Positions 1 through 64,000 of a stretch of DNA of 64,000 nt are shown in pieces. Position numbers and translations under genes: made by a program. Every line of letters starts with the position of its first letter. Position 1 is the first letter of the stretch. The notes under the pieces were generated by a model. That model was not told the origin of the DNA. It ran no database searches and saw only the letters and a list, made by a program, of their open reading frames with translations. The stretch covers positions 62,001 to 126,000 of the forward strand of contig JAIOZL010000005.1 of assembly GCA_021740645.1 (NCBI GenBank), written 5' to 3'. This DNA comes from Bacteroidales bacterium (GTDB taxonomy: Bacteria; Bacteroidota; Bacteroidia; Bacteroidales; JAADJA01).

Positions 1-2
1 GT

Positions 3-1559
3 ATCACTGATTGGCCCGAACAGGCAAAAAATCCTTTTGGTGAGGTCGTTGAAGTTTTAGGAGCCCCCGGCGACCATGATGTGGAAATGCACTCCATCCT
101 GGCTGATTTCGGATTCCCGGTGAGTTTTCCTAAAAATGTGGAAGCAGAAGCAGAGAAGATCAATACCGAAATTTCAAAGGAAGAAATTGCCAGCAGAAAT
201 GACTTCCGGGATGTATTTACTCTGACCATCGACCCTGAAGATGCCAAAGACTTTGATGATGCCATTTCCTTAAAAAAACTGAAAAACGGAAATTGGGAAG
301 TGGGAATACACATTGCTGATGTATCCCATTATGTAAAACCCGGAACCCTAATTGAAAAGGAAGCTTACGACCGGGCTACCTCAGTTTACCTTGTGGATAG
401 GGTTATCCCGATGTTGCCCGAAAAGCTTTCGAACAATGTCTGTTCTTTAAAACCCAATGAGGACAAATTGTGTTTCGCAGCTGTTTTCGAAATGAATGAT
501 AAAGCCGCTATTAAAAATGAATGGTTTGGTCGTACTGTCATCAATTCAAACAGGAGATATAATTATGAAGAAGTACAACAAGTGATTGAAGGGGGGGAGG
601 ATGAATTTAAAGAGCAAATCCTCACTATGCACAAATTATCTTCTACTTTAAGAAAGATCAGGTTCGAAAAAGGCGCTATTGCTTTTAAAAGCGAGGAGGT
701 GAAATTCAGGTTGGATGAAAATGGAAAACCCATTGAAGCCTTTATAAAAGAACAGAAAGAATCGAATATGTTAATTGAGGATTTTATGTTGCTTGCCAAT
801 CGTAGGGTTGCTGAAAAAATTGGTAAGAAACAAGGTTCGCGAGAGCCACGTACCTTTATTTATCGTATCCATGATCAACCCAATCCCGATAAACTTCAAA
901 CCTTTGCCGAATTTGTAAGCAAACTTGGATATAAGCTTCAGACTTCAGGACAGAAATCAATTTCGAGTTCGCTCAACCAGCTTTTTGTGGACATAAAAGG
1001 AAAAGGAGAAGAGAACATGATTGAGGCCATTGCCATCCGGACCATGGCCAAGGCGGTTTATTCAGTGAACAACATTGGCCATTATGGCCTGGCATTTAAA
1101 TATTACACCCACTTTACTTCCCCCATCCGGCGTTACCCCGACCTGATGGTGCATCGCCTGCTGGCTGATTACCTGCAGGGTGGCAAGTCGGTTGACCCCA
1201 CTCAATACGAGGAGAAATGCAAACATTCGTCTGAACTTGAGCGTAAAGCACTTGAAGCTGAACGTGCCTCAACTAAATACAAACAGGCTGAATTTTTATT
1301 GGATAAAGTAGGGCAGGAGTTTAATGGACTGATCACAGGTGTGAGTAAATGGGGAATATTTGTGGAATTGGACGGAAACAAGTGTGAAGGAATGATCTCT
1401 CTCAGGTACCTTGATGATGACTTTTATTACCTTGATGAGGACAATTATAAAGTAATGGGAGCCCAATTTGGTAAAGAATATAAACTCGGTGACCCTATCA
1501 GGATTAAAGTGAAAAAAATTAACCTTGCAAAAAAGCAAATGGACTTTGAACCCGTTTAA
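3..1559 (+). CDS. rnr: Ribonuclease R, 3' part (5' end outside window)
   Basis: Exoribonuclease that degrades structured RNA 3' to 5'. The reading frame is open from base 3, upstream of the ATG at 81 used in the ORF track, and reads NPFGEVVEVLG there, which is typical of RNase R just before the catalytic domain. The gene is therefore truncated by the window edge and does not start at 81. The RNB catalytic domain carries the Asp cluster in 'DPEDAKDFDDAIS', and the later 'HFTSPIRRYPDLMVHR' block is also characteristic. An S1 RNA-binding domain follows (GLITGVSKWGIFVEL). The protein ends soon after S1, without a long basic tail. It converges with the gene at 1581. Confidence 0.96.
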   Translation: MTDWPEQAKNPFGEVVEVLGAPGDHDVEMHSILADFGFPVSFPKNVEAEAEKINTEISKEEIASRNDFRDVFTLTIDPEDAKDFDDAISLKKLKNGNWEVGIHIADVSHYVKPGTLIEKEAYDRATSVYLVDRVIPMLPEKLSNNVCSLKPNEDKLCFAAVFEMNDKAAIKNEWFGRTVINSNRRYNYEEVQQVIEGGEDEFKEQILTMHKLSSTLRKIRFEKGAIAFKSEEVKFRLDENGKPIEAFIKEQKESNMLIEDFMLLANRRVAEKIGKKQGSREPRTFIYRIHDQPNPDKLQTFAEFVSKLGYKLQTSGQKSISSSLNQLFVDIKGKGEENMIEAIAIRTMAKAVYSVNNIGHYGLAFKYYTHFTSPIRRYPDLMVHRLLADYLQGGKSVDPTQYEEKCKHSSELERKALEAERASTKYKQAEFLLDKVGQEFNGLITGVSKWGIFVELDGNKCEGMISLRYLDDDFYYLDEDNYKVMGAQFGKEYKLGDPIRIKVKKINLAKKQMDFEPV

Positions 1560-1580
1560 CCTAAAAAATGTTCAACCGAA

Positions 1581-2915
1581 TTAGATGGGTGTAATATCAA
1601 GATTGAATGTGAATTTATAAAACAATTCAATGTGCAGTCCATTGTCAAGGCCTATCCTGAATCCAATCAACAACAATATTAAAATGACGAGGTAAAGCCA
1701 TTGAATCTGGTTGGGCTTTTTAAGTGTTTTAAACCCTTTAGAAGGTTTCGACATCCGGTTAAATAAAACCGGCAGCACAGCAAAGGCCATGGTAACCAAA
1801 TTCCCTGAATCGTAATTCATATTATTCGGCAGTTTGACAAGATAAATAAACGAGGCCCCGATCAACCAGGGTAAAACAACCTGGAAGAACAGAAACTTAA
1901 TTTTATTATTTTGCCTGATCCGGGTAACTGAATAGGAAGTCTCCAAAAAATTAGATGCAGCATAATATCCGATCAATCCAAGGATAAATAAAAAGACCAT
2001 GGAAAAGAGGATTTTCATAAATACACTCATGTATAACCAGGCGGCCACATAGCCGAAACCCTCATCAAAGGAAACACCTGAAGCAAAGGCACCCAGGAAA
2101 AGGTTGTACCCATGCAAACCAATCCAAAGGGTTAATAGTTTCAGGGTTTTATTGGTATGAATACGGTGTGATAAGACCCGCATAAACAACAAGGCGATCA
2201 ACAATGAGATAAGTGGGCCGGATAAGGTCACAATAATAATATTCAAACGATTCCAGAGTGGAGAATAGTCATTAAAAGCCAGATCGAAATAATAAAGTAC
2301 GGAATCAAGTTTCCATCGGGAGGCCGTGATTAAAACAGTTATTTGGTAGATCAAGTAGACGGCAAGGTAGGCAATAAGATAAGTAATAGTGGAATTTATG
2401 GTATAAACATAATAACTTTTATGCCTTTCTTTCTCTTTGTCGTCGGCCACTTCATTGGCTGCTGCCTCAATAGTAATTCCCTGATCCTTTTTATACTGGG
2501 GTATGAACCTTCGGATATATTCAATTCTTTTGCGTTCTTTTTCTTTCTTTAGCTGTTTTTTCTTAGCCCTTCTTCTGTGTTTTTTCTTTTTTCGGTCCGA
2601 TTTATACTTCTCCCAGTCAAACTTCTCCCGGAATTTTTTAAAGAGTGAAAACTTTCGACGGGCTTTTTTCTTTTTACCATATGTTTTTATCGAAGCCCGT
2701 GTGTTTTCAAATTTATGTTCTTCAACTTCTTCTTCTGAAGCATCGGGCCCTAAATAAGGCCTGAATTCTTTTGGTGCAGCATCGCTAATAAAGAGATTTT
2801 TAATAAACTTCCTTATCTTGCGTGTAAGTCTTTTAAGAGGGCCACTTTTATGGTGCCTTCTTCTTGAGCTTCTACTATGTTTCAAACCAACCTGGAAATT
2901 TTGTTTATAATTCAC
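1581..2915 (-). CDS. Unknown multi-spanning membrane protein with very basic N-terminal region
   Basis: Family not recognised. The first roughly 170 residues are hydrophilic and extremely rich in Lys/Arg (for example 'RKKKKHRRRAKKKQLKKEK'), with one acidic patch near residue 60 (ASEEEVEEHKFE). The rest is a membrane domain with about six or seven hydrophobic segments from roughly residue 175 to 435, including a conspicuous 'GLHGYNLFLGAFASG' loop. The basic part is probably cytoplasmic and might contact nucleic acid, ribosomes or lipid head groups; this is inference. The start used is GTG at 2915. A TAnnTTTG-like box overlaps that codon, so the true start or promoter is uncertain. It is divergent from the exosortase gene, 81 bp away. 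Confidence 0.8.
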   Translation of the reverse strand: MNYKQNFQVGLKHSRSSRRRHHKSGPLKRLTRKIRKFIKNLFISDAAPKEFRPYLGPDASEEEVEEHKFENTRASIKTYGKKKKARRKFSLFKKFREKFDWEKYKSDRKKKKHRRRAKKKQLKKEKERKRIEYIRRFIPQYKKDQGITIEAAANEVADDKEKERHKSYYVYTINSTITYLIAYLAVYLIYQITVLITASRWKLDSVLYYFDLAFNDYSPLWNRLNIIIVTLSGPLISLLIALLFMRVLSHRIHTNKTLKLLTLWIGLHGYNLFLGAFASGVSFDEGFGYVAAWLYMSVFMKILFSMVFLFILGLIGYYAASNFLETSYSVTRIRQNNKIKFLFFQVVLPWLIGASFIYLVKLPNNMNYDSGNLVTMAFAVLPVLFNRMSKPSKGFKTLKKPNQIQWLYLVILILLLIGFRIGLDNGLHIELFYKFTFNLDITPI

Positions 2916-2996
2916 AAAGTTATGAAAGTTTTTATACTTTAGCTTTTTAGAAAAAAATAAATTGTATCGAAAACATCAGCTTCTAATTCCCTAAAA

Positions 2997-3599
2997 ATGA
3001 AAAACAAATTGGTTACAAGTATCAATGAATTGATAAAAAAATATCATTTATATGCTTTCAAAGATGTAGCAATTTTTATGATCATCTTACTTGTTTTTCA
3101 TGTATTATGGAAAATATTTGTGAATGATATCCTTTCTGTGGCATTCATTACCAGTTCAGGGTATTGGTTAGCCCATCAGGTTTATCTGGGAAGCAGATGG
3201 TTTCTCGAATTGGTTAATGTAAATGTTGTCGCTTTCGACGAATTCAACATTGGCGGAGCCCTCCGTAAAAATGTTTTTTATCATGCAGAAAACAACGGAT
3301 ATGTCGCTGTCAATTTAAGTTGTTCTGGAATAAAACAGTTTTACCAGTGGTTCTTCCTTATTGCTTTGTATCCGGGCCCATGGAAACATAAACTTTGGTT
3401 TTTCCCATTAGGCCTGGGAATTATCCATATTGTAAATATTATCAGAATTGTAGGAATGGTATATGTTACAATCTATCTGCCTGATAACTGGCATTTCATG
3501 CATGATTATGTAGCTCGTCCATTTTTCTATGTGGTGATGTTCCTTCTCTGGGTGTGGTGGAATGAAAAGTTTTACCTTAAATCAAAAAAGAGCCAGTAG
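2997..3599 (+). CDS. Exosortase/archaeosortase family membrane protease-transpeptidase
   Basis: Multi-pass membrane protein of 200 residues with the exosortase catalytic triad: Cys109 in 'NLSCSGIKQ', Arg150 in 'NIIRIVGM' and His169 in 'FMHDYVARP'. Known exosortases cleave short C-terminal sorting signals (PEP-CTERM-like) and are thought to attach the cargo to another molecule. The length fits the short Bacteroidota members, but the Xrt subclass cannot be assigned by eye. No protein in the window shows an obvious PEP-CTERM-type tail. The neighbours are an unknown membrane protein (divergent) and a GT2/GT39 pair (convergent), so any link to surface glycans is only suggestive. Confidence 0.88.
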   Translation: MKNKLVTSINELIKKYHLYAFKDVAIFMIILLVFHVLWKIFVNDILSVAFITSSGYWLAHQVYLGSRWFLELVNVNVVAFDEFNIGGALRKNVFYHAENNGYVAVNLSCSGIKQFYQWFFLIALYPGPWKHKLWFFPLGLGIIHIVNIIRIVGMVYVTIYLPDNWHFMHDYVARPFFYVVMFLLWVWWNEKFYLKSKKSQ

Positions 3600-3619
3600 A
3601 ACAGGCTTGCATTTTGTTT

Positions 3620-4342
3620 TTAACGACTCCAGGTATTGTATTTAATGATGCACCAGATTGCCCGCAGGCCATCTTTCCAACCTATTTTTTTGCCTTCATA
3701 AAATGTTCGGCCATAATAAGATATCCCCACTTCATAAATCCTAATGCCCTTTATCCTGCTCAACTTAGCTGTAACTTCCGGTTCAAACCCAAACCTTTTT
3801 TCTTTAAGGACTATCTTTTTAAGTATAGAGGTACGGATGAGCTTATAACAGGTCTCCATGTCAGTGAGATTGAGGTCGGTGAAAATGTTTGAAAGAAAGG
3901 TGAGGAATTTATTCCCGATGGTATGCCAAAAGAATAAAATCCGGTGCGGATATCCACCAATAAATCTAGATCCGTAAACCACATCTGCCACATCATCAAG
4001 GGCAGGCCGAAGCAGTAAATTATATTCTTCTGGGTCATACTCCAGGTCAGCATCCTGTATTATAATAAAATCACCGGTGGCCAATTCAATCCCTTTGTGA
4101 ATTGCTGCCCCTTTGCCTTTATTCGCTTCCTGACTAAACAGCCTGATATTTGTATCAGGGTTTTCTTCCATATAAGTTTTAATAGTGCCCGCTGTATCAT
4201 CTGAGGAAAAATCGTTTACTATAATGATCTCCTTTTTTGTATCAAGAATAAGTTTAGCCTTTTTTATTTTATCGAGGATTTTATGTATCGTATTTGCCTC
4301 GTTATAGGCAGGAATTATCACGGATAATGTTTTCGGATCCAT
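3620..4342 (-). CDS. Family 2 glycosyltransferase (polyprenyl-phosphate sugar transferase-like)
   Basis: GT-A fold glycosyltransferase with the N-terminal '[13 protein letters not shown]' nucleotide-binding strand and an '[11 protein letters not shown]' block giving the DxD metal-binding motif at about residues 97-99. The later '[17 protein letters not shown]' and '[13 protein letters not shown]' blocks match the dolichyl-phosphate mannosyltransferase/DPM1-like branch, which makes polyprenyl-phosphate sugars. No C-terminal membrane segments are present. The upstream gene on the same strand is a GT39-type membrane transferase, which uses such lipid-linked sugars as donors, so a shared pathway is plausible. 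The 83-bp gap leaves co-transcription probable but unproven. Confidence 0.9.
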
Positions 4343-4425
4343 GTATTTTAATTATTTGATAATTTGTATAGCAAAACTAAGATTTTTTTACTTGACACAT
4401 TTTTGAAAATCCACACAATGCAAAG

Positions 4426-5964
4426 CTAATCCCAGCCTTTTAGTTCTTGTTCCAGGATAATTACTTTTTCGGATAATGGGAAATCAATAGAGTCAGTAAA
4501 AGGTTTAAAAATTGCGACTGTCATCCTCTTTTTCTGTAAGTCAGAAATCTGTTCTGTGTTGGGTATCACATTATAGGCTGTAAAATCAGTATAAAACATC
4601 GCTTCGATATAATGCCTTCCTTTTACATTAAACAAAACAGTACGATCAGGAAGTCCATTTTTAATTTCTATAAATATAGCCTTGTTGTGCATGAGTTGTT
4701 TTGCAACATGCCCATTGAGATCATGATTTTTTTGAATCACGGGGATGTCGGAGTTGTACCATATCAATAGAAGTAAGCCAACAGCGACGATTATTCCATT
4801 AATCGCTTTAACTTTTATTATTTTTAAAAGTGCCTGAATTAAAAAATCTAATACGGAAGCCAGGGCTATCCAAACCATGGTGGCAATAATAAAAGGGAAA
4901 GAAGGCATTTTTGTTTGAACAAGAGAATAGAATAAGTAAACAAAAATGATCATGGTTATGACTGCAAGGGCAAGGGTTTTTTTACGACTGGTAAAATATA
5001 AAACTACTAAAGCCGGTACAATTAAAATCTGTACCCATTTCCCAAACAACAAGGGGATTTGTTCGAGGTGGTACCAGAAACTGCCTCTATGCCCATCCAG
5101 AGCCTTCCAAATATGCCCTGAATAAATACTCATTTCGTTTGCCTTATCCTCCGGAAATTTTATCCAGGTATAAATTTGCCAGGGTGCAGCTATCAAAAAG
5201 ACGATAAATAATGACAAGACTATGGGTTGGATATGAACACCCCGATTGGGCCTCTTTTCCAGAGTTCGTTGAAAGAATAAATATGAACTCCAGCCTAAAA
5301 ATACAAGCAGGCCACCAAGCCATTTGCACAGGATGGCAAATCCTGAAAAAAGGCCAATCAATATTAACCAGTAAGCTTTCTTCTTATCCGGAGAATAAAG
5401 ATATTCAAGCCAGGACCATATACTTGCAGAAATATATAAAACGAAAGCTACATCATTATGTTCCAGTTCCTGCCTGCCCGAAACCAATTCCAATAAATAG
5501 AAGGAACTTGCTGATAACAGCGCTGCATAAAAACCAACATGTTTATTCGCAAGCAATTTCCCGGTACGGTAGCTTATTGGAACCATTAACCCGGCCATTA
5601 GCACATTCGGTAACCTGAGTGCCGTTTCATTTATGCCAAAAAGCTTAAAGCTTATGGCAATTTGCCAAAGGAAAAGGGGCTGCTTATGAAGCCATATGTG
5701 ATAACGATCCCAGCGGTCGTAAGCCATATCCAGCACCGGATTGGCGTAAAGCATGGGTTTAAAGGGATTTTTAACCATATTTTTTGCCACCAGAGCATGA
5801 AAACGCTCATCCCACATATTTAGGAAAGGATCGAACAGGGAGGCTGAAAAATAAAAGACCAATGCGGTAAGGCTTAACATTATAATTGCAATGCGATGTT
5901 TATCATAAATAAACAGTGCAATTGACAAGATAAAACCTATAGAAGAATAATAAATTAGCCCCAT
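4426..5964 (-). CDS. GT39/ArnT-like membrane glycosyltransferase
   Basis: Integral membrane protein of 512 residues with around ten hydrophobic segments. After the second segment it shows 'NMWDERFHALVAKNM', whose Asp52-Glu53 pair is the catalytic signature of the PMT/ArnT glycosyltransferase superfamily. These enzymes move a sugar from a polyprenyl-phosphate donor to lipid A, protein or another acceptor on the outer face of the inner membrane. A soluble domain of about 100 residues closes the protein. It lies 12 bp downstream of murF/alr on the same strand, so it is probably the distal part of that operon. The acceptor cannot be told from sequence. Confidence 0.88.
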   Translation of the reverse strand: MGLIYYSSIGFILSIALFIYDKHRIAIIMLSLTALVFYFSASLFDPFLNMWDERFHALVAKNMVKNPFKPMLYANPVLDMAYDRWDRYHIWLHKQPLFLWQIAISFKLFGINETALRLPNVLMAGLMVPISYRTGKLLANKHVGFYAALLSASSFYLLELVSGRQELEHNDVAFVLYISASIWSWLEYLYSPDKKKAYWLILIGLFSGFAILCKWLGGLLVFLGWSSYLFFQRTLEKRPNRGVHIQPIVLSLFIVFLIAAPWQIYTWIKFPEDKANEMSIYSGHIWKALDGHRGSFWYHLEQIPLLFGKWVQILIVPALVVLYFTSRKKTLALAVITMIIFVYLFYSLVQTKMPSFPFIIATMVWIALASVLDFLIQALLKIIKVKAINGIIVAVGLLLLIWYNSDIPVIQKNHDLNGHVAKQLMHNKAIFIEIKNGLPDRTVLFNVKGRHYIEAMFYTDFTAYNVIPNTEQISDLQKKRMTVAIFKPFTDSIDFPLSEKVIILEQELKGWD

Positions 5965-5976
5965 GAATTTAGAGTC

Positions 5977-8463
5977 TTATTCATGATAATAAACTCGTTT
6001 TACCCTCCTTGAAATATTTGTAAGGACTTCGTAAGGGATAGTATCGAGCGTTTTAGCCATTTCAGAAATGGGGTATTCTTTCCCAAAAATAATCACATCA
6101 TCTCCTTCTTTTACGTCAATCCCGCTTACATCGATCATACACATATCCATACAAATATTCCCTACAATAGGCGCTTTTTGATTACGGATATAAATATAGC
6201 CATTCCCATTACCCAGCTTCCTGTTTAAGCCATCCGCATAACCAACCGGTACCACCGCAATCTGCATTTCCTCAGTGGCTTTGAATTGCCGGTTATAACC
6301 AACACTTTCTCCCGCCTGAATGGTTTTAATTTGTGAAATGGTTGACTTGAGTGTACTCACATGATCCAGCATTCCTATATCGTCTTGTGAATTAGGAATT
6401 CCGTATAAACTAATTCCTAACCGCACCATATCGAACTGAGCATCCGGAAACCGGGAGATTCCAGCAGAGTTCAAAATATGCATCATAACATGGTGGTCGG
6501 CATTTTCTTTGATCTTTTGTGCCATCCTTTTAAAAGCAGCAATTTGTTCCTTTGAAAAATCATCGTCGGAAGGATCTTCGCTGGAGGCCAGATGTGAAAA
6601 TACTGATTCCACATAAATCAATCGGATATTCATAAGCCGTTCAATTAAGGAATTTACCTCATCTTCTGTAAATCCAAGCCGATGCATCCCCGTATCAAGC
6701 TTAATGTGCACTTTTACGGGTTTGTTATCAGGAATGATATTAGCCCTTGTAGCTTCTTCAAGTAATTTTAGTGAACGAAAATTATAAATTTCAGGTTCCA
6801 GGTTATGTTTGATGATGGCATCAAAACTTTGTTCGTCAGGGTTCATCACCATAATTGGTGTTTTGATCCCTGCTTTCCGGAGTTCAACCCCTTCGTCTGC
6901 GTAGGCTACAGCCAAATAATCAATGTTGTGAAATTGAAGGATGTTGGCTATTTCAAAGCTCCCACTGCCATACGAAAAAGCTTTTACCATGGCCATTATT
7001 CGGGTTCCAGGTGTTATTTTTTTTCGATAATAGTCCAGGTTGTTTACCACTGCATTTAAATTGATCTCTAATACAGTTTCGTGGGCTTTCTGCTGAAGGG
7101 CATGGCTTATTTGTTCAAACTCAAAAACCCTTGCCCCTTTTAATAAAATGCTTTCATTTTGAAATTCAGCAAAAGAAAACTTTTTTAAAAACTCCTGGGT
7201 GTCAGGGAAAAACATGCTCGCCATATCAAACTGACTGGCTTGCTTACTAATGGCCGGGCCAATACCAATAAATCTACTGATTCCTTTTTGTTTTAATAAG
7301 CCTGCAATTTCACCGTAAAGATCACTTTCATTTAGGCCGCTTTGTAAGATATCTGAAAGGATCACTGATTTTTTAGTATGCTGATTTTGCTGATTCAGGA
7401 AATCCAGGGCAATATTTAGGGAGTTGATATCTGAATTGTAACTGTCGTTAATTATGCTGCAATGATTTATCCCTTCTTTCATTTCGAGACGCATAGCAAT
7501 GGATTGAAGCTTTTGCATGCGTTCTGAGATCTTTTCCGAAGAGTAACCCAGGCAAAGCATAGCAGCCCAACAATGGATTGCATTTTCGATAGACGCATCA
7601 TCAAGAAATGGAATACTGATACTAATATTTTTCTTTTTATAAACAGCGCTTATTTTGCATAACTTTTCTGCAGATTTATTTACTTCAGTAATTTTCAGAT
7701 CCGCATCAATTTTATGACTCCACGTAAATGCAGTTATGCTTTCAAGCAATTCCGATCGTATGATCGTTTCCTGAAGCTCATCATAATCAGGACTGTATAT
7801 TAATGTTTTAACCTTGGTAAAAAGCTTTAACTTTTCTCCGGCTTTTTGTTTATTCGTGATGAAATTTTCTGAGTGTGCTCCACCTATATTCGTGAAAATA
7901 CCTATGGAAGGATTAATAATGGGCTGCAAACGACTCATCTCATCTGGTTCCGATATACCCGCTTCGAAAATACCCAACTGGCTTTCTGGTTTTAACTGCC
8001 ATACTGATAATGGAACCCCAATTTGTGAGTTATAACTTTTCGGACTTCGTGTGATGAGGTAATCATCTGATAATAATTGAAAAAGCCACTCTTTCACAAT
8101 GGTTTTACCATTACTTCCGGTTATTCCAATAATCGGAATATCAAATTTTTTCCGGTGGGCGATGGCAATTTTTTGCAGGGCTTCCAGGGTATTATTTACC
8201 AGGATACAATTAGCGTCTTTAAATTGTATATCGGGTTTTGAAATGAGAAAATTTCGTACACCCAGGTGATATACTTCTTCAATGAATTTATGCCCGTCAT
8301 TTTTTTTCGTAATCAAAGGGATGAAAAGGCAGTTGGTGGCAGATATAAGCCTTCGCGAGTCAATTAAAATATCATCAATATTCTTTTCCTCATGAAGGTC
8401 GACAAGAATTTCTCCCCCGGTAATTTTTGCTATTTCACTAATTGTGTAAGTGGTGGTTAACAT
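5977..8463 (-). CDS. murF/alr: Bifunctional UDP-MurNAc-tripeptide:D-Ala-D-Ala ligase / alanine racemase
   Basis: Fusion protein of 828 residues. The N-terminal part (about 1-455) is MurF, with the ATP-binding loop 'GITGSNGKT' (Lys120) and Mur ligase central and C-terminal domains. The C-terminal part (about 456-828) is a PLP-dependent alanine racemase, with 'MVKAFSYGSGS' carrying the PLP lysine near residue 490 and 'VGYNRQF' and 'MDMCMIDVSG' downstream. Racemase makes D-Ala, and MurF adds D-Ala-D-Ala to the peptidoglycan precursor, so two steps of one pathway are joined. This fusion is common in Bacteroidota. pdxA, a PLP synthesis gene, ends 27 bp upstream, fitting cofactor supply in one operon. 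Confidence 0.96.
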   Translation of the reverse strand: MLTTTYTISEIAKITGGEILVDLHEEKNIDDILIDSRRLISATNCLFIPLITKKNDGHKFIEEVYHLGVRNFLISKPDIQFKDANCILVNNTLEALQKIAIAHRKKFDIPIIGITGSNGKTIVKEWLFQLLSDDYLITRSPKSYNSQIGVPLSVWQLKPESQLGIFEAGISEPDEMSRLQPIINPSIGIFTNIGGAHSENFITNKQKAGEKLKLFTKVKTLIYSPDYDELQETIIRSELLESITAFTWSHKIDADLKITEVNKSAEKLCKISAVYKKKNISISIPFLDDASIENAIHCWAAMLCLGYSSEKISERMQKLQSIAMRLEMKEGINHCSIINDSYNSDINSLNIALDFLNQQNQHTKKSVILSDILQSGLNESDLYGEIAGLLKQKGISRFIGIGPAISKQASQFDMASMFFPDTQEFLKKFSFAEFQNESILLKGARVFEFEQISHALQQKAHETVLEINLNAVVNNLDYYRKKITPGTRIMAMVKAFSYGSGSFEIANILQFHNIDYLAVAYADEGVELRKAGIKTPIMVMNPDEQSFDAIIKHNLEPEIYNFRSLKLLEEATRANIIPDNKPVKVHIKLDTGMHRLGFTEDEVNSLIERLMNIRLIYVESVFSHLASSEDPSDDDFSKEQIAAFKRMAQKIKENADHHVMMHILNSAGISRFPDAQFDMVRLGISLYGIPNSQDDIGMLDHVSTLKSTISQIKTIQAGESVGYNRQFKATEEMQIAVVPVGYADGLNRKLGNGNGYIYIRNQKAPIVGNICMDMCMIDVSGIDVKEGDDVIIFGKEYPISEMAKTLDTIPYEVLTNISRRVKRVYYHE

Positions 8464-8490
8464 GGATGAAAATAATAAGCTTATAACGTT

Positions 8491-9714
8491 TTATTCCTTG
8501 TTGTCCTCTAAGGTCTCAGGATTTTCTCCCGATACTGAGTTTTCTTCCGGTATTTCTTTTACCTCTTCCGGGTTGTCATTTTTCTGCTCTCTAAATTGCT
8601 TTTTCTCGGGAATTCCTGGTTTTGGATAAGGCCGGGATTTGTTGGCGTTTTGTGGTTCGGCAACCTCTTCCACCAGTGGATTTTTATTCAACTCCAAATA
8701 TTCATTTCTATTCCGATGTATATCCATGGCAAGGTATATAGCCTGCCGCAGTGAGTTGGGTGAAGCCACGTTTTTCCCAGCAATATCAAAAGCTGTACCA
8801 TGGGCGGGTGAAGTACGAATAACTGGCAGTCCGGCAGTATAATTTACCCCGGTATCAAACGAAAACGTTTTAAAAGGTAACATTCCCTGATCATGATACA
8901 TGGCAAGGATAGCATCGAAGTTTTTGTAATTCAACGAACCAAAAAACCCATCAGCCGGATATGGCCCAATGGCAAGGATATTGTCATCGTTTGCTTTTTG
9001 TATGGCCGGAATAATGACTTCTGCCTCTTTTGTCCCAATTAAACCGCTATCGCCTGCATGCGGATTTAAACCAAGTACCGCAATTTTAGGTTTGCGGATA
9101 TTGAAATCCATTTTTAGGGATTTATTTAAAACCCTGATCTTACTTAAAATGAGGTCTGTAGTAATTGTATCAGCTACTTCCGAAAGAGGAATATGCCCAG
9201 TGAGAATTCCGATACGCAATTCATCACTTACCATGATCATCAGGTGATCGTCTTCGTCGAATTTGCTTGCCAGATAATCAGTATGCCCCTTAAAATTAAA
9301 GTTATCTGATTGAATGTTTTGTTTGCTGATCGGCGCTGTTACCAAAACATCTATTTTCCCCCACTTTAAATCTTCAACTGCTTTTTCAAGGGCAATAATT
9401 GCAACATCACCGGCGGCTTTGGTTATTTTCCCAATCTCAATTTTTACCTCATCATTAAAACAATTTATAATGTTGGCCCTTTTCGGGTTGGCATAATCTG
9501 CTTTTTTTATAAGGTTTAAGCTGGTATCCTGCAGATCCAGTGTTTTTCTATAATAGGAGGCGATTTTTGATGAGCCATAAACAATGGGTGTATAAAGTTC
9601 AAGAGTCCTTTTATCCATTAAGGTTTTAATTATGATCTCATAGCTGATTCCGTTAAAATCACCATGTGTTATCCCTACCTTTATTGTATTTGATGTGTTA
9701 TCCAGAGGATTCAT
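8491..9714 (-). CDS. pdxA: 4-hydroxythreonine-4-phosphate dehydrogenase with charged C-terminal tail
   Basis: NAD-dependent enzyme of the DXP-dependent pyridoxal 5'-phosphate pathway. The three metal-binding histidine blocks are all visible: 'FKGHTDYLASKF', 'LNPHAGDSG' and 'AMYHDQGMLPFK'. The opening 'KVGITHGDFNGISYEII' and the 'RTSPAHGTAFDIAGK' block are also diagnostic. The family is normally about 330-350 residues. This protein has 407, because after about residue 350 it carries a Pro/Glu/Asn-rich tail of roughly 55 residues that looks disordered. It sits between pepA (38-bp gap) and murF/alr (27-bp gap), all leftward, probably one transcript. Confidence 0.95.
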   Translation of the reverse strand: MNPLDNTSNTIKVGITHGDFNGISYEIIIKTLMDKRTLELYTPIVYGSSKIASYYRKTLDLQDTSLNLIKKADYANPKRANIINCFNDEVKIEIGKITKAAGDVAIIALEKAVEDLKWGKIDVLVTAPISKQNIQSDNFNFKGHTDYLASKFDEDDHLMIMVSDELRIGILTGHIPLSEVADTITTDLILSKIRVLNKSLKMDFNIRKPKIAVLGLNPHAGDSGLIGTKEAEVIIPAIQKANDDNILAIGPYPADGFFGSLNYKNFDAILAMYHDQGMLPFKTFSFDTGVNYTAGLPVIRTSPAHGTAFDIAGKNVASPNSLRQAIYLAMDIHRNRNEYLELNKNPLVEEVAEPQNANKSRPYPKPGIPEKKQFREQKNDNPEEVKEIPEENSVSGENPETLEDNKE

Positions 9715-9752
9715 TGTTGTTTTTCTTTTTAAATTAATATTCTGAATAATGG

Positions 9753-11198
9753 CTAATTCCCAGCTACTTTATTCCAAATAAAATTGAATAGCAGCCTTAC
9801 TGCCACGCCCGAGCCCCCAGTCGGGTAATACTTCGTTGTTTTTTCAAAGTAAGCTGGTCCCGCAATGTCGAGGTGGATATAGGGATAATCTGTAAAATGC
9901 TCCAGGAACTTTGCTGCAGTTATAGCTCCGGCATTTGCCCCGCCAAGGTGTTTTATATCGGCGATATCAGAATTAAGGTCTTCGCGATATTCTTTCCACA
10001 TCGGAAATTCAACCAATCTTTCATATACATTTTCACCACTTTTGGCCAGTTTTTTAAATTCATTAACTGCTTTACACTGCATGGCCACTATTCCATAAGT
10101 TCCTATTGCCCGCATAGCGCTACCTGTGAGGGTAGCCACATCAATCACAAGTTCAGGGTTATACTTTTTGGCATAACTTAATGCATCGGCCAGCAGCATC
10201 CGTCCTTCGGCATCGGTATTGATCACTTCTACTTTGGTACCATCATGCATTGAGATAATATCCCCGTTTACATAAGCATTTCCATGGGTGCGATTATCTG
10301 TGGCAGGAATTAATCCGATAACATGAACGGGCAACTTAGCCCGCGATATGGCATACAAGGTACTTGCAACAGCAGCCCCACCTGCCATATCCATTTTCAT
10401 GTCATTCATAGAACTTCCCGTTTTAATATTCATCCCCCCCGTGTCATAAACCACTCCTTTTCCTACAAATACGTAAGGTTTATTATTTTGGGCATTTTCT
10501 GGTTTCCACTCCATGATAGTAAAAGTAGGTGGGTCCACACTGCCCTTATTTACAGCCAAAAGTCCCCCCATCTTAAGCGATTCAATTTTTTTCTTGTTGA
10601 GTACTTCCACTTTACAGCCCGATTGTTGCGCAAGAGATCCCATCTCTTGAGAAAACTGAACTGCATTCAGAAAAGCTACTGGTTCATTCACCAAATTCCG
10701 GCACTGTGAAGTGCTGTCGATAATAATATTCATCACGTCAACCAGATCGTTTCCCAAATTTTCACTAAACAGATAAATGGCGTTTAATGAATTAAGTTTT
10801 TCAACGGCTTTGCTTTTATATTTAAGAAATTGATAATTTTTCAACGCAATTCCTTCAGCAAAGGCCAGTATTTCCTCAGGTTTATTTTCAAGGTCGGCCA
10901 CCACCAGGCTATTCAGTTTATGGCCATTTGCAATAGATTGAAGTTTTGACCCTTCTAACCTGTAGCTTTCAAGCCTGGTAGATTTCTCACTCTCTTTTTC
11001 AACAAAAACAACAAAAACCCAATTTACCATTCGGTTAAATGAAAAAAAGTTCTTTTTGTGTTTGGAGTGGTATTCTTTCATGTAATCAAGTTCCTGTTCC
11101 GAAAAAAGGCCTGATTTCATGTTCTTAATTTCAGTAAGCACCAGCACCAGGTTATCCGTGTCGGAATAAGCGGATGTTTTATGTATTATTGTTTGCAT
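9753..11198 (-). CDS. pepA: Leucyl aminopeptidase, M17 family
   Basis: Cytosolic dimetal aminopeptidase that removes N-terminal residues from peptides. The catalytic C-terminal domain shows the metal and catalytic residues in 'VGKGVVYDTGG', 'MDMAGGAAVA' and the family signature 'NTDAEGRMLLADALSYA'. The N-terminal macro-like domain is divergent, as usual. Length (481) is normal. No signal peptide is seen. It is the first gene of a leftward run through pdxA, murF/alr and the GT39 gene. A TATCTTTG element sits about 45 bp upstream of the ATG. Confidence 0.95.
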   Translation of the reverse strand: MQTIIHKTSAYSDTDNLVLVLTEIKNMKSGLFSEQELDYMKEYHSKHKKNFFSFNRMVNWVFVVFVEKESEKSTRLESYRLEGSKLQSIANGHKLNSLVVADLENKPEEILAFAEGIALKNYQFLKYKSKAVEKLNSLNAIYLFSENLGNDLVDVMNIIIDSTSQCRNLVNEPVAFLNAVQFSQEMGSLAQQSGCKVEVLNKKKIESLKMGGLLAVNKGSVDPPTFTIMEWKPENAQNNKPYVFVGKGVVYDTGGMNIKTGSSMNDMKMDMAGGAAVASTLYAISRAKLPVHVIGLIPATDNRTHGNAYVNGDIISMHDGTKVEVINTDAEGRMLLADALSYAKKYNPELVIDVATLTGSAMRAIGTYGIVAMQCKAVNEFKKLAKSGENVYERLVEFPMWKEYREDLNSDIADIKHLGGANAGAITAAKFLEHFTDYPYIHLDIAGPAYFEKTTKYYPTGGSGVAVRLLFNFIWNKVAGN

Positions 11199-11242
11199 TT
11201 CTGCTTGAATTATTGATTGATACGGAAATAAAACTATGGGGG

Positions 11243-11250
11243 CAAAGATA
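11243..11250 (-). promoter_or_regulatory. Candidate Bacteroidota -7 element for pepA operon
   Basis: On the minus strand this reads TATCTTTG, an exact match to the Bacteroidota -7 consensus TAnnTTTG, about 45 bp from the pepA start. No clear TTG -33 element is seen at the usual spacing, so this is a weak call. Confidence 0.4.
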
Positions 11251-11382
11251 GGAAAAAGAAGGTTGCCCTTTGGAGTGATGATAAAAGAATTGTAAGAGCG
11301 AATTACTATTTCTGTAAAAACATCTGGACTGGTTATTTTCTTTCAATAATATCATTATCTTAGGGAATAAAGATTTGATTAG

Positions 11383-12681
11383 ATGCCCGACATTTTTGCC
11401 CTGGTTGATTGTAATAATTTTTATGTTTCGTGCGAGCGGATTTTTGACCCTTCGATACAGAAAAAACCGGTAATTGTACTCTCCAATAATGATGGTTGCG
11501 TTATTGCCCGTTCGGATGAAACTAAAAAACTGGGAATAAAGATGGGGGTTCCCGCCTTTGAGGTTCGCTCAATTATTAAAAAAAATGAGGTGAAGGTGTT
11601 TTCAACCAATTATGCCCTTTACGGTGACATTTCTGAAAGGGTAATGAGCCTGCTATCAAAAATTACCCCTGAAATCGAGATCTATTCCATTGATGAAGCT
11701 TTCCTTGATTTTTCGCATATTTCCAATTCAAAGCTTGAAGATAAAGGAAAAGAAGTGGTAAAAATGGTACAGAAGAATACAGGAATTCCGGTATCTGTTG
11801 GTATTGCGCCTACCAAAACCCTTGCTAAGGCCGCCAATTATCTGGCCAAGACCCACCACTCAAAGGAAGGAAATTATTGCCTCCTAAATGAAGTTGAAAG
11901 AGAACTGCAGTTACAATCTGTTCCAATAAACGAAGTTTGGGGTGTGGGTGAAAAATACAATCAGTATTTCAAACGTACAGGGATATTTACGGCCTTTGAC
12001 TTAATGAATGCTGATGAGAACCGAATCAGAGATAACTTGGGAATAATGGGCCAGCGAATTGTTTTAGAGCTAAGAGGGAAAACCTGTTATCCCTTGAATG
12101 ACAACCCTGATCTGAAGAAAGAGATATGTACTTCACGTTCCTTTGGGTTTCCTTTGAAAACTTTGTCTGAACTTGAAGAAGCCACTGCAACTTATGTATC
12201 ACTGGCTGCATTAAAACTTCGCAAACAAAAATCGCTTGCCAATTCCCTGTTAGTCTTTATCATGACAAACAAATATGCCAGCGGCCCCAGATATGTCAAT
12301 TACCGCATCGTAAAACTCCCGTCACCTACTAACCAAACACAGGAGCTGATCCATTTTGCACAAATTGCCCTTAAGTCCCTATTCAGAAAAGGATATTTAT
12401 ACAAGAAATCGGGAGTCATCATCTCAGATATTGTTCCCTCCGCTAATTACCAATCAAAACTTTGGGAACCATCATCCAGAAATAAGAATAATTTAGTGAT
12501 TGCAGCAATGGATGCAATAAATAATAAGGTGGGTATTGATGCGGTTAAGTTTGCCATCCAGGGGCTCTCATCTTCCTGGAAGATGAGGCAAAATAACCTT
12601 TCGCCACACTATACCACTAATTGGAAGGAAATTTTGGAAGTAGATATGGATTCTAATCCCCAATTTACCAGAACAGATTAA
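11383..12681 (+). CDS. umuC: Y-family DNA polymerase V catalytic subunit UmuC
   Basis: Translesion polymerase of 432 residues, the normal length for UmuC. Catalytic blocks are intact: 'ALVDCNNFYVSCERIF' at the N-terminus and 'YSIDEAFLDFSHI' with the Asp-Glu pair. The helix-hairpin-helix region (VWGVGEKYNQYFKRTGIFTA), little-finger domain and a UmuC-type C-terminus follow. UmuC normally works with UmuD', encoded just upstream. Here no umuD precedes it, since the divergent neighbour is pepA with only a short intergenic region. UmuD must come from elsewhere or be absent. No convincing LexA-type dyad was found upstream. Confidence 0.95.
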   Translation: MPDIFALVDCNNFYVSCERIFDPSIQKKPVIVLSNNDGCVIARSDETKKLGIKMGVPAFEVRSIIKKNEVKVFSTNYALYGDISERVMSLLSKITPEIEIYSIDEAFLDFSHISNSKLEDKGKEVVKMVQKNTGIPVSVGIAPTKTLAKAANYLAKTHHSKEGNYCLLNEVERELQLQSVPINEVWGVGEKYNQYFKRTGIFTAFDLMNADENRIRDNLGIMGQRIVLELRGKTCYPLNDNPDLKKEICTSRSFGFPLKTLSELEEATATYVSLAALKLRKQKSLANSLLVFIMTNKYASGPRYVNYRIVKLPSPTNQTQELIHFAQIALKSLFRKGYLYKKSGVIISDIVPSANYQSKLWEPSSRNKNNLVIAAMDAINNKVGIDAVKFAIQGLSSSWKMRQNNLSPHYTTNWKEILEVDMDSNPQFTRTD

Positions 12682-12854
12682 CTGACTGCCATTGTTCTCT
12701 TTGTTTCTGAGGTTTAAGCTTATTTTGTTTCTTACCAGATACTGATTGCTTCTAAATTAGATTAGAGATACCATGAACACTTATTCTATTGCATGGTTTT
12801 ATTTTTATAAGTTTGCCCTAAACTTTGATTACTTTTTCCTTCTAAAATAATTAT

Positions 12855-14378
12855 ATGATAAAAGACATTGAAAACATTGAATTAAGGTATTTAACAATAA
12901 ATGATTACCAGGAATTGAAAACTGCCATGATTGAAGCATATTCTAATATGCCCAATTCATACTGGAATGAAGAGCATATTCAATCCCTGATTAAGAAGTT
13001 TCCGGAAGGACAGGTGGTGATAATAGTGAATGATCAGTTGGCGGGCTGTGCTTTGTCTATCATTGTGGATTATGACAAATTTGAAGACCATCACACCTAC
13101 CGGGAAATAACAGGAAATTATACTTTCGAAACCCATTTACTTCAAGGAGATGTGCTTTATGGGATTGATGTTTTCATTAAATCGGAATTTCGTGGGTTAA
13201 GGCTTGGGAGAAGATTATATGATTACCGGAAAGAGCTTTGCGAAGGCTTAAATTTAAGAGGAATAGCATTTGGAGGCCGAATCCCTAACTACCACAAATA
13301 TGCTGATAAAATGACCCCGAAGGAGTATATTGAAAAGGTTAAGCGGAAAGAAATTCAGGATCCGGTGCTTAACTTTCAAATCTCTAACGACTTTCATCCT
13401 TCCAAAGTATTAAAAGGTTATCTTGAGGGGGATGAGGCTTCTAATGAGTTTGCCGTTTTATTGGAATGGGATAATATTTACTATAAAAAACCAACGAAAA
13501 AAGCTGCTATTCAGAAAAAAGTGGTTCGCCTGGGATTAATTCAATGGCAAATGCGCTTGTATAAAAACCTGGAAGAGGTGATGCAGCAGGCAGAATACTT
13601 TATTGATGCTGTTTCGGGTTACCGGTGCGACTTTGCCCTTTTTCCGGAATTTTTCAACGCTCCTTTAATGGCAGAAAATAATCACCTTCCTGAATCAGAG
13701 GCTATTAGGGAGCTTTCAAAACATACTAACAACATTGCCCAACGATTTTCAGAACTTGCTATTGCTTATAATATTAATGTTATTTCAGGTAGCATGCCTC
13801 AAATGCGGAATGATCTTTTGTATAATGTAGGATTCTTATGCAAAAGAGATGGTTCAATGGAACGATATGAAAAACTGCACATTACCCCTGATGAGGCTAA
13901 GGTTTGGGGGATGCAGGGAGGAAGTCAGTTAAAAACCTTTGATACAGATTGTGGTAAAATTGGAATTCTGATCTGTTATGATTCGGAATTTCCTGAATTA
14001 AGCAGGTTACTTGCCGATGAAGGAATGGACATTTTATTTATCCCTTTTTTAACAGATACTCAAAATGGATATTCAAGAGTAAGAAATTGTGCACAGGCAA
14101 GGGCCATCGAAAATGAGTGCTATGTGGCTATTGCCGGCAGTGTGGGCAATCTGCCCAAAGTTCATAATATGGACATTCAATTTGCCCAGTCGATGGTTTT
14201 TACACCATGTGATTTTGCCTTTCCGGCTAATGGAATTAAAGCTGAAGCTACAACCAATACTGAAATGATCCTTATTGCCGATGTAGATATTGACTTACTC
14301 AGAGAGCTAAATCAATTCGGAAGTGTGAAAAACTTAAGAGACAGAAGAAAAGATATTTTTGAACTTAAAAAACTTTAG
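12855..14378 (+). CDS. GNAT acetyltransferase-carbon-nitrogen hydrolase fusion
   Basis: Two-domain protein of 507 residues. The N-terminal part (about 1-215) is a GNAT-like acyltransferase with an acetyl-CoA loop in 'FRGLRLGRRLYDYRKEL'. The C-terminal part (about 223-507) is a nitrilase-superfamily amidohydrolase with its Glu-Lys-Cys triad: Glu in 'FALFPEFFNAP', Lys in 'RYEKLHITPDE' and Cys in 'GILICYDSEFPE'. This fusion is known as a family in Bacteroidota and other bacteria, but its substrate is not established to my knowledge. It has its own transcription unit and no clear partner. Substrate and pathway are unknown. Confidence 0.9.
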   Translation: MIKDIENIELRYLTINDYQELKTAMIEAYSNMPNSYWNEEHIQSLIKKFPEGQVVIIVNDQLAGCALSIIVDYDKFEDHHTYREITGNYTFETHLLQGDVLYGIDVFIKSEFRGLRLGRRLYDYRKELCEGLNLRGIAFGGRIPNYHKYADKMTPKEYIEKVKRKEIQDPVLNFQISNDFHPSKVLKGYLEGDEASNEFAVLLEWDNIYYKKPTKKAAIQKKVVRLGLIQWQMRLYKNLEEVMQQAEYFIDAVSGYRCDFALFPEFFNAPLMAENNHLPESEAIRELSKHTNNIAQRFSELAIAYNINVISGSMPQMRNDLLYNVGFLCKRDGSMERYEKLHITPDEAKVWGMQGGSQLKTFDTDCGKIGILICYDSEFPELSRLLADEGMDILFIPFLTDTQNGYSRVRNCAQARAIENECYVAIAGSVGNLPKVHNMDIQFAQSMVFTPCDFAFPANGIKAEATTNTEMILIADVDIDLLRELNQFGSVKNLRDRRKDIFELKKL

Positions 14379-14568
14379 CATTTTTCGCTGAGTACACATG
14401 GGCAGCCAGAATAGCCTGAATACTTGAAGAAATATTTCCATTTAATGTCAAGGTAAAATTAAAAACTTGCCCTGCCTTTCGGTTATTTCTTTTAATTATT
14501 CTTGTTAAATAACTGATTTAAATTGAATTTGATGTATATTTAGTGGCTGGATCAAAAACTACAGCTTC

Positions 14569-16833
14569 ATGCCCAAAGAGAAAAACGAGCAATTTAGCTC
14601 TACCGGGAAATTTCTGAATACCATTATTGAAATGAGCCCATTTGCAATGTGGATTTCTGACACACAAGGAAACATAATTAAAACCAACCGAACTCTAAGG
14701 GATACCATTCAACTAAATGATGAGGAGATAGTTGGAAATTATAATGTTTTAAAGGATGTAAATCTGGAGAAACAAGGGGTTATGCCTATGGTAAAAGCCG
14801 TTTTTACCAAACTTGAAACTGCACGCTTTAGTATTCCCTGGATAGGGGCGAATGCGGGAACTTCTGACCTGGAAAAAGCTCGTGATATGTTTATTGATGT
14901 GGCTATGTTCCCTATTCTGAGCGATAAAGGTGAGCTGACTAATGTTGTTTGTCAGTGGGCAGATATATCTAAATACAAACAAGCGGAAGAAGATCTGAAG
15001 AAAAGTGAAATTAAACTCCGGTTAGTACTTGATGCAACACCATTTCCAATAGCAGTAGTCGATGTGGAAGATAATAATATTTTATATTGGAGCAGAAGTG
15101 CCCATGAACTTTTTGGCCATACTGCACCCACCGCTTCTGAATGGTACGAAATAGCATACCCAGATCCTGATTACAGAAATGAAGTAATTGAAAGGTGGAA
15201 AGATGTCCTAGTTAAAGCCCGTGAAACCAGGAAACCTGAAAATACAGGGGTTTACCGGGTGACTTGTGCAAATGGAACAGAACGACTATGTGAACTTTAT
15301 GCAACATTTCTTGACGAAAATCTTATCGTCACCTTTAATGATATTACCAAAAGAATAAAAACCGCGAAAGCTGTAAAAGCCAGTGAGATAAAATTTAGAA
15401 CATTGTATGAATCCATGGCTCAGGGAGTAACTTATCAAAACAGCAAGGGTGAAATTATAGATGCTAATCCGGCCGCCTTGAGAATTCTGGGGTTGACCTT
15501 TGAACAAATGATCGGAAGAAGCTCTACGGACAATAGTTGGCATTCTATTCATGAAGATGGTTCTGAATTTCCAGGTGACTCCCACCCCAGTATAAAAGCT
15601 TTAAAAACAGGTAAGCAGATTAATGACGTAGAGATGGGCGTGTATAATCCAATTGAACAAACTTACCGTTGGATAAAAATTGATGCCATCCCTCAGTTTA
15701 AAAATGGAGAAAAAAAACCTTACCAGGTATTCTCCACTTTTGATGATATTACGGCTGAAAAAAAGGCAGCATTCCTTTTGAAGGAAAACGAGGAAAGATA
15801 TATTAAAGCCCAGCAGCTGGGTAAAGTAGGTAATTGGGAATATAACCTTCAAACGACCCATTTCTGGGGATCTGAAGAGGCCCGTCGAATTTTTGGATTT
15901 AGCCCTGATGCAGATGATTTTACCACTGAATTTGTAGAAGACTGCATCCCTGATCGAAAAAGGGTTCATCAGGCACTGGTCGATTTAATCGAACAAAATA
16001 AAACCTATAATTTAATATATGAGGTGCATCCAAAAAATGGAGGACCGTCAAGAATGGCAAACTCAATTGCAGAAGTGATTATGGACGAACAGGGAAATCC
16101 TTTGAAAGTAATTGGCGTGATTCAGGATGTTACGGAGCGCATCGAAAGGGAAAAGGAAATTAAAAATTATCAAAAATCTTTACAAGACCTAACCACTGAG
16201 ATTTCACTTGTAGAAGAAAAACATAGAAAACAAATAGCTGCCAATATTCATGATCATTTAAGCCAATCATTGGTAATTTCACGAATGAAACTCAGTGATT
16301 TACAAAAGGAAGCTCAAAATGAAAAATTCCTGGCTGAAATTCAATCTGTAATTGGCCATATTTCTTCAGCCCTTGAAAATTCAAGAAAAATTACCTATGA
16401 ATTAAGCCCACCGATACTTTATGAACTGGGATTAGTGGAAACCATGTACTGGCTGTTAGAAAAAATTTCAGAAGAATATAAAATAGAAACTGAATTTATT
16501 ACAGAAATTGAGGAATTGCCACTTTCTGAGTCGCAATTGATTCTTGTGTTTAGAATTATTCAGGAGGTAATAAATAATACTATCAAGCATGCTTACGCAA
16601 AAAAAATTAAAATTCATTTTAAGGCGATTTCCGGGGGGTTAGATATTGTTGTATCTGATGATGGTAAAGGTTTTGATGTTAAACAATTGTCCAGAGTGAA
16701 TGTCTATAAAAGTGGATTTGGATTATTTGCTGTGAAAGAACGCGTGCAAAATTTAAAAGGGAATTTCTCAATCCATTCGAACACAGGCGAAGGAACCGAA
16801 GTGAAAATATTCGTACCTTTAATTTCTAATTAA
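14569..16833 (+). CDS. Cytosolic four-PAS sensor histidine kinase, NarL-partner type
   Basis: A 754-residue histidine kinase with no membrane segment. By eye there are four PAS-like domains, roughly residues 10-140, 150-265, 270-395 and 400-525, each ending in a 'DIT'/'DVTERIE'-type PAC motif. The dimerisation domain is of the HisKA_3 class, with phospho-acceptor His in 'IAANIHDHLSQSL' (about residue 560). A HATPase_c domain follows, with 'EVINNTIKHA' and 'DDGKGFD'. Such kinases pair with NarL/LuxR regulators, and one begins 12 bp downstream. Input is probably an intracellular redox, light or ligand signal. The PAS ligands are not recognisable. Confidence 0.94.
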   Translation: MPKEKNEQFSSTGKFLNTIIEMSPFAMWISDTQGNIIKTNRTLRDTIQLNDEEIVGNYNVLKDVNLEKQGVMPMVKAVFTKLETARFSIPWIGANAGTSDLEKARDMFIDVAMFPILSDKGELTNVVCQWADISKYKQAEEDLKKSEIKLRLVLDATPFPIAVVDVEDNNILYWSRSAHELFGHTAPTASEWYEIAYPDPDYRNEVIERWKDVLVKARETRKPENTGVYRVTCANGTERLCELYATFLDENLIVTFNDITKRIKTAKAVKASEIKFRTLYESMAQGVTYQNSKGEIIDANPAALRILGLTFEQMIGRSSTDNSWHSIHEDGSEFPGDSHPSIKALKTGKQINDVEMGVYNPIEQTYRWIKIDAIPQFKNGEKKPYQVFSTFDDITAEKKAAFLLKENEERYIKAQQLGKVGNWEYNLQTTHFWGSEEARRIFGFSPDADDFTTEFVEDCIPDRKRVHQALVDLIEQNKTYNLIYEVHPKNGGPSRMANSIAEVIMDEQGNPLKVIGVIQDVTERIEREKEIKNYQKSLQDLTTEISLVEEKHRKQIAANIHDHLSQSLVISRMKLSDLQKEAQNEKFLAEIQSVIGHISSALENSRKITYELSPPILYELGLVETMYWLLEKISEEYKIETEFITEIEELPLSESQLILVFRIIQEVINNTIKHAYAKKIKIHFKAISGGLDIVVSDDGKGFDVKQLSRVNVYKSGFGLFAVKERVQNLKGNFSIHSNTGEGTEVKIFVPLISN

Positions 16834-16845
16834 CTAAGCAATAAA

Positions 16846-17487
16846 ATGGATATACAGATTTTATTGGCTGATGATCATCAAATTTTGAGGGATGGCTTAA
16901 GGAATGTAATTGAAAAATCAACGCATCTAAAAGTCATAGGAGAAGCATCTGATGGGAGAGAAGCAGTAAAGCTTTGCTATCAACTTAAACCTGATGTTGT
17001 AGTTATGGATGTAGCTATGCCCGGATTGAATGGAGTAGAAGCGACCCGTCAGATTTTACTGGAGAACCCAGATATGAAGATAATAGCCTTGTCAATGCAT
17101 TCCAATAAGCGGTTTATAAGCGGGATGTTTAAAGCCGGAGCATATGGCTACTTGTTAAAAGATTCGGATTCGGATGAATTGATCACCGCCATAAAAACTG
17201 TTGCCCGCAATCAAAAATATATTTCCCAGCGAATATCGGGTATTATCCTCAATGAGTTCATGGCTAATTTAACGGAAGAGGAAACAGAACTAACTTCTCG
17301 TGAAAAAGAAATACTACAACTGTTGGCAGAAGGAAAATCTTCGAAAGAGATTGGCGATATTTTATTTGTATCCTCTAAAACAGTTGATGCCCATCGCAAA
17401 AATATAATGGATAAACTGGAACTGTATACTCTTCCTGAATTAACTAAATATGCAATAAAATCAGGGCTTACAAGCCTTGAAGATTAG
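16846..17487 (+). CDS. NarL/FixJ-family response regulator
   Basis: A 213-residue regulator: a receiver domain with phospho-acceptor Asp in 'DVVVMDVAMPGLNG' and Lys in 'GYLLKDSD', followed by a LuxR-type helix-turn-helix in 'LTSREKEILQLLAEGKSSKEI' and 'VSSKTVDAHRKNIMDKL'. It is almost certainly the partner of the kinase that ends 12 bp upstream. Target promoters are unknown. Confidence 0.95.
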   Translation: MDIQILLADDHQILRDGLRNVIEKSTHLKVIGEASDGREAVKLCYQLKPDVVVMDVAMPGLNGVEATRQILLENPDMKIIALSMHSNKRFISGMFKAGAYGYLLKDSDSDELITAIKTVARNQKYISQRISGIILNEFMANLTEEETELTSREKEILQLLAEGKSSKEIGDILFVSSKTVDAHRKNIMDKLELYTLPELTKYAIKSGLTSLED

Positions 17488-17652
17488 CATTTTGCTTATT
17501 CATTCATTGTATATTCCCACTCAAAGTATTCTTCCTGTTAAGCAAATTATTATACTAATTTAAGCACATTTCCTATTGTATAGAGGTCATTTTCTGATCA
17601 TTTTTGTAAAATGATATTGCATCAAAATAAAACTTGGTAAAACAAACTCAAA

Positions 17653-18018
17653 ATGACGAAGCTACTTATCATTGATAGCGGATTAAACAATCCTGAATTC
17701 ATAACTGATAAACTCAAGAAAAACTTTTGTGTGGAATACGCACCCTATATTAATAGTGCCAACAGTGCACTTTACGAAATATATGATTTTCAACCTGACA
17801 TTCTGATTTTGTATTCATTTAACATTGAAGAAAGCTGGAACAAATTAATTCAAAGAATTAAAACAGAAATGAAAGTTATTGTTGTATTTTTTAATTCCAT
17901 CTCTCAAAAATTAATTGCACCCGGTACAAAAAGTGAGGCAGACGTTTATTTTGAAAACACCTCCGGCCCTGCAGAAACTTATAATCTATTGAAGAAACTT
18001 ACACAAAAAAAACAATAA
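17653..18018 (+). CDS. Degenerate receiver-domain protein (pseudo-receiver)
   Basis: A 121-residue protein with the alpha/beta layout of a CheY-like receiver, opening 'TKLLIIDSGLNN'. The strand that should end in the phospho-acceptor Asp reads 'DILILYSF', so Tyr replaces Asp. The conserved Lys near the end is also missing ('ADVYFENTSG'). Phosphorylation is therefore unlikely. It may act as a constitutive adaptor or be losing function. It lies 4 bp upstream of an intact receiver gene and downstream of the PAS kinase/NarL pair. Recognition as a receiver rests on overall pattern only. Confidence 0.75.
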   Translation: MTKLLIIDSGLNNPEFITDKLKKNFCVEYAPYINSANSALYEIYDFQPDILILYSFNIEESWNKLIQRIKTEMKVIVVFFNSISQKLIAPGTKSEADVYFENTSGPAETYNLLKKLTQKKQ

Positions 18019-18022
18019 AGCC

Positions 18023-18517
18023 ATGACCACTAACCCAGGAATTATGGAAAGAACTCAACTTCACTCTTTTGATGGGAGCAGCCTTTGTTCAACTAAAAAT
18101 AATCAATTTAAAAACAGGGATCAACAGGATATAAAAATTCCTAAAAAGAAAGTAATATTAATTGTTGAAGATGACCTGACCAATCATTTTTATTTGGAGG
18201 AAGTGTTGTCAAAATCATTTGAAATAATGAGTGCCTATAATGGTAAGGAAGCTGTGGAAAAGGTTAAAATGAACAGAAGAATTGATTTAGTAATTATGGA
18301 TCTTCGTATGCCTGTGATGGATGGTTTTGAAGCTACTGCAAAGATTAAATTAATAAGAAAAAATCTCCCGATTGTAGCACATTCTGCTTATGCATTAAGC
18401 AGGGAAAAAAATCAGGCCATTAAAGCGGGTTGCAACGATTACCTGACCAAACCTGTGATGGAGCGGGAATTATTAAAGGTGATTGCCAAGTATCTTAATC
18501 AAAATACATTAAATTAA
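18023..18517 (+). CDS. Single-domain response regulator with N-terminal extension
   Basis: The receiver domain occupies about residues 45-160: acidic pocket in 'ILIVEDDLTNHF', phospho-acceptor Asp in 'DLVIMDLRMPVMDGF', Ser in 'IVAHSAYA' and Lys in 'DYLTKPVMERE'. The sequence resembles receivers of hybrid kinases. There is no output domain. The first ~40 residues are hydrophilic and unlike a receiver. They are retained from the ATG 4 bp after the previous gene, and no equally good later start was found. It probably relays phosphate or controls a kinase by protein contact. Confidence 0.88.
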   Translation: MTTNPGIMERTQLHSFDGSSLCSTKNNQFKNRDQQDIKIPKKKVILIVEDDLTNHFYLEEVLSKSFEIMSAYNGKEAVEKVKMNRRIDLVIMDLRMPVMDGFEATAKIKLIRKNLPIVAHSAYALSREKNQAIKAGCNDYLTKPVMERELLKVIAKYLNQNTLN

Positions 18518-18538
18518 TTTATTATAAATCTGGAAACA

Positions 18539-18898
18539 ATGAAAAGAGTATTCCTGGCAGAAGATGACTTAGATATAGCAAACTGGATAAGAAAACAAAT
18601 TAATACCCTGGAAAATATTAATTTAATCGGGTTCAATTATAAGATTGAAGGAACCTACGATATGATTTTACAGGAAAGCCCTGATATCGTTATTCTTGAC
18701 CTTAGATTTCCAGATGGAAACGGAATAGATATTCTCAAAAAAATTAGAAAAGAAAATAAGGACATGAAGGTTATCATTTTCACGATGAACGCACAAGCGA
18801 AAAATTATAGTTTAAGAAACGGAGCCGATTATTTCTTTGATAAAAGTACAGAAACGGAAAAATTTATGCAAAAACTCAGCGAGCTGTCTAAAAACTAA
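18539..18898 (+). CDS. Single-domain response regulator (CheY-like)
   Basis: A receiver-only protein of 119 residues with intact key residues: 'RVFLAEDDLDIAN' acidic pocket, Asp in 'DIVILDLRFPDGNG', Thr in 'VIIFTMNA' and Lys in 'DYFFDKSTE'. No output domain. It ends the rightward run of three receiver proteins (gaps of 4 and 21 bp) that follows the kinase/NarL pair, so a multi-receiver relay is plausible. Confidence 0.9.
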   Translation: MKRVFLAEDDLDIANWIRKQINTLENINLIGFNYKIEGTYDMILQESPDIVILDLRFPDGNGIDILKKIRKENKDMKVIIFTMNAQAKNYSLRNGADYFFDKSTETEKFMQKLSELSKN

Positions 18899-18969
18899 AC
18901 CAAGCCCCTATCTGCCTAAGTAATTTCCAATAATTCTTCCTTTATTACTCAAAAAAATCCCCCAAATTT

Positions 18970-19893
18970 CTAATACCTTTCCACCTTTACGCCAGAAATG
19001 GCAGCATCTACATCAATAAAAATCTGATTGGCTGAATCAGAAAAGTTTGGTGTTTGGTACAGGCCATTCTCTATTTTATTAAAATCATCAAATGATCGGC
19101 CTGTAAGAATAGTATTTGTATGGATTTCACATGCCGACTCAAAGGGTATTTTAATTTTTATCCCCGATGCTCCGGCATCAATATTTACAATAGTTTTATC
19201 TATTTGGTCACCTAATTTCAATTTTATCGAAGAGGCACCACCATCTATGTCAATTCTTTTTACTTTGAAATTTGACAAATCCATATCAATTTCAGCGGCT
19301 CCTACATCAATATTCATTTCCCAAACAGGGCCATCATTTATATGCATCCACACTTTATTTTCAATATGTCTTCGTCCTTTATATTGCTCATGGGTAAAAT
19401 CTACCACCACGTTGTTTTCGTCCACTTTACGTGTTTTTGCACTATAAAGGCCTGTATTACCTTTAGTTTCAAATTCAAATAATTTGGACGTAACACCCCG
19501 AAGGCTGAATTCCCCTGCAGCAGCATCAATATTTAAAGTTGCATTTTCAAAACTGCCTTCAAAATCTTCATCAAAGTATTGTTCCGACCAACTTTCTTCA
19601 TCATCGCTATCACTTTCAATACTATAACTGTGAGGCCAGATTTGAAAGAAATGGAAACTTCGCCCGGGGTTATTTACCAAAATGAGTAAACCTATAAGAA
19701 CAGTTCCTACAGTAAGTAAAAGTTTTACCATCGATTTAATCGGAAGTAAAGCAATCCCCCAAAATACAAAGATCAAGGGCCACAAGCGAAAAATTGAAGA
19801 CCAGGAAAAGAAAAAGACGTCCATATTTCGCAGGGCTATTAAAATACCCAGCGTGATGAGGATAACACCCCAAAAAATATTTCCATACTTCAT
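18970..19893 (-). CDS. LiaF-like membrane protein with beta-solenoid-like extracytoplasmic domain
   Basis: The N-terminal ~75 residues contain paired hydrophobic segments of the LiaI/LiaF type (GNIFWGVILITLGILIAL, LWPLIFVFWGIALLP). A Ser/Asp/Glu-rich linker ('SIESDSDDEESWSEQYFDED') follows, then ~200 residues of repeated beta-strand pattern such as 'IDIDGGASSIKLKLGD' and 'VNIDAGASGIKIKIP', like the putative adhesin/DUF4097 type. Related proteins sense or respond to envelope stress. It lies 5 bp downstream of a PspC-domain gene on the same strand, so the two form an envelope-stress-like pair. Confidence 0.85.
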   Translation of the reverse strand: MKYGNIFWGVILITLGILIALRNMDVFFFSWSSIFRLWPLIFVFWGIALLPIKSMVKLLLTVGTVLIGLLILVNNPGRSFHFFQIWPHSYSIESDSDDEESWSEQYFDEDFEGSFENATLNIDAAAGEFSLRGVTSKLFEFETKGNTGLYSAKTRKVDENNVVVDFTHEQYKGRRHIENKVWMHINDGPVWEMNIDVGAAEIDMDLSNFKVKRIDIDGGASSIKLKLGDQIDKTIVNIDAGASGIKIKIPFESACEIHTNTILTGRSFDDFNKIENGLYQTPNFSDSANQIFIDVDAAISGVKVERY

Positions 19894-19898
19894 AAGGC

Positions 19899-20354
19899 TT
19901 AGTTTTTAGGTTGCTGATAACTTTTCGAAATAAGAATAACCCCAACTACTATTAGGATTACCGGCCATAAGTCTCCAAAGTCGATACGTGGTACAAAGCG
20001 GTCGATTAAAAAAATGCCTCCCAGGGTTATTAATATAAGTCCTCCCCAAAGATTTCCATCATTTTTCTCAGGTTTTTTAATTGGTTCTGATTCCTGATGT
20101 GTTTCAGTTGTTTTCGTTTCGTCAGTCATGGTTTCGTTTTTTGATTGATTTGTGTTAATTACCTGTTCTACATCTACCGGTATTACAATCCAAAGGATGA
20201 CGTATACCAGGAAACCGCTACCACCCACGATAAGAGCCAGAACAAATAGAATCCTGAATACTATAGGATCCACGTTCAAATAATGGCCAAGACCACCACA
20301 AACACCGCCTATCATAGAATTGGAGCGACTTCTGTATAATTTGCTTTCAGTCAT
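19899..20354 (-). CDS. PspC-domain envelope stress protein
   Basis: A small membrane protein with an N-terminal PspC domain ('KLYRSRSNSMIGGVCGGLGHYLNVDP' region plus the hydrophobic 'ILFVLALIVGGSGFLVYVILWIVIP' segment), a polar linker and a second pair of hydrophobic segments at the C-terminus (LWGGLILITLGGIFLIDRF). The ORF track starts at a GTG at 20360, but ATG at 20354 gives MTESKLYRS and is preferred; a TAAATTTG element ends at 20360. PspC proteins sense membrane stress. It is followed by the LiaF-like gene after 5 bp. Confidence 0.9.
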   Translation of the reverse strand: MTESKLYRSRSNSMIGGVCGGLGHYLNVDPIVFRILFVLALIVGGSGFLVYVILWIVIPVDVEQVINTNQSKNETMTDETKTTETHQESEPIKKPEKNDGNLWGGLILITLGGIFLIDRFVPRIDFGDLWPVILIVVGVILISKSYQQPKN

Positions 20355-20359
20355 ACGCA

Positions 20360-20367
20360 CAAATTTA
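20360..20367 (-). promoter_or_regulatory. Candidate -7 element just upstream of pspC-like ATG
   Basis: Minus-strand TAAATTTG, an exact TAnnTTTG match, ends 5 nt before the ATG at 20354. If used, the transcript would be leaderless or nearly so. No TTG -33 element is seen at the usual distance. Confidence 0.35.
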
Positions 20368-20516
20368 TAAATTATTTAGTTATGTATTAGATTCCATTTA
20401 ATATGAAGTAAATTTCTGTTATGGGAATATAAAAAAAGCCCTTTAACATAATATTTCCTATCATCCCTTAAAAAGATAGGACGCAGAATTAGTATTTGCG
20501 TTACACTTATTTGAAC

Positions 20517-20597
20517 AATAAGATAAAAATCTTATTTTTAGAAGAGTATAAATTGTTATTTATTTAAATTCATCGGTAAAATTTCAATTTAGTTTTG
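20517..20597 (+). promoter_or_regulatory. Candidate promoter region of icd with AT-rich dyad
   Basis: This lies in the ~300-bp divergent region between the pspC-like gene and icd. It contains a perfect 8-bp AT-rich dyad AATAAGAT-AAAA-ATCTTATT (20517-20536) and a TAGTTTTG box (20590-20597) 62 bp before the icd ATG. A shorter dyad CCTATC/GATAGG lies near 20460-20480. No TTG is seen at the usual -33 spacing. Nothing gene-like is present. Confidence 0.35.
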
Positions 20598-20659
20598 TAT
20601 TTTTACCACCATCACATATGTAAATACTTACATTAATCACAATAAAATTTTTTAATCGA

Positions 20660-22027
20660 ATGACAGGAGATAAAATTAGAATGGTAGACGGGAAATTATT
20701 AGTTCCCGATAATCCGATTGTCCCATTTATTGAAGGTGACGGCACTGGCCCGGATATTTGGCGTGCTTCACAAAACGTTTTTGACGCGGCTGTGGAAAAA
20801 GCTTACAAAGGAAAGCGCAAAGTTATATGGAAAGAAGTTTTAGCAGGAGAAAATGCTTTTAATGCTACTGGAGAATGGTTACCCGATGAAACAGTGGATG
20901 CATTTAAAGATTACCTGGTTGGAATTAAAGGACCTTTGACTACACCCATAGGAGGTGGTATCAGGTCACTTAATGTAGCATTACGCCAAATCCTTGATCT
21001 TTATGTTTGTCTGCGTCCGGTAAAATATGTAAAGGGAGTACCTTCACCTGTAAAAAAACCAGAAGATGTAAACATGGAGATCTTCAGGGAAAATACAGAA
21101 GATATTTATGCAGGAATTGAATGGAAGGAAGGCACAGAGGAGGTAAAAAAGATCATCCACTTTATCCAGAGTGAGATGGGAGTGAAAAAGATTCGTTTTC
21201 CAGAAACCTCCGGTATAGGAATTAAACCCATTTCAAAAGAAGGTTCATCAAGACTTGTACGAGCAGCTATTGAATATGCTATTCAAGAAGGAAGAAGGTC
21301 TGTCACCATAGTTCATAAAGGAAATATTATGAAATTTACTGAGGGAGCCTTTAAAAACTGGGGTTATCAAATAGCCCAGGAAGAGTTCAGAGACCAAATT
21401 GTGACAGAACGTGAAAGTTGGATAATTGGAAATAAAGATGCCAACCCCAATTTAAGAATTGAAGAAAACGCGAAATTAATTGAACCGGGCTATAATTTAA
21501 TGACTCCGGCCCAGCAGGAAGATATTAGAAAAGAGGTAGAAATAGCTATAAAGCTTATGCCTACGCATGGAAATGGCCAATGGAAGTCGAAGATACTGGT
21601 TAAAGATGCCATAGCTGATATCACCCTTCAACAAGTACTTACCAGGGCAAAAGAATTTGATGTAATTGCTACCATGAACTTAAATGGTGATTATTTATCT
21701 GATGCCTTAGCCGCTCAGGTTGGTGGAATTGGGATTGCCCCAGGTGCCAATATTAATTATACCACAGGCCATGCTATTTTTGAAGCCACTCATGGTACTG
21801 CGCCAAAATATGCTGGTCTCGACAAAGTGAATCCGGGTTCAGTGATCCTTTCAGGTGCTATGATGTTTAAGTATATGGGGTGGAAAGAAGTCCATGATTT
21901 AATCTGGAAAGGACTGGAAGCCTCAATTAGTAACAAAAGAGTAACTTATGATTTCCATCGTTTAATGGAAGGTGCCACCCTTTTGAAATGCTCTGAATTT
22001 GGAAATGAAATTGTAAAAAATATGTAA
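20660..22027 (+). CDS. icd: NADP-dependent isocitrate dehydrogenase
   Basis: TCA-cycle enzyme converting isocitrate to 2-oxoglutarate. It is colinear with E. coli Icd: substrate loop '[13 protein letters not shown]' (with the Ser that is phosphorylated by AceK in E. coli), '[13 protein letters not shown]', '[15 protein letters not shown]' and '[16 protein letters not shown]'. Cofactor residues point to NADP: '[17 protein letters not shown]' keeps the Lys-Tyr pair, and 'VTYDFHRLM' keeps the Tyr and Arg that contact the 2'-phosphate. No aceK is visible in the window. Citrate synthase starts 16 bp downstream, so the two probably form an operon producing 2-oxoglutarate. Confidence 0.96.
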
Positions 22028-22043
22028 CTCAAAAACAAGTAAT

Positions 22044-23372
22044 ATGTCTACACTAAAAGAAAAACTCTATGAAAAGATAGAGGAACAAAGACCCCGTACT
22101 GAAAGGCTGATGAACGAATATGGAGATATTGTCATCGACAAGGTAACCATAGCTCAGGCCCTTGGTGGTATGCGAGGGATTAAAAGTCTTGTAACTGATA
22201 TTTCTTACCTCGATCCCAATGAGGGAATCAGATATCGGGGCTATACACTAAAGGAAGTCTTTGAAAAATTACCTAAACCAAAAGGCTCAGAAATGCCCTA
22301 TGTGGAAGGCTTATTTTACCTTTTATTAACCGGGGATATGCCGACTGAAAAGGAAGCATTGGATGTGGTTGATGAATTTAGCAAAAGGAGGATTATTCCA
22401 AGGTATATTTATGAGGTAATTGATTCCTTCCCCTGTTGCAGTCACCCAATGACGATCTTCGCAACAGCTATTCTCTCAATGCACCGTGAATCATTCTTTA
22501 CAAAAAAATATAGCGCAGGTATTCATAAAAAAGATTATTGGGATCCGATGTATGAAGATTCCGTTAATCTTTTAGCCAAACTTCCTGAAATAGCTACTTA
22601 TATATATGCTAAAATATATAGGGATGGAAAAAGAATACAATCGAATCCTAACCTTGACTTTGGTGGAAACTTTGCGTTTATGATGGGTAAGGAAAAACCA
22701 TATGATGACGTTTCGAGGCTACACTTTATCATCCACAGCGATCATGAAAGTGGTAATGTGAGTGCACATACAGGTCATTTAGTGGCCAGCTCATTATCCG
22801 ATATTTATTTATCCATTTCAGCAATGGTGAATGGCTTAGCGGGTCCTTTGCATGGCCTGGCAGCTCAGGGAGTACTTCAGTGGCTTCATGAGCTGGTCGA
22901 TAGAATGGGTGGTGAAAAAGTGATTCCTTCAGAAGATGAAATCAAACAATATGTATGGGAAACGCTAAATTCTGGCCAGGTGATTCCGGGTTTTGGCCAT
23001 GCTGTATTAAGGAAAACCGACCCAAGATATGCCCTTCAAAGGGAATTTAGTTTAAAATATCTGAAAGAAGATCCTATATTTAAGTATGTCGATATTCTTT
23101 ATAAGGTAGTTCCTCCTATTTTAAAAGAACAAGGCAAAGCTAAAAACCCATGGCCTAATGTGGATGCTCAGTCTGGTGTTATTCAGTGGCATTATGGGGT
23201 GCGTGAATATGATTTTTATACGGTACTTTTTGGTATAGGTAGAGCAATAGGAATTTGTGCCAATATTATTTGGGACAGAGCTCTTGGGTATCCCCTTGAA
23301 CGTCCTAAGTCTGTGACTACTGATATGCTGGAAGAATTTGCCGGTATAAAAAAGAAAGAAACGAAGAAATAA
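22044..23372 (+). CDS. gltA: Citrate synthase, mitochondrial-like type
   Basis: Condenses acetyl-CoA and oxaloacetate. The catalytic residues are visible: His in 'HSDHESGNVSAHTGHLV', His in 'PGFGHAVLRKTDPRY' and Asp in 'NPWPNVDAQSGV'. Blocks such as 'GGMRGIKSLVTDISYLDP', 'NGLAGPLHGLAAQ' and 'ALGYPLERPKS' resemble eukaryotic mitochondrial citrate synthase much more than the hexameric E. coli GltA, which also explains the 442-residue length. Similar enzymes occur in other Bacteroidota. It lies 16 bp after icd. Aconitase is not adjacent, so it must be encoded elsewhere. Confidence 0.95.
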   Translation: MSTLKEKLYEKIEEQRPRTERLMNEYGDIVIDKVTIAQALGGMRGIKSLVTDISYLDPNEGIRYRGYTLKEVFEKLPKPKGSEMPYVEGLFYLLLTGDMPTEKEALDVVDEFSKRRIIPRYIYEVIDSFPCCSHPMTIFATAILSMHRESFFTKKYSAGIHKKDYWDPMYEDSVNLLAKLPEIATYIYAKIYRDGKRIQSNPNLDFGGNFAFMMGKEKPYDDVSRLHFIIHSDHESGNVSAHTGHLVASSLSDIYLSISAMVNGLAGPLHGLAAQGVLQWLHELVDRMGGEKVIPSEDEIKQYVWETLNSGQVIPGFGHAVLRKTDPRYALQREFSLKYLKEDPIFKYVDILYKVVPPILKEQGKAKNPWPNVDAQSGVIQWHYGVREYDFYTVLFGIGRAIGICANIIWDRALGYPLERPKSVTTDMLEEFAGIKKKETKK

Positions 23373-23486
23373 TATTTATCAGACTGTTTTAATATTTCTC
23401 TAGCTTTATCATCCGCAACTTGAGTTACATTGTGGATGATTCATCAAACGAAATAGCAAGAGCTTTTAAAACAGTTTTTTTTAGTG

Positions 23487-23897
23487 ATGTCTGAACAATT
23501 TGAAATCATATTGCCACCCTTTAGCAGAGGCTATCATCTTGTTACGCATTTAATTGAAAATGAACTAAAACAATTACCCAGAACCGGGGTTCTTCATCTT
23601 TTTATTCAGCATACTTCAGCAGGTTTAACAATAAATGAAAATGCTGACTATACGGTAAGACTTGATTTTGAATCTATTTTTAATAAGCTTATTCCCGATG
23701 GCTCAAAAGATTATGTGCATTCCATGGAAGGGCCGGATGACATGCCTGCCCACATTAAAGCTTCCATTGTGGGATCGTCAGTTACTATTCCAATTTCAAA
23801 CCATCGATTAAACCTTGGTACCTGGCAAGGCATTTATTTGTGTGAATTCAGGCAGAGGGGAGGAAAAAGGAAGCTAATTGTAACTATAACATCTTGA
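23487..23897 (+). CDS. YjbQ/UPF0047 family protein (secondary thiamine-phosphate synthase type)
   Basis: A small cytosolic protein of about 136 residues with the UPF0047 signature: 'LHLFIQHTSAGLTINENAD' near the N-terminus and 'GTWQGIYLCEFRQRGGKRKL' at the C-terminus, with conserved His in 'HTSAG' and 'MPAHIKASIVGSS'. E. coli YjbQ has weak thiamine-phosphate synthase activity, but the physiological role of the family is uncertain. The ORF track starts at GTG 23484; the adjacent ATG at 23487 is preferred. Confidence 0.93.
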   Translation: MSEQFEIILPPFSRGYHLVTHLIENELKQLPRTGVLHLFIQHTSAGLTINENADYTVRLDFESIFNKLIPDGSKDYVHSMEGPDDMPAHIKASIVGSSVTIPISNHRLNLGTWQGIYLCEFRQRGGKRKLIVTITS

Positions 23898-23910
23898 GAT
23901 TTATTCATAA

Positions 23911-24498
23911 TTATCGCGGAGGATAATTCATCTCCCCGACAAAAATTTTAATTTCGGAGAAAAATGAATCAAACTCAGACTTATAAATATCATAGTCTTT
24001 TATCAAATCGGTCACTGCATTTTCCATTCCTGATTCAAAGGGAGTTCGGCGGGCCATCCCGCTTAATGCTCTTTCCAGGCCATCAATAGTTCCATAAGCC
24101 TTTAACCAGTTATCTTTGGCCATAAAGGGTAAAAGCCTTTTTGTTTTTGGGGGAAGTATAAAATATTTTTTCATAATAATTTTATACATACGGTGAGTAA
24201 ATGAATCGATATTTTCATCACTATAATCCATCCAGTTTGCGGATAAAAAATGATCATAAAACATATCTGCAATTACACCAGCATACTTTTTATAATTGAC
24301 TGCTAACCTGTTTTTCGTGCTAATAAAAACAGGGTGTGAATCAGTATAACGATCAATTTCCCTATGCAGTAAAATGCCCAGTTTAATTCCATCACTGAAT
24401 TTATCAATGGCCTTTCCTTTCACATGATCGGCGATAAAGTTGCCAATGATGATTTCTTCATTCTCACCCGACAGATATAAGTGTGCTAAAAAATTCAT
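23911..24498 (-). CDS. AcpH-like acyl carrier protein phosphodiesterase
   Basis: 195 residues opening 'MNFLAHLYLSGENEEIIIGNF', with 'GILLHREIDRYTDSHPVF' and 'MFYDHFLSANW', the histidine and aspartate blocks of the AcpH/DUF479 family. Family members remove 4'-phosphopantetheine from acyl carrier protein or act on related substrates. It is convergent with the YjbQ gene (13-bp gap) and divergent from iorA. Confidence 0.9.
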   Translation of the reverse strand: MNFLAHLYLSGENEEIIIGNFIADHVKGKAIDKFSDGIKLGILLHREIDRYTDSHPVFISTKNRLAVNYKKYAGVIADMFYDHFLSANWMDYSDENIDSFTHRMYKIIMKKYFILPPKTKRLLPFMAKDNWLKAYGTIDGLERALSGMARRTPFESGMENAVTDLIKDYDIYKSEFDSFFSEIKIFVGEMNYPPR

Positions 24499-24652
24499 AA
24501 TTTACCGGCTACAACAAATCTAAATGAAAAATGATTTATAAATTTCCTGCCTCAGTTAAATAAACCTTAAAAACTAACAATTATTTCATTTTCGATGTGA
24601 TGGGAAATAAATTTCAATGGCAATTTAAAATGAATATAGATTGCTTTAACCC

Positions 24653-24682
24653 TTTGAAAGACCAAATAATTATATAATTTTG
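24653..24682 (+). promoter_or_regulatory. Candidate promoter of iorAB (TTTG-N18-TAATTTTG)
   Basis: TTTG at 24653-24656 and TAATTTTG at 24675-24682 are separated by 18 bp, close to the Bacteroidota -33/-7 arrangement. The -7 box lies 40 bp before the iorA ATG. Confidence 0.5.
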
Positions 24683-24722
24683 TTTCAATTCACAATCGAT
24701 AATTAAAGCATTTCAGCGCATT

Positions 24723-26348
24723 ATGGAAAAAGTATTGTTATTAGGCGATGAAGCGATTGCCCAGGGAGCAATTGATGCCGGTATTTCAGGAATATATGCC
24801 TATCCAGGTACCCCATCCACAGAAATTATGGAATATGTGATTACCTCAGATGAAGCTCAAAAAAATAATATACGGTCAGGATGGGCAAGTAACGAAAAAA
24901 CAGCGATGGAGGCATCACTGGGTATGTCTTATGTAGGCAAACGTTCCATTGTTTGTATGAAGCATGTTGGATTGAATGTTGCCGCGGATGCTTTCATCAA
25001 TTCAGCAATTACCGGAGCCAATGGCGGATTGATTGTAGTTGTAGCTGATGATCCTTCCATGCATTCCTCACAAAATGAGCAGGACTCAAGGTTTTTTGGA
25101 CAATTTGCAATGATTCCGGTATTGGAGCCTTCCAATCAACAGGAAGCATACGATATGATGCATTATGGATTTGATCTCTCTGAAAAGTTTGGCATCCCTG
25201 TGTTAATGAGAATTACTACTCGTTTAGCTCATTCAAGATCCGGTGTGGTAAAAAAGACAAGACGAAAGCAAAATGAAATTAGCTTACCTAAAACAGCTAA
25301 CCAGTTTATACTACTTCCTTCAAATGCCCGCAAAAGATTTAGGTTATTACTTGACAATCAACCCGGATTCTTAAAAGATTCTGAATCCAGTCCCTTTAAT
25401 AAACTTTACCAGGGAAAAGATAGCAGCCTTGGAATAATAGCATCAGGTATTGCCTATAATTACCTTATGGAAAATTTCTCTGACAGGGACATTCCTTATC
25501 CTGTTTTAAAGGTCGGTCAATATCCTCTTCCTAAACATCAGGTGTCTGACCTATATGAGCAATGCGATGAGATACTGATTCTTGAAGACGGTTACCCAAT
25601 GATTGAAGAAACAATAAATAGTTACTTCGGTCTTGGAAAGAAAATAAAAGGACGTATTGAAGGTACCCTCCAGAGAGATGGTGAGCTCAATCCAAATAAA
25701 GTAGCCAGTGCTCTTGGTTTTGTACTTGAGGAAACATTGGAGATGCCAGGGTTGGTGGCTCCCCGTCCGCCCAAGCTTTGCAAAGGATGTCCCCATATTT
25801 ATTCTTACAATGCTCTTAATGATGCATTGGCTCCTTATACCAAAGGTCGCGTATTTTCAGATATCGGCTGCTACACACTTGGTGCCTTAGAGCCATTCGA
25901 AGCCATTAACACCTGTGTGGATATGGGTGCATCCATTACCATGGCCAAAGGGGCAGCGGATGCAGGTTTTGTCCCGGCCATTTCAGTTATTGGCGACTCT
26001 ACTTTTACCCATTCAGGAATGACAGGTTTACTGGATGCAGTAAATGACAATTCACCAATTACTGTGATTATTTTGGATAATGGTACTGTGGCTATGACAG
26101 GAGGCCAAAAGTCGCAGGCAACCGGAAAAATAGAAAAAATTTGCGAGGCTATCGGGGTGGAAAAAGACCATATTGTCGTGATGGATCCTTCGCCTAAATG
26201 GCACGAAAAAAACCTGGAAGCTTTTAAGAAGGAAATAGACTATCAGGGGGTTTCTGTGATCATCCCCCGTAGGGAATGCTTACATACGGCAACCCAAAAG
26301 ATCAGAGACGAGAAGAAAAAAAAGGAACTGGAAAATATACAAAATTAA
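24723..26348 (+). CDS. iorA: Indolepyruvate oxidoreductase alpha subunit
   Basis: Thiamine-diphosphate-dependent subunit that oxidatively decarboxylates aryl-pyruvates to aryl-acetyl-CoA. It shows the pyrimidine-binding part ('GIYAYPGTPSTEIMEY', 'NEKTAMEASLGMSYVG') and the TPP pyrophosphate-binding part ('GDSTFTHSGMTGLLDAVND', 'LDNGTVAMTGGQ'), with 'KLCKGCPHIYSY' between. Archaeal IorA carries a C-terminal 2[4Fe-4S] ferredoxin domain. This protein ends after 'RRECLHTATQ' and lacks it, so electrons must leave another way or the acceptor differs. The iorB gene follows after one base, giving the usual two-gene operon. Confidence 0.94.
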   Translation: MEKVLLLGDEAIAQGAIDAGISGIYAYPGTPSTEIMEYVITSDEAQKNNIRSGWASNEKTAMEASLGMSYVGKRSIVCMKHVGLNVAADAFINSAITGANGGLIVVVADDPSMHSSQNEQDSRFFGQFAMIPVLEPSNQQEAYDMMHYGFDLSEKFGIPVLMRITTRLAHSRSGVVKKTRRKQNEISLPKTANQFILLPSNARKRFRLLLDNQPGFLKDSESSPFNKLYQGKDSSLGIIASGIAYNYLMENFSDRDIPYPVLKVGQYPLPKHQVSDLYEQCDEILILEDGYPMIEETINSYFGLGKKIKGRIEGTLQRDGELNPNKVASALGFVLEETLEMPGLVAPRPPKLCKGCPHIYSYNALNDALAPYTKGRVFSDIGCYTLGALEPFEAINTCVDMGASITMAKGAADAGFVPAISVIGDSTFTHSGMTGLLDAVNDNSPITVIILDNGTVAMTGGQKSQATGKIEKICEAIGVEKDHIVVMDPSPKWHEKNLEAFKKEIDYQGVSVIIPRRECLHTATQKIRDEKKKKELENIQN

Positions 26349-26349
26349 C

Positions 26350-26937
26350 ATGAAACAAGATATCATTCTGGCCGGTGTAGGCGGCCAGGGCATTTTATCA
26401 ATTGCAGCAAGTATAGGTACGGCTGCTATTAACCAGGGACTATTCCTAAAACAAGCAGAGGTTCATGGGATGAGCCAAAGGGGTGGCGATGTACATTCGG
26501 ACCTGAGAATTTCGGATAAAGAAATTGCTTCAGACCTTATCCCTGCTGGTAAAGCAGATCTGATCATTTCTGTGGAGCCTATGGAAGCCTTACGCTACCT
26601 CCCTATGTTATCAAAGGATGGATGGTTGATCACTAACATTGTTCCGTATGTAAACATTCCTGATTATCCGGAAATTGATGATATTCTTAAGGAAGTGAAA
26701 AAAATAAAGAATCACATTGCCATTGATGCCAATAAGGTAGCAATGGATATTGGATCCAGGAGATCAGCTAATATCGTCATACTTGGAGCAGCCTCTCCTT
26801 ACCTCGATTTAAAGTTCGAAGAGTTACAAAATGCCATCAGGCAAATTTTTAACAGGAAGGGAGATAAGGTTGTTGACTTAAATTTAAAGGCCCTGGAAAT
26901 GGGGAGAGAATTTGCCAATAACTTTTTAAAAAATTAA
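26350..26937 (+). CDS. iorB: Indolepyruvate oxidoreductase beta subunit
   Basis: 195-residue gamma-domain-type subunit. The opening 'DIILAGVGGQGILSIAASIG' is the glycine-rich signature of the family, followed by 'EVHGMSQRGGDVHSDLRI'. It forms the heterodimer with IorA, whose stop codon lies one base upstream, implying tight co-translation. The reaction feeds aromatic amino acid catabolism or, in reverse, synthesis from aryl-acetates under anaerobic conditions. Confidence 0.95.
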   Translation: MKQDIILAGVGGQGILSIAASIGTAAINQGLFLKQAEVHGMSQRGGDVHSDLRISDKEIASDLIPAGKADLIISVEPMEALRYLPMLSKDGWLITNIVPYVNIPDYPEIDDILKEVKKIKNHIAIDANKVAMDIGSRRSANIVILGAASPYLDLKFEELQNAIRQIFNRKGDKVVDLNLKALEMGREFANNFLKN

Positions 26938-27058
26938 AAATACCTTTCATTTATTAAAAAGTTGTAATTTAGCAGGTCGAATTGTCATTGTTACAGGTAT
27001 TTTTTGCTAAAAAATATTATACATAATTAATTATTTGTTTAACTAAATCTTATCGATC

Positions 27059-28942
27059 ATGAAGAGGATTTTACTTTTCGCCTTAGTATTAGGCTTTGCT
27101 TTAGGAACTTTTGCACAGCAAAATCGTGCAATAGCCCCAAAGCAACTTAGAAACAAAGCTGTTCCGGATGTTAGAGCAACTGAAGGAACTATGAATCAAA
27201 GTAACCAGGTTATTCCTGGAAATAACAAAAATGCATTATTTACACCTGAAGAGGAAGATATGGGTAATACCTGGTACGATCTCCAGTCAAATACCAGTAT
27301 GCAGAACAGGATTCATTTTTATGATGATGGAACCATTGGAGGTACCTTTACTTTTGGTTTAGTACCTACAGCCTACACCGACAGGGGAACGGGTTACAAT
27401 TATTATGACGGCTCTGCTTGGGGTCCTGCTCCAACTGCCCGTATTGAAGACGACCGTACTGGCTGGCCAGCTTATGCTCCCTGGGGAGAAAATGGAGAAA
27501 TCATTGTTGCTCACTGGTCTGAAGCAGCTACTGATGGACTTATGTTTTCTAGCCGTACTGAAAAAGGAACCGGAGAATGGCAACCGCTGCCTTACTTTGG
27601 CCCTGTCGGATATGAAGGCCTGTTATGGCCCCGTATGACAACTGGTGGAGTGGATAATTCTGTGATTCACCTGATTCCATTAACAAGACCTGTTGGTAAT
27701 GGTGGTGCAATCTATGAAGGAATTGACGGAGCACTTTTATACTCACGTTCTTCTGACGGAGGTGCAACCTGGGATCCGGAAAACGTTTTATTAGACGAAA
27801 TTAATGCTGATTATTTCAAAGCTATTAGTGGGGATACATACGAAATCCAGGCTCGTGGTGATGTAGTTGCTTTCACAATTGGTGATTCATGGACTGATTT
27901 TGTTCTGATGAAATCAACTGATGGCGGTGATAGCTGGGAAAAAACTGTGATCTGGGAAAACCCATATCCATTATTTGATCCTGCTGCTCCTTTTGCTACA
28001 GATACTTTCTATTGTATTGATGGTTCTAAACACCTTTCAATTGATATGAATGGAACTGTTCATGTTGCTTTTGGTATTAACAGGGCGATTTCTGATGGTG
28101 CAACCTTATCATGGTTCCCATTGGTCGACGGTCTTGGATACTGGAAAGAAGGCAGGCCTACTTTCTCTAACGATGTTCATTCTTTGAACCCATATCTTGA
28201 AAATAATTCAGAACTGGTAGAAGACTACAGTCTTATCGGATGGGCTCAGGACATTAATAACAACGGCACATGGGATATCCTTGGTGAAGTTGGTCTTTAC
28301 TATGTAAGTCCTTCAGGACAACCTACTATTTATGTAGATGATAACAACCAGGTATTTGTTGTTTGGGCCGGTCTTACCGAAACCTTTAACAATGGCCTTC
28401 AGGATTACCGTCACCTTTGGGGCCGTTCTTCACCTAATGGTGGTGAATGGTGGGGTGGATTTGTTGACCTGACTGGTGACCTTGTTCACATCTTCGACGA
28501 ATGCGTATTCCCAAATATGGCTCAAAACAGCGACGATTATGTTTATCTGAACTATCAACGTGATACTGAGCCTGGTTTAAGTATTAGGGGTGATTTGGAT
28601 CCAGCCGGAGACAACAATATTACTTTCATGAAAATCAGCAAAGCTGAATTTCCTGTTGGAATTACTGAAAAACCAACAATCCGTGATATTGATGTAGCCC
28701 AAAACCAGCCTAACCCATTTAGCGGAACTTCTTCTGTTTATGTTAACCTCCTTAAAGCTGCTAACTTAAGCATGGATGTTACAAACATGATGGGACAGGT
28801 TGTTTATACTGTAGATGCTGGTCGTGCAACCGCAGGCTTAAACAAAATGGATATTGACGGCAGCCAGCTTTCAAGCGGTGTATATTTCTATACTGTTAAA
28901 GCAGGTGAATCTGTTGTAACTAAGAAAATGATTGTGGAATAA
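27059..28942 (+). CDS. Secreted Asp-box (sialidase-fold-like) protein with T9SS sorting domain
   Basis: A 627-residue exported protein. The signal peptide 'RILLFALVLGFALGTFAQ' predicts cleavage before Gln. The middle region contains Asp-box motifs (SxDxGxTW type) in 'SRSSDGGATWDPE' and 'KSTDGGDSWEKT', which occur on beta-propeller blades of sialidases and other folds; catalytic Arg residues cannot be judged by eye. The last ~80 residues are a type A T9SS C-terminal domain ('VAQNQPNPFSGTSSVYV' ... 'LSSGVYFYTVKAG' ... 'VTKKMIVE'), so the protein should reach the cell surface or medium. It is monocistronic and followed by a strong hairpin terminator. Confidence 0.9.
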   Translation: MKRILLFALVLGFALGTFAQQNRAIAPKQLRNKAVPDVRATEGTMNQSNQVIPGNNKNALFTPEEEDMGNTWYDLQSNTSMQNRIHFYDDGTIGGTFTFGLVPTAYTDRGTGYNYYDGSAWGPAPTARIEDDRTGWPAYAPWGENGEIIVAHWSEAATDGLMFSSRTEKGTGEWQPLPYFGPVGYEGLLWPRMTTGGVDNSVIHLIPLTRPVGNGGAIYEGIDGALLYSRSSDGGATWDPENVLLDEINADYFKAISGDTYEIQARGDVVAFTIGDSWTDFVLMKSTDGGDSWEKTVIWENPYPLFDPAAPFATDTFYCIDGSKHLSIDMNGTVHVAFGINRAISDGATLSWFPLVDGLGYWKEGRPTFSNDVHSLNPYLENNSELVEDYSLIGWAQDINNNGTWDILGEVGLYYVSPSGQPTIYVDDNNQVFVVWAGLTETFNNGLQDYRHLWGRSSPNGGEWWGGFVDLTGDLVHIFDECVFPNMAQNSDDYVYLNYQRDTEPGLSIRGDLDPAGDNNITFMKISKAEFPVGITEKPTIRDIDVAQNQPNPFSGTSSVYVNLLKAANLSMDVTNMMGQVVYTVDAGRATAGLNKMDIDGSQLSSGVYFYTVKAGESVVTKKMIVE

Positions 28943-28967
28943 TTCTTCCTCAATATTTATGATAAAG

Positions 28968-28994
28968 AGCCTTCCTTCGGGGAGGCTTTTTTTA
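28968..28994 (+). terminator. Rho-independent terminator after T9SS cargo gene
   Basis: Stem AGCCTTCC / GGGAGGCT (one G-U pair) closed by a TTCG tetraloop and followed directly by a run of seven T. It lies 26 bp after the stop codon. Confidence 0.85.
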
Positions 28995-29032
28995 TTTCAG
29001 GCATATTTTTTACTTTTATCTAAAATTCAGAA

Positions 29033-29485
29033 ATGAGAGCAGTAATTCAGCGGGTTTCAAATGCCAGGGTTAAAATTGATAAAAAAATTTCAGGGGAAAT
29101 CAATACGGGTTTATTAATTTTTCTGGGCGTTGAGGAATCAGATACCATAGAGGACATCGATTGGCTATGTAAGAAGATTGTCAACCTGAGAATCTTTAAC
29201 GATGCACAGGATGTAATGAACCTAGCCTTAACAGAAGTTAACGGAGATCTTTTGGTAGTCAGTCAGTTTACCTTACATGCCAGTACAAAAAAAGGAAACC
29301 GCCCCTCTTTTATTAAAGCCGCCCGGCCACCTGTGGCTATTCCTCACTATGAAAAATTTGTAAAAAGGCTGGAGGAAGAAAGCGGTAAAAAGGTTCAAAC
29401 CGGTGTATTTGGGGCAATGATGAACGTTGAATTAGAAAACGATGGGCCGGTGACTATCATTATTGATACAAAAAACAGGGAATAA
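29033..29485 (+). CDS. dtd: D-aminoacyl-tRNA deacylase
   Basis: 150-residue proofreading enzyme that hydrolyses D-aminoacyl-tRNAs (and Gly-tRNA-Ala). Family blocks are intact: 'MRAVIQRVSNARVKI', the catalytic 'VVSQFTLHASTKKGNRPSF' region and the C-terminal 'ENDGPVTIIID' block containing the Gly-Pro dipeptide of the active site. It is convergent with the thioesterase gene (stop codons adjacent). Confidence 0.96.
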   Translation: MRAVIQRVSNARVKIDKKISGEINTGLLIFLGVEESDTIEDIDWLCKKIVNLRIFNDAQDVMNLALTEVNGDLLVVSQFTLHASTKKGNRPSFIKAARPPVAIPHYEKFVKRLEEESGKKVQTGVFGAMMNVELENDGPVTIIIDTKNRE

Positions 29486-29869
29486 TTATTTCAGACGGGC
29501 CATAAAACTTTTCTCTTCCACTATCACCCTTGTGTGGGTCCCAATCCCTATCATCCCTTTTTCGTCCCAGGCATGTACCTCAAAAATCAATTTATTCCCA
29601 TTAACGCTTTTAAGGTAGGATTCACTTTTTACTTTCATACCCATGGGAGTAGCTTTCAGGTGTTTTATATTTACTTCCGAACCCACACTGGTAAAGCCTT
29701 CGGGCAAATAGGATAATATACTTTCCATGGCTGTTTTTTCCATAATCGCTACAAGGGCAGGAGTAGCAAAAACCTCCACTGCCCCTGATCCAAAAAAGCA
29801 GGCAGAGAGCGATTTGTCCACATCAATTTCAAGTGAATGCCGAATGCCTGTAGGTACTTTTATTTCCAT
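29486..29869 (-). CDS. Hot-dog fold thioesterase (FlK-like)
   Basis: 127 residues resembling the fluoroacetyl-CoA thioesterase FlK/YbgC-like hot-dog group: 'VEVFATPALVAIMEKTAME' contains the conserved Thr/Glu block, followed by 'SVGSEVNIKHLKATPMGMKV' and 'GIGTHTRVIV'. It probably hydrolyses an acyl-CoA; the substrate is unknown. Its ATG overlaps the stop codon of the upstream OsmC gene (TGATG), so translation is likely coupled. Confidence 0.85.
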   Translation of the reverse strand: MEIKVPTGIRHSLEIDVDKSLSACFFGSGAVEVFATPALVAIMEKTAMESILSYLPEGFTSVGSEVNIKHLKATPMGMKVKSESYLKSVNGNKLIFEVHAWDEKGMIGIGTHTRVIVEEKSFMARLK

Positions 29870-30303
29870 CAGAAATTTAAATTTATTGTTTTCTTCAAAT
29901 CGGGGTGCAGACTAAGATAAACCGGGCAGGTATAGGCTGACCTTTCAATAATTTTCCTCTCTTTTTCCGAATAGTTATTTGGAGGGAAATAGAGTTCAAT
30001 TTTAATTTCCCCAACCCGCCTTGGGCTCGATTCCATGATCTTCCAAATCTTTGCAACTGTTCCATCCAAATTAAACCCATGCTCATTAGCTGCTATTCCC
30101 ATTATTGTAATCATGCAACTTCCGAGGGAGGTGGCTAACAGGTCGGTGGGTGAAAAAGCTTCCCCTTTGCCTTTATTGTCGGGTGGTGCATCTGTAATGA
30201 TTTTATTTCCTGATCTCTGATGAACAGCTTCTGTTCTTAATTCACCTAAATAAGTTGTAATGGTTGTTTCCTGCATTGTCGGCGTTTTTATTTTGTAGGA
30301 CAA
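29869..30303 (-). CDS. OsmC/Ohr family peroxiredoxin-like protein
   Basis: 144-residue member of the OsmC superfamily, which reduces organic hydroperoxides. The two redox cysteines are in 'LGSCMITIMGIAANEHG' and 'YTCPVYLSLHPD', and the conserved 'AFSPTDLLATSLGSC' block is present. It is the first gene of a two-gene unit with the FlK-like thioesterase, overlapping by one base. Confidence 0.93.
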   Translation of the reverse strand: MSYKIKTPTMQETTITTYLGELRTEAVHQRSGNKIITDAPPDNKGKGEAFSPTDLLATSLGSCMITIMGIAANEHGFNLDGTVAKIWKIMESSPRRVGEIKIELYFPPNNYSEKERKIIERSAYTCPVYLSLHPDLKKTINLNF

Positions 30304-30389
30304 ATTTAATGATAATTAAAATTACAAAACCTGACTCAACCCGATGTCAGGAATCCTTCAATTGAATCTTGAATTCAAAAATATAAAAT

Positions 30390-30426
30390 AAAAAAATCCC
30401 GATCCTTAAAGAATAAAAGACCGGGA
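30390..30426 (-). terminator. Rho-independent terminator of the small exported protein gene
   Basis: On the minus strand the sequence forms an 11-bp stem (TCCCGGTCTTT / AAGGATCGGGA with G-U wobbles) followed by a run of seven T. It lies 22 bp after the stop of the gene at 30449. Confidence 0.8.
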
Positions 30427-30448
30427 CCAAAAACAAGAGGTTATCAAT

Positions 30449-30745
30449 TTACTTTTTATCAGGACTTTCTTTTTTAGTAGTAGTAGTAGTAGTGGTAGTT
30501 TCACTTGTCGTTTTTGTTTCTTTAGTGTCTTTACATTCCTCTTTGCTTCCTAGGTCTGCTTTCTTTGAAGAGCAGCAACTTTTCTTTGAGCCGTACTCAG
30601 CACAGCTTTTCGAACTCTTTTTTGATGCCTTGGGAGGATCATCGTAAACAACTTTGTCTGTATCACCAGCTTTAACTGTATCAATTGTTACAATCCCTGC
30701 GAATAAGAACGCAAATAATCCCAATGCCAAAACGATTTTTTTCAT
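30449..30745 (-). CDS. Small exported Lys/Ser/Cys-rich protein, unknown function
   Basis: A 98-residue protein with a clear N-terminal signal peptide ('KKIVLALGLFAFLFAGIVTID') and a polar mature part rich in Lys, Ser and Thr. Four or more cysteines lie in 'SKSCAEYGSKKSCCSSKK' and 'SKEECKD', which could bind metal or form disulfides; no family recognised. The C-terminal stretch is Thr-rich, encoded by an ACT microsatellite. It is divergent from a two-component system, with a shared repeat-rich intergenic region, so it is a candidate target of that system. It has its own terminator. Confidence 0.8.
   Translation of the reverse strand: MKKIVLALGLFAFLFAGIVTIDTVKAGDTDKVVYDDPPKASKKSSKSCAEYGSKKSCCSSKKADLGSKEECKDTKETKTTSETTTTTTTTKKESPDKK
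30475..30498. repeat. TAG/ACT trinucleotide microsatellite
   Basis: Eight triplets with one interruption (six TAG, TGG, TAG on the plus strand) inside the small exported protein gene, encoding a poly-Thr run in the minus-strand frame. Slippage would change Thr number without shifting the frame. Confidence 0.85.
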
Positions 30746-30787
30746 ACCTTTAATTTTAATATTATTTATTGAAGTTTAAATCTGATG

Positions 30788-30795
30788 CAAACATA
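30788..30795 (-). promoter_or_regulatory. Candidate -7 element for the small exported protein gene
   Basis: Minus-strand TATGTTTG matches TAnnTTTG and lies about 43 bp before the ATG at 30745. No TTG is seen at the -33 position; the TGTTAA repeats begin about 20 bp upstream instead. Confidence 0.45.
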
Positions 30796-30816
30796 ATGAG
30801 TGATTCTTTGTTTTGC

Positions 30817-30854
30817 TGTTAACGACTTGTTAAATCCTGTTAAAAATTTGTTAA
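30817..30854 (+). promoter_or_regulatory. Four helically phased TGTTAA direct repeats, putative response-regulator operator
   Basis: Exact TGTTAA hexamers start at 30817, 30828, 30838 and 30849, giving periods of 11, 10 and 11 bp, about one helical turn. OmpR/PhoP-family regulators bind direct repeats with this period. The array lies between two divergent TAnnTTTG boxes, upstream of the small exported protein gene on one side and a kinase/OmpR-type regulator pair on the other. Confidence 0.6.
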
Positions 30855-30881
30855 ATTATTATCTGAAGAATTTATCACCGG

Positions 30882-30889
30882 TAATTTTG
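30882..30889 (+). promoter_or_regulatory. Candidate -7 element for the histidine kinase gene
   Basis: TAATTTTG matches TAnnTTTG and ends 4 bp before the kinase ATG at 30894, implying a leaderless transcript if used. It lacks a TTG -33 element; the TGTTAA array ends 27 bp upstream. Confidence 0.4.
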
Positions 30890-30893
30890 AGCT

Positions 30894-32174
30894 ATGAACC
30901 GTACTAAAGTTTTTCGCTGGATCATTTTACTCACCTCTGTTTCCCTTGTTGCTGCACTTATTACTCAGTTACTTTGGGTTAGGGATGCCTTAAAATTGAA
31001 AGAAGACCAGTTTAACAGTAAGGTTGAAATAGTGCTGCAAAGTGTGGTAAACCAATTAATGACAGGGGAAAATTTTCCTCCTGCCAATTTTGCTGATTTT
31101 GACTATAACTTTTATAAGGAACATGAACAAATACTTAATGTAGTTGACCCACATACACTCGATTCGTTAATTAAGCAGGAATTTTCGGGAATGCGGATTG
31201 ATAAAAAATATGCTTATGGTGTTTACCGGCAAAACGATAGTAAGTTTGTAATGGGCGATATTGGGGATTTTGAGTCAGAGTTAATCCAATCAGAACACTG
31301 GGTTTCCCTGACCTGTTTGTGTGATGATGAGAGTTATCTCCTGGCTGCTTATTTCCCTGATCAATCCTTCAAAATACTGAGTGATATGATCATTTTGCCC
31401 ATCATGTCAGGCCTGTTTTTAATGGTTTTGGTTTTTAGTTTCTTCTTCACCATTTATTTTCTTATTCAGCAAAAGAAACTTTCGGAAATGAAAACAGACT
31501 TTGTGAATAATATGACCCACGAATTTAAAACCCCTATTGCCACTATTTCAGTATCCAGTGAAATGCTTACAAAGGAGCAGGTGATTAACTCACCTGAAAA
31601 AATCAGAAAGTATGCAAAAGTAATCTTTGATGAAAATACCAGGCTCAAAAACCAGGTAGAACAAGTTTTACAGATAGCCATTTTAGATAAGGAGGACTAC
31701 AAGCTGAAGATGAGGGAGATGGATGCCAGGGAACTTTTAAACGAAAGTATTGATAATTTTAAAATGCAGATTGCAGAGCGCTCAGGTATTCTCAAAACAC
31801 AATTAAATGCAGATAATCATCAAATTATCGTGGATAAGTTTCATTTTCAAAATGTGATTAATAACCTGCTTGATAATGCAAATAAATATTCGATAAATGC
31901 CCCGGAAATCTTAATCATAAGTGAAATTTCAAATCATCATCTTTTAATCCATGTAGAGGACAAGGGAATGGGGATAAGCCGCGAAAACCAAGCCATAGTT
32001 TTTAAAAAGTTTCAAAGATTACAAACAGGAAATATTCATGATATTAAAGGTTTTGGACTGGGGTTGTTTTATGCAAAAACAATTATTGAAAAAATGGGTG
32101 GGAACATAAAAGTTCAGAGTGAACTAAATAAAGGGAGCAGGTTTACGATTTCTTTTCCGCTTGACAAAGATTAA
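30894..32174 (+). CDS. Membrane sensor histidine kinase (HisKA type)
   Basis: 426 residues: TM1 about 8-28, an extracytoplasmic sensor of ~135 residues containing a Cys-x-Cys pair ('LTCLCDDES', residues 141 and 143), TM2 about 163-191, then HisKA with the phospho-acceptor His209 in 'NNMTHEFKTPIATIS'. HATPase_c has 'VINNLLDNANKYS', 'VEDKGMGIS' and 'FGLGLFYAKTI'. This architecture resembles RprX-type Bacteroidota kinases. The OmpR-family regulator begins 34 bp downstream. The intergenic TGTTAA array suggests autoregulation. Confidence 0.94.
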   Translation: MNRTKVFRWIILLTSVSLVAALITQLLWVRDALKLKEDQFNSKVEIVLQSVVNQLMTGENFPPANFADFDYNFYKEHEQILNVVDPHTLDSLIKQEFSGMRIDKKYAYGVYRQNDSKFVMGDIGDFESELIQSEHWVSLTCLCDDESYLLAAYFPDQSFKILSDMIILPIMSGLFLMVLVFSFFFTIYFLIQQKKLSEMKTDFVNNMTHEFKTPIATISVSSEMLTKEQVINSPEKIRKYAKVIFDENTRLKNQVEQVLQIAILDKEDYKLKMREMDARELLNESIDNFKMQIAERSGILKTQLNADNHQIIVDKFHFQNVINNLLDNANKYSINAPEILIISEISNHHLLIHVEDKGMGISRENQAIVFKKFQRLQTGNIHDIKGFGLGLFYAKTIIEKMGGNIKVQSELNKGSRFTISFPLDKD

Positions 32175-32208
32175 TAAACAAATAAATTTTGAATATAAGG
32201 AGGTACTA

Positions 32209-32925
32209 TTGAAAACTACTACACGACAAAATTCTATTCTACTCGTTGAAGATGATCCCAACCTGAGCATGGTTGTGCAGGATTATCTTGAAATGCTGGA
32301 ATACAAAACTACACTTTGCCGGGATGGTGAAGAGGGCTTTAATAAGTTCAGAAAGAATAAGTATGACCTTATCATCCTCGATGTAATGATGCCTAAAATG
32401 GATGGTTTTAGCCTCGCTGTTGAAATCCGGAAATATGATACCAAAACTCCCATAATATTCCTTACAGCCAAAACTCTTAAAGACGACAGAATCAAAGGTT
32501 TTATGGTAGGTTGTGACGACTATATTTCAAAACCATTCAGTACTGAAGAGCTTAGTATGCGGATTAAAGCCATATTAAAGCGATGCCAAAATAACAATGG
32601 GTTTCAGGAGCCTGAAGATACTGAATTTGAAATAGGAAGCTTTAAATTCGATCATATAAACATGCTCCTAAAACAGGGAGAAACGGTACATAATCTTACC
32701 CGTAAAGAAACTGCCTTATTGAAGCTCTTATGCATTTATCAGGATAAGCTTCTTTCCCGGGAAACTGCTTTGAAGTCTATTTGGGGTGACGATGACTATT
32801 TTATTGGCAGAAGCATGGATGTGTTTATTTCAAAATTGAGAAAATATCTCAGATCTGACCCTAAAATACATATTACAAATATCCATGGTACAGGTTTTAA
32901 ACTAGAGGTAATTGACGAAGAGTAA
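32209..32925 (+). CDS. OmpR/PhoB-family response regulator
   Basis: Receiver domain (pocket in 'SILLVEDDPNLSM', phospho-acceptor Asp in 'DLIILDVMMPKMDGF', Lys in 'DDYISKPFSTEE') followed by a winged-helix DNA-binding domain ('LTRKETALLKLLCIYQDKLL', 'SMDVFISKLRKYL', 'NIHGTGFKL'). The ORF track starts at TTG 32161, inside the kinase gene. A strong AGGAGG at 32198-32203 precedes TTG 32209 by 5 nt, giving MKTTTRQNSILLVEDD, which is the preferred start (238 residues). It is the partner of the kinase upstream. Confidence 0.93.
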   Translation: MKTTTRQNSILLVEDDPNLSMVVQDYLEMLEYKTTLCRDGEEGFNKFRKNKYDLIILDVMMPKMDGFSLAVEIRKYDTKTPIIFLTAKTLKDDRIKGFMVGCDDYISKPFSTEELSMRIKAILKRCQNNNGFQEPEDTEFEIGSFKFDHINMLLKQGETVHNLTRKETALLKLLCIYQDKLLSRETALKSIWGDDDYFIGRSMDVFISKLRKYLRSDPKIHITNIHGTGFKLEVIDEE

Positions 32926-32946
32926 TACCTGAATCAAACAGGAAAT

Positions 32947-35595
32947 CTATTTGATGGTATCATTTTCTTCTTCCCAGATAATGATAAAATCTTTTTTGTC
33001 TGACGTATCTTTTATAAAAGCTTTCCCCTTTATGCTGTCCTTTGTGGTTTGAATGGAATCATTCTCTTCCCACTCTATTAAAAAGTCCTTCCCGCTTTTT
33101 CCAATATATTGCATACTATCCTCCTCTTTTTTGTTTGATTTATCCCTGCCAAATTCCTTCGTCAGTACATTTTTTAAATTTTGTTTTTCCTTTTCAATGT
33201 CCTTAGCAATTTTATTCCGAACTTCACGGGTGTCGTAATTTATTTCAGGGTTTTCTGCATCGCCGGTCATCACTAAATACAATTTGGTTTTACCTACCTG
33301 TTCGTCCTTTTCAAAGTTATCACCAACATCCTGTTTGATTTTTTCTTTTTTGCTTATAAGGTCAGAAATCAATAATTGCAGATGATATTCAATTTGGTTT
33401 TGAAACGTGTGCTGGCCAAATAAACTGATATCAAGGCTACTGGATTCAATATCCATTTCAGGGAGGTGAATCACTTGATTTGAGATTTTTACTTTATTCT
33501 TCAGCTTCGAAAACTTAACATGTTTCAATTCATCTTCTTTGATATATCCCGATAGTTTTTGTAAAGGTTTGTAATTTATCAATTCGCCTTCAGAGATTTC
33601 AAGGTCCGCAAAACAAATTACAGATTCGGGCGGAACCAGTAATTCAGATGATAAGTCTGATACATATTCAACTTCTGCATTCACCCTTCCTGCAAGGTTC
33701 TCAAAGGTCAGGTTATGTTGGTTAAAATCACCAAATTCAAAAAACAACTCCCTGATATTTACATCTGAAAAAGTGGCACTAACCAGGGTTTTGTAATCCC
33801 CTGCCAACCTTGCATTGATTGAGCCTTTAAGATTTACATTTCCGTCCATTGCTTTAAAAGAAGCCCGTTTTACCGTAAATAGTCTGTTATTTAATTGGAC
33901 CTGGCCGGTAATATCGGAGGCTTTAAACTTTCTGAATGAAAAGGAATCAATGGCCATTTCCAGATTAAAATTAACAAGCTTTGAAAACGTCAAATGGAAT
34001 TCTTTATCGTTTGCCATTGTGTTTTGCTCAAATAAATTATTCAAATCAAGGGTTCTGGATTTAAATCTGGCTTGTATGTTCACTGCTTCATCAGGAAGAA
34101 AAAGATAGGCCAACAGGTTTTGAAAACTCCCCTCCATGTTAAAATCACTTTTTGAAACCGATCCTGTAAAATGCCGAACCACCAGGTCTTTATTGCTAAA
34201 TTCAAAACTCCCATTAAAATTTTTGTAACTATGCTTATTTCGCTTAAGTGAAAATTCTGCATTTATTACTTCCAGCGTGCCCGAAGTTTTGCTATTGACA
34301 AAGTCGCGGGTGGTAAATTTTCGGTAATCCAATAATTTCTTGTTAAACTCCATATCAACTATTAGCCTTCCTGCCACCTGATCTAACTGTTCAAAATTGA
34401 TTTCCCGGTTAAGTTTATCTATATCCAGATCAGCATGAAAACTTACCCTAAGTTCAGGCCGGTTGAAATCAGTGATGTGGATGTTGCCCGATATTTTCCC
34501 TGCGGGATGAGAAGCTACCACATCGTGTAGGTCCAGTTTATAACTTGATTCATTTTTTAATTTGCCATTGTCGAAACTCCCGCTAAAAGAAAGCCCATTC
34601 AGTTTAATATTATTCTTAGCTGATTGAAACTTTCCTTCATGAAGGTTGAAGCTTATTTGAATTGACGGTATCTCATTTTGAGTTAGTTTGCCTTTGATAA
34701 AAGCAATAAAATTGACATTACCCACTAAGGTGTATTCAGCATATGGTTTAATATATTCAGCCGGGATCAGATTTACAAATGAAGAGATAGGTGCTGACGA
34801 AGCCTTAACCTCCAGGTCAGTGACAAAAGCATTTGAATATTCAATTTTGCCTGAAATGTCAAATAATAAGTTTTGAGTGCTAATATGCCCCCGAATGCCT
34901 TCAATGGAATTTGCCGTTCCGGAAATACTGAAAGTTAGGTCAACATCCAGTTCCCTTTCTTTAATGTAGGTTTGTTTTCCAATTTTCAAATAGTTTGAAT
35001 AGATGTTCCCCTGCGCATCTACTATCTTAAAATCAGCTTTATCGGTTAGTTCTAGTGTAGCCTTATTTATCCTGAAAAAGTATTCGTTGTGAATGGTTTG
35101 GTCGAGGTAAAAGATGCTGATATTTTTGAAATCAATTTTTTGGATACTAATTATAACATCACTTTCTTCACCCTGTCCCGGATGTTTTATGATCTCAAAA
35201 TTCTTTGACCCATCAGCTCTTTTGATGAGATTTAAAAACCCACCCTCCAGCTTAATTCTTTTCAACGTATAATTTTGATGAAGGATATCATATATATTAA
35301 ATAAAAGAGAAATCCTTTCTGCTTTGATCAGGCTTTGGCCCGGCTTTTCGTTTTTTTCTTTTGAAACCACATCCAGGAAATTGATAGTGGCATTGGGGAA
35401 GCTTTTATACAGATTGATATTGATTGTGCCTACCGATATCTCCGCTTCAAGATTTTTATTGAGTTCGCCTACTACCCTGTCTTTAATATCATCTCCGTAG
35501 TAATAGGTTACCAATACCAGTCCTCCTGCTGTAAGAAAGAACAACACAAAAAGGCTTATTGCCAGCCGGAGAAGGAATTTTTTAATTTTTTTCAA
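32947..35595 (-). CDS. AsmA-like inner-membrane-anchored protein
   Basis: 882-residue protein with one N-terminal membrane anchor ('LLRLAISLFVLFFLTAGGLVLV') and a long repetitive beta-rich periplasmic part. The N-terminal AsmA pattern is clear ('INLYKSFPNATINFLDV', 'RISLLFNIYDIL'), and an AsmA C-terminal-like domain follows. AsmA/TamB-like proteins form a lipid-carrying groove between the membranes. The charged tail from about residue 790 has two copies of an acidic motif ('DFLIEWEENDS' and 'DFIIIWEEENDT'). It is convergent with the regulator gene (21-bp gap) and appears monocistronic. Confidence 0.9.
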   Translation of the reverse strand: MKKIKKFLLRLAISLFVLFFLTAGGLVLVTYYYGDDIKDRVVGELNKNLEAEISVGTININLYKSFPNATINFLDVVSKEKNEKPGQSLIKAERISLLFNIYDILHQNYTLKRIKLEGGFLNLIKRADGSKNFEIIKHPGQGEESDVIISIQKIDFKNISIFYLDQTIHNEYFFRINKATLELTDKADFKIVDAQGNIYSNYLKIGKQTYIKERELDVDLTFSISGTANSIEGIRGHISTQNLLFDISGKIEYSNAFVTDLEVKASSAPISSFVNLIPAEYIKPYAEYTLVGNVNFIAFIKGKLTQNEIPSIQISFNLHEGKFQSAKNNIKLNGLSFSGSFDNGKLKNESSYKLDLHDVVASHPAGKISGNIHITDFNRPELRVSFHADLDIDKLNREINFEQLDQVAGRLIVDMEFNKKLLDYRKFTTRDFVNSKTSGTLEVINAEFSLKRNKHSYKNFNGSFEFSNKDLVVRHFTGSVSKSDFNMEGSFQNLLAYLFLPDEAVNIQARFKSRTLDLNNLFEQNTMANDKEFHLTFSKLVNFNLEMAIDSFSFRKFKASDITGQVQLNNRLFTVKRASFKAMDGNVNLKGSINARLAGDYKTLVSATFSDVNIRELFFEFGDFNQHNLTFENLAGRVNAEVEYVSDLSSELLVPPESVICFADLEISEGELINYKPLQKLSGYIKEDELKHVKFSKLKNKVKISNQVIHLPEMDIESSSLDISLFGQHTFQNQIEYHLQLLISDLISKKEKIKQDVGDNFEKDEQVGKTKLYLVMTGDAENPEINYDTREVRNKIAKDIEKEKQNLKNVLTKEFGRDKSNKKEEDSMQYIGKSGKDFLIEWEENDSIQTTKDSIKGKAFIKDTSDKKDFIIIWEEENDTIK

Positions 35596-35846
35596 AAAAA
35601 TAATTTAAGACAAATAACGCTTACTTAACCGAAATATTGAAAAAGTACTTCTGCGAAAATTGCTAAAGAATTGCAAATTTACAATCATTAAGCTTTTAAA
35701 ACCAGTTAATTGATTAGGTAAATTAATTCTTAAATACTTTCCTGATTCAACTTAAATAACTTCAGAAATTCTTCGCATATATATTTTGGATTTACAGATA
35801 TAGATTTTAAGCTGTTATTTGGTATATACAGTTAATTTGATTATAT

Positions 35847-35854
35847 TATCTTTG
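35847..35854 (+). promoter_or_regulatory. Candidate -7 element for S9 peptidase gene
   Basis: TATCTTTG, an exact TAnnTTTG match, lies 34 bp before the ATG. The nearest TTTG upstream is 25 bp away, longer than usual. The rest of the ~290-bp gap between AsmA and this gene is AT-rich with nothing else recognised. Confidence 0.4.
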
Positions 35855-35888
35855 CAACCAAATAATCAAAAACTTTAAAACTTATCAC

Positions 35889-37799
35889 ATGAAAAACGTA
35901 TCCATGAAATTACTTGCCATGCTGATTGTTATATTAGCAATAAGTGCTTGTGATCAACCTGCTAAAATTATGAAAGCGAAAATTCTACCTTTGGAGGATT
36001 TCTTTAAAAATCCTGATAAATCCAGTTACCAGATATCGCCTAACGGCGAATATTATTCTTACCGGGCACCTTACGAAAACCGCATGAATATTTTTATTCA
36101 GAAAAGAGGCGAAGAGGAATCCATTAGGTTAACCAGTGAAACTGATCGCGATATCGCCGGGTATTTCTGGCCAAACAACGAACAGATTCTTTACGTGAAA
36201 GACGATGGAGGTGATGAAAATTATAAATTATATGGTGTAAATATCGATGGAAGTAACCTCGTTTGTTTTACTGATTTTGATGGCGTAAGGACGCAGATAA
36301 TTGATGATTTACAAGATATCCCCAATGAAGTGATCATTGGTTTAAATAAACGTAATCCCCAGGTTTTTGATCCATATCGATTGAATATTGAAACCGGCGA
36401 GATGGAAATGCTGGCAGAGAATCCAGGAAATATCCAGGGATGGATGTTCGACCATGCCGGCAAATTAAGGGTAGCTTTTGCCATTACCGATGGGATCAAT
36501 ACCACGCTTCTTTACCGTGAGACTGAACAAGACGAATGGACCGATGTATTAACAACGAATTTTAAAGAAAACGTATCACCGGCTTTCTTCACCTTTGATA
36601 ACAAAAATGTAATTGCATCATCCAATTTGGGTAGAGATAAAAGCGCAATTGTTGAATTTGATATAGCTAATGGCGAAGAGGTAAAAGTCCTCTACGAAAA
36701 TGATACATATGATGTTGAAGAGGTAAACTATTCCAGAAAAAGAAAGGTGATTACTTCAGCTTCTTATACTTCATGGAAAAGGGAACGTCATTTCTTTGAT
36801 GCAGAATCAGAAAAACTATTTAAAAGAATTGAACAGGATTTAGGCGAATATGAAATTGCAATTACCGGAACCAATAAAGAAGAAACTGTTTTTATCATTC
36901 GTACCTATAGCGACCGTTCTTTGGGCAGCTATTACATTTATGATATGAATACGGATAAATTGGACAAAATTGTTGAAGTAAGTCCATGGATCGACGAAAA
37001 TGAAATGGCAGCTGTTACGCCAATTACTTATACTTCACGTGATGGCCTTACCATTAATGGGTACCTCACCCTCCCTAAAGGGTATACCATGGAAACGGCA
37101 AAAAATCTACCAGTAGTGGTTAATCCTCATGGTGGCCCCTGGGCTCGTGATGGTTGGGGGTTCAACCCGGAAATCCAGTTTTTGGCAAACAGAGGTTATG
37201 CTGTGCTCCAGATGAACTTCAGAGGTTCAACAGGTTATGGTAAAGCATTCTGGGAAGCTTCATTTAAGAAGTGGGGCCTTGAAATGCAGGACGATATTAC
37301 AGATGGAACGAACTGGTTGATAGAACAAGGTATTGCTGATCCTGAAAGAATTGCCATTTATGGCGGAAGTTATGGTGGATATGCTACCTTGATGGGCCTG
37401 GTAAAAGAGCCTGATCTTTATGCTGCAGGTGTAGATTATGTAGGCGTATCCAATATGTTTACTTTTATGAAAACAATTCCTCCTTACTGGAAACCTATGC
37501 TTGATATGATGTATGAAATGGTTGGTAACCCTGAATCTGATAGTTTGTTGCTAAGTGAAGTATCACCCGTATTTCATGTTGACAAGATTAAATCACCACT
37601 GTTTATTGCACAAGGCGCCAACGACCCAAGGGTGAACATTGATGAATCAGATCAAATTGTAGAAGCAATGAAAGCAAGAGGAGTAGAGGTTGAATATCTT
37701 GTTAAAGATAATGAAGGCCATGGATTCCGTAACGAAGAAAACAGGTTTGATTTTTACCGTTCAATGGAGGCATTCCTTGCTGCCCATATGATGAAGTAA
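35889..37799 (+). CDS. Lipoprotein S9-family prolyl oligopeptidase-like peptidase
   Basis: 636-residue exported serine peptidase. The signal peptide ends in the lipobox 'LAISAC', so it is probably a lipoprotein. The N-terminal half is a beta-propeller of WD40/PD40-like strands. The C-terminal alpha/beta hydrolase carries the triad Ser494 ('GGSYGGYATLMG'), Asp579 ('GANDPRVN') and His611 ('NEGHGFRN'). It resembles acylaminoacyl-peptidase or dipeptidyl peptidase types that trim oligopeptides in the periplasm. It is monocistronic and followed by a strong terminator. Confidence 0.94.
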   Translation: MKNVSMKLLAMLIVILAISACDQPAKIMKAKILPLEDFFKNPDKSSYQISPNGEYYSYRAPYENRMNIFIQKRGEEESIRLTSETDRDIAGYFWPNNEQILYVKDDGGDENYKLYGVNIDGSNLVCFTDFDGVRTQIIDDLQDIPNEVIIGLNKRNPQVFDPYRLNIETGEMEMLAENPGNIQGWMFDHAGKLRVAFAITDGINTTLLYRETEQDEWTDVLTTNFKENVSPAFFTFDNKNVIASSNLGRDKSAIVEFDIANGEEVKVLYENDTYDVEEVNYSRKRKVITSASYTSWKRERHFFDAESEKLFKRIEQDLGEYEIAITGTNKEETVFIIRTYSDRSLGSYYIYDMNTDKLDKIVEVSPWIDENEMAAVTPITYTSRDGLTINGYLTLPKGYTMETAKNLPVVVNPHGGPWARDGWGFNPEIQFLANRGYAVLQMNFRGSTGYGKAFWEASFKKWGLEMQDDITDGTNWLIEQGIADPERIAIYGGSYGGYATLMGLVKEPDLYAAGVDYVGVSNMFTFMKTIPPYWKPMLDMMYEMVGNPESDSLLLSEVSPVFHVDKIKSPLFIAQGANDPRVNIDESDQIVEAMKARGVEVEYLVKDNEGHGFRNEENRFDFYRSMEAFLAAHMMK

Positions 37800-37818
37800 A
37801 ACTGTAAATAACAAATTG

Positions 37819-37846
37819 AAAGAGCCGGCAAAGCCGGCTCTTTTTG
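37819..37846 (+). terminator. Rho-independent terminator after S9 peptidase gene
   Basis: Perfect stem AAAGAGCCGGC-AAA-GCCGGCTCTTT with a T-rich tail, about 20 bp after the stop codon. The A-rich left flank could make it bidirectional. Confidence 0.9.
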
Positions 37847-38219
37847 TTTCTGTAAATTTACTTTTTAACTTCTTAATTCACCATCCAAACCTCATCGAAC
37901 CCATTGGTATACAAACCAAATTCTGAATGCAGAAGGTATCTTCAAAAGGAATGATAATCTATCCACCAATTGAAGTATGGTTTTTAGTAAATATTTCTAA
38001 ATAAGGTATAAATATTCATCATTTAATTTTTTAAAATTAAAAATTCTTCCCTGCCCGTCATCGCACACTTTTATCAATATTTGAACACAACCCATACACG
38101 AACTTTTAACATTTAGCGTTATAAGCTGTTGAATATCAAAAATAAGGTTGTATTGGCATGATAATCGTTCCGGTACTAGCACCAGTTTAAATTGATCTGA
38201 CATAACTAACGAAAATTGA
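37847..38219. other. Intergenic region with no supported gene
   Basis: About 370 bp between the terminator and the ABC ATPase gene. A 68-codon ATG ORF (37997-38203, minus) lies here but has no recognisable domain. No convincing promoter box was found for the ABC operon. Confidence 0.5.
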
Positions 38220-38933
38220 ATGATTTCACTAAAAGGAATAAATAAATCCTATGTAACAGGCACCAACACTCTGCACGTGCTGAAAGGTATTGACCTGGAG
38301 ATAGGAAAAGGTGAGTTGGTTTCCATCATGGGGTCTTCCGGTTCAGGAAAATCTACCCTTCTGAATATAATCGGTATTCTGGATAATTATGACGAAGGCG
38401 AATATTTGCTCAACGGCCAACTGATGAAGGACCTTAATGAAAAAAAAGCTGCATGGTACAGGAACCAGATGATCGGGTTCGTTTTCCAATCTTTTAACCT
38501 TATTGCCTTTAAAAATGCGATGGAAAACGTTGCTCTTCCCCTTTATTACCAAAAGGTGAGCCGTAAAAAGCGAAATGAAAAAGCAATGGAATACCTCGAT
38601 AGGATGGGATTAAAAGATTGGGCACATCATTTGCCTAGCGAACTTTCCGGTGGGCAGAAACAGCGCCTTGCAGTTGCCCGGGCTCTTATCTCGGAACCGA
38701 AGGTAATATTAGCGGATGAACCTACAGGTGCTCTCGATTCCCAAACTTCAATAGAGGTGATGGATTTGTTTAAAGAGATCAATGACATGGGTATCACCAT
38801 TTTGATTGTTACTCACGAACGTGATATTGCCGCAAAAACACAACGTATCATACGGCTTAAAGACGGATTGATTGATTCGATAGTCGCCAATGGCCAACGA
38901 AAAAAATGGCTCGAAGAACAAGTTATGGCCTAG
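38220..38933 (+). CDS. MacB/LolD-type ABC transporter ATP-binding protein
   Basis: 237-residue ATPase with Walker A 'GSSGSGKSTLLNI', Q-loop 'VFQSFNL', signature 'LSGGQKQR', Walker B 'VILADEPTGALD' and switch His in 'IVTHERDIA'. The short form without a fused permease is typical of the MacB/LolD/FtsE group. Two FtsX-like permeases and an HlyD-type adaptor follow on the same strand, so this powers a tripartite efflux or envelope-export machine. The gap to the first permease is 175 bp. Confidence 0.95.
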   Translation: MISLKGINKSYVTGTNTLHVLKGIDLEIGKGELVSIMGSSGSGKSTLLNIIGILDNYDEGEYLLNGQLMKDLNEKKAAWYRNQMIGFVFQSFNLIAFKNAMENVALPLYYQKVSRKKRNEKAMEYLDRMGLKDWAHHLPSELSGGQKQRLAVARALISEPKVILADEPTGALDSQTSIEVMDLFKEINDMGITILIVTHERDIAAKTQRIIRLKDGLIDSIVANGQRKKWLEEQVMA

Positions 38934-38948
38934 TTTATTTTAAACTTT

Positions 38949-38972
38949 AGATATTAGACTTGAGATATTAGA
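38949..38972. repeat. Short direct repeat AGATATTAGA
   Basis: AGATATTAGA occurs at 38949-38958 and 38963-38972 in the gap between the ABC ATPase and first permease genes; a related TTAGATATTTAG lies near 39025. The role is unknown. Confidence 0.5.
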
Positions 38973-39108
38973 TTTCAATGGGGCCAGGGATAAATTAAAA
39001 GCAAGAACTAAAGTAAAAGTGATTAGATATTTAGCATAATGTAAGTTCAATTAATACTTTTCGGAAAAATAAATCGCAAATCATTATTCTTAAATCTTAA
39101 ATAAAAAA

Positions 39109-40341
39109 ATGTTCGATATAGATAAATGGCAGGAAATATACAGTACGATCAGCAAAAACAAGCTACGTACTTTTTTAACAGGCTTCAGTGTGGCCTGGGG
39201 TATTTTTATGCTAATTATTCTTTTGGGCTCGGGTTATGGACTTGAAAATGGAGTGAGAAAAGAATTTGAAGGGGATGCAGAAAATACACTATGGGTTAAC
39301 CAGGGAGTGACTAGTGTGGCTTATAAAGGCTATAAACCCGGCCGCTTTATATCATTCACAAATGATGATTTTGATGCGACTAAAACCATGAAAGATATTG
39401 AACATATTTCAGGGCGGTTTACCATATGGGAAAATAATACCTTAAGCTATAAAAATGAATATGGAAGTTTTGACATTTTCTGTTCCCATCCGGGTTATGG
39501 CAACGTTGAAAATATTACCCCTATAAAGGGCCGCTTCTTAAATGACAGGGACGTGGATGAGTTCAGGAAGATTACCTCCATAGGCAAACTGGTTGAAGAA
39601 GCCTTGTTTAAAGGAGAAGATCCCATTGGAAAATATATAAAAGTTGCCGGGATACCTTTTAAAGTTATCGGGGTGTTCGACGACCCGGGAGGTGACCGGG
39701 ATTTATCTCGTATTTATATTCCTATTTCGACTGCACAAATGGTATTTAACCGGGGTAATCGTTTGGGGACCATGACAATGACTATAGGGGATGCCTCAGT
39801 GGAAAGAAGCCAGGAGATGGTAGAGCAGATTAAAAACGACCTGGCCCAACGACATCATTTTGACCCCGCTGACCCCCGGGCGGTTTTTATCTGGAATAAC
39901 CTGGAAAACTATAAAAAGTTTATGACTCTATTTGCCAATATCAGGCTCTTTATATGGGTAATCGGGATAGGAACCATCATTGCAGGAATTGTGGGTGTGA
40001 GCAATATTATGATGATCGTTGTAAAAGAAAGAACAAAAGAAATAGGAATCAGAAAGTCTATGGGAGCTACCCCCGGTTCTATTATAAGCCTTATCCTTCA
40101 GGAATCTATTTTAATAACAGCTTTTGCAGGTTATATTGGATTAATAGCTGGAGTAGGTTTACTGGAACTGGTGGCTAAAAATTTGCCTCCTGATGCTGGA
40201 TATTTTGCAAATCCTGAAGTAAATATAAATGTTGCACTTGGAGCTACTGTAATCTTGATTCTTGCCGGTGCTATTGCAGGTTTTGTCCCTGCCCGAAAAG
40301 CTTCGTCAGTAAAACCTGTTGTAGCATTAAGAGACGAATAA
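39109..40341 (+). CDS. MacB-like ABC transporter permease (first)
   Basis: 410 residues with an FtsX/MacB layout: one N-terminal membrane helix ('FLTGFSVAWGIFMLIILLGSG'), a periplasmic MacB_PCD domain of ~240 residues, and three C-terminal helices. 'GVSNIMMIVVKERTKEIGIRKSMGA' is the characteristic cytoplasmic block of the family, and 'PARKASSVKPVVALRDE' ends the protein. It pairs with the ATPase upstream, and the second permease begins 8 bp downstream; together they would form a heterodimer. Confidence 0.94.
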   Translation: MFDIDKWQEIYSTISKNKLRTFLTGFSVAWGIFMLIILLGSGYGLENGVRKEFEGDAENTLWVNQGVTSVAYKGYKPGRFISFTNDDFDATKTMKDIEHISGRFTIWENNTLSYKNEYGSFDIFCSHPGYGNVENITPIKGRFLNDRDVDEFRKITSIGKLVEEALFKGEDPIGKYIKVAGIPFKVIGVFDDPGGDRDLSRIYIPISTAQMVFNRGNRLGTMTMTIGDASVERSQEMVEQIKNDLAQRHHFDPADPRAVFIWNNLENYKKFMTLFANIRLFIWVIGIGTIIAGIVGVSNIMMIVVKERTKEIGIRKSMGATPGSIISLILQESILITAFAGYIGLIAGVGLLELVAKNLPPDAGYFANPEVNINVALGATVILILAGAIAGFVPARKASSVKPVVALRDE

Positions 40342-40349
40342 TTTAAACC

Positions 40350-41624
40350 ATGAGAATATTTGACCTGGATAAATGGCATGAAATCTATTTCGCCCTGCGG
40401 AAGAATCCTTTAAGGACTTTCTTTACTGCTTTTGGAGTATTTTGGGGAATATTTATGCTTATCATAATGATGGGGGCCGGAGAAGGGCTATATAATGGAG
40501 CTTCAAAGGATTTGGGCGATATGTCCACCAACAGCGTATTTATGTGGACTCAACGTACCACAATTCCTTACAAAGGATTCCCTCGCGGCCGGTTTTTCCG
40601 CTTTAATAATGACGACACTAAAGCTTTGGTAGATAATATTCCGGAAATAAAATACATTGCTCCTAGGCTTCAGGGATGGAGCAGAGGTGAAGGCAGTAAT
40701 AATGTGATCCGTGGTGAACGGACGGGCAGTTTTAATATCCAGGGTGATTATCCTGAGATTAACTTTATCGATCCTGTAAACGTTACCAGCGGCCGGTTTA
40801 TAAATCATATTGATATAGATGAACTCCGAAAAGTAGCAGTAATTGGTGTGAGTGTTTTTAATGAAATGTTCGAACCACAGGAAAATCCAATTGGTGAATA
40901 TATTCAAATCCAGGGGGTGTATTTTAAGGTCATAGGGATGTTTCAGTCGAAAAAGAATGATCAACAGGCTGAACACGACAACCAGGCCATCTTTATCCCA
41001 TTTACTACATTGCAAAAAGTTTATAATTATGGAGATATGGTAGGCTGGTATTCCATCACTGCAAAGGATGATGTGAGGGTTGAAGTAATAGAAAATAAAG
41101 CCAAGGATTTGTTAAAGCAACGGCACAGTGTTCATCCGGATGATATTCGGGCAGTAGGTTCTTTTAATCTCGATAAAGAATGGAGCAAAATGACAAACCT
41201 GTTCAATGGAATCAGCATTTTGGTATGGATAGTTGGAATAGGAACTTTGTTAGCCGGGGTAATCGGAGTAAGCAATATCATGCTGATCGTGGTAAAAGAA
41301 CGGACCAAAGAAATCGGGATCCAAAGGGCAATAGGTGCGGCTCCATCCATTATTATTACGCAGATCATTGTAGAATCAGTTTTACTTACTGCCGTTGCCG
41401 GGTATTTTGGCCTGGCCATAGGAGTGGGTATCCTGGAGTTAGTAAACTTCGGATTACAATCTTCCGGAGCGGATAGCAATATGTTCAGTAATCCATCGGT
41501 AGATTTTACCAAAGCGATGTGGGCCCTTGGAATATTGGTCATTTCAGGAATTTTTGCAGGAATGATACCGGCTCGCAGGGCTGTAAATATAAAACCCATC
41601 GATGCGTTACGCGATGAGGTATAA
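40350..41624 (+). CDS. MacB-like ABC transporter permease (second)
   Basis: 424-residue paralogue of the preceding gene with the same layout: N-terminal helix ('FGVFWGIFMLIIMMGAGEG'), periplasmic domain, three C-terminal helices, the 'GVSNIMLIVVKERTKEIGIQRAIGA' block and the ending 'PARRAVNIKPIDALRDE'. The two permeases are clearly tandem duplicates that have diverged mainly in the periplasmic domain. This implies a heterodimeric transporter instead of the single MacB homodimer. Confidence 0.94.
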   Translation: MRIFDLDKWHEIYFALRKNPLRTFFTAFGVFWGIFMLIIMMGAGEGLYNGASKDLGDMSTNSVFMWTQRTTIPYKGFPRGRFFRFNNDDTKALVDNIPEIKYIAPRLQGWSRGEGSNNVIRGERTGSFNIQGDYPEINFIDPVNVTSGRFINHIDIDELRKVAVIGVSVFNEMFEPQENPIGEYIQIQGVYFKVIGMFQSKKNDQQAEHDNQAIFIPFTTLQKVYNYGDMVGWYSITAKDDVRVEVIENKAKDLLKQRHSVHPDDIRAVGSFNLDKEWSKMTNLFNGISILVWIVGIGTLLAGVIGVSNIMLIVVKERTKEIGIQRAIGAAPSIIITQIIVESVLLTAVAGYFGLAIGVGILELVNFGLQSSGADSNMFSNPSVDFTKAMWALGILVISGIFAGMIPARRAVNIKPIDALRDEV

Positions 41625-41661
41625 ATAATAAAATAGCAAACATTTTAACCAATATTTAGAA

Positions 41662-42741
41662 ATGAAAAAATTTTTGAAAATTTTCCTTTTAGTCATCATC
41701 CTTGGAGGTTTTGTTTACACAATCTACTTCCTCTATGAAAAATCACAGGCTAAGCCTATCGTGTATGAAACAACCACTGCTTCCAAAACAGATATTGTGA
41801 AAAAAACTGTAGCAACGGGATCAGTTGTTCCTCGTAAAGAAATCGAAATTAAACCTAAAGTTTCTGGGATTATTGAAGAGCTTTATGTGCAGGAAGGAAG
41901 TATGGTAAAAAAAGGTGACCTGATAGCTAAAGTGAGGATAATACCTAACATGGTCAGCCTGAACAATGCAGAATCAAGAGTGAACCTTGCTAAAATAGCC
42001 CTGGAAAATGCTGAGCGGAATTTTAATCGTCAGAAAGAATTATATGAGGAAAATGTAATTTCTAAAAAGGATTTTGAGGAATATGAACTTCAGTACCAAA
42101 ATGCAGATGAAGAACTTTTATCCGCCGAAAATAACCTGCTATTAATTAAAGAAGGACAAACTAAAGCAACAGGGCAAAGTACCAATACCCTTATTCGTTC
42201 CACTATTGATGGAATGGTGCTTGATATTCCGGTGGAAGTGGGAAACTCCGTAATTGAAAGTAATACTTTTAATGATGGTACCACAGTAGCCAATATTGCA
42301 GATATGGGTGAAATGGTTTTCGAGGGCAAAGTGGATGAAAGTGAAGTGGGAAAGATTAGGGAAGGCATGGACCTGATCCTCACAATCGGGGCAATAAATG
42401 ATGTAAGCTTTCATGCGACTCTCGAGCATATAAGTCCAAAAGGCCTGGAGGAAAATGGCGCCATTCAGTTTGAAATAAAAGCTGCAGTTGTATTAATTGA
42501 TACTGTTTTTGTAAGAGCAGGATATAGCGCAAATGCGGATATTGTGCTTGACAAGCGCGACAGTGTGCTAGCCATTAGTGAATCTCTGCTTCAATTCGAC
42601 AATGATTCAGCTTTTGTGGAAGTGGAAACGGAACCCCAGAAATTCGAGAAAAAGTATATTGAAACTGGTTTGTCTGATGGAATAAACATTGAGATTATTT
42701 CAGGTTTATCAGAAGAAGATAAGATCAAAAAACTTAACTAG
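41662..42741 (+). CDS. MacA/HlyD-type periplasmic adaptor protein
   Basis: 359-residue membrane fusion protein: N-terminal anchor ('IFLLVIILGGFVYTIYFLYE'), lipoyl/barrel-sandwich half-motifs ('VSGIIEELYVQEGSMVKKGDLIAKV' and 'IDGMVLDIPVEVGNSV'), a coiled-coil hairpin between them (about residues 105-165), and a beta-barrel domain. It links the MacB-like permease pair to an outer-membrane channel. No TolC-like gene is present in this cluster. Confidence 0.93.
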   Translation: MKKFLKIFLLVIILGGFVYTIYFLYEKSQAKPIVYETTTASKTDIVKKTVATGSVVPRKEIEIKPKVSGIIEELYVQEGSMVKKGDLIAKVRIIPNMVSLNNAESRVNLAKIALENAERNFNRQKELYEENVISKKDFEEYELQYQNADEELLSAENNLLLIKEGQTKATGQSTNTLIRSTIDGMVLDIPVEVGNSVIESNTFNDGTTVANIADMGEMVFEGKVDESEVGKIREGMDLILTIGAINDVSFHATLEHISPKGLEENGAIQFEIKAAVVLIDTVFVRAGYSANADIVLDKRDSVLAISESLLQFDNDSAFVEVETEPQKFEKKYIETGLSDGINIEIISGLSEEDKIKKLN

Positions 42742-42811
42742 GTATTGATTATGAAAAATCCAATGGATTATTTTCAGATGATTAATTTTTAACATATAAT
42801 TAACGCTATAA

Positions 42812-42857
42812 CGAAAAGCCTTTGTAGCCTGAATTTTAGGCCATCAGAGGCTTTTCG
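42812..42857 (+). terminator. Long hairpin after the MacAB-like operon
   Basis: Perfect 10-bp outer stem CGAAAAGCCT / AGGCTTTTCG enclosing a second small stem GCCT / AGGC. There is no strong T-tract downstream, so it may be a terminator or an RNA-stabilising 3' hairpin. Confidence 0.5.
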
Positions 42858-42878
42858 CATTACTCATATTATTTACTG

Positions 42879-42911
42879 TTGTATTACCAATTGTATAATA
42901 GATTACTTTTG
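42879..42911 (+). promoter_or_regulatory. Candidate promoter of the lipocalin-like gene
   Basis: TTG (42879-42881), 22 bp, TACTTTTG (42904-42911), matching the -33/TAnnTTTG arrangement with slightly long spacing; 28 bp upstream of the ATG. Confidence 0.4.
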
Positions 42912-42939
42912 CCTGCCTAATATCTAAAGCTATAAACAA

Positions 42940-43440
42940 ATGAATACTAAAATTAAATTACTGGGATTATTATCTTTTGCAGTTATTCTACTTTCTTCTT
43001 GTAGTAAAAGCGACGATGAGCCTGCAGGGGATACACCCAAAACAACAACCGAGAAATTAACTTCAGGTAACTGGAAAGTTACTGCAATGACTATTGATCC
43101 GGGAATAAATTTTTTTGGTACAATATATACTGATTTTTATGCACAAATGGAGGCCTGTGAAAAAGATGACCTGATAAAATTTAATTCTAATGGAACCATT
43201 ACAGATGATGAGGGGGCCACTAAATGTGATGCAAATGATCCACAAGCCACAACTGAAGGAACCTGGGTATTAAGTGCTGATAATTCACAACTTACCATTG
43301 ATTATCCTGATGAGGATCCCATTACAATGACGATAATTACATTAAATGCAACCACATTCAAAGGGAGTTATACCATCATGGAAGATTTTGGTGAAGGAAT
43401 TCAAACTTACACCCTGACAACGACTATGTCCCTGCAATAA
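42940..43440 (+). CDS. Lipocalin-like lipoprotein
   Basis: 166 residues with a lipoprotein signal peptide (lipobox 'LLSSCSKSDD') and a short beta-barrel-like domain of the Bacteroidota lipocalin-like type ('KLTSGNWKVTAMTIDPG', 'IKFNSNGTITDDEGATKC', 'GTWVLSADNSQLTIDY'). Such domains are surface or periplasmic and their ligands are mostly unknown. It appears monocistronic. Confidence 0.85.
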   Translation: MNTKIKLLGLLSFAVILLSSCSKSDDEPAGDTPKTTTEKLTSGNWKVTAMTIDPGINFFGTIYTDFYAQMEACEKDDLIKFNSNGTITDDEGATKCDANDPQATTEGTWVLSADNSQLTIDYPDEDPITMTIITLNATTFKGSYTIMEDFGEGIQTYTLTTTMSLQ

Positions 43441-43495
43441 AAAACGATTTCGTTTATACAATTTTCTGATTTTTTTTAATACGTATACAATAATT

Positions 43496-43531
43496 AACTA
43501 TGTTTGTAGTTATTTAACTAAAAATATAGTT
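43496..43531 (+). promoter_or_regulatory. Twin palindromic operator overlapping promoter and start of the blaI-like gene
   Basis: Two identical inverted repeats AACTA-N6-TAGTT (43496-43511 and 43516-43531) separated by 4 bp, ending one base before the ATG. A TATGTTTG box (43499-43506) lies within the first. BlaI/MecI repressors bind such dyads as dimers and repress their own promoters, so this is a strong candidate autoregulatory operator. Confidence 0.7.
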
Positions 43532-43532
43532 A

Positions 43533-43919
43533 ATGAAAGAATTGACAAAAGCTGAAGAGCAGGTAATGCAAGTATTATGGAAAATCGAAAAAGGTTTTGT
43601 AAACGATTTACTCGAGCATTTTCCAGAACCTAAACCCGCCTATAATACTGTTTCAACTATCGTGCGTATCCTTGAAAAGAAAGGATTTGTCGGGCATCAT
43701 GCATTTGGCAAAACGCATGAGTATTTTCCGCTTATTTCGAAAAAAGATTACACAAAAAAATCCTTCAAAGGATTTATGAAAAGCTATTTCAGCAATTCAT
43801 ACCAGGCTTTTGCCTCATTTTTGGCCAATGATAAAACCATAAATTTAATTGAGCTGGAAGAAATGAAAGCAATGATTGAGAATGAAATAGAAAAACAAAA
43901 AGCCGGAAAAAATGAATAA
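43533..43919 (+). CDS. BlaI/MecI/CopY-family transcriptional repressor
   Basis: 128-residue winged-helix repressor: 'LTKAEEQVMQVLWKIEKGFVNDLLEHF' and 'PAYNTVSTIVRILEKKGFVGH' are the DNA-binding helices of the family, followed by a C-terminal dimerisation and cleavage region. It is normally inactivated by proteolysis triggered by its M56 membrane partner, whose gene overlaps this one by 8 bp. No beta-lactamase or PBP gene is adjacent, so the signal is probably a different envelope stress. Confidence 0.95.
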   Translation: MKELTKAEEQVMQVLWKIEKGFVNDLLEHFPEPKPAYNTVSTIVRILEKKGFVGHHAFGKTHEYFPLISKKDYTKKSFKGFMKSYFSNSYQAFASFLANDKTINLIELEEMKAMIENEIEKQKAGKNE

Positions 43920-45228
43920 CCTGATAATATATCTTCTTCAATCCGGATTTTGCCTGGGTATATTGTATGCTATTTATTGGCTTTTGCTTAGTAAGGATAC
44001 CTTTTTTACGGTACACAGGATTTATCTGGTATTATCTGTATTGGTTTCTCTTCTTTTTCCCTTATTAGAGATTTCTATAATCACAGAAAAAGAACAAACC
44101 TTATTAATTTTACTCGAACCAGTTGTAATTACTACGGATAGGATTACAGAGACCTTAGTTAGAAGTTTAACATTTTCACAGCTTTTTCTTATTATTTACT
44201 TTGCAGGTGTCGCATTCCTGTCCATTCGTTTTTTTATCAGGTTGTTTCAAATAGGGCAGCTTATCTATAGTAACAGGATTGTCAGGAAATATGGATTAAA
44301 TGTAATCACACTTTCTTCGAAGTACACGCCTTTTTCATTTTTCAATTTACTATTCATCAGTGAAAGCAATTTATCAAAAGACCAGATCGAAAAAATAATT
44401 GCCCATGAACGTATACATATTCAGCAAAAGCATTCAACTGATGTTGTATTACTTGAAATAGCAAGCATTTTGCAATGGTTCAATCCCTTCATTTGGCTTT
44501 ATAGCAAGTCCTTAAAATCAGTTCACGAATATCAGGCGGATGAGGGAGTTCTAAATTCGGGATGCCATAAAAGTGATTATCAGCGATTGTTATTAAACCA
44601 AACTTTTGGAGTTCAATTAAATACACTATCTAACAATTTAAATCATTCATTAATTAAAAAACGATTTCTCATGATGACAAAATCAAGAACTAAAAAATCA
44701 GCTTTACTAAAGATGTTACTGGTTATCCCGTTAGCAATAGTATTTGCACTTGTTTTCTCTATTACAATTACTGAAAGTGTTGTTGCCCAGGCAGAAAACG
44801 CATCAGAAAAAGTTACAAAAATTAAAAAACCACAGAAAGAGGGAGATGTATTTACCGTGGTGGAAAAAATGCCTCGTTTTCCAGGTGGAGAGGAGGCAAG
44901 GATAAAATTTATGACAAGTAATATAAAATATCCTGAAGATGCAAGAAAATTGGGTGAGACCGGAACAGTCTTCATTACTTTTATTGTGGAAAAGGATGGT
45001 AGCATCAGCGAAGCAAAAGTTTTAAGAGGCTTTTACAAATCTTGCGATGAAGAAGCATTAAGGGTGATCAATGCCATGCCCCGTTGGGAGCCCGGAATGG
45101 ATAAAGGGAAACCGGTTAGAACACAGTTCAATATGCCAATTAGCTTTGTGCTTGATAAAAAGGGTGAAAAAGTAGTGGATAAAGATACAAGGGATGCAGA
45201 TTCACCTCCACCTCCCAGGAAAAAGTAA
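43912..45228 (+). CDS. BlaR1-like M56 membrane metallopeptidase with C-terminal TonB-like domain
   Basis: 438 residues: N-terminal membrane helices, the M56 zinc motif HExxH in 'IIAHERIHIQQKHSTD', another membrane segment ('MLLVIPLAIVFALVFSITI') and a periplasmic TonB C-terminal domain ('PRFPGGEEARIKFMTSNIKYP', 'GTVFITFIVEKDGSISEAKVL'). The PBP-like sensor of true BlaR1 is absent. M56-TonB fusions are common in Bacteroidota. It would cleave the BlaI-type repressor. Start and stop overlap (ATGAATAA) ensures coupled translation. Confidence 0.93.
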   Translation: MNNLIIYLLQSGFCLGILYAIYWLLLSKDTFFTVHRIYLVLSVLVSLLFPLLEISIITEKEQTLLILLEPVVITTDRITETLVRSLTFSQLFLIIYFAGVAFLSIRFFIRLFQIGQLIYSNRIVRKYGLNVITLSSKYTPFSFFNLLFISESNLSKDQIEKIIAHERIHIQQKHSTDVVLLEIASILQWFNPFIWLYSKSLKSVHEYQADEGVLNSGCHKSDYQRLLLNQTFGVQLNTLSNNLNHSLIKKRFLMMTKSRTKKSALLKMLLVIPLAIVFALVFSITITESVVAQAENASEKVTKIKKPQKEGDVFTVVEKMPRFPGGEEARIKFMTSNIKYPEDARKLGETGTVFITFIVEKDGSISEAKVLRGFYKSCDEEALRVINAMPRWEPGMDKGKPVRTQFNMPISFVLDKKGEKVVDKDTRDADSPPPPRKK

Positions 45229-45242
45229 AGAATAACCTTAAT

Positions 45243-45707
45243 ATGGTTTCAATTGTTTTTGCTATGAGGCTTTCTTTGCTAATTATATTTATCCTGATTG
45301 AAGCCTTACATTTACAGGCACAATTTCTAAGCAGAAAAACTAACCAGTTTAACAATAATGGTTTGAAGCAAGGTAAATGGATCTCTTTTTGGGATGAAAC
45401 TTGTATGATCCCCAGATCAATTGCGGTATATAAAAATGGTAAAGAGACAGGGAAATGCTATGAGTATTATAGAAATGGTGAAGTTCGACTAAAATTCAGA
45501 TATCAATTAAACAGGATTCGAGTCAAGTATTTTAGTGAAGAGGGTATAAGGCAACAAAAGGGCTGGGCAATTATGGAATACACGAAAGATGATACCCATT
45601 ATTACTGGCATGGCAAATGGAAATTTTATGATGAACATGGTAAATTGATAAATATAACTTTTTACTTGAACGGTGCACCACTGGAGGAAAATTTGAATAA
45701 GCAATAA
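45243..45707 (+). CDS. Exported MORN-repeat-like protein
   Basis: 154 residues with a signal peptide predicted to cleave before Gln ('ALHLQAQFLSRK') and MORN-like units ('NGLKQGKWISFWDE', 'YKNGKETGKCYEYYRNGEVRLKFRY', 'YYWHGKWKFYDEHGKLI'). These short beta-hairpin repeats are common in Bacteroidota exported proteins, usually without known function. An internal ATG at 45264 would give a shorter signal peptide. It starts 14 bp after the M56 gene, so it is probably the third gene of that operon. Confidence 0.8.
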   Translation: MVSIVFAMRLSLLIIFILIEALHLQAQFLSRKTNQFNNNGLKQGKWISFWDETCMIPRSIAVYKNGKETGKCYEYYRNGEVRLKFRYQLNRIRVKYFSEEGIRQQKGWAIMEYTKDDTHYYWHGKWKFYDEHGKLINITFYLNGAPLEENLNKQ

Positions 45708-45729
45708 CATTAGCATCTGTCATTCTATA

Positions 45730-45770
45730 TTAAGGGGAAATGAGGCAATTGGTTTCCCCTTAATTATTTT
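45730..45770 (+). terminator. Rho-independent terminator after the blaI operon
   Basis: Perfect 11-bp stem TTAAGGGGAAA / TTTCCCCTTAA with a 12-nt loop and a T-rich tail, 22 bp after the MORN-like gene. Confidence 0.85.
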
Positions 45771-45858
45771 TACCATGATTTACAGATGGTCTGGACGGAG
45801 TGTTAAATTTTTGGTAAACGCAAGTGGTTATAATTATGAGAAAATAATTATTATTAAA

Positions 45859-45887
45859 TTTGCATTAAAGAATTATTCTTATATTTG
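45859..45887 (+). promoter_or_regulatory. Candidate promoter with dyad upstream of the second T9SS-like gene
   Basis: TTTG (45859-45862) and TATATTTG (45880-45887) are 17 bp apart; a perfect dyad AAGAAT-T-ATTCTT (45868-45880) fills the spacer. It lies 160 bp upstream of the preferred ATG. The rest of the gap (45771-46047) shows nothing else recognisable. Confidence 0.4.
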
Positions 45888-46047
45888 TATTTCGTTTCAA
45901 TTTGGGAATAAAAGTCTCGTATAGGAACCATATGAAACCAGAGTTTGTAAATTAAACACCACATATTCAGTGAATTACGGTAATGGCATACAGTTGGAAA
46001 CTAATTTTACCAAGCAAATCAAGTGTAAAATTAAAAATCGAATTGTA

Positions 46048-47166
46048 ATGAGGTCAATCTACATAGTAATAATCGGGATACTAACCACTACCGCCCTTAC
46101 CGCCCAGATTTCAAATGATACTACTTATTCGAAAGAATGGAATGCAAATACAAGTACATGGGTATACTTTGATAGGATCATTACTTCTTTTACAGGTGAT
46201 CAGTTAGAATCAGAATTAATTCAGGTATTTGAGAACGAAAGCTGGGTAAATTACAATTTGGTTTCATTTTATTACATGAATGCACAACTTATTGAAGAGC
46301 ATGAAATGTACTGGAATGAGTCAAAAAATGTTTGGGAAGATAATTATCGCAAATTATATTCTTACAATGAGAACAATGAGATTTCAGCAGTAACCCATCA
46401 ATATATTTTTAATGGAGTATATGTAAATTCTTCACGTGAAGTATATAAATATGATGAACAAAACAGGCTGGTTGAAAAAGTAGTTGAAAAATTTGAAGAA
46501 GCCTGGACTAACTTTTTGAAATATCAATATTACTACAATGCCAATGACTTGATCATGGAAGAAAACTTAACTTACTGGGAAGGTGAAAACTGGGGCGAAG
46601 TAAGTTTTGCTGTAAATCACACATACAATAAACTAAATCAATTGGTTTCGAAAGAGAAATCAAAAACTGTAGGAAAAAAGGAAAAAAAACTTACCAGGGA
46701 AGAGTATCAGTTTAATACTGAAGGGATGCTTACTGGACAGGTTGTTTCGCAATGGAGCAACCAAAAAAATAAATGGATCAATAAAAACCGTGCAAAATAC
46801 GTTAATGATTTGGACGGTTACATTGTCACTATGTTGAATCAGAATAAAAATAAACGTGAATGGTCGAATTACCTGTTCACGGAGTTCAGGGGAAATAACG
46901 AACCTATCACAGGGATGGACATAGCTGAGGGTATGTCTTTTAGCATTTATCCCGTAAATTATGGACAAAGAGCAATGCTAGAATTTAATAACCCTTATAA
47001 TGAAGTATATTATGTAAAGATCATCGACGGAAATGGTAACACTTTAAGTGCAGCCACGACCAGTAAGGATGAAATTGCTATGGATGCTTCAAGATTGATT
47101 AAAGGGCAATATTATATCGAACTACAGGGTAGGAATTTATATTCAGGTAAATTCTCGATTGAATAG
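46048..47166 (+). CDS. Exported repeat protein with T9SS-like C-terminal domain
   Basis: The ORF track begins at GTG 45970, but ATG 46048 gives a clean signal peptide 'RSIYIVIIGILTTTALTAQ' with predicted cleavage before Gln, so 46048 is preferred (372 residues). The mature part has loosely repeated ~40-residue units rich in Tyr, Trp and Asn ('YSYNENNEISAVTHQ', 'YKYDEQNRLVEKVV', 'YYYNANDLIMEENLTYW'), reminiscent of YD-type repeats. The last ~75 residues resemble a T9SS sorting domain ('FSIYPVNYGQRAML' ... 'LIKGQYYIELQGR' ... 'SGKFSIE'). Function unknown; probably surface-exposed or secreted. Confidence 0.8.
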   Translation: MRSIYIVIIGILTTTALTAQISNDTTYSKEWNANTSTWVYFDRIITSFTGDQLESELIQVFENESWVNYNLVSFYYMNAQLIEEHEMYWNESKNVWEDNYRKLYSYNENNEISAVTHQYIFNGVYVNSSREVYKYDEQNRLVEKVVEKFEEAWTNFLKYQYYYNANDLIMEENLTYWEGENWGEVSFAVNHTYNKLNQLVSKEKSKTVGKKEKKLTREEYQFNTEGMLTGQVVSQWSNQKNKWINKNRAKYVNDLDGYIVTMLNQNKNKREWSNYLFTEFRGNNEPITGMDIAEGMSFSIYPVNYGQRAMLEFNNPYNEVYYVKIIDGNGNTLSAATTSKDEIAMDASRLIKGQYYIELQGRNLYSGKFSIE

Positions 47167-47203
47167 GACACCTTACCGTGTAGATTACCTTACCTTGATT
47201 TGC

Positions 47204-47235
47204 TTAGCCACCCTTCCAGGGTGGCTAACTTTTTT
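47204..47235 (+). terminator. Rho-independent terminator
   Basis: Perfect 10-bp stem TTAGCCACCC / GGGTGGCTAA with a 5-nt loop and a T-rich tail, between the convergent T9SS-like and glutaminyl cyclase genes. Confidence 0.88.
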
Positions 47236-47279
47236 ATGGAGATTTTCAGGTTTCGTAGGAATAGAAAGAAATATTCTAT

Positions 47280-48284
47280 TTATTTTTCCTCAAATATTAC
47301 AGTGAGCAAGGTTTGTCCAACAGCATACAGGGTAGCCTCATCTATTTTATCAATTGTATCATCTGTTGTATGCCAATGCTCGAAAAATGAATTGTTGGAA
47401 GATTCGGGATCAAGGTGGATTATATCGATAGTAGGGATATTCAGAAATTCATTTACATATTTATGATCATCTTCAATATATCCCAACTGCTCAAAAATGA
47501 AATAATTTCTGAAGTTTAACCTATGCCCAACGTTCCAAACTTTTTTAAGAACTTGTGGGGCATAAAGCAAGGAATATCCTTCCATGTAAAAACTTGCATC
47601 TTTGGCACCTACCATGTCGAGCAGTATTCCAAACCTTGCATAATAATTATACACATGTGGATTTTTTGACCAATATTGAGAACCCAAAGCCCAGAAATTA
47701 TCTTCACTTTGGGTTTGTTTGTCGCGCGGGGGGCCATAGTCTTCAGCATCAAAAAGAACTATATCCACACCTATTGATGGTTTTTGCAAGGAAAGTTGAC
47801 GGGCTATTTCCAGCAAAACACCTACACCGCTTGCGCCATCATTAGCTCCATCTATAGGTTTATTATAATTTTCCGGATTTTTGTCATGATCAGCAAATGG
47901 CCGAGAATCCCAATGAGCACAAAGTAATATCCTGTTTTTTTTCTTTGGAGAAAATGATCCAATAATATTTTTCCCATTAATTACAGTACCCTCAAAAGTC
48001 CTTGCTTTAAAGTTTTGAATAAGGGCAGTATCACAAAACCTATTTAATTCTTTGTACAGAAAGTTAGCACACTTGCTATGTGCTTCAGAGTTTGGTACTC
48101 TTGGCCCAAAATTAACCTGGGCAACAACATAAGCATAGGAAGAATCTGCATTAAAAGTTGGGACATCTATAGTAGTGGGAGTTTTTTGGGTTTTACTTAA
48201 AACTTTTTTCTTATCCTTATTGTTTGCGCAACTACCCATAATTAACAGGGCCAGTATAATTGATAGAAAACTTATATACTTCAT
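47280..48284 (-). CDS. Glutaminyl-peptide cyclotransferase (M28-fold lipoprotein)
   Basis: 334 residues with a lipoprotein signal peptide (lipobox 'LIMGSCANN') and an M28-type zinc domain: 'LLCAHWDSRPFADHD', 'PIDGANDGASGVGVLLEIARQ', 'DIVLFDAEDYG' and 'EDDHKYVNEF'. This combination matches type II glutaminyl cyclase of Bacteroidota, which converts N-terminal Gln of exported proteins to pyroglutamate in the periplasm. A plain M28 aminopeptidase is the alternative. The gene lies 9 bp after a sensor kinase gene and appears to belong to a three-gene operon with a sigma-54 two-component system. Confidence 0.88.
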   Translation of the reverse strand: MKYISFLSIILALLIMGSCANNKDKKKVLSKTQKTPTTIDVPTFNADSSYAYVVAQVNFGPRVPNSEAHSKCANFLYKELNRFCDTALIQNFKARTFEGTVINGKNIIGSFSPKKKNRILLCAHWDSRPFADHDKNPENYNKPIDGANDGASGVGVLLEIARQLSLQKPSIGVDIVLFDAEDYGPPRDKQTQSEDNFWALGSQYWSKNPHVYNYYARFGILLDMVGAKDASFYMEGYSLLYAPQVLKKVWNVGHRLNFRNYFIFEQLGYIEDDHKYVNEFLNIPTIDIIHLDPESSNNSFFEHWHTTDDTIDKIDEATLYAVGQTLLTVIFEEK

Positions 48285-48293
48285 GAGTTTCGA

Positions 48294-49649
48294 CTAAAAT
48301 GTTAATGTAAATACTGTTCCTTGCTCCGATTTTGATTTAACTGAAATAGAGCCTTTATGCAAATGCATAATTTGCCTGGAAAGGCTAAGCCCTATCCCAG
48401 AGCCCTCTTTTTTAGAAGTAAAGAACGGCATAAATATCTTATCAATAATGTCGGGTTTAATTCCACTTCCATTATCTGCTATTTCAATAATTGTTCGATT
48501 GTTTTGATTATTATAAGCTACCATAGAAATCTCCGCCGACTCTGTATTACTGACTGCATCAATGGCATTTAAAACCAGGTTAATGATCACCTGGTCGACT
48601 AAATCCGGGTCAGCTGTTAACTTAATATCTTCAGGATAAACATTGCATGAGCATTTGATTCCCCTCGATTCAATTTTTTGCTTAAATAATTGTTCTACTC
48701 TTTCAAAAGTTTCTTTTATGGGCAAATATCTGAAATTTGGTTGGGGTATCCGGGTAAGATTTCTATAGATATCCACGAAATTAAGTAATCCCTGGCTTCT
48801 GTTTTTTATGGTTGTTAGTGCACTTTCAATATTTTCCAGATCCTCAGAGTCAACTGTTTTAAGCTTAGGAGGCCTTTCAGTATCATCTATCAACATTTCG
48901 TTAACAGTTGAGGCAAGGGATGATATTGGTGTAATTGAATTCATAATTTCGTGGGTTAATACACGAATTAATTTTTGCCAGGATTCAATTTCCTTTTCTT
49001 CAAGTTCGGCATGGATATCATGAAATGCAACCAAAACAAACTCTTTCCCACGCATCCTGAATTCTGTGGCATAAAGTGATAGTTGTTTTATCTCATCATC
49101 CATAAAAATTTTAATCAACGATTTATCCCCGGCTTTAAGGCGTAATAAAATTTCAGGTAAATCATCCTTAACAGCAGCCAGATCATTAATATTCCTTAAT
49201 ATGTTTTTCTTAAAAGTTCGTTTTGCTGCATTATTAAACATATCCACCCTGCCTTCTGAATCAAAACAGATAATCCCAATATTGATATGCTGGACAACCG
49301 TTTGCAGGTAATTATAGTGCTCCTCTTTCTCGGCCCGGTTTTTCTTAAATTCATCTATCACTTCATTAAACGATTTGTTTAATTTTTCAAAGCTTTTACC
49401 CATCGATTTATCAGAAAAAGAGCTGGAAAAATCAGAATATCGGATACTATTAAAAAACTGTGTTAATTTTAAATTTGTTCGGTTCACAAATCTTATCAGG
49501 AAATATACCTGTAAAATCACGAATAAACTGAGGATAATGCTGCTAACCTCGTGATGTGCAACCGTGATGAGGTAAACCAACAAAAAGATACTCAGTACAA
49601 GAGCAAGTACCCTAAGGATAATTTGAATATAAAATCGCCTAAATATCAT
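48294..49649 (-). CDS. NtrB-like membrane sensor histidine kinase
   Basis: 451 residues: two N-terminal membrane helices (about 10-55) with almost no periplasmic loop, a linker helix, a PAS-like domain ('VVQHINIGIICFDSEGRVDMFNNAA', about 115-215), HisKA with His in 'IRVLTHEIMNSITPI', and HATPase_c ('INLVLNAIDAVSN', 'IADNGSGIKPD', 'GSGIGLSLSRQIM'). It probably senses membrane-proximal or cytoplasmic signals. It overlaps the upstream NtrC-type regulator gene by 11 bp, so the two are a cognate pair. Confidence 0.94.
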   Translation of the reverse strand: MIFRRFYIQIILRVLALVLSIFLLVYLITVAHHEVSSIILSLFVILQVYFLIRFVNRTNLKLTQFFNSIRYSDFSSSFSDKSMGKSFEKLNKSFNEVIDEFKKNRAEKEEHYNYLQTVVQHINIGIICFDSEGRVDMFNNAAKRTFKKNILRNINDLAAVKDDLPEILLRLKAGDKSLIKIFMDDEIKQLSLYATEFRMRGKEFVLVAFHDIHAELEEKEIESWQKLIRVLTHEIMNSITPISSLASTVNEMLIDDTERPPKLKTVDSEDLENIESALTTIKNRSQGLLNFVDIYRNLTRIPQPNFRYLPIKETFERVEQLFKQKIESRGIKCSCNVYPEDIKLTADPDLVDQVIINLVLNAIDAVSNTESAEISMVAYNNQNNRTIIEIADNGSGIKPDIIDKIFMPFFTSKKEGSGIGLSLSRQIMHLHKGSISVKSKSEQGTVFTLTF

Positions 49650-51018
49650 ATTTTTCTAACCTGCGGTATAAAGAGGCCCTTGTCAAGCCAAGCTCTTTAG
49701 CAGCTTTGCTGATGTTTCCACCATGTTTATCTATAACTTTTCTGATTAGCATTTTCTCCGTCTCTTCTAAATTCATTGAGGTGGAATTCATTTCATTCCG
49801 GTTATTATCCTCCATTTGAGAAAGGAAAAAATCACCTGGTTCAAGCACATTTGATTCACCCATAATAACGGCTCTCTCGACTGCATGTTGCAATTCCCTG
49901 ATATTCCCGGGCCAGGTATGTTTTTCCAGTCGTTTTAAGGTGGACTGGCTTACTCTTTTACCGGGCATATTATACTTTTTCCCGTATATTCCCAGGAAGT
50001 GTTCTATCAATTCAGGAATATCCTCCAGCCTGTCACGTAATGAAGGAACCTTTATTTCAACAGTGTTGATCCTGTAAAGCAAATCCTGTCTGAATTTTCC
50101 TTCATTTACCATTTGATATAATGGCATATTAGTAGCACAAATCAATCTTACGTCAATAGGGATTTCTTTGTTTGTACCCAGCCGTACTACCTTTCTGTTT
50201 TGTAATACACTCAATAATTTTGATTGAAGGGCAAGAGAAAGGTTGCCAATTTCATCAAGGAAAATACTTCCCTTATTTGCTGCTTCAAACCTACCCGCCC
50301 TGTCCTCTTTTGCATCTGTAAAGGCACCTTTTTTAAATCCGAATAATTCACTTTCGAATAAGGACTCACTGATAGCACCTAAATCCACACTAATAAAAAC
50401 TTCATTTGACCGTACGGAAGCTTTATGAATTGCTCTGGCAATAAGTTCCTTTCCTGTTCCATTTTCACCCAGAATTAGCACATTGGCATCAGTTTTTGCA
50501 ACCTTTTCAACCGTTGCCATAACCTGGGCCATGGCATTTGAGGTGCCAATTATGTTGGTATAGGACTGGCCCTGATCAGCAATTAATACCTTTTGTTTAG
50601 AGCGAAGATCTTCAAGTTCTTTTTTCGATTCCCTGACTTTTAAATTTGCAGTAATTGTGGCCAGTAATTTTTTGTTTTCCCAGGGTTTTAGAAGGAAATT
50701 TGTAGCCCCTTGTTTGATCCCATGCACAGCAAGTTCTATGTCGCCATAACCGGTAATAAAGATGATAACAGCTGCCGGGTCTATATCAAGAATGATGTTT
50801 AACCAATGAAACCCCTCTTTACCACTTGTTGCATCTTTTGAAAAATTCATGTCAAGCAAAATGACATCATAGTTTTCATTTCCCAGAAGGTTAGGAATAT
50901 TTTCCGGATCCTTTTCGGTGTGCACAATGGTGAAGTGTTGTTTTAAAAACAGTTTTGCCGCTAACAAAACATCCTGATCGTCATCTACAATAAGTATTTT
51001 TGCTTCTATTTTATCCAT
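49639..51018 (-). CDS. Sigma-54-dependent NtrC-family response regulator
   Basis: 459 residues: receiver (Asp in 'YDVILLDMNFSKDATSGKEG', Lys in 'NFLLKPWENK'), AAA+ domain with Walker A 'ILGENGTGKELIARAIH', sigma-54 contact loop 'GAFTDAKEDRAGRFE' (GAFTDA instead of GAFTGA, common in Bacteroidota), Walker B 'GSIFLDEIGNLS', and a Fis-type helix-turn-helix at the C-terminus ('GNISKAAKELGLTRASLYRRL'). It activates sigma-54 promoters after phosphorylation by the overlapping kinase. It is first in the operon kinase-glutaminyl cyclase. Confidence 0.95.
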   Translation of the reverse strand: MDKIEAKILIVDDDQDVLLAAKLFLKQHFTIVHTEKDPENIPNLLGNENYDVILLDMNFSKDATSGKEGFHWLNIILDIDPAAVIIFITGYGDIELAVHGIKQGATNFLLKPWENKKLLATITANLKVRESKKELEDLRSKQKVLIADQGQSYTNIIGTSNAMAQVMATVEKVAKTDANVLILGENGTGKELIARAIHKASVRSNEVFISVDLGAISESLFESELFGFKKGAFTDAKEDRAGRFEAANKGSIFLDEIGNLSLALQSKLLSVLQNRKVVRLGTNKEIPIDVRLICATNMPLYQMVNEGKFRQDLLYRINTVEIKVPSLRDRLEDIPELIEHFLGIYGKKYNMPGKRVSQSTLKRLEKHTWPGNIRELQHAVERAVIMGESNVLEPGDFFLSQMEDNNRNEMNSTSMNLEETEKMLIRKVIDKHGGNISKAAKELGLTRASLYRRLEKYDI

Positions 51019-51056
51019 AATTTGTAAAATCTGATAAACCTTTGTAATTCAAGTGA

Positions 51057-51088
51057 CAAATATAGAAAATTGTTCGGAATCGGACAAT
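51057..51088 (-). promoter_or_regulatory. Promoter of the NtrC-type operon with overlapping dyad
   Basis: On the minus strand, TTG (51085-51087), 20 bp, TATATTTG (51057-51064), an excellent -33/-7 match 39 bp before the ATG. An imperfect palindrome ATTGT-n-CG-n4-CG-n-ACAAT (51069-51088) covers the -33 region and could be an operator. Confidence 0.6.
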
Positions 51089-51168
51089 AAAAAACGATCA
51101 GAAAATTTTTTACATTTTTCCTGGGCCTGCAGTGAAAAATGGATCAGGATCAAGATGCTTGAAGGATA

Positions 51169-52521
51169 TTACAATAGTTCATTGGCTAAATTTGCCAATT
51201 CTGAACGTTCCCCTTTTTCCAGCCTGATATGTGCATAAATTTCATGGTGTTTGATCTTATCAATTAAATAGGATAGGCCGTTACTTTGCGAATCAAGGTA
51301 GGGAGTATCAATTTGATATATATCACCGGTAAAGATTATTTTGGTACCTTCACCTGCACGCGTAATAATGGTCTTTACTTCATGAGGTGTCAGATTTTGT
51401 GCTTCATCCACTATAAAACAAATGTTAGAAATGCTACGGCCACGGATATAAGCAAGCGGCTGTATCAATAGTTTTTCTGAATTCAGCGCTTCTGTTATCC
51501 TTTTGAATTCCTTATCTTTTTCATTGTACTGATTTTGAATAAACTTAAGGTTATCCCATAAGGGTTCCATGTAAGGATTTAATTTTGATTTAATATCCCC
51601 GGGTAAATATCCGATATCCTTATTGCTCAGCGGTACAATAGGACGAGCTAAAAAAATCTGTTTGAAATTTCTTTTCTGATCAAGAGCCCCTGCCAGCGCA
51701 AGCAATGTTTTTCCTGTGCCGGCTACACCCTGAAGAGTAACCAGCTTTACATGTTTATTTGTAATTGCGTGTAAAGCAAATACCTGTTCGGCATTACGGG
51801 GTAAAATTTTATAAGCAGCTCTTTTTTCTACTCTTTCAATTTTATCCAAAGCTGGATTATAATAGGAAAGCACGGATGATTTTTCATTTCGAAGGATAAA
51901 ATAATGATTGGGAATCGGATCTTTTATCCCAAGTTCAGCAGCATCACACAGACCTTCAGCATATATCTTATTTATTGCATCGCTGTTGGCAGCCTCAATA
52001 AGTGATATGCCTGAATACAAGGTGTCCACATCCTTTATTTTCCCGGTTTCGAAATCCTCTGCCGGAATATTCATCGACTTCGCCTTAATCCTTAGATTAA
52101 CATCTTTTGTAACAAGAATTACTTTACTACTGGGTTTTTCTTCCCTCAAACAAATGGCTGCATTCAATATTTTATGATCAGGTTTGCTATCGCCAAAAAC
52201 TTTGGTTGCATCCAGTTCTTTTTCAGGGGTTTCATTCATCTGAACCTTAAACATTCCCAATTTTGGGTTTTCGAGCTGGATCCAGTCTTGTAAAGTTCCT
52301 TTAGTAGATAAACGGTCCATGATCCTTATGAATTCGCGGGCCTCAAAATTTTTAGTTTCGTTTCCTTTTTTAAAATTATCAAGCTCTTCCAAAACAGTTA
52401 TTGGAATAACTACATCGTTATCATCAAAACTATTTATAGCATTATGATTGTATAAAATAACGGAGGTGTCAAGGACAAATATCTTTTTCTGCGCTTTTTT
52501 ACCGGGCATTTTTTCTGGCAT
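51169..52521 (-). CDS. PIN-PhoH family ATPase/RNase (PhoH2/YlaK type)
   Basis: 450 residues: N-terminal PIN-type nuclease domain ('FVLDTSVILYNHNAINSF', 'IPITVLEELDNFKKGN', 'VILVTKDVNLRIKA') and C-terminal PhoH ATPase with Walker A 'GVAGTGKTLLALAGALD', 'FLARPIVPLSNKDIGYLPG' and Walker B 'FIVDEAQNLTPHEVK'. Family members act as RNA helicase-nucleases; some mycobacterial homologues are toxins with an upstream antitoxin, but no small antitoxin-like gene is seen here. It is monocistronic. Confidence 0.93.
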   Translation of the reverse strand: MPEKMPGKKAQKKIFVLDTSVILYNHNAINSFDDNDVVIPITVLEELDNFKKGNETKNFEAREFIRIMDRLSTKGTLQDWIQLENPKLGMFKVQMNETPEKELDATKVFGDSKPDHKILNAAICLREEKPSSKVILVTKDVNLRIKAKSMNIPAEDFETGKIKDVDTLYSGISLIEAANSDAINKIYAEGLCDAAELGIKDPIPNHYFILRNEKSSVLSYYNPALDKIERVEKRAAYKILPRNAEQVFALHAITNKHVKLVTLQGVAGTGKTLLALAGALDQKRNFKQIFLARPIVPLSNKDIGYLPGDIKSKLNPYMEPLWDNLKFIQNQYNEKDKEFKRITEALNSEKLLIQPLAYIRGRSISNICFIVDEAQNLTPHEVKTIITRAGEGTKIIFTGDIYQIDTPYLDSQSNGLSYLIDKIKHHEIYAHIRLEKGERSELANLANELL

Positions 52522-52604
52522 TTAAGTGAGGGTGTAAAGTTAGAGAATTAACTAAATTGATCAGGTGAATATTGGGGCATTTTTACCCATTTATACACAT
52601 TCTA

Positions 52605-52635
52605 TTGACATCCATATTTCATTTTATTATATTTG
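52605..52635 (+). promoter_or_regulatory. Promoter of the repeat-protein gene
   Basis: TTG (52605-52607), exactly 20 bp, TATATTTG (52628-52635): the same spacing as the NtrC-type operon promoter. It lies 80 bp before the ATG. Confidence 0.6.
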
Positions 52636-52715
52636 TAAGCAAACAATTAAGGACATTCGTAAATCTGAGATAGATTTTCAAATTTAACAAATTAACCAAC
52701 TTAAATTATTTTGTC

Positions 52716-54830
52716 ATGAAAAAGCTCTTTTTAGCATGTCTAATGCTATCTATTTTCCACTCAACGTCCTCCCAAATCCCACAAGCAATTAAATACCAGG
52801 CAGTAGTCAGGAATGCCAGTGGTGAAGTAATTTCTAACCAAACGGTCTCTTTTCAAATAAGCATACATGAAACAACCCCATCAGGACCTGTGGTGTATCA
52901 GGAAACCCATGTGGCTGCAACAAATGATTTTGGAATTGCTAATATTAATTTAGGGGCAGGTTCTGCTGTTGCTGGCGTATTTGCAGATATTAACTGGTCA
53001 GGTACTGATATGTTTATGGAAATTGAATTAGACCCTGCAGGAGGAAGCGCTTACATTTCTTTAGGAACATCTCAACTTCTATCCGTTCCTTATGCTTTTT
53101 ATTCAGCACATAGTGGTAGTGCTCCTGCCATTGCAGATTCTGATGGTGATACCTATATTGAGGTGGAACAATCACCTAATGATGATATTATCAGGTTTTA
53201 TAATGCCGGTACTCAGACATTCCGTTTTGATGGGAAAGGCATTCAAATTTACAATCCTGATTTAAACGTTTTAATAGGGAATGGGGCCGGTATAAATATC
53301 GTTGCAGGTACAGGAGTGAGAAATACCTTTTTGGGTTTTCAATCAGGCCTGATGAATACCGAAGGTAAATACAATACCTTTACAGGCTATAAAGCCGGAA
53401 ATGCCAATACTATTGGGGAGTACAACTCGTTTTTCGGCGACCGTTCTGGTTTGTCAAATACTGAAGGAAGCCGAAATACCTTTATGGGGTATTACTCAGG
53501 TTATGGGAACTCTACTGGCGAGCACAACACATTCTATGGTTATAAATCAGGTGAATCCAATCAAACTGCCTCACGAAATACATTTATCGGCTATCTCTCA
53601 GGAAACAAAATGCTATCGGGCCATGAAAATGTTTTTGTTGGAGCATCATCCGGCTTCAACATGCAGATCCACCAATATAACACCTTTGTGGGTTTTAATG
53701 CAGGGTATAATACCACAGCCGATGCCAATGTTTTTGTTGGACACTTTGCCGGAATGTCAAATACTGTTGGTGGAGCCAATGTATTTATTGGGAAGGATGC
53801 AGGATTTAGCAATATGGATCAAGCAGCGAATACTTTTGTAGGTTTTGGTGCTGGATATAACAACATAGCTGGTAACAATACTTTTTTAGGGTGCACAGCC
53901 GGATCCCAAAACACAGTCGGTACACAAAATGTTTTTGTTGGAAGGGATGCGGGTTTTTCTAATGTTGATCAATCATTTAATACATTTGTTGGATTTGCAT
54001 CAGGATATAATAATACAGCGGCCAACAACACTTTTATTGGAAATTCCGCCGGATCATTTAATACATCAGGTGCTGAAAATGTTTTTGTAGGCAGTAATGC
54101 GGGTTATGGTAATATTGATCAGTCATTTAATACGTTTATTGGGTATGGAAGTGGCTACAACAATACTTCTACTAGTAATACCTTTATTGGGAATGTGGCC
54201 GGATTTTCAAATACTTCGGGAGCAGGGAATGTTTTTGTTGGATATAAATCAGGGTATTCTAATTTAGATCAATCATTTAACACTTGCCTCGGATACGAGT
54301 CTGGTTATAATAATTATGCAGGTAAAAATACCTTTATTGGCACTAGCTCAGGATACCAGAATTCATCCGGAACCGAAAATACTTTCATAGGGCATCAGGC
54401 TGGCTATTCTAATACTACAGCCCATAATAATGTTTTTCTTGGTCATATGGCAGGATGGAATACCAGTACAGGGTGGGATAATTTATTTGTAGGATATTAT
54501 GCTGGATTTAATAATACTATCATGGGACAAAATACGTACCTGGGATATGAAGCTGGTTATTTAAATAACTCGGGCAGCGGTAACGTATTTATTGGATATA
54601 AATCAGGATACAATGAGACGGGTACTCAAAAATTATATGTCTCAAATTCTGATACTGATACGCCTCTTATTTATGGAGAATTCGACAATAAAACCGTTAT
54701 GATCAACGATATCCTTCAATTACCACCTCGGGGTGAACCAACTTCTCCTGAGGAGGGAATGATATATTATGATGCAGCTAATAAGGTTCTTCGATGCTTT
54801 GATGGAAGTAGTTGGTGGGAATTATGGTAG
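52716..54830 (+). CDS. Exported protein with about 26 NTFxGxxAG repeats (YadA-head/beta-solenoid-like)
   Basis: 704 residues. The signal peptide (FLACLMLSIFHSTSS) is predicted to cleave before Gln ('SQIPQAIKYQAVV'). Residues ~20-140 form a beta-rich domain common in Bacteroidota surface proteins ('AIKYQAVVRNASGEVISNQ'). Residues ~203-639 hold about 26 units of 16-17 residues with consensus N-T/V-F-h-G-x2-A/S-G-Y/F-x-N. The C-terminus has a trailing domain ('KLYVSNSDTDTPLIYGEF') and 'SPEEGMIYYDAANKVLRCFDGSSWW', similar to phage-tail/adhesin ends. No T9SS signature or S74 chaperone is seen. Likely a surface fibre or adhesin. Confidence 0.88.
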   Translation: MKKLFLACLMLSIFHSTSSQIPQAIKYQAVVRNASGEVISNQTVSFQISIHETTPSGPVVYQETHVAATNDFGIANINLGAGSAVAGVFADINWSGTDMFMEIELDPAGGSAYISLGTSQLLSVPYAFYSAHSGSAPAIADSDGDTYIEVEQSPNDDIIRFYNAGTQTFRFDGKGIQIYNPDLNVLIGNGAGINIVAGTGVRNTFLGFQSGLMNTEGKYNTFTGYKAGNANTIGEYNSFFGDRSGLSNTEGSRNTFMGYYSGYGNSTGEHNTFYGYKSGESNQTASRNTFIGYLSGNKMLSGHENVFVGASSGFNMQIHQYNTFVGFNAGYNTTADANVFVGHFAGMSNTVGGANVFIGKDAGFSNMDQAANTFVGFGAGYNNIAGNNTFLGCTAGSQNTVGTQNVFVGRDAGFSNVDQSFNTFVGFASGYNNTAANNTFIGNSAGSFNTSGAENVFVGSNAGYGNIDQSFNTFIGYGSGYNNTSTSNTFIGNVAGFSNTSGAGNVFVGYKSGYSNLDQSFNTCLGYESGYNNYAGKNTFIGTSSGYQNSSGTENTFIGHQAGYSNTTAHNNVFLGHMAGWNTSTGWDNLFVGYYAGFNNTIMGQNTYLGYEAGYLNNSGSGNVFIGYKSGYNETGTQKLYVSNSDTDTPLIYGEFDNKTVMINDILQLPPRGEPTSPEEGMIYYDAANKVLRCFDGSSWWELW
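53778..54377 (+). repeat. Four tandem 150-bp super-repeats within the repeat protein
   Basis: Starting at the Asn codon at 53778, four consecutive 150-nt blocks encode 50 residues each, made of three basic units of 17, 16 and 17 residues. The first unit of each carries a 'SN-x-DQ' or 'GNIDQ' motif. The next basic unit begins at 54378. This indicates recent expansion by triplet duplication. Confidence 0.85.
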
Positions 54831-54889
54831 CTGAAATAATAATAAAGGTTAATTGACCACCATTTTTATCTTTTCAGAAAAAAAAGTAA

Positions 54890-56032
54890 TTATAGAGAAA
54901 TCGCTTTTGATGAATGGAACCGCATTGGCCTAATTGCACTAATTTTATGCAGTAAAACCTCATGGTCGTGAGCTGTTACTAGTTCATTTATAACCTCCGC
55001 CACCGATACAATTTTGTCAGCCATATATGCATTGGCCCCTGCAAAGGCAAAACCTTCTTCCATTTTACCCTTCGCAGAATTAAACAAGGCTTTCGCTATG
55101 CAAAACGGGGCTTCTTTGTAGTTGCATGTTGATAGACATTTCCACGGACACTTAAAGGGTTTGGCTTCACCGTTCATGATCTGTTCAACAAATTTGTTTT
55201 TAACCACTCTCCCGGGTAAGCCAACCGGACTGTCGATAATTACAATATCTTCTTTCTTAGCTGAAAGGTAAGCCTTTTTATATTCAATGTCAGCATCGCA
55301 TTCATGAGTGGTTACAAAGCGGGTTCCAATTTTTACTCCTTTGGCTCCTGCCTGCATAATATCATAAATATCTTTTCCAGTTTGTAAGCCTCCTCCGGCT
55401 ATTACCGGTATTTCTTTGTTGAAAGTAGTTTCAAATGGACGTATGGTATTAACGGTTTCTTCAACCAAAAATCGAATTGTAACCCTGTTTTCTCCTACCT
55501 GATCTTTTTTAAATCCTAAATGCCCGCCAGCCATTGGCCCCTCTACAACTACTGCGTCAGGGACAAAGTTATACCGGGATGCCCAATAACGAAATATCAA
55601 ACCTGCTGCTTTTGCTGAAGACACTTTAGGTACGAGTTTCGTATGATGGCCAGAAAGGCCGGCATCAGCAATGATAGCTGGAATTTTTAAAGGTAAACCG
55701 GCTCCAATAAATATTACGTCAATCTTTTCTTCAATGGCAACTCTTATCAGCTCTTCATGGTCGGTTAATGCCATCATAACGTTTAACCCAATTACACCCC
55801 TGGATAAACTTTTGGCTTTTCTTATTTCTTTACGCAAGCCTCGTTTGTTCGCCTCATGGAAGTTTTTAACATAATCCGGTTCATGCATACCAATAGCAGC
55901 TGCAGATATCACTCCTATCCCTCCTTCATTGGCTACCGCAGCTGCCAAGCCTGATAAGGATACCCCGACTCCCATTCCGCCCTGTATTATGGGTAGTTTA
56001 ACCTTGAGATCACCAATTTTAAATGAATGCAT
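54890..56032 (-). CDS. NAD(P)H-dependent flavin oxidoreductase (nitronate monooxygenase family) with C-terminal Cys cluster
   Basis: 380 residues with a TIM-barrel FMN domain: 'LPIIQGGMGVGVSLSGLAAAVANEGGIGVIS', 'PDAVVVEGPMAGGHLGF' (catalytic His block), 'VIAGGGLQTGKDIYDIMQAGAKGVKIGTRF'. The family includes nitronate monooxygenases and FabK-type enoyl-ACP reductases. Near residue 300 it has an unusual cluster C-x3-C-x3-C-x7-C ('CPWKCLSTCNYKEAPFC'), possibly binding an iron-sulfur cluster or zinc. It is monocistronic; substrate unknown. Confidence 0.88.
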   Translation of the reverse strand: MHSFKIGDLKVKLPIIQGGMGVGVSLSGLAAAVANEGGIGVISAAAIGMHEPDYVKNFHEANKRGLRKEIRKAKSLSRGVIGLNVMMALTDHEELIRVAIEEKIDVIFIGAGLPLKIPAIIADAGLSGHHTKLVPKVSSAKAAGLIFRYWASRYNFVPDAVVVEGPMAGGHLGFKKDQVGENRVTIRFLVEETVNTIRPFETTFNKEIPVIAGGGLQTGKDIYDIMQAGAKGVKIGTRFVTTHECDADIEYKKAYLSAKKEDIVIIDSPVGLPGRVVKNKFVEQIMNGEAKPFKCPWKCLSTCNYKEAPFCIAKALFNSAKGKMEEGFAFAGANAYMADKIVSVAEVINELVTAHDHEVLLHKISAIRPMRFHSSKAISL

Positions 56033-56273
56033 AATGTTCTATTTTATAGTAACGGGAACTTAGGCAAAAGTTATTTAAAGGTTCTCCTAAAATCCCCTCC
56101 GAGTTATTGTCAACAGTATCGATTATCTATGATGATACCAATTACAAAATTAAACCTGTCGCGTCGGAATTTATTAGATTAGGGCTGGATGCGATGGAAT
56201 TAGTTATAAAGGACTGTTTTAGGGACAGAATTATCAAATACAGGTGTCAAATGATTAATTCCGGGATCAATGA

Positions 56274-57110
56274 TCAAATGAGTTCTTTAAGTCTGTGGGC
56301 ATAATTTTTAGAAACCGGTATCGGAAAATCAATTTTTTCGAAATAAAGCCGATACCCCTGTGAGCTGCCTTCAATTTTATCAATCATATTAATATTTGTT
56401 AAATATGAACGGTGGCATTTGAAAACAAATTTATAATCTTTAAGCAGTTCTTCTGCCTTTGTAAGGCTATAACGTACCATCTGACTTTTAATTTCCTGCC
56501 CCTCTTTCCAGAAAATTTCTATGTAATTATTGGCTGATCGTACAAACAGGATAAGGCTTACTTTAAGAGATAGGTTGTCTTTTTGGTAATCCGATATAAA
56601 ATGGACCAGTCTGTCGGGTATAGATTTATTTTCCTGAAGTTTTTGGTTCAACTCGTTGGCCGATTTTAAATGCGAACGAAGTAAACGATTTCGGTTAAAA
56701 GTAATCAGGACAGATATGGGAACAATGGCAATCAGGATCAGTTTGAGGATCATTGCAAATTTAAACTCCATGATCCCAAGGGTTTTATAATACAGGAAAT
56801 AGCCCACACTAACTGTAAACAATATCCATATATCCCAAAAAATTTCTTTTTTCACATTCCATGATGACCCATGAAACACTTTAGGAAAAAGGCTTGGCAA
56901 AATCAACAAGTTCAAACTTAATGAAAGAAATGTTATTACCCCCAGGCCAATAACCAGGATATACTTTTCTTTAGATGCCAATGCGTCAATCTGCAGGGGC
57001 TGGAATAAAAAAAGAAAAGCAAATACCCCAACACTGATAAAAAAAATAACTTTAGTGTTATGCTTTAAATCATCATTAAAAGGATAGGGCTTATTTAGAA
57101 ACTTCAGCAT
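56274..57110 (-). CDS. Membrane-anchored LytTR-family transcription regulator
   Basis: 278 residues: four hydrophobic segments in the first ~145 residues, a short linker, and a C-terminal LytTR DNA-binding domain ('SLILFVRSANNYIEIFWKE', 'MVRYSLTKAEELLKDYKFVFKCHRSYLTNINMIDKIEG', 'PIPVSKNYAHRLKEL'). There is no receiver domain, so it probably senses at the membrane and binds DNA while anchored. No partner kinase is nearby. A TAATTTTG box lies at 57128-57135 on the minus strand. Confidence 0.92.
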   Translation of the reverse strand: MLKFLNKPYPFNDDLKHNTKVIFFISVGVFAFLFLFQPLQIDALASKEKYILVIGLGVITFLSLSLNLLILPSLFPKVFHGSSWNVKKEIFWDIWILFTVSVGYFLYYKTLGIMEFKFAMILKLILIAIVPISVLITFNRNRLLRSHLKSANELNQKLQENKSIPDRLVHFISDYQKDNLSLKVSLILFVRSANNYIEIFWKEGQEIKSQMVRYSLTKAEELLKDYKFVFKCHRSYLTNINMIDKIEGSSQGYRLYFEKIDFPIPVSKNYAHRLKELI

Positions 57111-57261
57111 ATCTAAAATTAATTTCCCAAAATTAACTTAATATCATACACAAAACCCTACCTGTAAAAATAAGCTGAAGAATATGCACTATATTCTATA
57201 ACTAAAATTTCGGTAACGGGTTCACTTAAAGTTTTAATTCGGGACTGAAAAACAATTTAGT

Positions 57262-57453
57262 TTATCTTGCTTTCAACCTTGCCAAATAACGATCACGTGC
57301 AGCAATCGGGTCCGCATCCAGTTCAATATAGATCCTGGTCCTGGCATCAATAACCACTTCCTGCATCTTCGATAAATTGGGTGAATTAAACATGGATTGT
57401 TTTTTATCTGAGTTTTTTCTGTTTTTTACGTTCATTAGAGTTTTTTTTAGCAT
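57262..57453 (-). CDS. Small hypothetical protein
   Basis: 63 codons, no recognised family. The N-terminal third is Lys/Asn-rich; the C-terminal part ('VVIDARTRIYIELDADPIAARDRYLARLK') has the alternating and amphipathic pattern of a folded beta-alpha unit, which argues that it is real. Internal ATGs (for example before 'FNSPNLSKMQEV') could be the actual start. It stands alone between the LytTR gene and a methyltransferase gene, on the same strand. Confidence 0.5.
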   Translation of the reverse strand: MLKKTLMNVKNRKNSDKKQSMFNSPNLSKMQEVVIDARTRIYIELDADPIAARDRYLARLKAR

Positions 57454-57757
57454 ACAAGTTTTCGAGCCTTGTAATGAATTTCATAAATACCCATTTTGGG
57501 TAGTATTAAAAGTTATTCTATCTTAATTTGTATGTGAAAATGTTAAGAAGTCTTGAGAAACCTGCAGATTGAATTTTTTATGTGATCAATTACCTGATCT
57601 CTTTAAATATGCTGACTTTTTAGCAGAAGTACAAGAATAATTTAAGATTTGAACTACTTAATATTAACGTATTATTTTCATTAAAGTATAAAGATAGGTT
57701 ATTTTATTCCTAAAAGCAATTTTCTTTTTGTGTCAGAGTACATCTGACTTAGTCGAA
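57454..57757. other. AT-rich intergenic region, nothing recognised
   Basis: About 300 bp between the small hypothetical gene and the methyltransferase gene. No ORF, clear hairpin or convincing promoter box was found on either strand. Confidence 0.5.
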
Positions 57758-58426
57758 TTAATCTTTTTTACTAATGATGGCATAATTATTTTTCCCGAAA
57801 TTGAACAAACCTGCTTCAATTTTATAGGTTTCAGGAATGGATTTCTGTAAAAACAATTTCCAGCTCTCGGGCCCCCAGAAGTGGATGTGACCTGCAAAAG
57901 TATCAGTGCGGCCATTGGGTACAGTTAACAATAAGTTGGCTTCTGGTTCTAAAAGATTAAGCAATTGCCTTATTGCTTTTTCAGGGTATTCGAGATGTTC
58001 AAGCACTTCAGTACACACCACAAAGTCAAATTTTCCCTGATACGGGTCATAAATACTGTGGACATCAAAGATAATATGCGGAAAGACTTTACGGCAATTT
58101 TCAATTTTAGTCTCTGAAAAATCCAGGCCGGTTAATCCTTTTGTTGTAAAATCTTTACTTATTTTATTCAATAAAATCCCTGGGCCACATCCTACATCAA
58201 TAATTGAAAGCCCTTCAGGATGAATGTTTTTTGACAATATAAACCGATATACAATCTCTACGAAATCTTTGCTATTGTTTAAGGTTGTTTTAAAGTAACT
58301 AAAACTTTGATGTAATTTATTTATGTTTTGTTTTGAGTTATAATCCACTGCACTACTAATTTCTGGTGGTTTGTAACCGCGCCATATCCGTTGTAGTTTT
58401 CTTATAATTCGCGTAAAAATATTCAT
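57758..58426 (-). CDS. Class I SAM-dependent methyltransferase
   Basis: 222 residues with motif I in 'LSIIDVGCGPGILLNKIS', motif II region 'GLTGLDFSETKIENCRKVFP' and 'KFDFVVCTEVLEHLEYP', followed by 'ANLLLTVPNGRTDTFAGHIHFW'. The last blocks resemble methyltransferases that act on small molecules, quinones or glycan intermediates (UbiG/type 11-12 group). No partner gene points to a substrate. Confidence 0.9.
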   Translation of the reverse strand: MNIFTRIIRKLQRIWRGYKPPEISSAVDYNSKQNINKLHQSFSYFKTTLNNSKDFVEIVYRFILSKNIHPEGLSIIDVGCGPGILLNKISKDFTTKGLTGLDFSETKIENCRKVFPHIIFDVHSIYDPYQGKFDFVVCTEVLEHLEYPEKAIRQLLNLLEPEANLLLTVPNGRTDTFAGHIHFWGPESWKLFLQKSIPETYKIEAGLFNFGKNNYAIISKKD

Positions 58427-58723
58427 ATCATATTTTATTTATACAGTGGATAAAAGTAATCATTAATAAGAGTTCTTAATATTTGATTTTTTTGATTTTA
58501 ATTTGTTTGGGAAGTAAACAATTAAAAATTACATGGATTAATGATAGGTTTTTAATACTGATTTGAAAATATAAAATACTTTTAACATTAGCCCTCCCCA
58601 TGGTGTTCTCAGAAAATGTTTCAAGTCCATTAGGATTAGGGAGTAGTGATTTTCGATAACTTTCGGGGGGTCGGTTACAGTTTGGCTTTTTGTTAGCGGC
58701 ATCATATAAGCCTTTTTCTTTTC
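58427..58723. other. Intergenic region upstream of polA
   Basis: About 300 bp without a supported gene. A 106-codon minus-strand ORF crosses into polA and is judged a shadow. The AT-rich half near 58427-58580 has no recognisable signal; the polA -7 element follows directly. Confidence 0.5.
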
Positions 58724-58731
58724 TATCTTTG
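58724..58731 (+). promoter_or_regulatory. Candidate -7 element for polA
   Basis: TATCTTTG, an exact TAnnTTTG match, 27 bp before the preferred polA ATG. No TTG at the usual -33 distance. It lies downstream of the TTG start used in the ORF track, which supports the later start. Confidence 0.45.
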
Positions 58732-58758
58732 CTTTTCCAGAAATTTAAACAAATACAT

Positions 58759-61521
58759 ATGCCCGAAAATAAAAAACTCTTCCTGCTCGATGCCATGGCG
58801 CTGATTTACCGTGCTTACTTTGCTTTTAGTAAAAATCCCCGGATCAATTCCAAAGGTATGAACACTTCTGCCGTGTTGGGCTTTGCCAACACACTTTATG
58901 ATGTTTTGAAAAACGAAAAACCAACCCATATTGGAGTTGCTTTCGATACTATAGCTCCTACTGTAAGGCACGAAGGTTTTGTTGAATATAAGGCCAATCG
59001 TGAAAAAATGCCTGAGGATCTTGCCGCTTCTATCCCATACGTTAAAAAATTGCTCGAAGGATTTAATATCCCAATTTTATATGTGGATGGATTTGAGGCA
59101 GATGATGTGATTGGAACATTGGCAAAAAGGGCTGAAAAGAAAGGCTTTGAAACCTTTATGATGACTCCTGATAAGGACTTCGGACAATTGGTCTCAGACA
59201 ATATTTTTATTTTTAAGCCTGCTCGAATGGGGAATATGGCTGAAATTATGGGCGTGAAAGAAGTTTGTGAGAAATTTGGAATTGAGCGCCCTGAACAAGT
59301 TATCGATATTTTAGGATTATGGGGGGATGCCTCAGATAATATTCCTGGCATCCCGGGCATTGGTGAAAAAAGGGCAAAGGAATTAATTGCTGAATTCGGA
59401 AGTGTGGAAGGATTGTTGGAAAATACAGATAAACTTAAGGGTAAAATGAAAGAGAATGTGGAGAATTTTGCAGCCCAGGGTTTACAGTCAAAAGAACTTG
59501 CCACAATTATACTTGATGTTCCTATTGAATTTGAGGAAGATAACCTGAAAATGGGGAATGCTGATGTAGGCGCCCTAAAGGAACTTTTTGATGAGCTGGA
59601 GTTTCGCACCTTTGCACAACGGTTTTTTACTGATCAGTCGCTTTTAAAAATTGCAGATGAAGGACAAGGCGAGCTTTTTAGCAACTCATTTGCAGAGGAA
59701 AATGCTGTTGAAACCATGGATGCGTCCAGGCACCAATATTTTTTGGTAAAGGATAAGCCCGGTAGAGATAAACTGATTAACCAACTTCAAAAAGTTACTT
59801 CCTTTTGCTTTGATACAGAAACTACAGGAGTGGATGCCCATCAGGCCGAACTGGTTGGAATGTCTTTTGCCATCAAACCAGGTGAAGCATGGTATGTAAC
59901 GGTTCCTGAAAATTACAATGAGTGCCTCGCAATTGTCCAGGAATTTAAAACTGTTTTTGAAAATGAAAAAATAGGAAAGATCGGGCAAAACCTTAAATAT
60001 GATATTTCCATATTGAAGTGGTATGATGTGGAGGTAAGGGGCCAATTTTTTGATACTATGCTAGCCCATTACCTGCTCGAACCAGATCAAAGACATAATA
60101 TGGATGTCCTTGCTGAAAACTATCTAAACTACAAACCGGTTTCAATAGAAACCCTCATTGGGAAGAAAGGAAAAAATCAGTTGAGTATGCGCTCGGTCGA
60201 CCTTGAAACAATCAAAGATTATGCATGTGAAGATGCAGATATTACCCTTCAATTAAAAAATAAATTTGAGCCACTTCTGAGTGAAAACGAGGCATTGGAT
60301 TTATTCACTAAAATTGAGGTCCCTCTTGTTCCGGTGCTCGCTTCCATGGAAGCTGAAGGTGTAAAACTCGATCAGTATACCCTAACTGAGTATTCCAAAC
60401 AACTTGCGAGAGAGCTTGGTGAGATTCAAAAAGAGATATTGGATATGGCTGGTCTTGATTTTAATATATCGAGCCCGAAGCAACTAGGTGAAGTTCTTTT
60501 CGAAAAAATGAAGATCACTGAAAATCCAAAGATGACTAAAACGAAGCAATATTCGACAGGTGAGGATGTGCTACAAAAATTGATTAACAAACACCCCATC
60601 ATACAGCATATCCTTGATTTCAGGTCGCTTAGCAAGTTGAAGTCAACTTATGTGGATACACTCCCAGAGATGGTGAACCCCCGAACCGGTCGTATCCATA
60701 CTTCATATAACCAGGCAGTGGCCGCAACCGGCCGGTTAAGCTCCAACAATCCAAACCTTCAGAATATTCCTATCCGAACTGAAAGGGGCAGAGAGATAAG
60801 AAAAGCTTTTGTGCCAAGAAATGAAAACTATACCCTTCTGGCAGCAGATTACTCACAGATAGAGCTGCGAATAATAGCCGAGCTAAGTGGCGATGAAGGA
60901 ATGATTGAAGCATTTAAATCGGGGATTGATATTCATACAGCAACTGCTTCAAAAGTTTACGGTGTTTCATTGGAAGATGTTAGTTCAGATCAAAGAAGAA
61001 ATGCGAAAACTGTAAACTTCGGTATTGTCTATGGTATATCTGCTTTTGGTCTGTCAGAGCGTCTTAATATTCCACGTAAAGAAGCAAAGGATATAATCGA
61101 CCAGTATTTTGAAAAATATCCTGGAGTAAAAACTTATATGAATGAATGTGTTTTAAAAGCACGTGAAAATGGTTATGTAAAAACCATCATGGGCCGCCGA
61201 AGATACTTACGTGATATTAATTCTGCCAATGCGGTGGTAAGGGGTTTTGCCGAGCGAAATGCCATCAATGCTCCTATCCAGGGCTCATCTGCAGATATGA
61301 TTAAGATAGCCATGATAAATATTCATCGGGAAATGCAAAAACAAAACCTGAAATCAAAAATGATATTACAGGTGCATGATGAATTGGTTTTTGATGCTTT
61401 CAAAGAGGAAGTAGATGCATTAAAACCCCTTATCTATGACCTGATGGTAAATGCCATACCACTTAAAGTTCCGCTGGCTGTAGAAATGGAAACTGGTGAA
61501 AACTGGCTGGCAGCGCATTAA
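58759..61521 (+). CDS. polA: DNA polymerase I
   Basis: Replication/repair polymerase. The ORF track starts at TTG 58690; ATG 58759 gives 'MPENKKLFLLDAMALIYRAYFAF', the usual N-terminus (920 residues). 5' nuclease domain: 'VDGFEADDVIGTLAKRAE', 'LWGDASDNIPGIPGIGEKRAKEL'. 3'-5' exonuclease: 'CFDTETTGVDAHQAELVGM' keeps the Asp-x-Glu pair, so proofreading is probably active. Polymerase: motif A 'LLAADYSQIELRIIAEL', motif B 'RRNAKTVNFGIVYG', motif C 'QVHDELVFD'. All three domains are intact. Confidence 0.97.
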   Translation: MPENKKLFLLDAMALIYRAYFAFSKNPRINSKGMNTSAVLGFANTLYDVLKNEKPTHIGVAFDTIAPTVRHEGFVEYKANREKMPEDLAASIPYVKKLLEGFNIPILYVDGFEADDVIGTLAKRAEKKGFETFMMTPDKDFGQLVSDNIFIFKPARMGNMAEIMGVKEVCEKFGIERPEQVIDILGLWGDASDNIPGIPGIGEKRAKELIAEFGSVEGLLENTDKLKGKMKENVENFAAQGLQSKELATIILDVPIEFEEDNLKMGNADVGALKELFDELEFRTFAQRFFTDQSLLKIADEGQGELFSNSFAEENAVETMDASRHQYFLVKDKPGRDKLINQLQKVTSFCFDTETTGVDAHQAELVGMSFAIKPGEAWYVTVPENYNECLAIVQEFKTVFENEKIGKIGQNLKYDISILKWYDVEVRGQFFDTMLAHYLLEPDQRHNMDVLAENYLNYKPVSIETLIGKKGKNQLSMRSVDLETIKDYACEDADITLQLKNKFEPLLSENEALDLFTKIEVPLVPVLASMEAEGVKLDQYTLTEYSKQLARELGEIQKEILDMAGLDFNISSPKQLGEVLFEKMKITENPKMTKTKQYSTGEDVLQKLINKHPIIQHILDFRSLSKLKSTYVDTLPEMVNPRTGRIHTSYNQAVAATGRLSSNNPNLQNIPIRTERGREIRKAFVPRNENYTLLAADYSQIELRIIAELSGDEGMIEAFKSGIDIHTATASKVYGVSLEDVSSDQRRNAKTVNFGIVYGISAFGLSERLNIPRKEAKDIIDQYFEKYPGVKTYMNECVLKARENGYVKTIMGRRRYLRDINSANAVVRGFAERNAINAPIQGSSADMIKIAMINIHREMQKQNLKSKMILQVHDELVFDAFKEEVDALKPLIYDLMVNAIPLKVPLAVEMETGENWLAAH

Positions 61522-61595
61522 TCCCGACATTTCTTCCCCCTTTATTGAAGTTTTTATAACCTCATTTGCGACATCTTTTTTCTTAATGTTCAACT

Positions 61596-61611
61596 TTGGC
61601 ACACTCCTTGG
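61596..61611 (+). promoter_or_regulatory. Possible sigma-54 (-24/-12) promoter, one mismatch
   Basis: TTGGCAC-ACTCC-TTGG matches YTGGCAC-N5-TTGC with correct spacing but GG instead of GC at -12. It lies 50 bp before the lipoprotein gene; a sigma-54 regulator is encoded elsewhere in the window. Confidence 0.3.
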
Positions 61612-61661
61612 ATAATTCTAACCGGGCGCCCAATTTTTAAACTTTTTTAAACCATACAGCA

Positions 61662-62276
61662 ATGAAACGGACAAAAGAAAAAATTGGGATCAGGACTAAA
61701 GAAATGAGTGAAGCAACAGTACCTCAGACAAATGTCCAAAAAATAGTTTTCGTTCTTTTAATATTAAGTTTAACTGCGTGCGAAAAGGCTTGGTACGGAT
61801 CTGATGGCAGACCCGGCGATGCTTACCTGGCACTCACATGGTACGAAGCAGAGCCTGAATACCTTGATGCAGGCACAAGTGCTATTCCTCCCGTATTTTA
61901 TTGGGATGAGTATTACAGAATACAACCCGGCTATTATAACCTCTATTACGAGGGAAGTGTGTGGGCAGGTTTAGGATGGGCCTATTACGGATGGGATGTT
62001 GACTATGAGATTTATGAAATAGCGGGTGAAAGGGGAGACTGGTATTACAATGGTGGCGATGGCCCTGATAACTTCTTTATCATTGAGTGCAATCCTTATG
62101 GACCATATGTAGGCAGTTCATATAAAAGTAAAGCACTTGATGAAAAATACACCTTGCTTGAAGAGGATGATTCTACAATTAAAGTACAGGTAAAAGCTGA
62201 CGGAATAGGAATGACAATTACATACAAAAAAATCGAGGTTGAAAGAAACCCTAAAGCGCTAACAAAAATAGAATAG
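61662..62276 (+). CDS. Aromatic-rich lipoprotein of unknown function
   Basis: 204 residues. A long basic N-terminus precedes a hydrophobic segment ending in the lipobox 'LILSLTAC', so it is probably a lipoprotein; ATG at codon 15 ('MSEATVPQTN') is an alternative start. The mature part is strikingly rich in Tyr, Trp, Asp and Gly ('YYNLYYEGSVWAGLGWAYYGWDVDY', shown only in part here as a descriptor), with acidic stretches. No family recognised. It has a good terminator and may have a sigma-54-like promoter. Confidence 0.75.
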   Translation: MKRTKEKIGIRTKEMSEATVPQTNVQKIVFVLLILSLTACEKAWYGSDGRPGDAYLALTWYEAEPEYLDAGTSAIPPVFYWDEYYRIQPGYYNLYYEGSVWAGLGWAYYGWDVDYEIYEIAGERGDWYYNGGDGPDNFFIIECNPYGPYVGSSYKSKALDEKYTLLEEDDSTIKVQVKADGIGMTITYKKIEVERNPKALTKIE

Positions 62277-62301
62277 ATAAACAGTGACTCAATATAACTC
62301 C

Positions 62302-62340
62302 ACCAGTCAAAATGAATTTTTTGGCTGGTTTTCCTTTTTG
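62302..62340 (+). terminator. Rho-independent terminator after the lipoprotein gene
   Basis: 11-bp stem ACCAGTCAAAA / TTTTGGCTGGT (one G-U pair), 6-nt loop, followed by TTTTCCTTTTT, 25 bp after the stop codon. Confidence 0.85.
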
Positions 62341-62359
62341 TAGGGAAATATTATTTAAT

Positions 62360-63031
62360 CTAAGCCAAGAGAGCTTGAGCAATTTTAATATCAGAAGGAC
62401 TGGTAATTTTAATATTTTCAGGATTACCATCTACCAGATGAATTTTAATTCCTAAACTCTCTACTACTGTTGCATCATCTGTAAATTCTTCTCTGTATTC
62501 CTGTTTGTAAGCCTTTATTATCAGATCTGATTGAAAACATTGCGGGGTTTGAATTAACCTGAAGTTATTCCGGGCCACCGGATAATTATGATCATTTTTG
62601 AGTTCTCTCATTGATTCATTGATGCTTGTCACAGGAATTCCGTTTCCATTTATTTCTGCTGAGGCAAATGCATTGTGGATGGTTGCCTTGCTTAAGAGCG
62701 GCCTCACACCATCATGCACACCTACAATTCCTCTTTCATTGATCTGTCTAAGTCCATTTTTCACCGAAAGAAATCGGTTTTCACCCCCTTCAACAAGCGT
62801 GTGATCGACATCAAAATCAAAACGTTTACATAACGACGACCAGTAATCGAAATAAGGAGCAGGTAAAACAAGAATAATCTCAAGGTCGTCAAATACTCCT
62901 GAAAAGCATTCAAGGGTGTGCATCAAAATGGGTTTTCCAGCAACCTGAAGGAATTGTTTAGGAGTTTTGGATTGCATTCGTGATCCCAGACCACCAGCCA
63001 CGATAATTACATATTTTTTCACTTCGAACAT
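62360..63031 (-). CDS. ispD: 2-C-methyl-D-erythritol 4-phosphate cytidylyltransferase
   Basis: MEP isoprenoid pathway enzyme making CDP-ME. The ORF track starts at TTG 63049 within a terminator hairpin; ATG 63031 ('MFEVKKYVIIVAGGLGSRM') is preferred, giving 223 residues, the normal length. Motifs: 'IIVAGGLGSRMQSKTPKQFL', 'VGVHDGVRPLLSKATI', 'IQTPQCFQSDLIIKAY', 'DDATVVESLGIKIHLVDG' and 'NIKITSPSDIKIA'. It lies 32 bp downstream of queA with a terminator between them. Confidence 0.95.
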   Translation of the reverse strand: MFEVKKYVIIVAGGLGSRMQSKTPKQFLQVAGKPILMHTLECFSGVFDDLEIILVLPAPYFDYWSSLCKRFDFDVDHTLVEGGENRFLSVKNGLRQINERGIVGVHDGVRPLLSKATIHNAFASAEINGNGIPVTSINESMRELKNDHNYPVARNNFRLIQTPQCFQSDLIIKAYKQEYREEFTDDATVVESLGIKIHLVDGNPENIKITSPSDIKIAQALLA

Positions 63032-63035
63032 TGAT

Positions 63036-63058
63036 AAAAAACCCCTCAACAGAGGGGT
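63036..63058 (-). terminator. Terminator between queA and ispD, abutting the ispD start codon
   Basis: Minus-strand stem ACCCCT / AGGGGT with a 6-nt loop followed by six T, starting 5 bp after the queA stop codon. The T-run ends only 4 nt before the ispD ATG at 63031. Confidence 0.7.
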
Positions 63059-63063
63059 AAATT

Positions 63064-63999
63064 TTATATAATAAGCATGGCGTCGCCGTAGGTGAAAAAC
63101 TGATATTTTTCTTCAACAGCAATTTTGTATGCTTTCATAAGAAGGTCGAAATCTGTGAAAGCTGCTACCAGCATCAAAACAGATGACATTGGTAGGTGAA
63201 AGTTTGTGATCATCGCGTCAGCTACCTGGAAATCATAGGGTGGAAAAATAAATTTATTGGTCCAGCCGCCATAAGGTTTTACCTTACCTGTAATTGAAAC
63301 AGCAGTTTCCATTGCTTTCATGGTGGTGGTCCCAATAGCACAAACTTTCCTTTTGTTTTCTTTCGCTTTATTAATTTTTTCCGCCTGAACTTCTTCAATA
63401 TACATTTCCTCAGAATCCATTTTGTGTTTCGTCAGGTCTTCTACTTCAATATCCCGGAAGTTTCCTAGTCCGGCATGTAATGTAATTTCGGCGAAATCAA
63501 TTCCCTTAAGTTCAAGGCGCTTCATTAATTCACGGCTAAAGTGAAATCCTGCTGTTGGAGCAGCCACTGCACCTTCATGCTTCGCATAGATGGTTTGATA
63601 ACGGTCTTCATCCTCAGCTGTGACATCTCTTTGATGTATTTTTGGCAGGGGGGTTTCACCTAAGCGCTGAAGGGTTTCCCTGAATTCGCTATAAGGACCA
63701 TCATACAAAAATCGTAAGGTACGACCCCTAGAGGTAGTATTGTCAATTACTTCTGCTACCAACTCTTCATTTTCACCAAAGTATAATTTGTTACCAATCC
63801 GGATTTTACGTGCTGGATCAACCAGTACATCCCACAATAGGCTGTCGCGGTTGAGCTCTCTCAAAAGAAAAACTTCAATGCGTGCCCCGGTTTTTTCCTT
63901 TTCACCATAAAGCCTGGCTGGAAATACTTTGGTATTATTAATTACAAATACATCACCATCATCGAAGTAATCAAGAATATCAGTGAATTTTTTATGTTC
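63064..63999 (-). CDS. queA: S-adenosylmethionine:tRNA ribosyltransferase-isomerase, partial (5' end outside window)
   Basis: Transfers and isomerises the ribosyl moiety of SAM to preQ1 at tRNA wobble position 34 in queuosine synthesis. The ORF track begins at TTG 63864, but the frame stays open to the window edge and reads '[22 protein letters not shown]' upstream, the typical QueA N-terminal block, so the gene is truncated by the window. Further motifs: '[20 protein letters not shown]', '[18 protein letters not shown]', '[13 protein letters not shown]' and '[17 protein letters not shown]'. The C-terminus is complete. Confidence 0.95.
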
Positions 64000-64000
64000 A

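Follow-up and report, generated by a model that had tools for sequence, protein, structure and literature searches.

A four-repeat TGTTAA array as the likely operator of an RprY-like two-component system and of a small exported protein in Bacteroidota

The window analyzed here, that is the whole stretch of 64,000 nucleotides, contains a rightward gene pair and a divergent small gene, with four direct repeats of TGTTAA between them. The following features are relevant for this analysis:

30395..30428, minus strand: intrinsic-terminator-like hairpin with a T run, 3′ of the small gene
30449..30745, minus strand: gene for a small exported Cys/Lys-rich protein of 98 aa, without a Pfam or NCBIfam family
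30788..30795, minus strand: leftward sigma-A –7 box TATGTTTG (CAAACATA on the plus strand), predicted start near 30783
30817..30854, plus strand: predicted operator array of four TGTTAA direct repeats starting at 30817, 30828, 30838 and 30849
30882..30889, plus strand: rightward sigma-A –7 box TAATTTTG, predicted start at 30894, the A of the kinase ATG
30894..32174, plus strand: gene for an RprX-like sensor histidine kinase of 426 aa with a CxC motif (SLTCLC) in its predicted periplasmic part
32209..32925, plus strand: gene for an RprY-like response regulator of the OmpR/PhoB family, with a TTG start after AGGAGGT

The kinase contains HisKA and HATPase domains and the adjoining regulator a receiver and a Trans_reg_C domain. 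Based on this domain content, the rightward gene pair is an OmpR/PhoB-family two-component system, which bears out the description of this operon in an earlier note on the same DNA. The regulator aligns over its full length with solved OmpR/PhoB regulators. Its best NCBIfam model is RprY (NF051850) with 290 bits against a cut-off of 370, and a better candidate for RprY (327 bits) is encoded on contig C76 of the same genome, which encodes three other RprY-like regulators. For these two reasons we rejected the name RprY for this protein. RprXY of Bacteroides and Porphyromonas, likewise a Bacteroidota kinase with an OmpR-type regulator, is nevertheless the closest family model. Clear RprX kinases differ in that they comprise ∼490–530 aa and mostly lack an upstream TGTTAA pair, whereas the kinase described here has 426 aa and is preceded by the array. 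The CxC motif of its periplasmic part is present in all members of the genus, and 32 of 46 aligned homologs share one cysteine in this part.

Direct reading of the sequence confirmed four exact TGTTAA hexamers with start-to-start spacings of 11, 10 and 11 bp, at the positions given by the earlier note. It also confirmed that they lie between two outward-facing TAnnTTTG boxes and that neither has a TTG where a –33 element usually lies. In Flavobacterium psychrophilum, the TAnnTTTG box was mapped to –12 to –5 relative to the transcriptional start (PMC9723704), and we applied this rule to both promoters. By this measure, the array extends from about –77 to –40 of the predicted rightward transcript and from about –71 to –34 of the predicted leftward one, so that the previous placement of –35 to –77 for both transcripts is roughly right but its exact limits are not. 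The predicted rightward start coincides with the A of the kinase start codon, and exactly four nucleotides separate the right box from this ATG in most loci of the genus. The kinase mRNA is therefore predicted to be leaderless, both here and in most genus loci. Since both promoters lack a –33 element, they probably require activation.

The hexamer alone is not enriched in the window, where 56 single copies of TGTTAA compare with 66 expected. TGTTAA-N4/5-TGTTAA, on the other hand, occurs three times with 0.02 expected; all three pairs belong to the array, and none of 100 shuffled windows reached this number. The whole genome (5.06 Mb) harbors 27 such pairs compared to 10 in the reversed control. 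A genome search for runs of three or four spaced repeats, as suggested earlier, returned the array locus as the only place with at least three. We also considered a broad regulon in this genome but rejected it, since the other sites combining a box with a repeat pair (on contigs C35, C62, C28 and C57) precede no clear conserved target.

Loss of the repeats in related genomes that share the gene pair was one result that, according to the earlier note, would speak against the proposal, and the comparison strongly favors it. A kinase ortholog with 55–63% identity is present in 13 of 16 genomes of the same genus, and at least four TGTTAA copies are found at the same place in all 13 loci. The spacing is 11/10/11 in ten of them and 11/9/11 in two, while the remaining locus carries five copies. 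In an alignment of ten loci, identity amounts to 100% in the hexamer columns, 79% in the spacers, 59% in the left flank and 53% in the right flank; the repeats are thus retained between diverged flanks. The distances to the promoters are likewise preserved: the left box pattern starts 29 bp from the first repeat in nearly all genus loci, and the start of the last repeat precedes that of the right box by 32–34 bp. Among 60 related genomes, the left-type and right-type patterns of a box plus a repeat pair yielded 36 and 41 matches, counts that include the array locus itself, compared to one match each in the reversed control. At loci with at least three repeats, the adjacent regulator is at least 55% identical in 25 of 25 cases. 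Judged by its sequence conservation, the array thus appears to be a real, precisely conserved switch in many Bacteroidota.

Two further observations concern this set of genomes. In two genomes of the genus, the gene for one and the same large exported protein is preceded by three TGTTAA copies (L157 and L159; G012:C52 and G016:C554); one of these genomes lacks the kinase ortholog. The promoter sequence of locus L039 (JAUVIX010000035.1) equals that of the same-genus locus G004:C247; the Chlorobiota title of this record is probably a misassignment.

We scanned 200 bp upstream of 79 kinase homologs without a divergent small gene for TGTTAA pairs at spacings of 6 to 20 bp. Such pairs were present at 24 loci, with a spacing of 10 bp in 12 and of 11 bp in the other 12, and with no other spacing in this range; anagrams of TGTTAA gave a mean of 0.19 loci in the same scan. 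A spacing of 21 bp, found at ten kinase loci, would fit a middle repeat that has diverged. If these promoters have a TAnnTTTG box, its start usually lies 33 bp past that of the last repeat. These operators fall into three separate parts of the kinase tree (FastTree), in which several forks are weakly supported. The repeats therefore mark the promoters of this kinase family even without the small gene, and the autoregulation suggested by the earlier note is the economical reading.

The small protein also matches its first description as a Cys/Lys-rich exported protein: it has a signal-like N-terminus, a CC motif, ∼24% lysine in its mature part and a PDKK end. No Pfam or NCBIfam family was found for it. 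Weak Pfam conotoxin and knottin matches of the small proteins appear to be driven by composition and were rejected. The gene is present in single copy in 14 genus genomes, including the one studied here. A broader profile, run on 295 genomes of the order, detected the family in 50. The small proteins contain 4–8 cysteines, including CC, within 52–91 mature residues, with higher Cys and His contents in some relatives (L260, CNHEKGKCNHEAGKC; L280, CEKCGKENCDGKC). They appear to form an undescribed family with the 98-aa protein as its founder.

At least two chained copies of TTAACA, which is TGTTAA on the other strand, precede 35 of the 50 small genes examined, and the last copy normally starts 27 bp before a TAnnTTTG box, as in the window. 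This distance is 37–38 bp at genes whose last repeat is degenerate. All 20 small genes divergent from a kinase carry the repeats, compared with 15 of 30 that are not (neighbors were checked by eye, and L265 and L273 counted as divergent). The other half of the unlinked genes, which have fewer than two exact repeats and in some cases degenerate ones, counts against our model. In a control with 225 other genes from the loci retrieved, 8 were preceded by paired repeats, a figure that is biased upward because some loci were chosen for such pairs. Since unlinked small genes keep both the repeats and their geometry, the operator seems to belong to the promoter of the small gene itself and not to that of the kinase alone, in favor of the proposal that this gene is a target. 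That the small protein is the main output of the system, as also suggested previously, is plausible because runs of at least three repeats are nearly confined to the array locus in each genome.

Thirteen of the 15 unlinked repeat-bearing small genes directly follow a gene that we judged by its sequence to be phosphatidylserine decarboxylase-like (psd-like), an identity confirmed with Pfam in L231 and L232. This arrangement of unlinked copies, often together with the operator, is seen in L231, L238 (the same place as L232), L243, L244, L249, L251, L252, L253, L258, L259, L262, L271, L277 and L281. The psd-like neighborhood therefore looks like a second conserved setting of the small gene. In L275 (G047:C1:282700-285500), an unlinked small gene with operator is divergent from a response-regulator gene that by eye looks like PorX.

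Operators of the right type also precede other candidate targets. One is a 249-aa secreted protein of no known family, whose orthologs in four genomes (L170, L177, L180 and L181 in G006, G011, G013 and G002, respectively) are preceded by TGTTAA-N5-TGTTAA with a box spaced as at the right promoter. This protein is a candidate for a further regulon member. Another is an 804-aa protein with a subtilase domain in two genomes. In one genome each, the operator precedes TonB-receptor operons that encode Cys-rich or HMA-domain proteins: a Cys-rich protein with a TonB receptor in L175, and a TonB receptor followed by HMA-domain proteins in L183. The gene content of these two loci hints at metals.

Taken together, we consider it likely that the array is the operator of the adjacent OmpR/PhoB-family regulator and controls both flanking promoters, that is, those of its own operon and of the small gene. 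Direct repeats of about 10–11 bp upstream of a promoter box, as found here, are characteristic of OmpR/PhoB operators, and this model is supported by operators retained at either promoter without the other partner. Because the repeats occur both at kinase-only promoters and at unlinked small genes, the element would represent an operator of the OmpR/PhoB type that belongs to an RprY-like two-component family, whose conserved output is the small protein. Phosphorylated regulator molecules would occupy the array head to tail along a single helical face, one per TGTTAA, and from there act on both sigma-A promoters. The rightward promoter would deliver kinase and regulator, resulting in autoregulation, and the leftward one the small exported protein. 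The signal could be some envelope stress that the small protein relieves.

The lack of –33 elements and the position of the array upstream of both –7 boxes, as in activated promoters, lead us to infer that the regulator activates both promoters. Since all repeats point one way, however, the bound protein would turn a different side to each promoter, and its effect may not have the same sign at both. In addition, RprY of P. gingivalis was proposed as a repressor. Repression of one or both promoters, for example with one activated and the other shut, is thus a possibility that we take seriously but consider unlikely.

It is also conceivable, though distinctly less so, that RprY or another paralog is the main binder of the array, which would then reflect a shared regulon instead of local autoregulation. 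Members of the RprY-like family hardly differ in their recognition helix (consensus [GA]RSMDVF[IV]xKLRKYL), so that paralogs could read the site as well. A clear RprY is encoded in some genomes whose small gene is unlinked, and in G059 the only kinase match at the threshold used is RprX-type. Against this, the four-repeat array is tied to the present kinase-regulator pair within the genus, and pair and small gene have been lost together: the three genomes of the genus without a kinase ortholog are exactly those in which the small gene is missing. Moreover, no TGTTAA pair is found upstream of the three paralogous RprY-like systems of this genome or of most clear RprXY loci examined. The adjacent regulator hence remains the likeliest protein to bind the array, and probably does so.

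The Pho box of E. coli PhoB and the sites of B. subtilis PhoP are tandem 11-bp repeats next to the promoter, and Bacillus PhoP sites consist of TTAACA repeats, a hexamer nearly that of the array, which TGTTAA-N5 direct repeats resemble. The Bacteroidota PhoB model (NF053854) is also the second-best NCBIfam match of the regulator. Nevertheless, it is very improbable that a PhoB-type regulator reads the array as a Pho box: the PhoB score of 183 bits remains below its cut-off of 270 and far below the 290 bits for RprY, the genome yielded no clear PstS, and the operator follows RprX-like kinases and the small gene. PhoB and PhoP control the phosphate regulon, whereas the regulator encoded here is not PhoB-type. 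An origin of the array by chance or low complexity in DNA rich in A+T, for which the abundance of single TGTTAA copies might speak, is contradicted by the shuffled windows, the conservation and the promoter geometry and was rejected as practically negligible.

Operation of the array by the adjacent regulator would be an unusually clear case of a mechanism already known, that of OmpR/PhoB direct-repeat operators. ArcA sites of E. coli contain between two and five direct repeats with an 11-bp period (PMC3798270) and are likewise read by an OmpR/PhoB-family regulator, but they are degenerate and distributed genome-wide, whereas the array has four exact repeats, is nearly unique in each genome and keeps fixed promoter distances. 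P. gingivalis RprY and HaeR are each reported to bind their own promoter (PMC3646045 and PMC3764172, respectively), and the passages searched name no binding motif for either. HaeSR, as described in the latter, resembles the present system in the sizes of kinase (∼50 kDa) and regulator (25 kDa) and in the binding of its own promoter, which is predicted here, and differs in its gene neighbors and its heme-uptake regulon. The papers found on RprXY-type systems report no binding motif, searches with the motif letters gave no match for Bacteroidota, and no description of the operator or of the small-protein family in this phylum was found in the literature searched, outside of which most subscription journals lie.

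Metallothioneins and other Cys-rich metal buffers are also small and Cys-rich. The small protein has a CC motif and its relatives have Cys/His repeats, but it differs in being exported, Lys-rich and without a family match. Buffering of metal or thiols under envelope-stress control is a function that these features weakly suggest. Extending this line, the locus could lie at the core of an undescribed Bacteroidota envelope-stress system in which RprY-like regulators read a TGTTAA code with a period of one helical turn and thereby control exported, metallothionein-like Cys/Lys-rich proteins, while periplasmic cysteines of the kinase sense metal or thiol state and link it to the small protein in a feedback loop. 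We offer this wider picture tentatively and regard it as doubtful.

The array adds a clear example with four sites and two promoters to the direct-repeat operators of the OmpR/PhoB family. An operator with fixed promoter geometry in several groups of Bacteroidota, together with a dedicated small-protein target recognizable even when unlinked, would constitute a testable regulatory code, and this TGTTAA code may provide a way to predict the regulon and to look for the signal.
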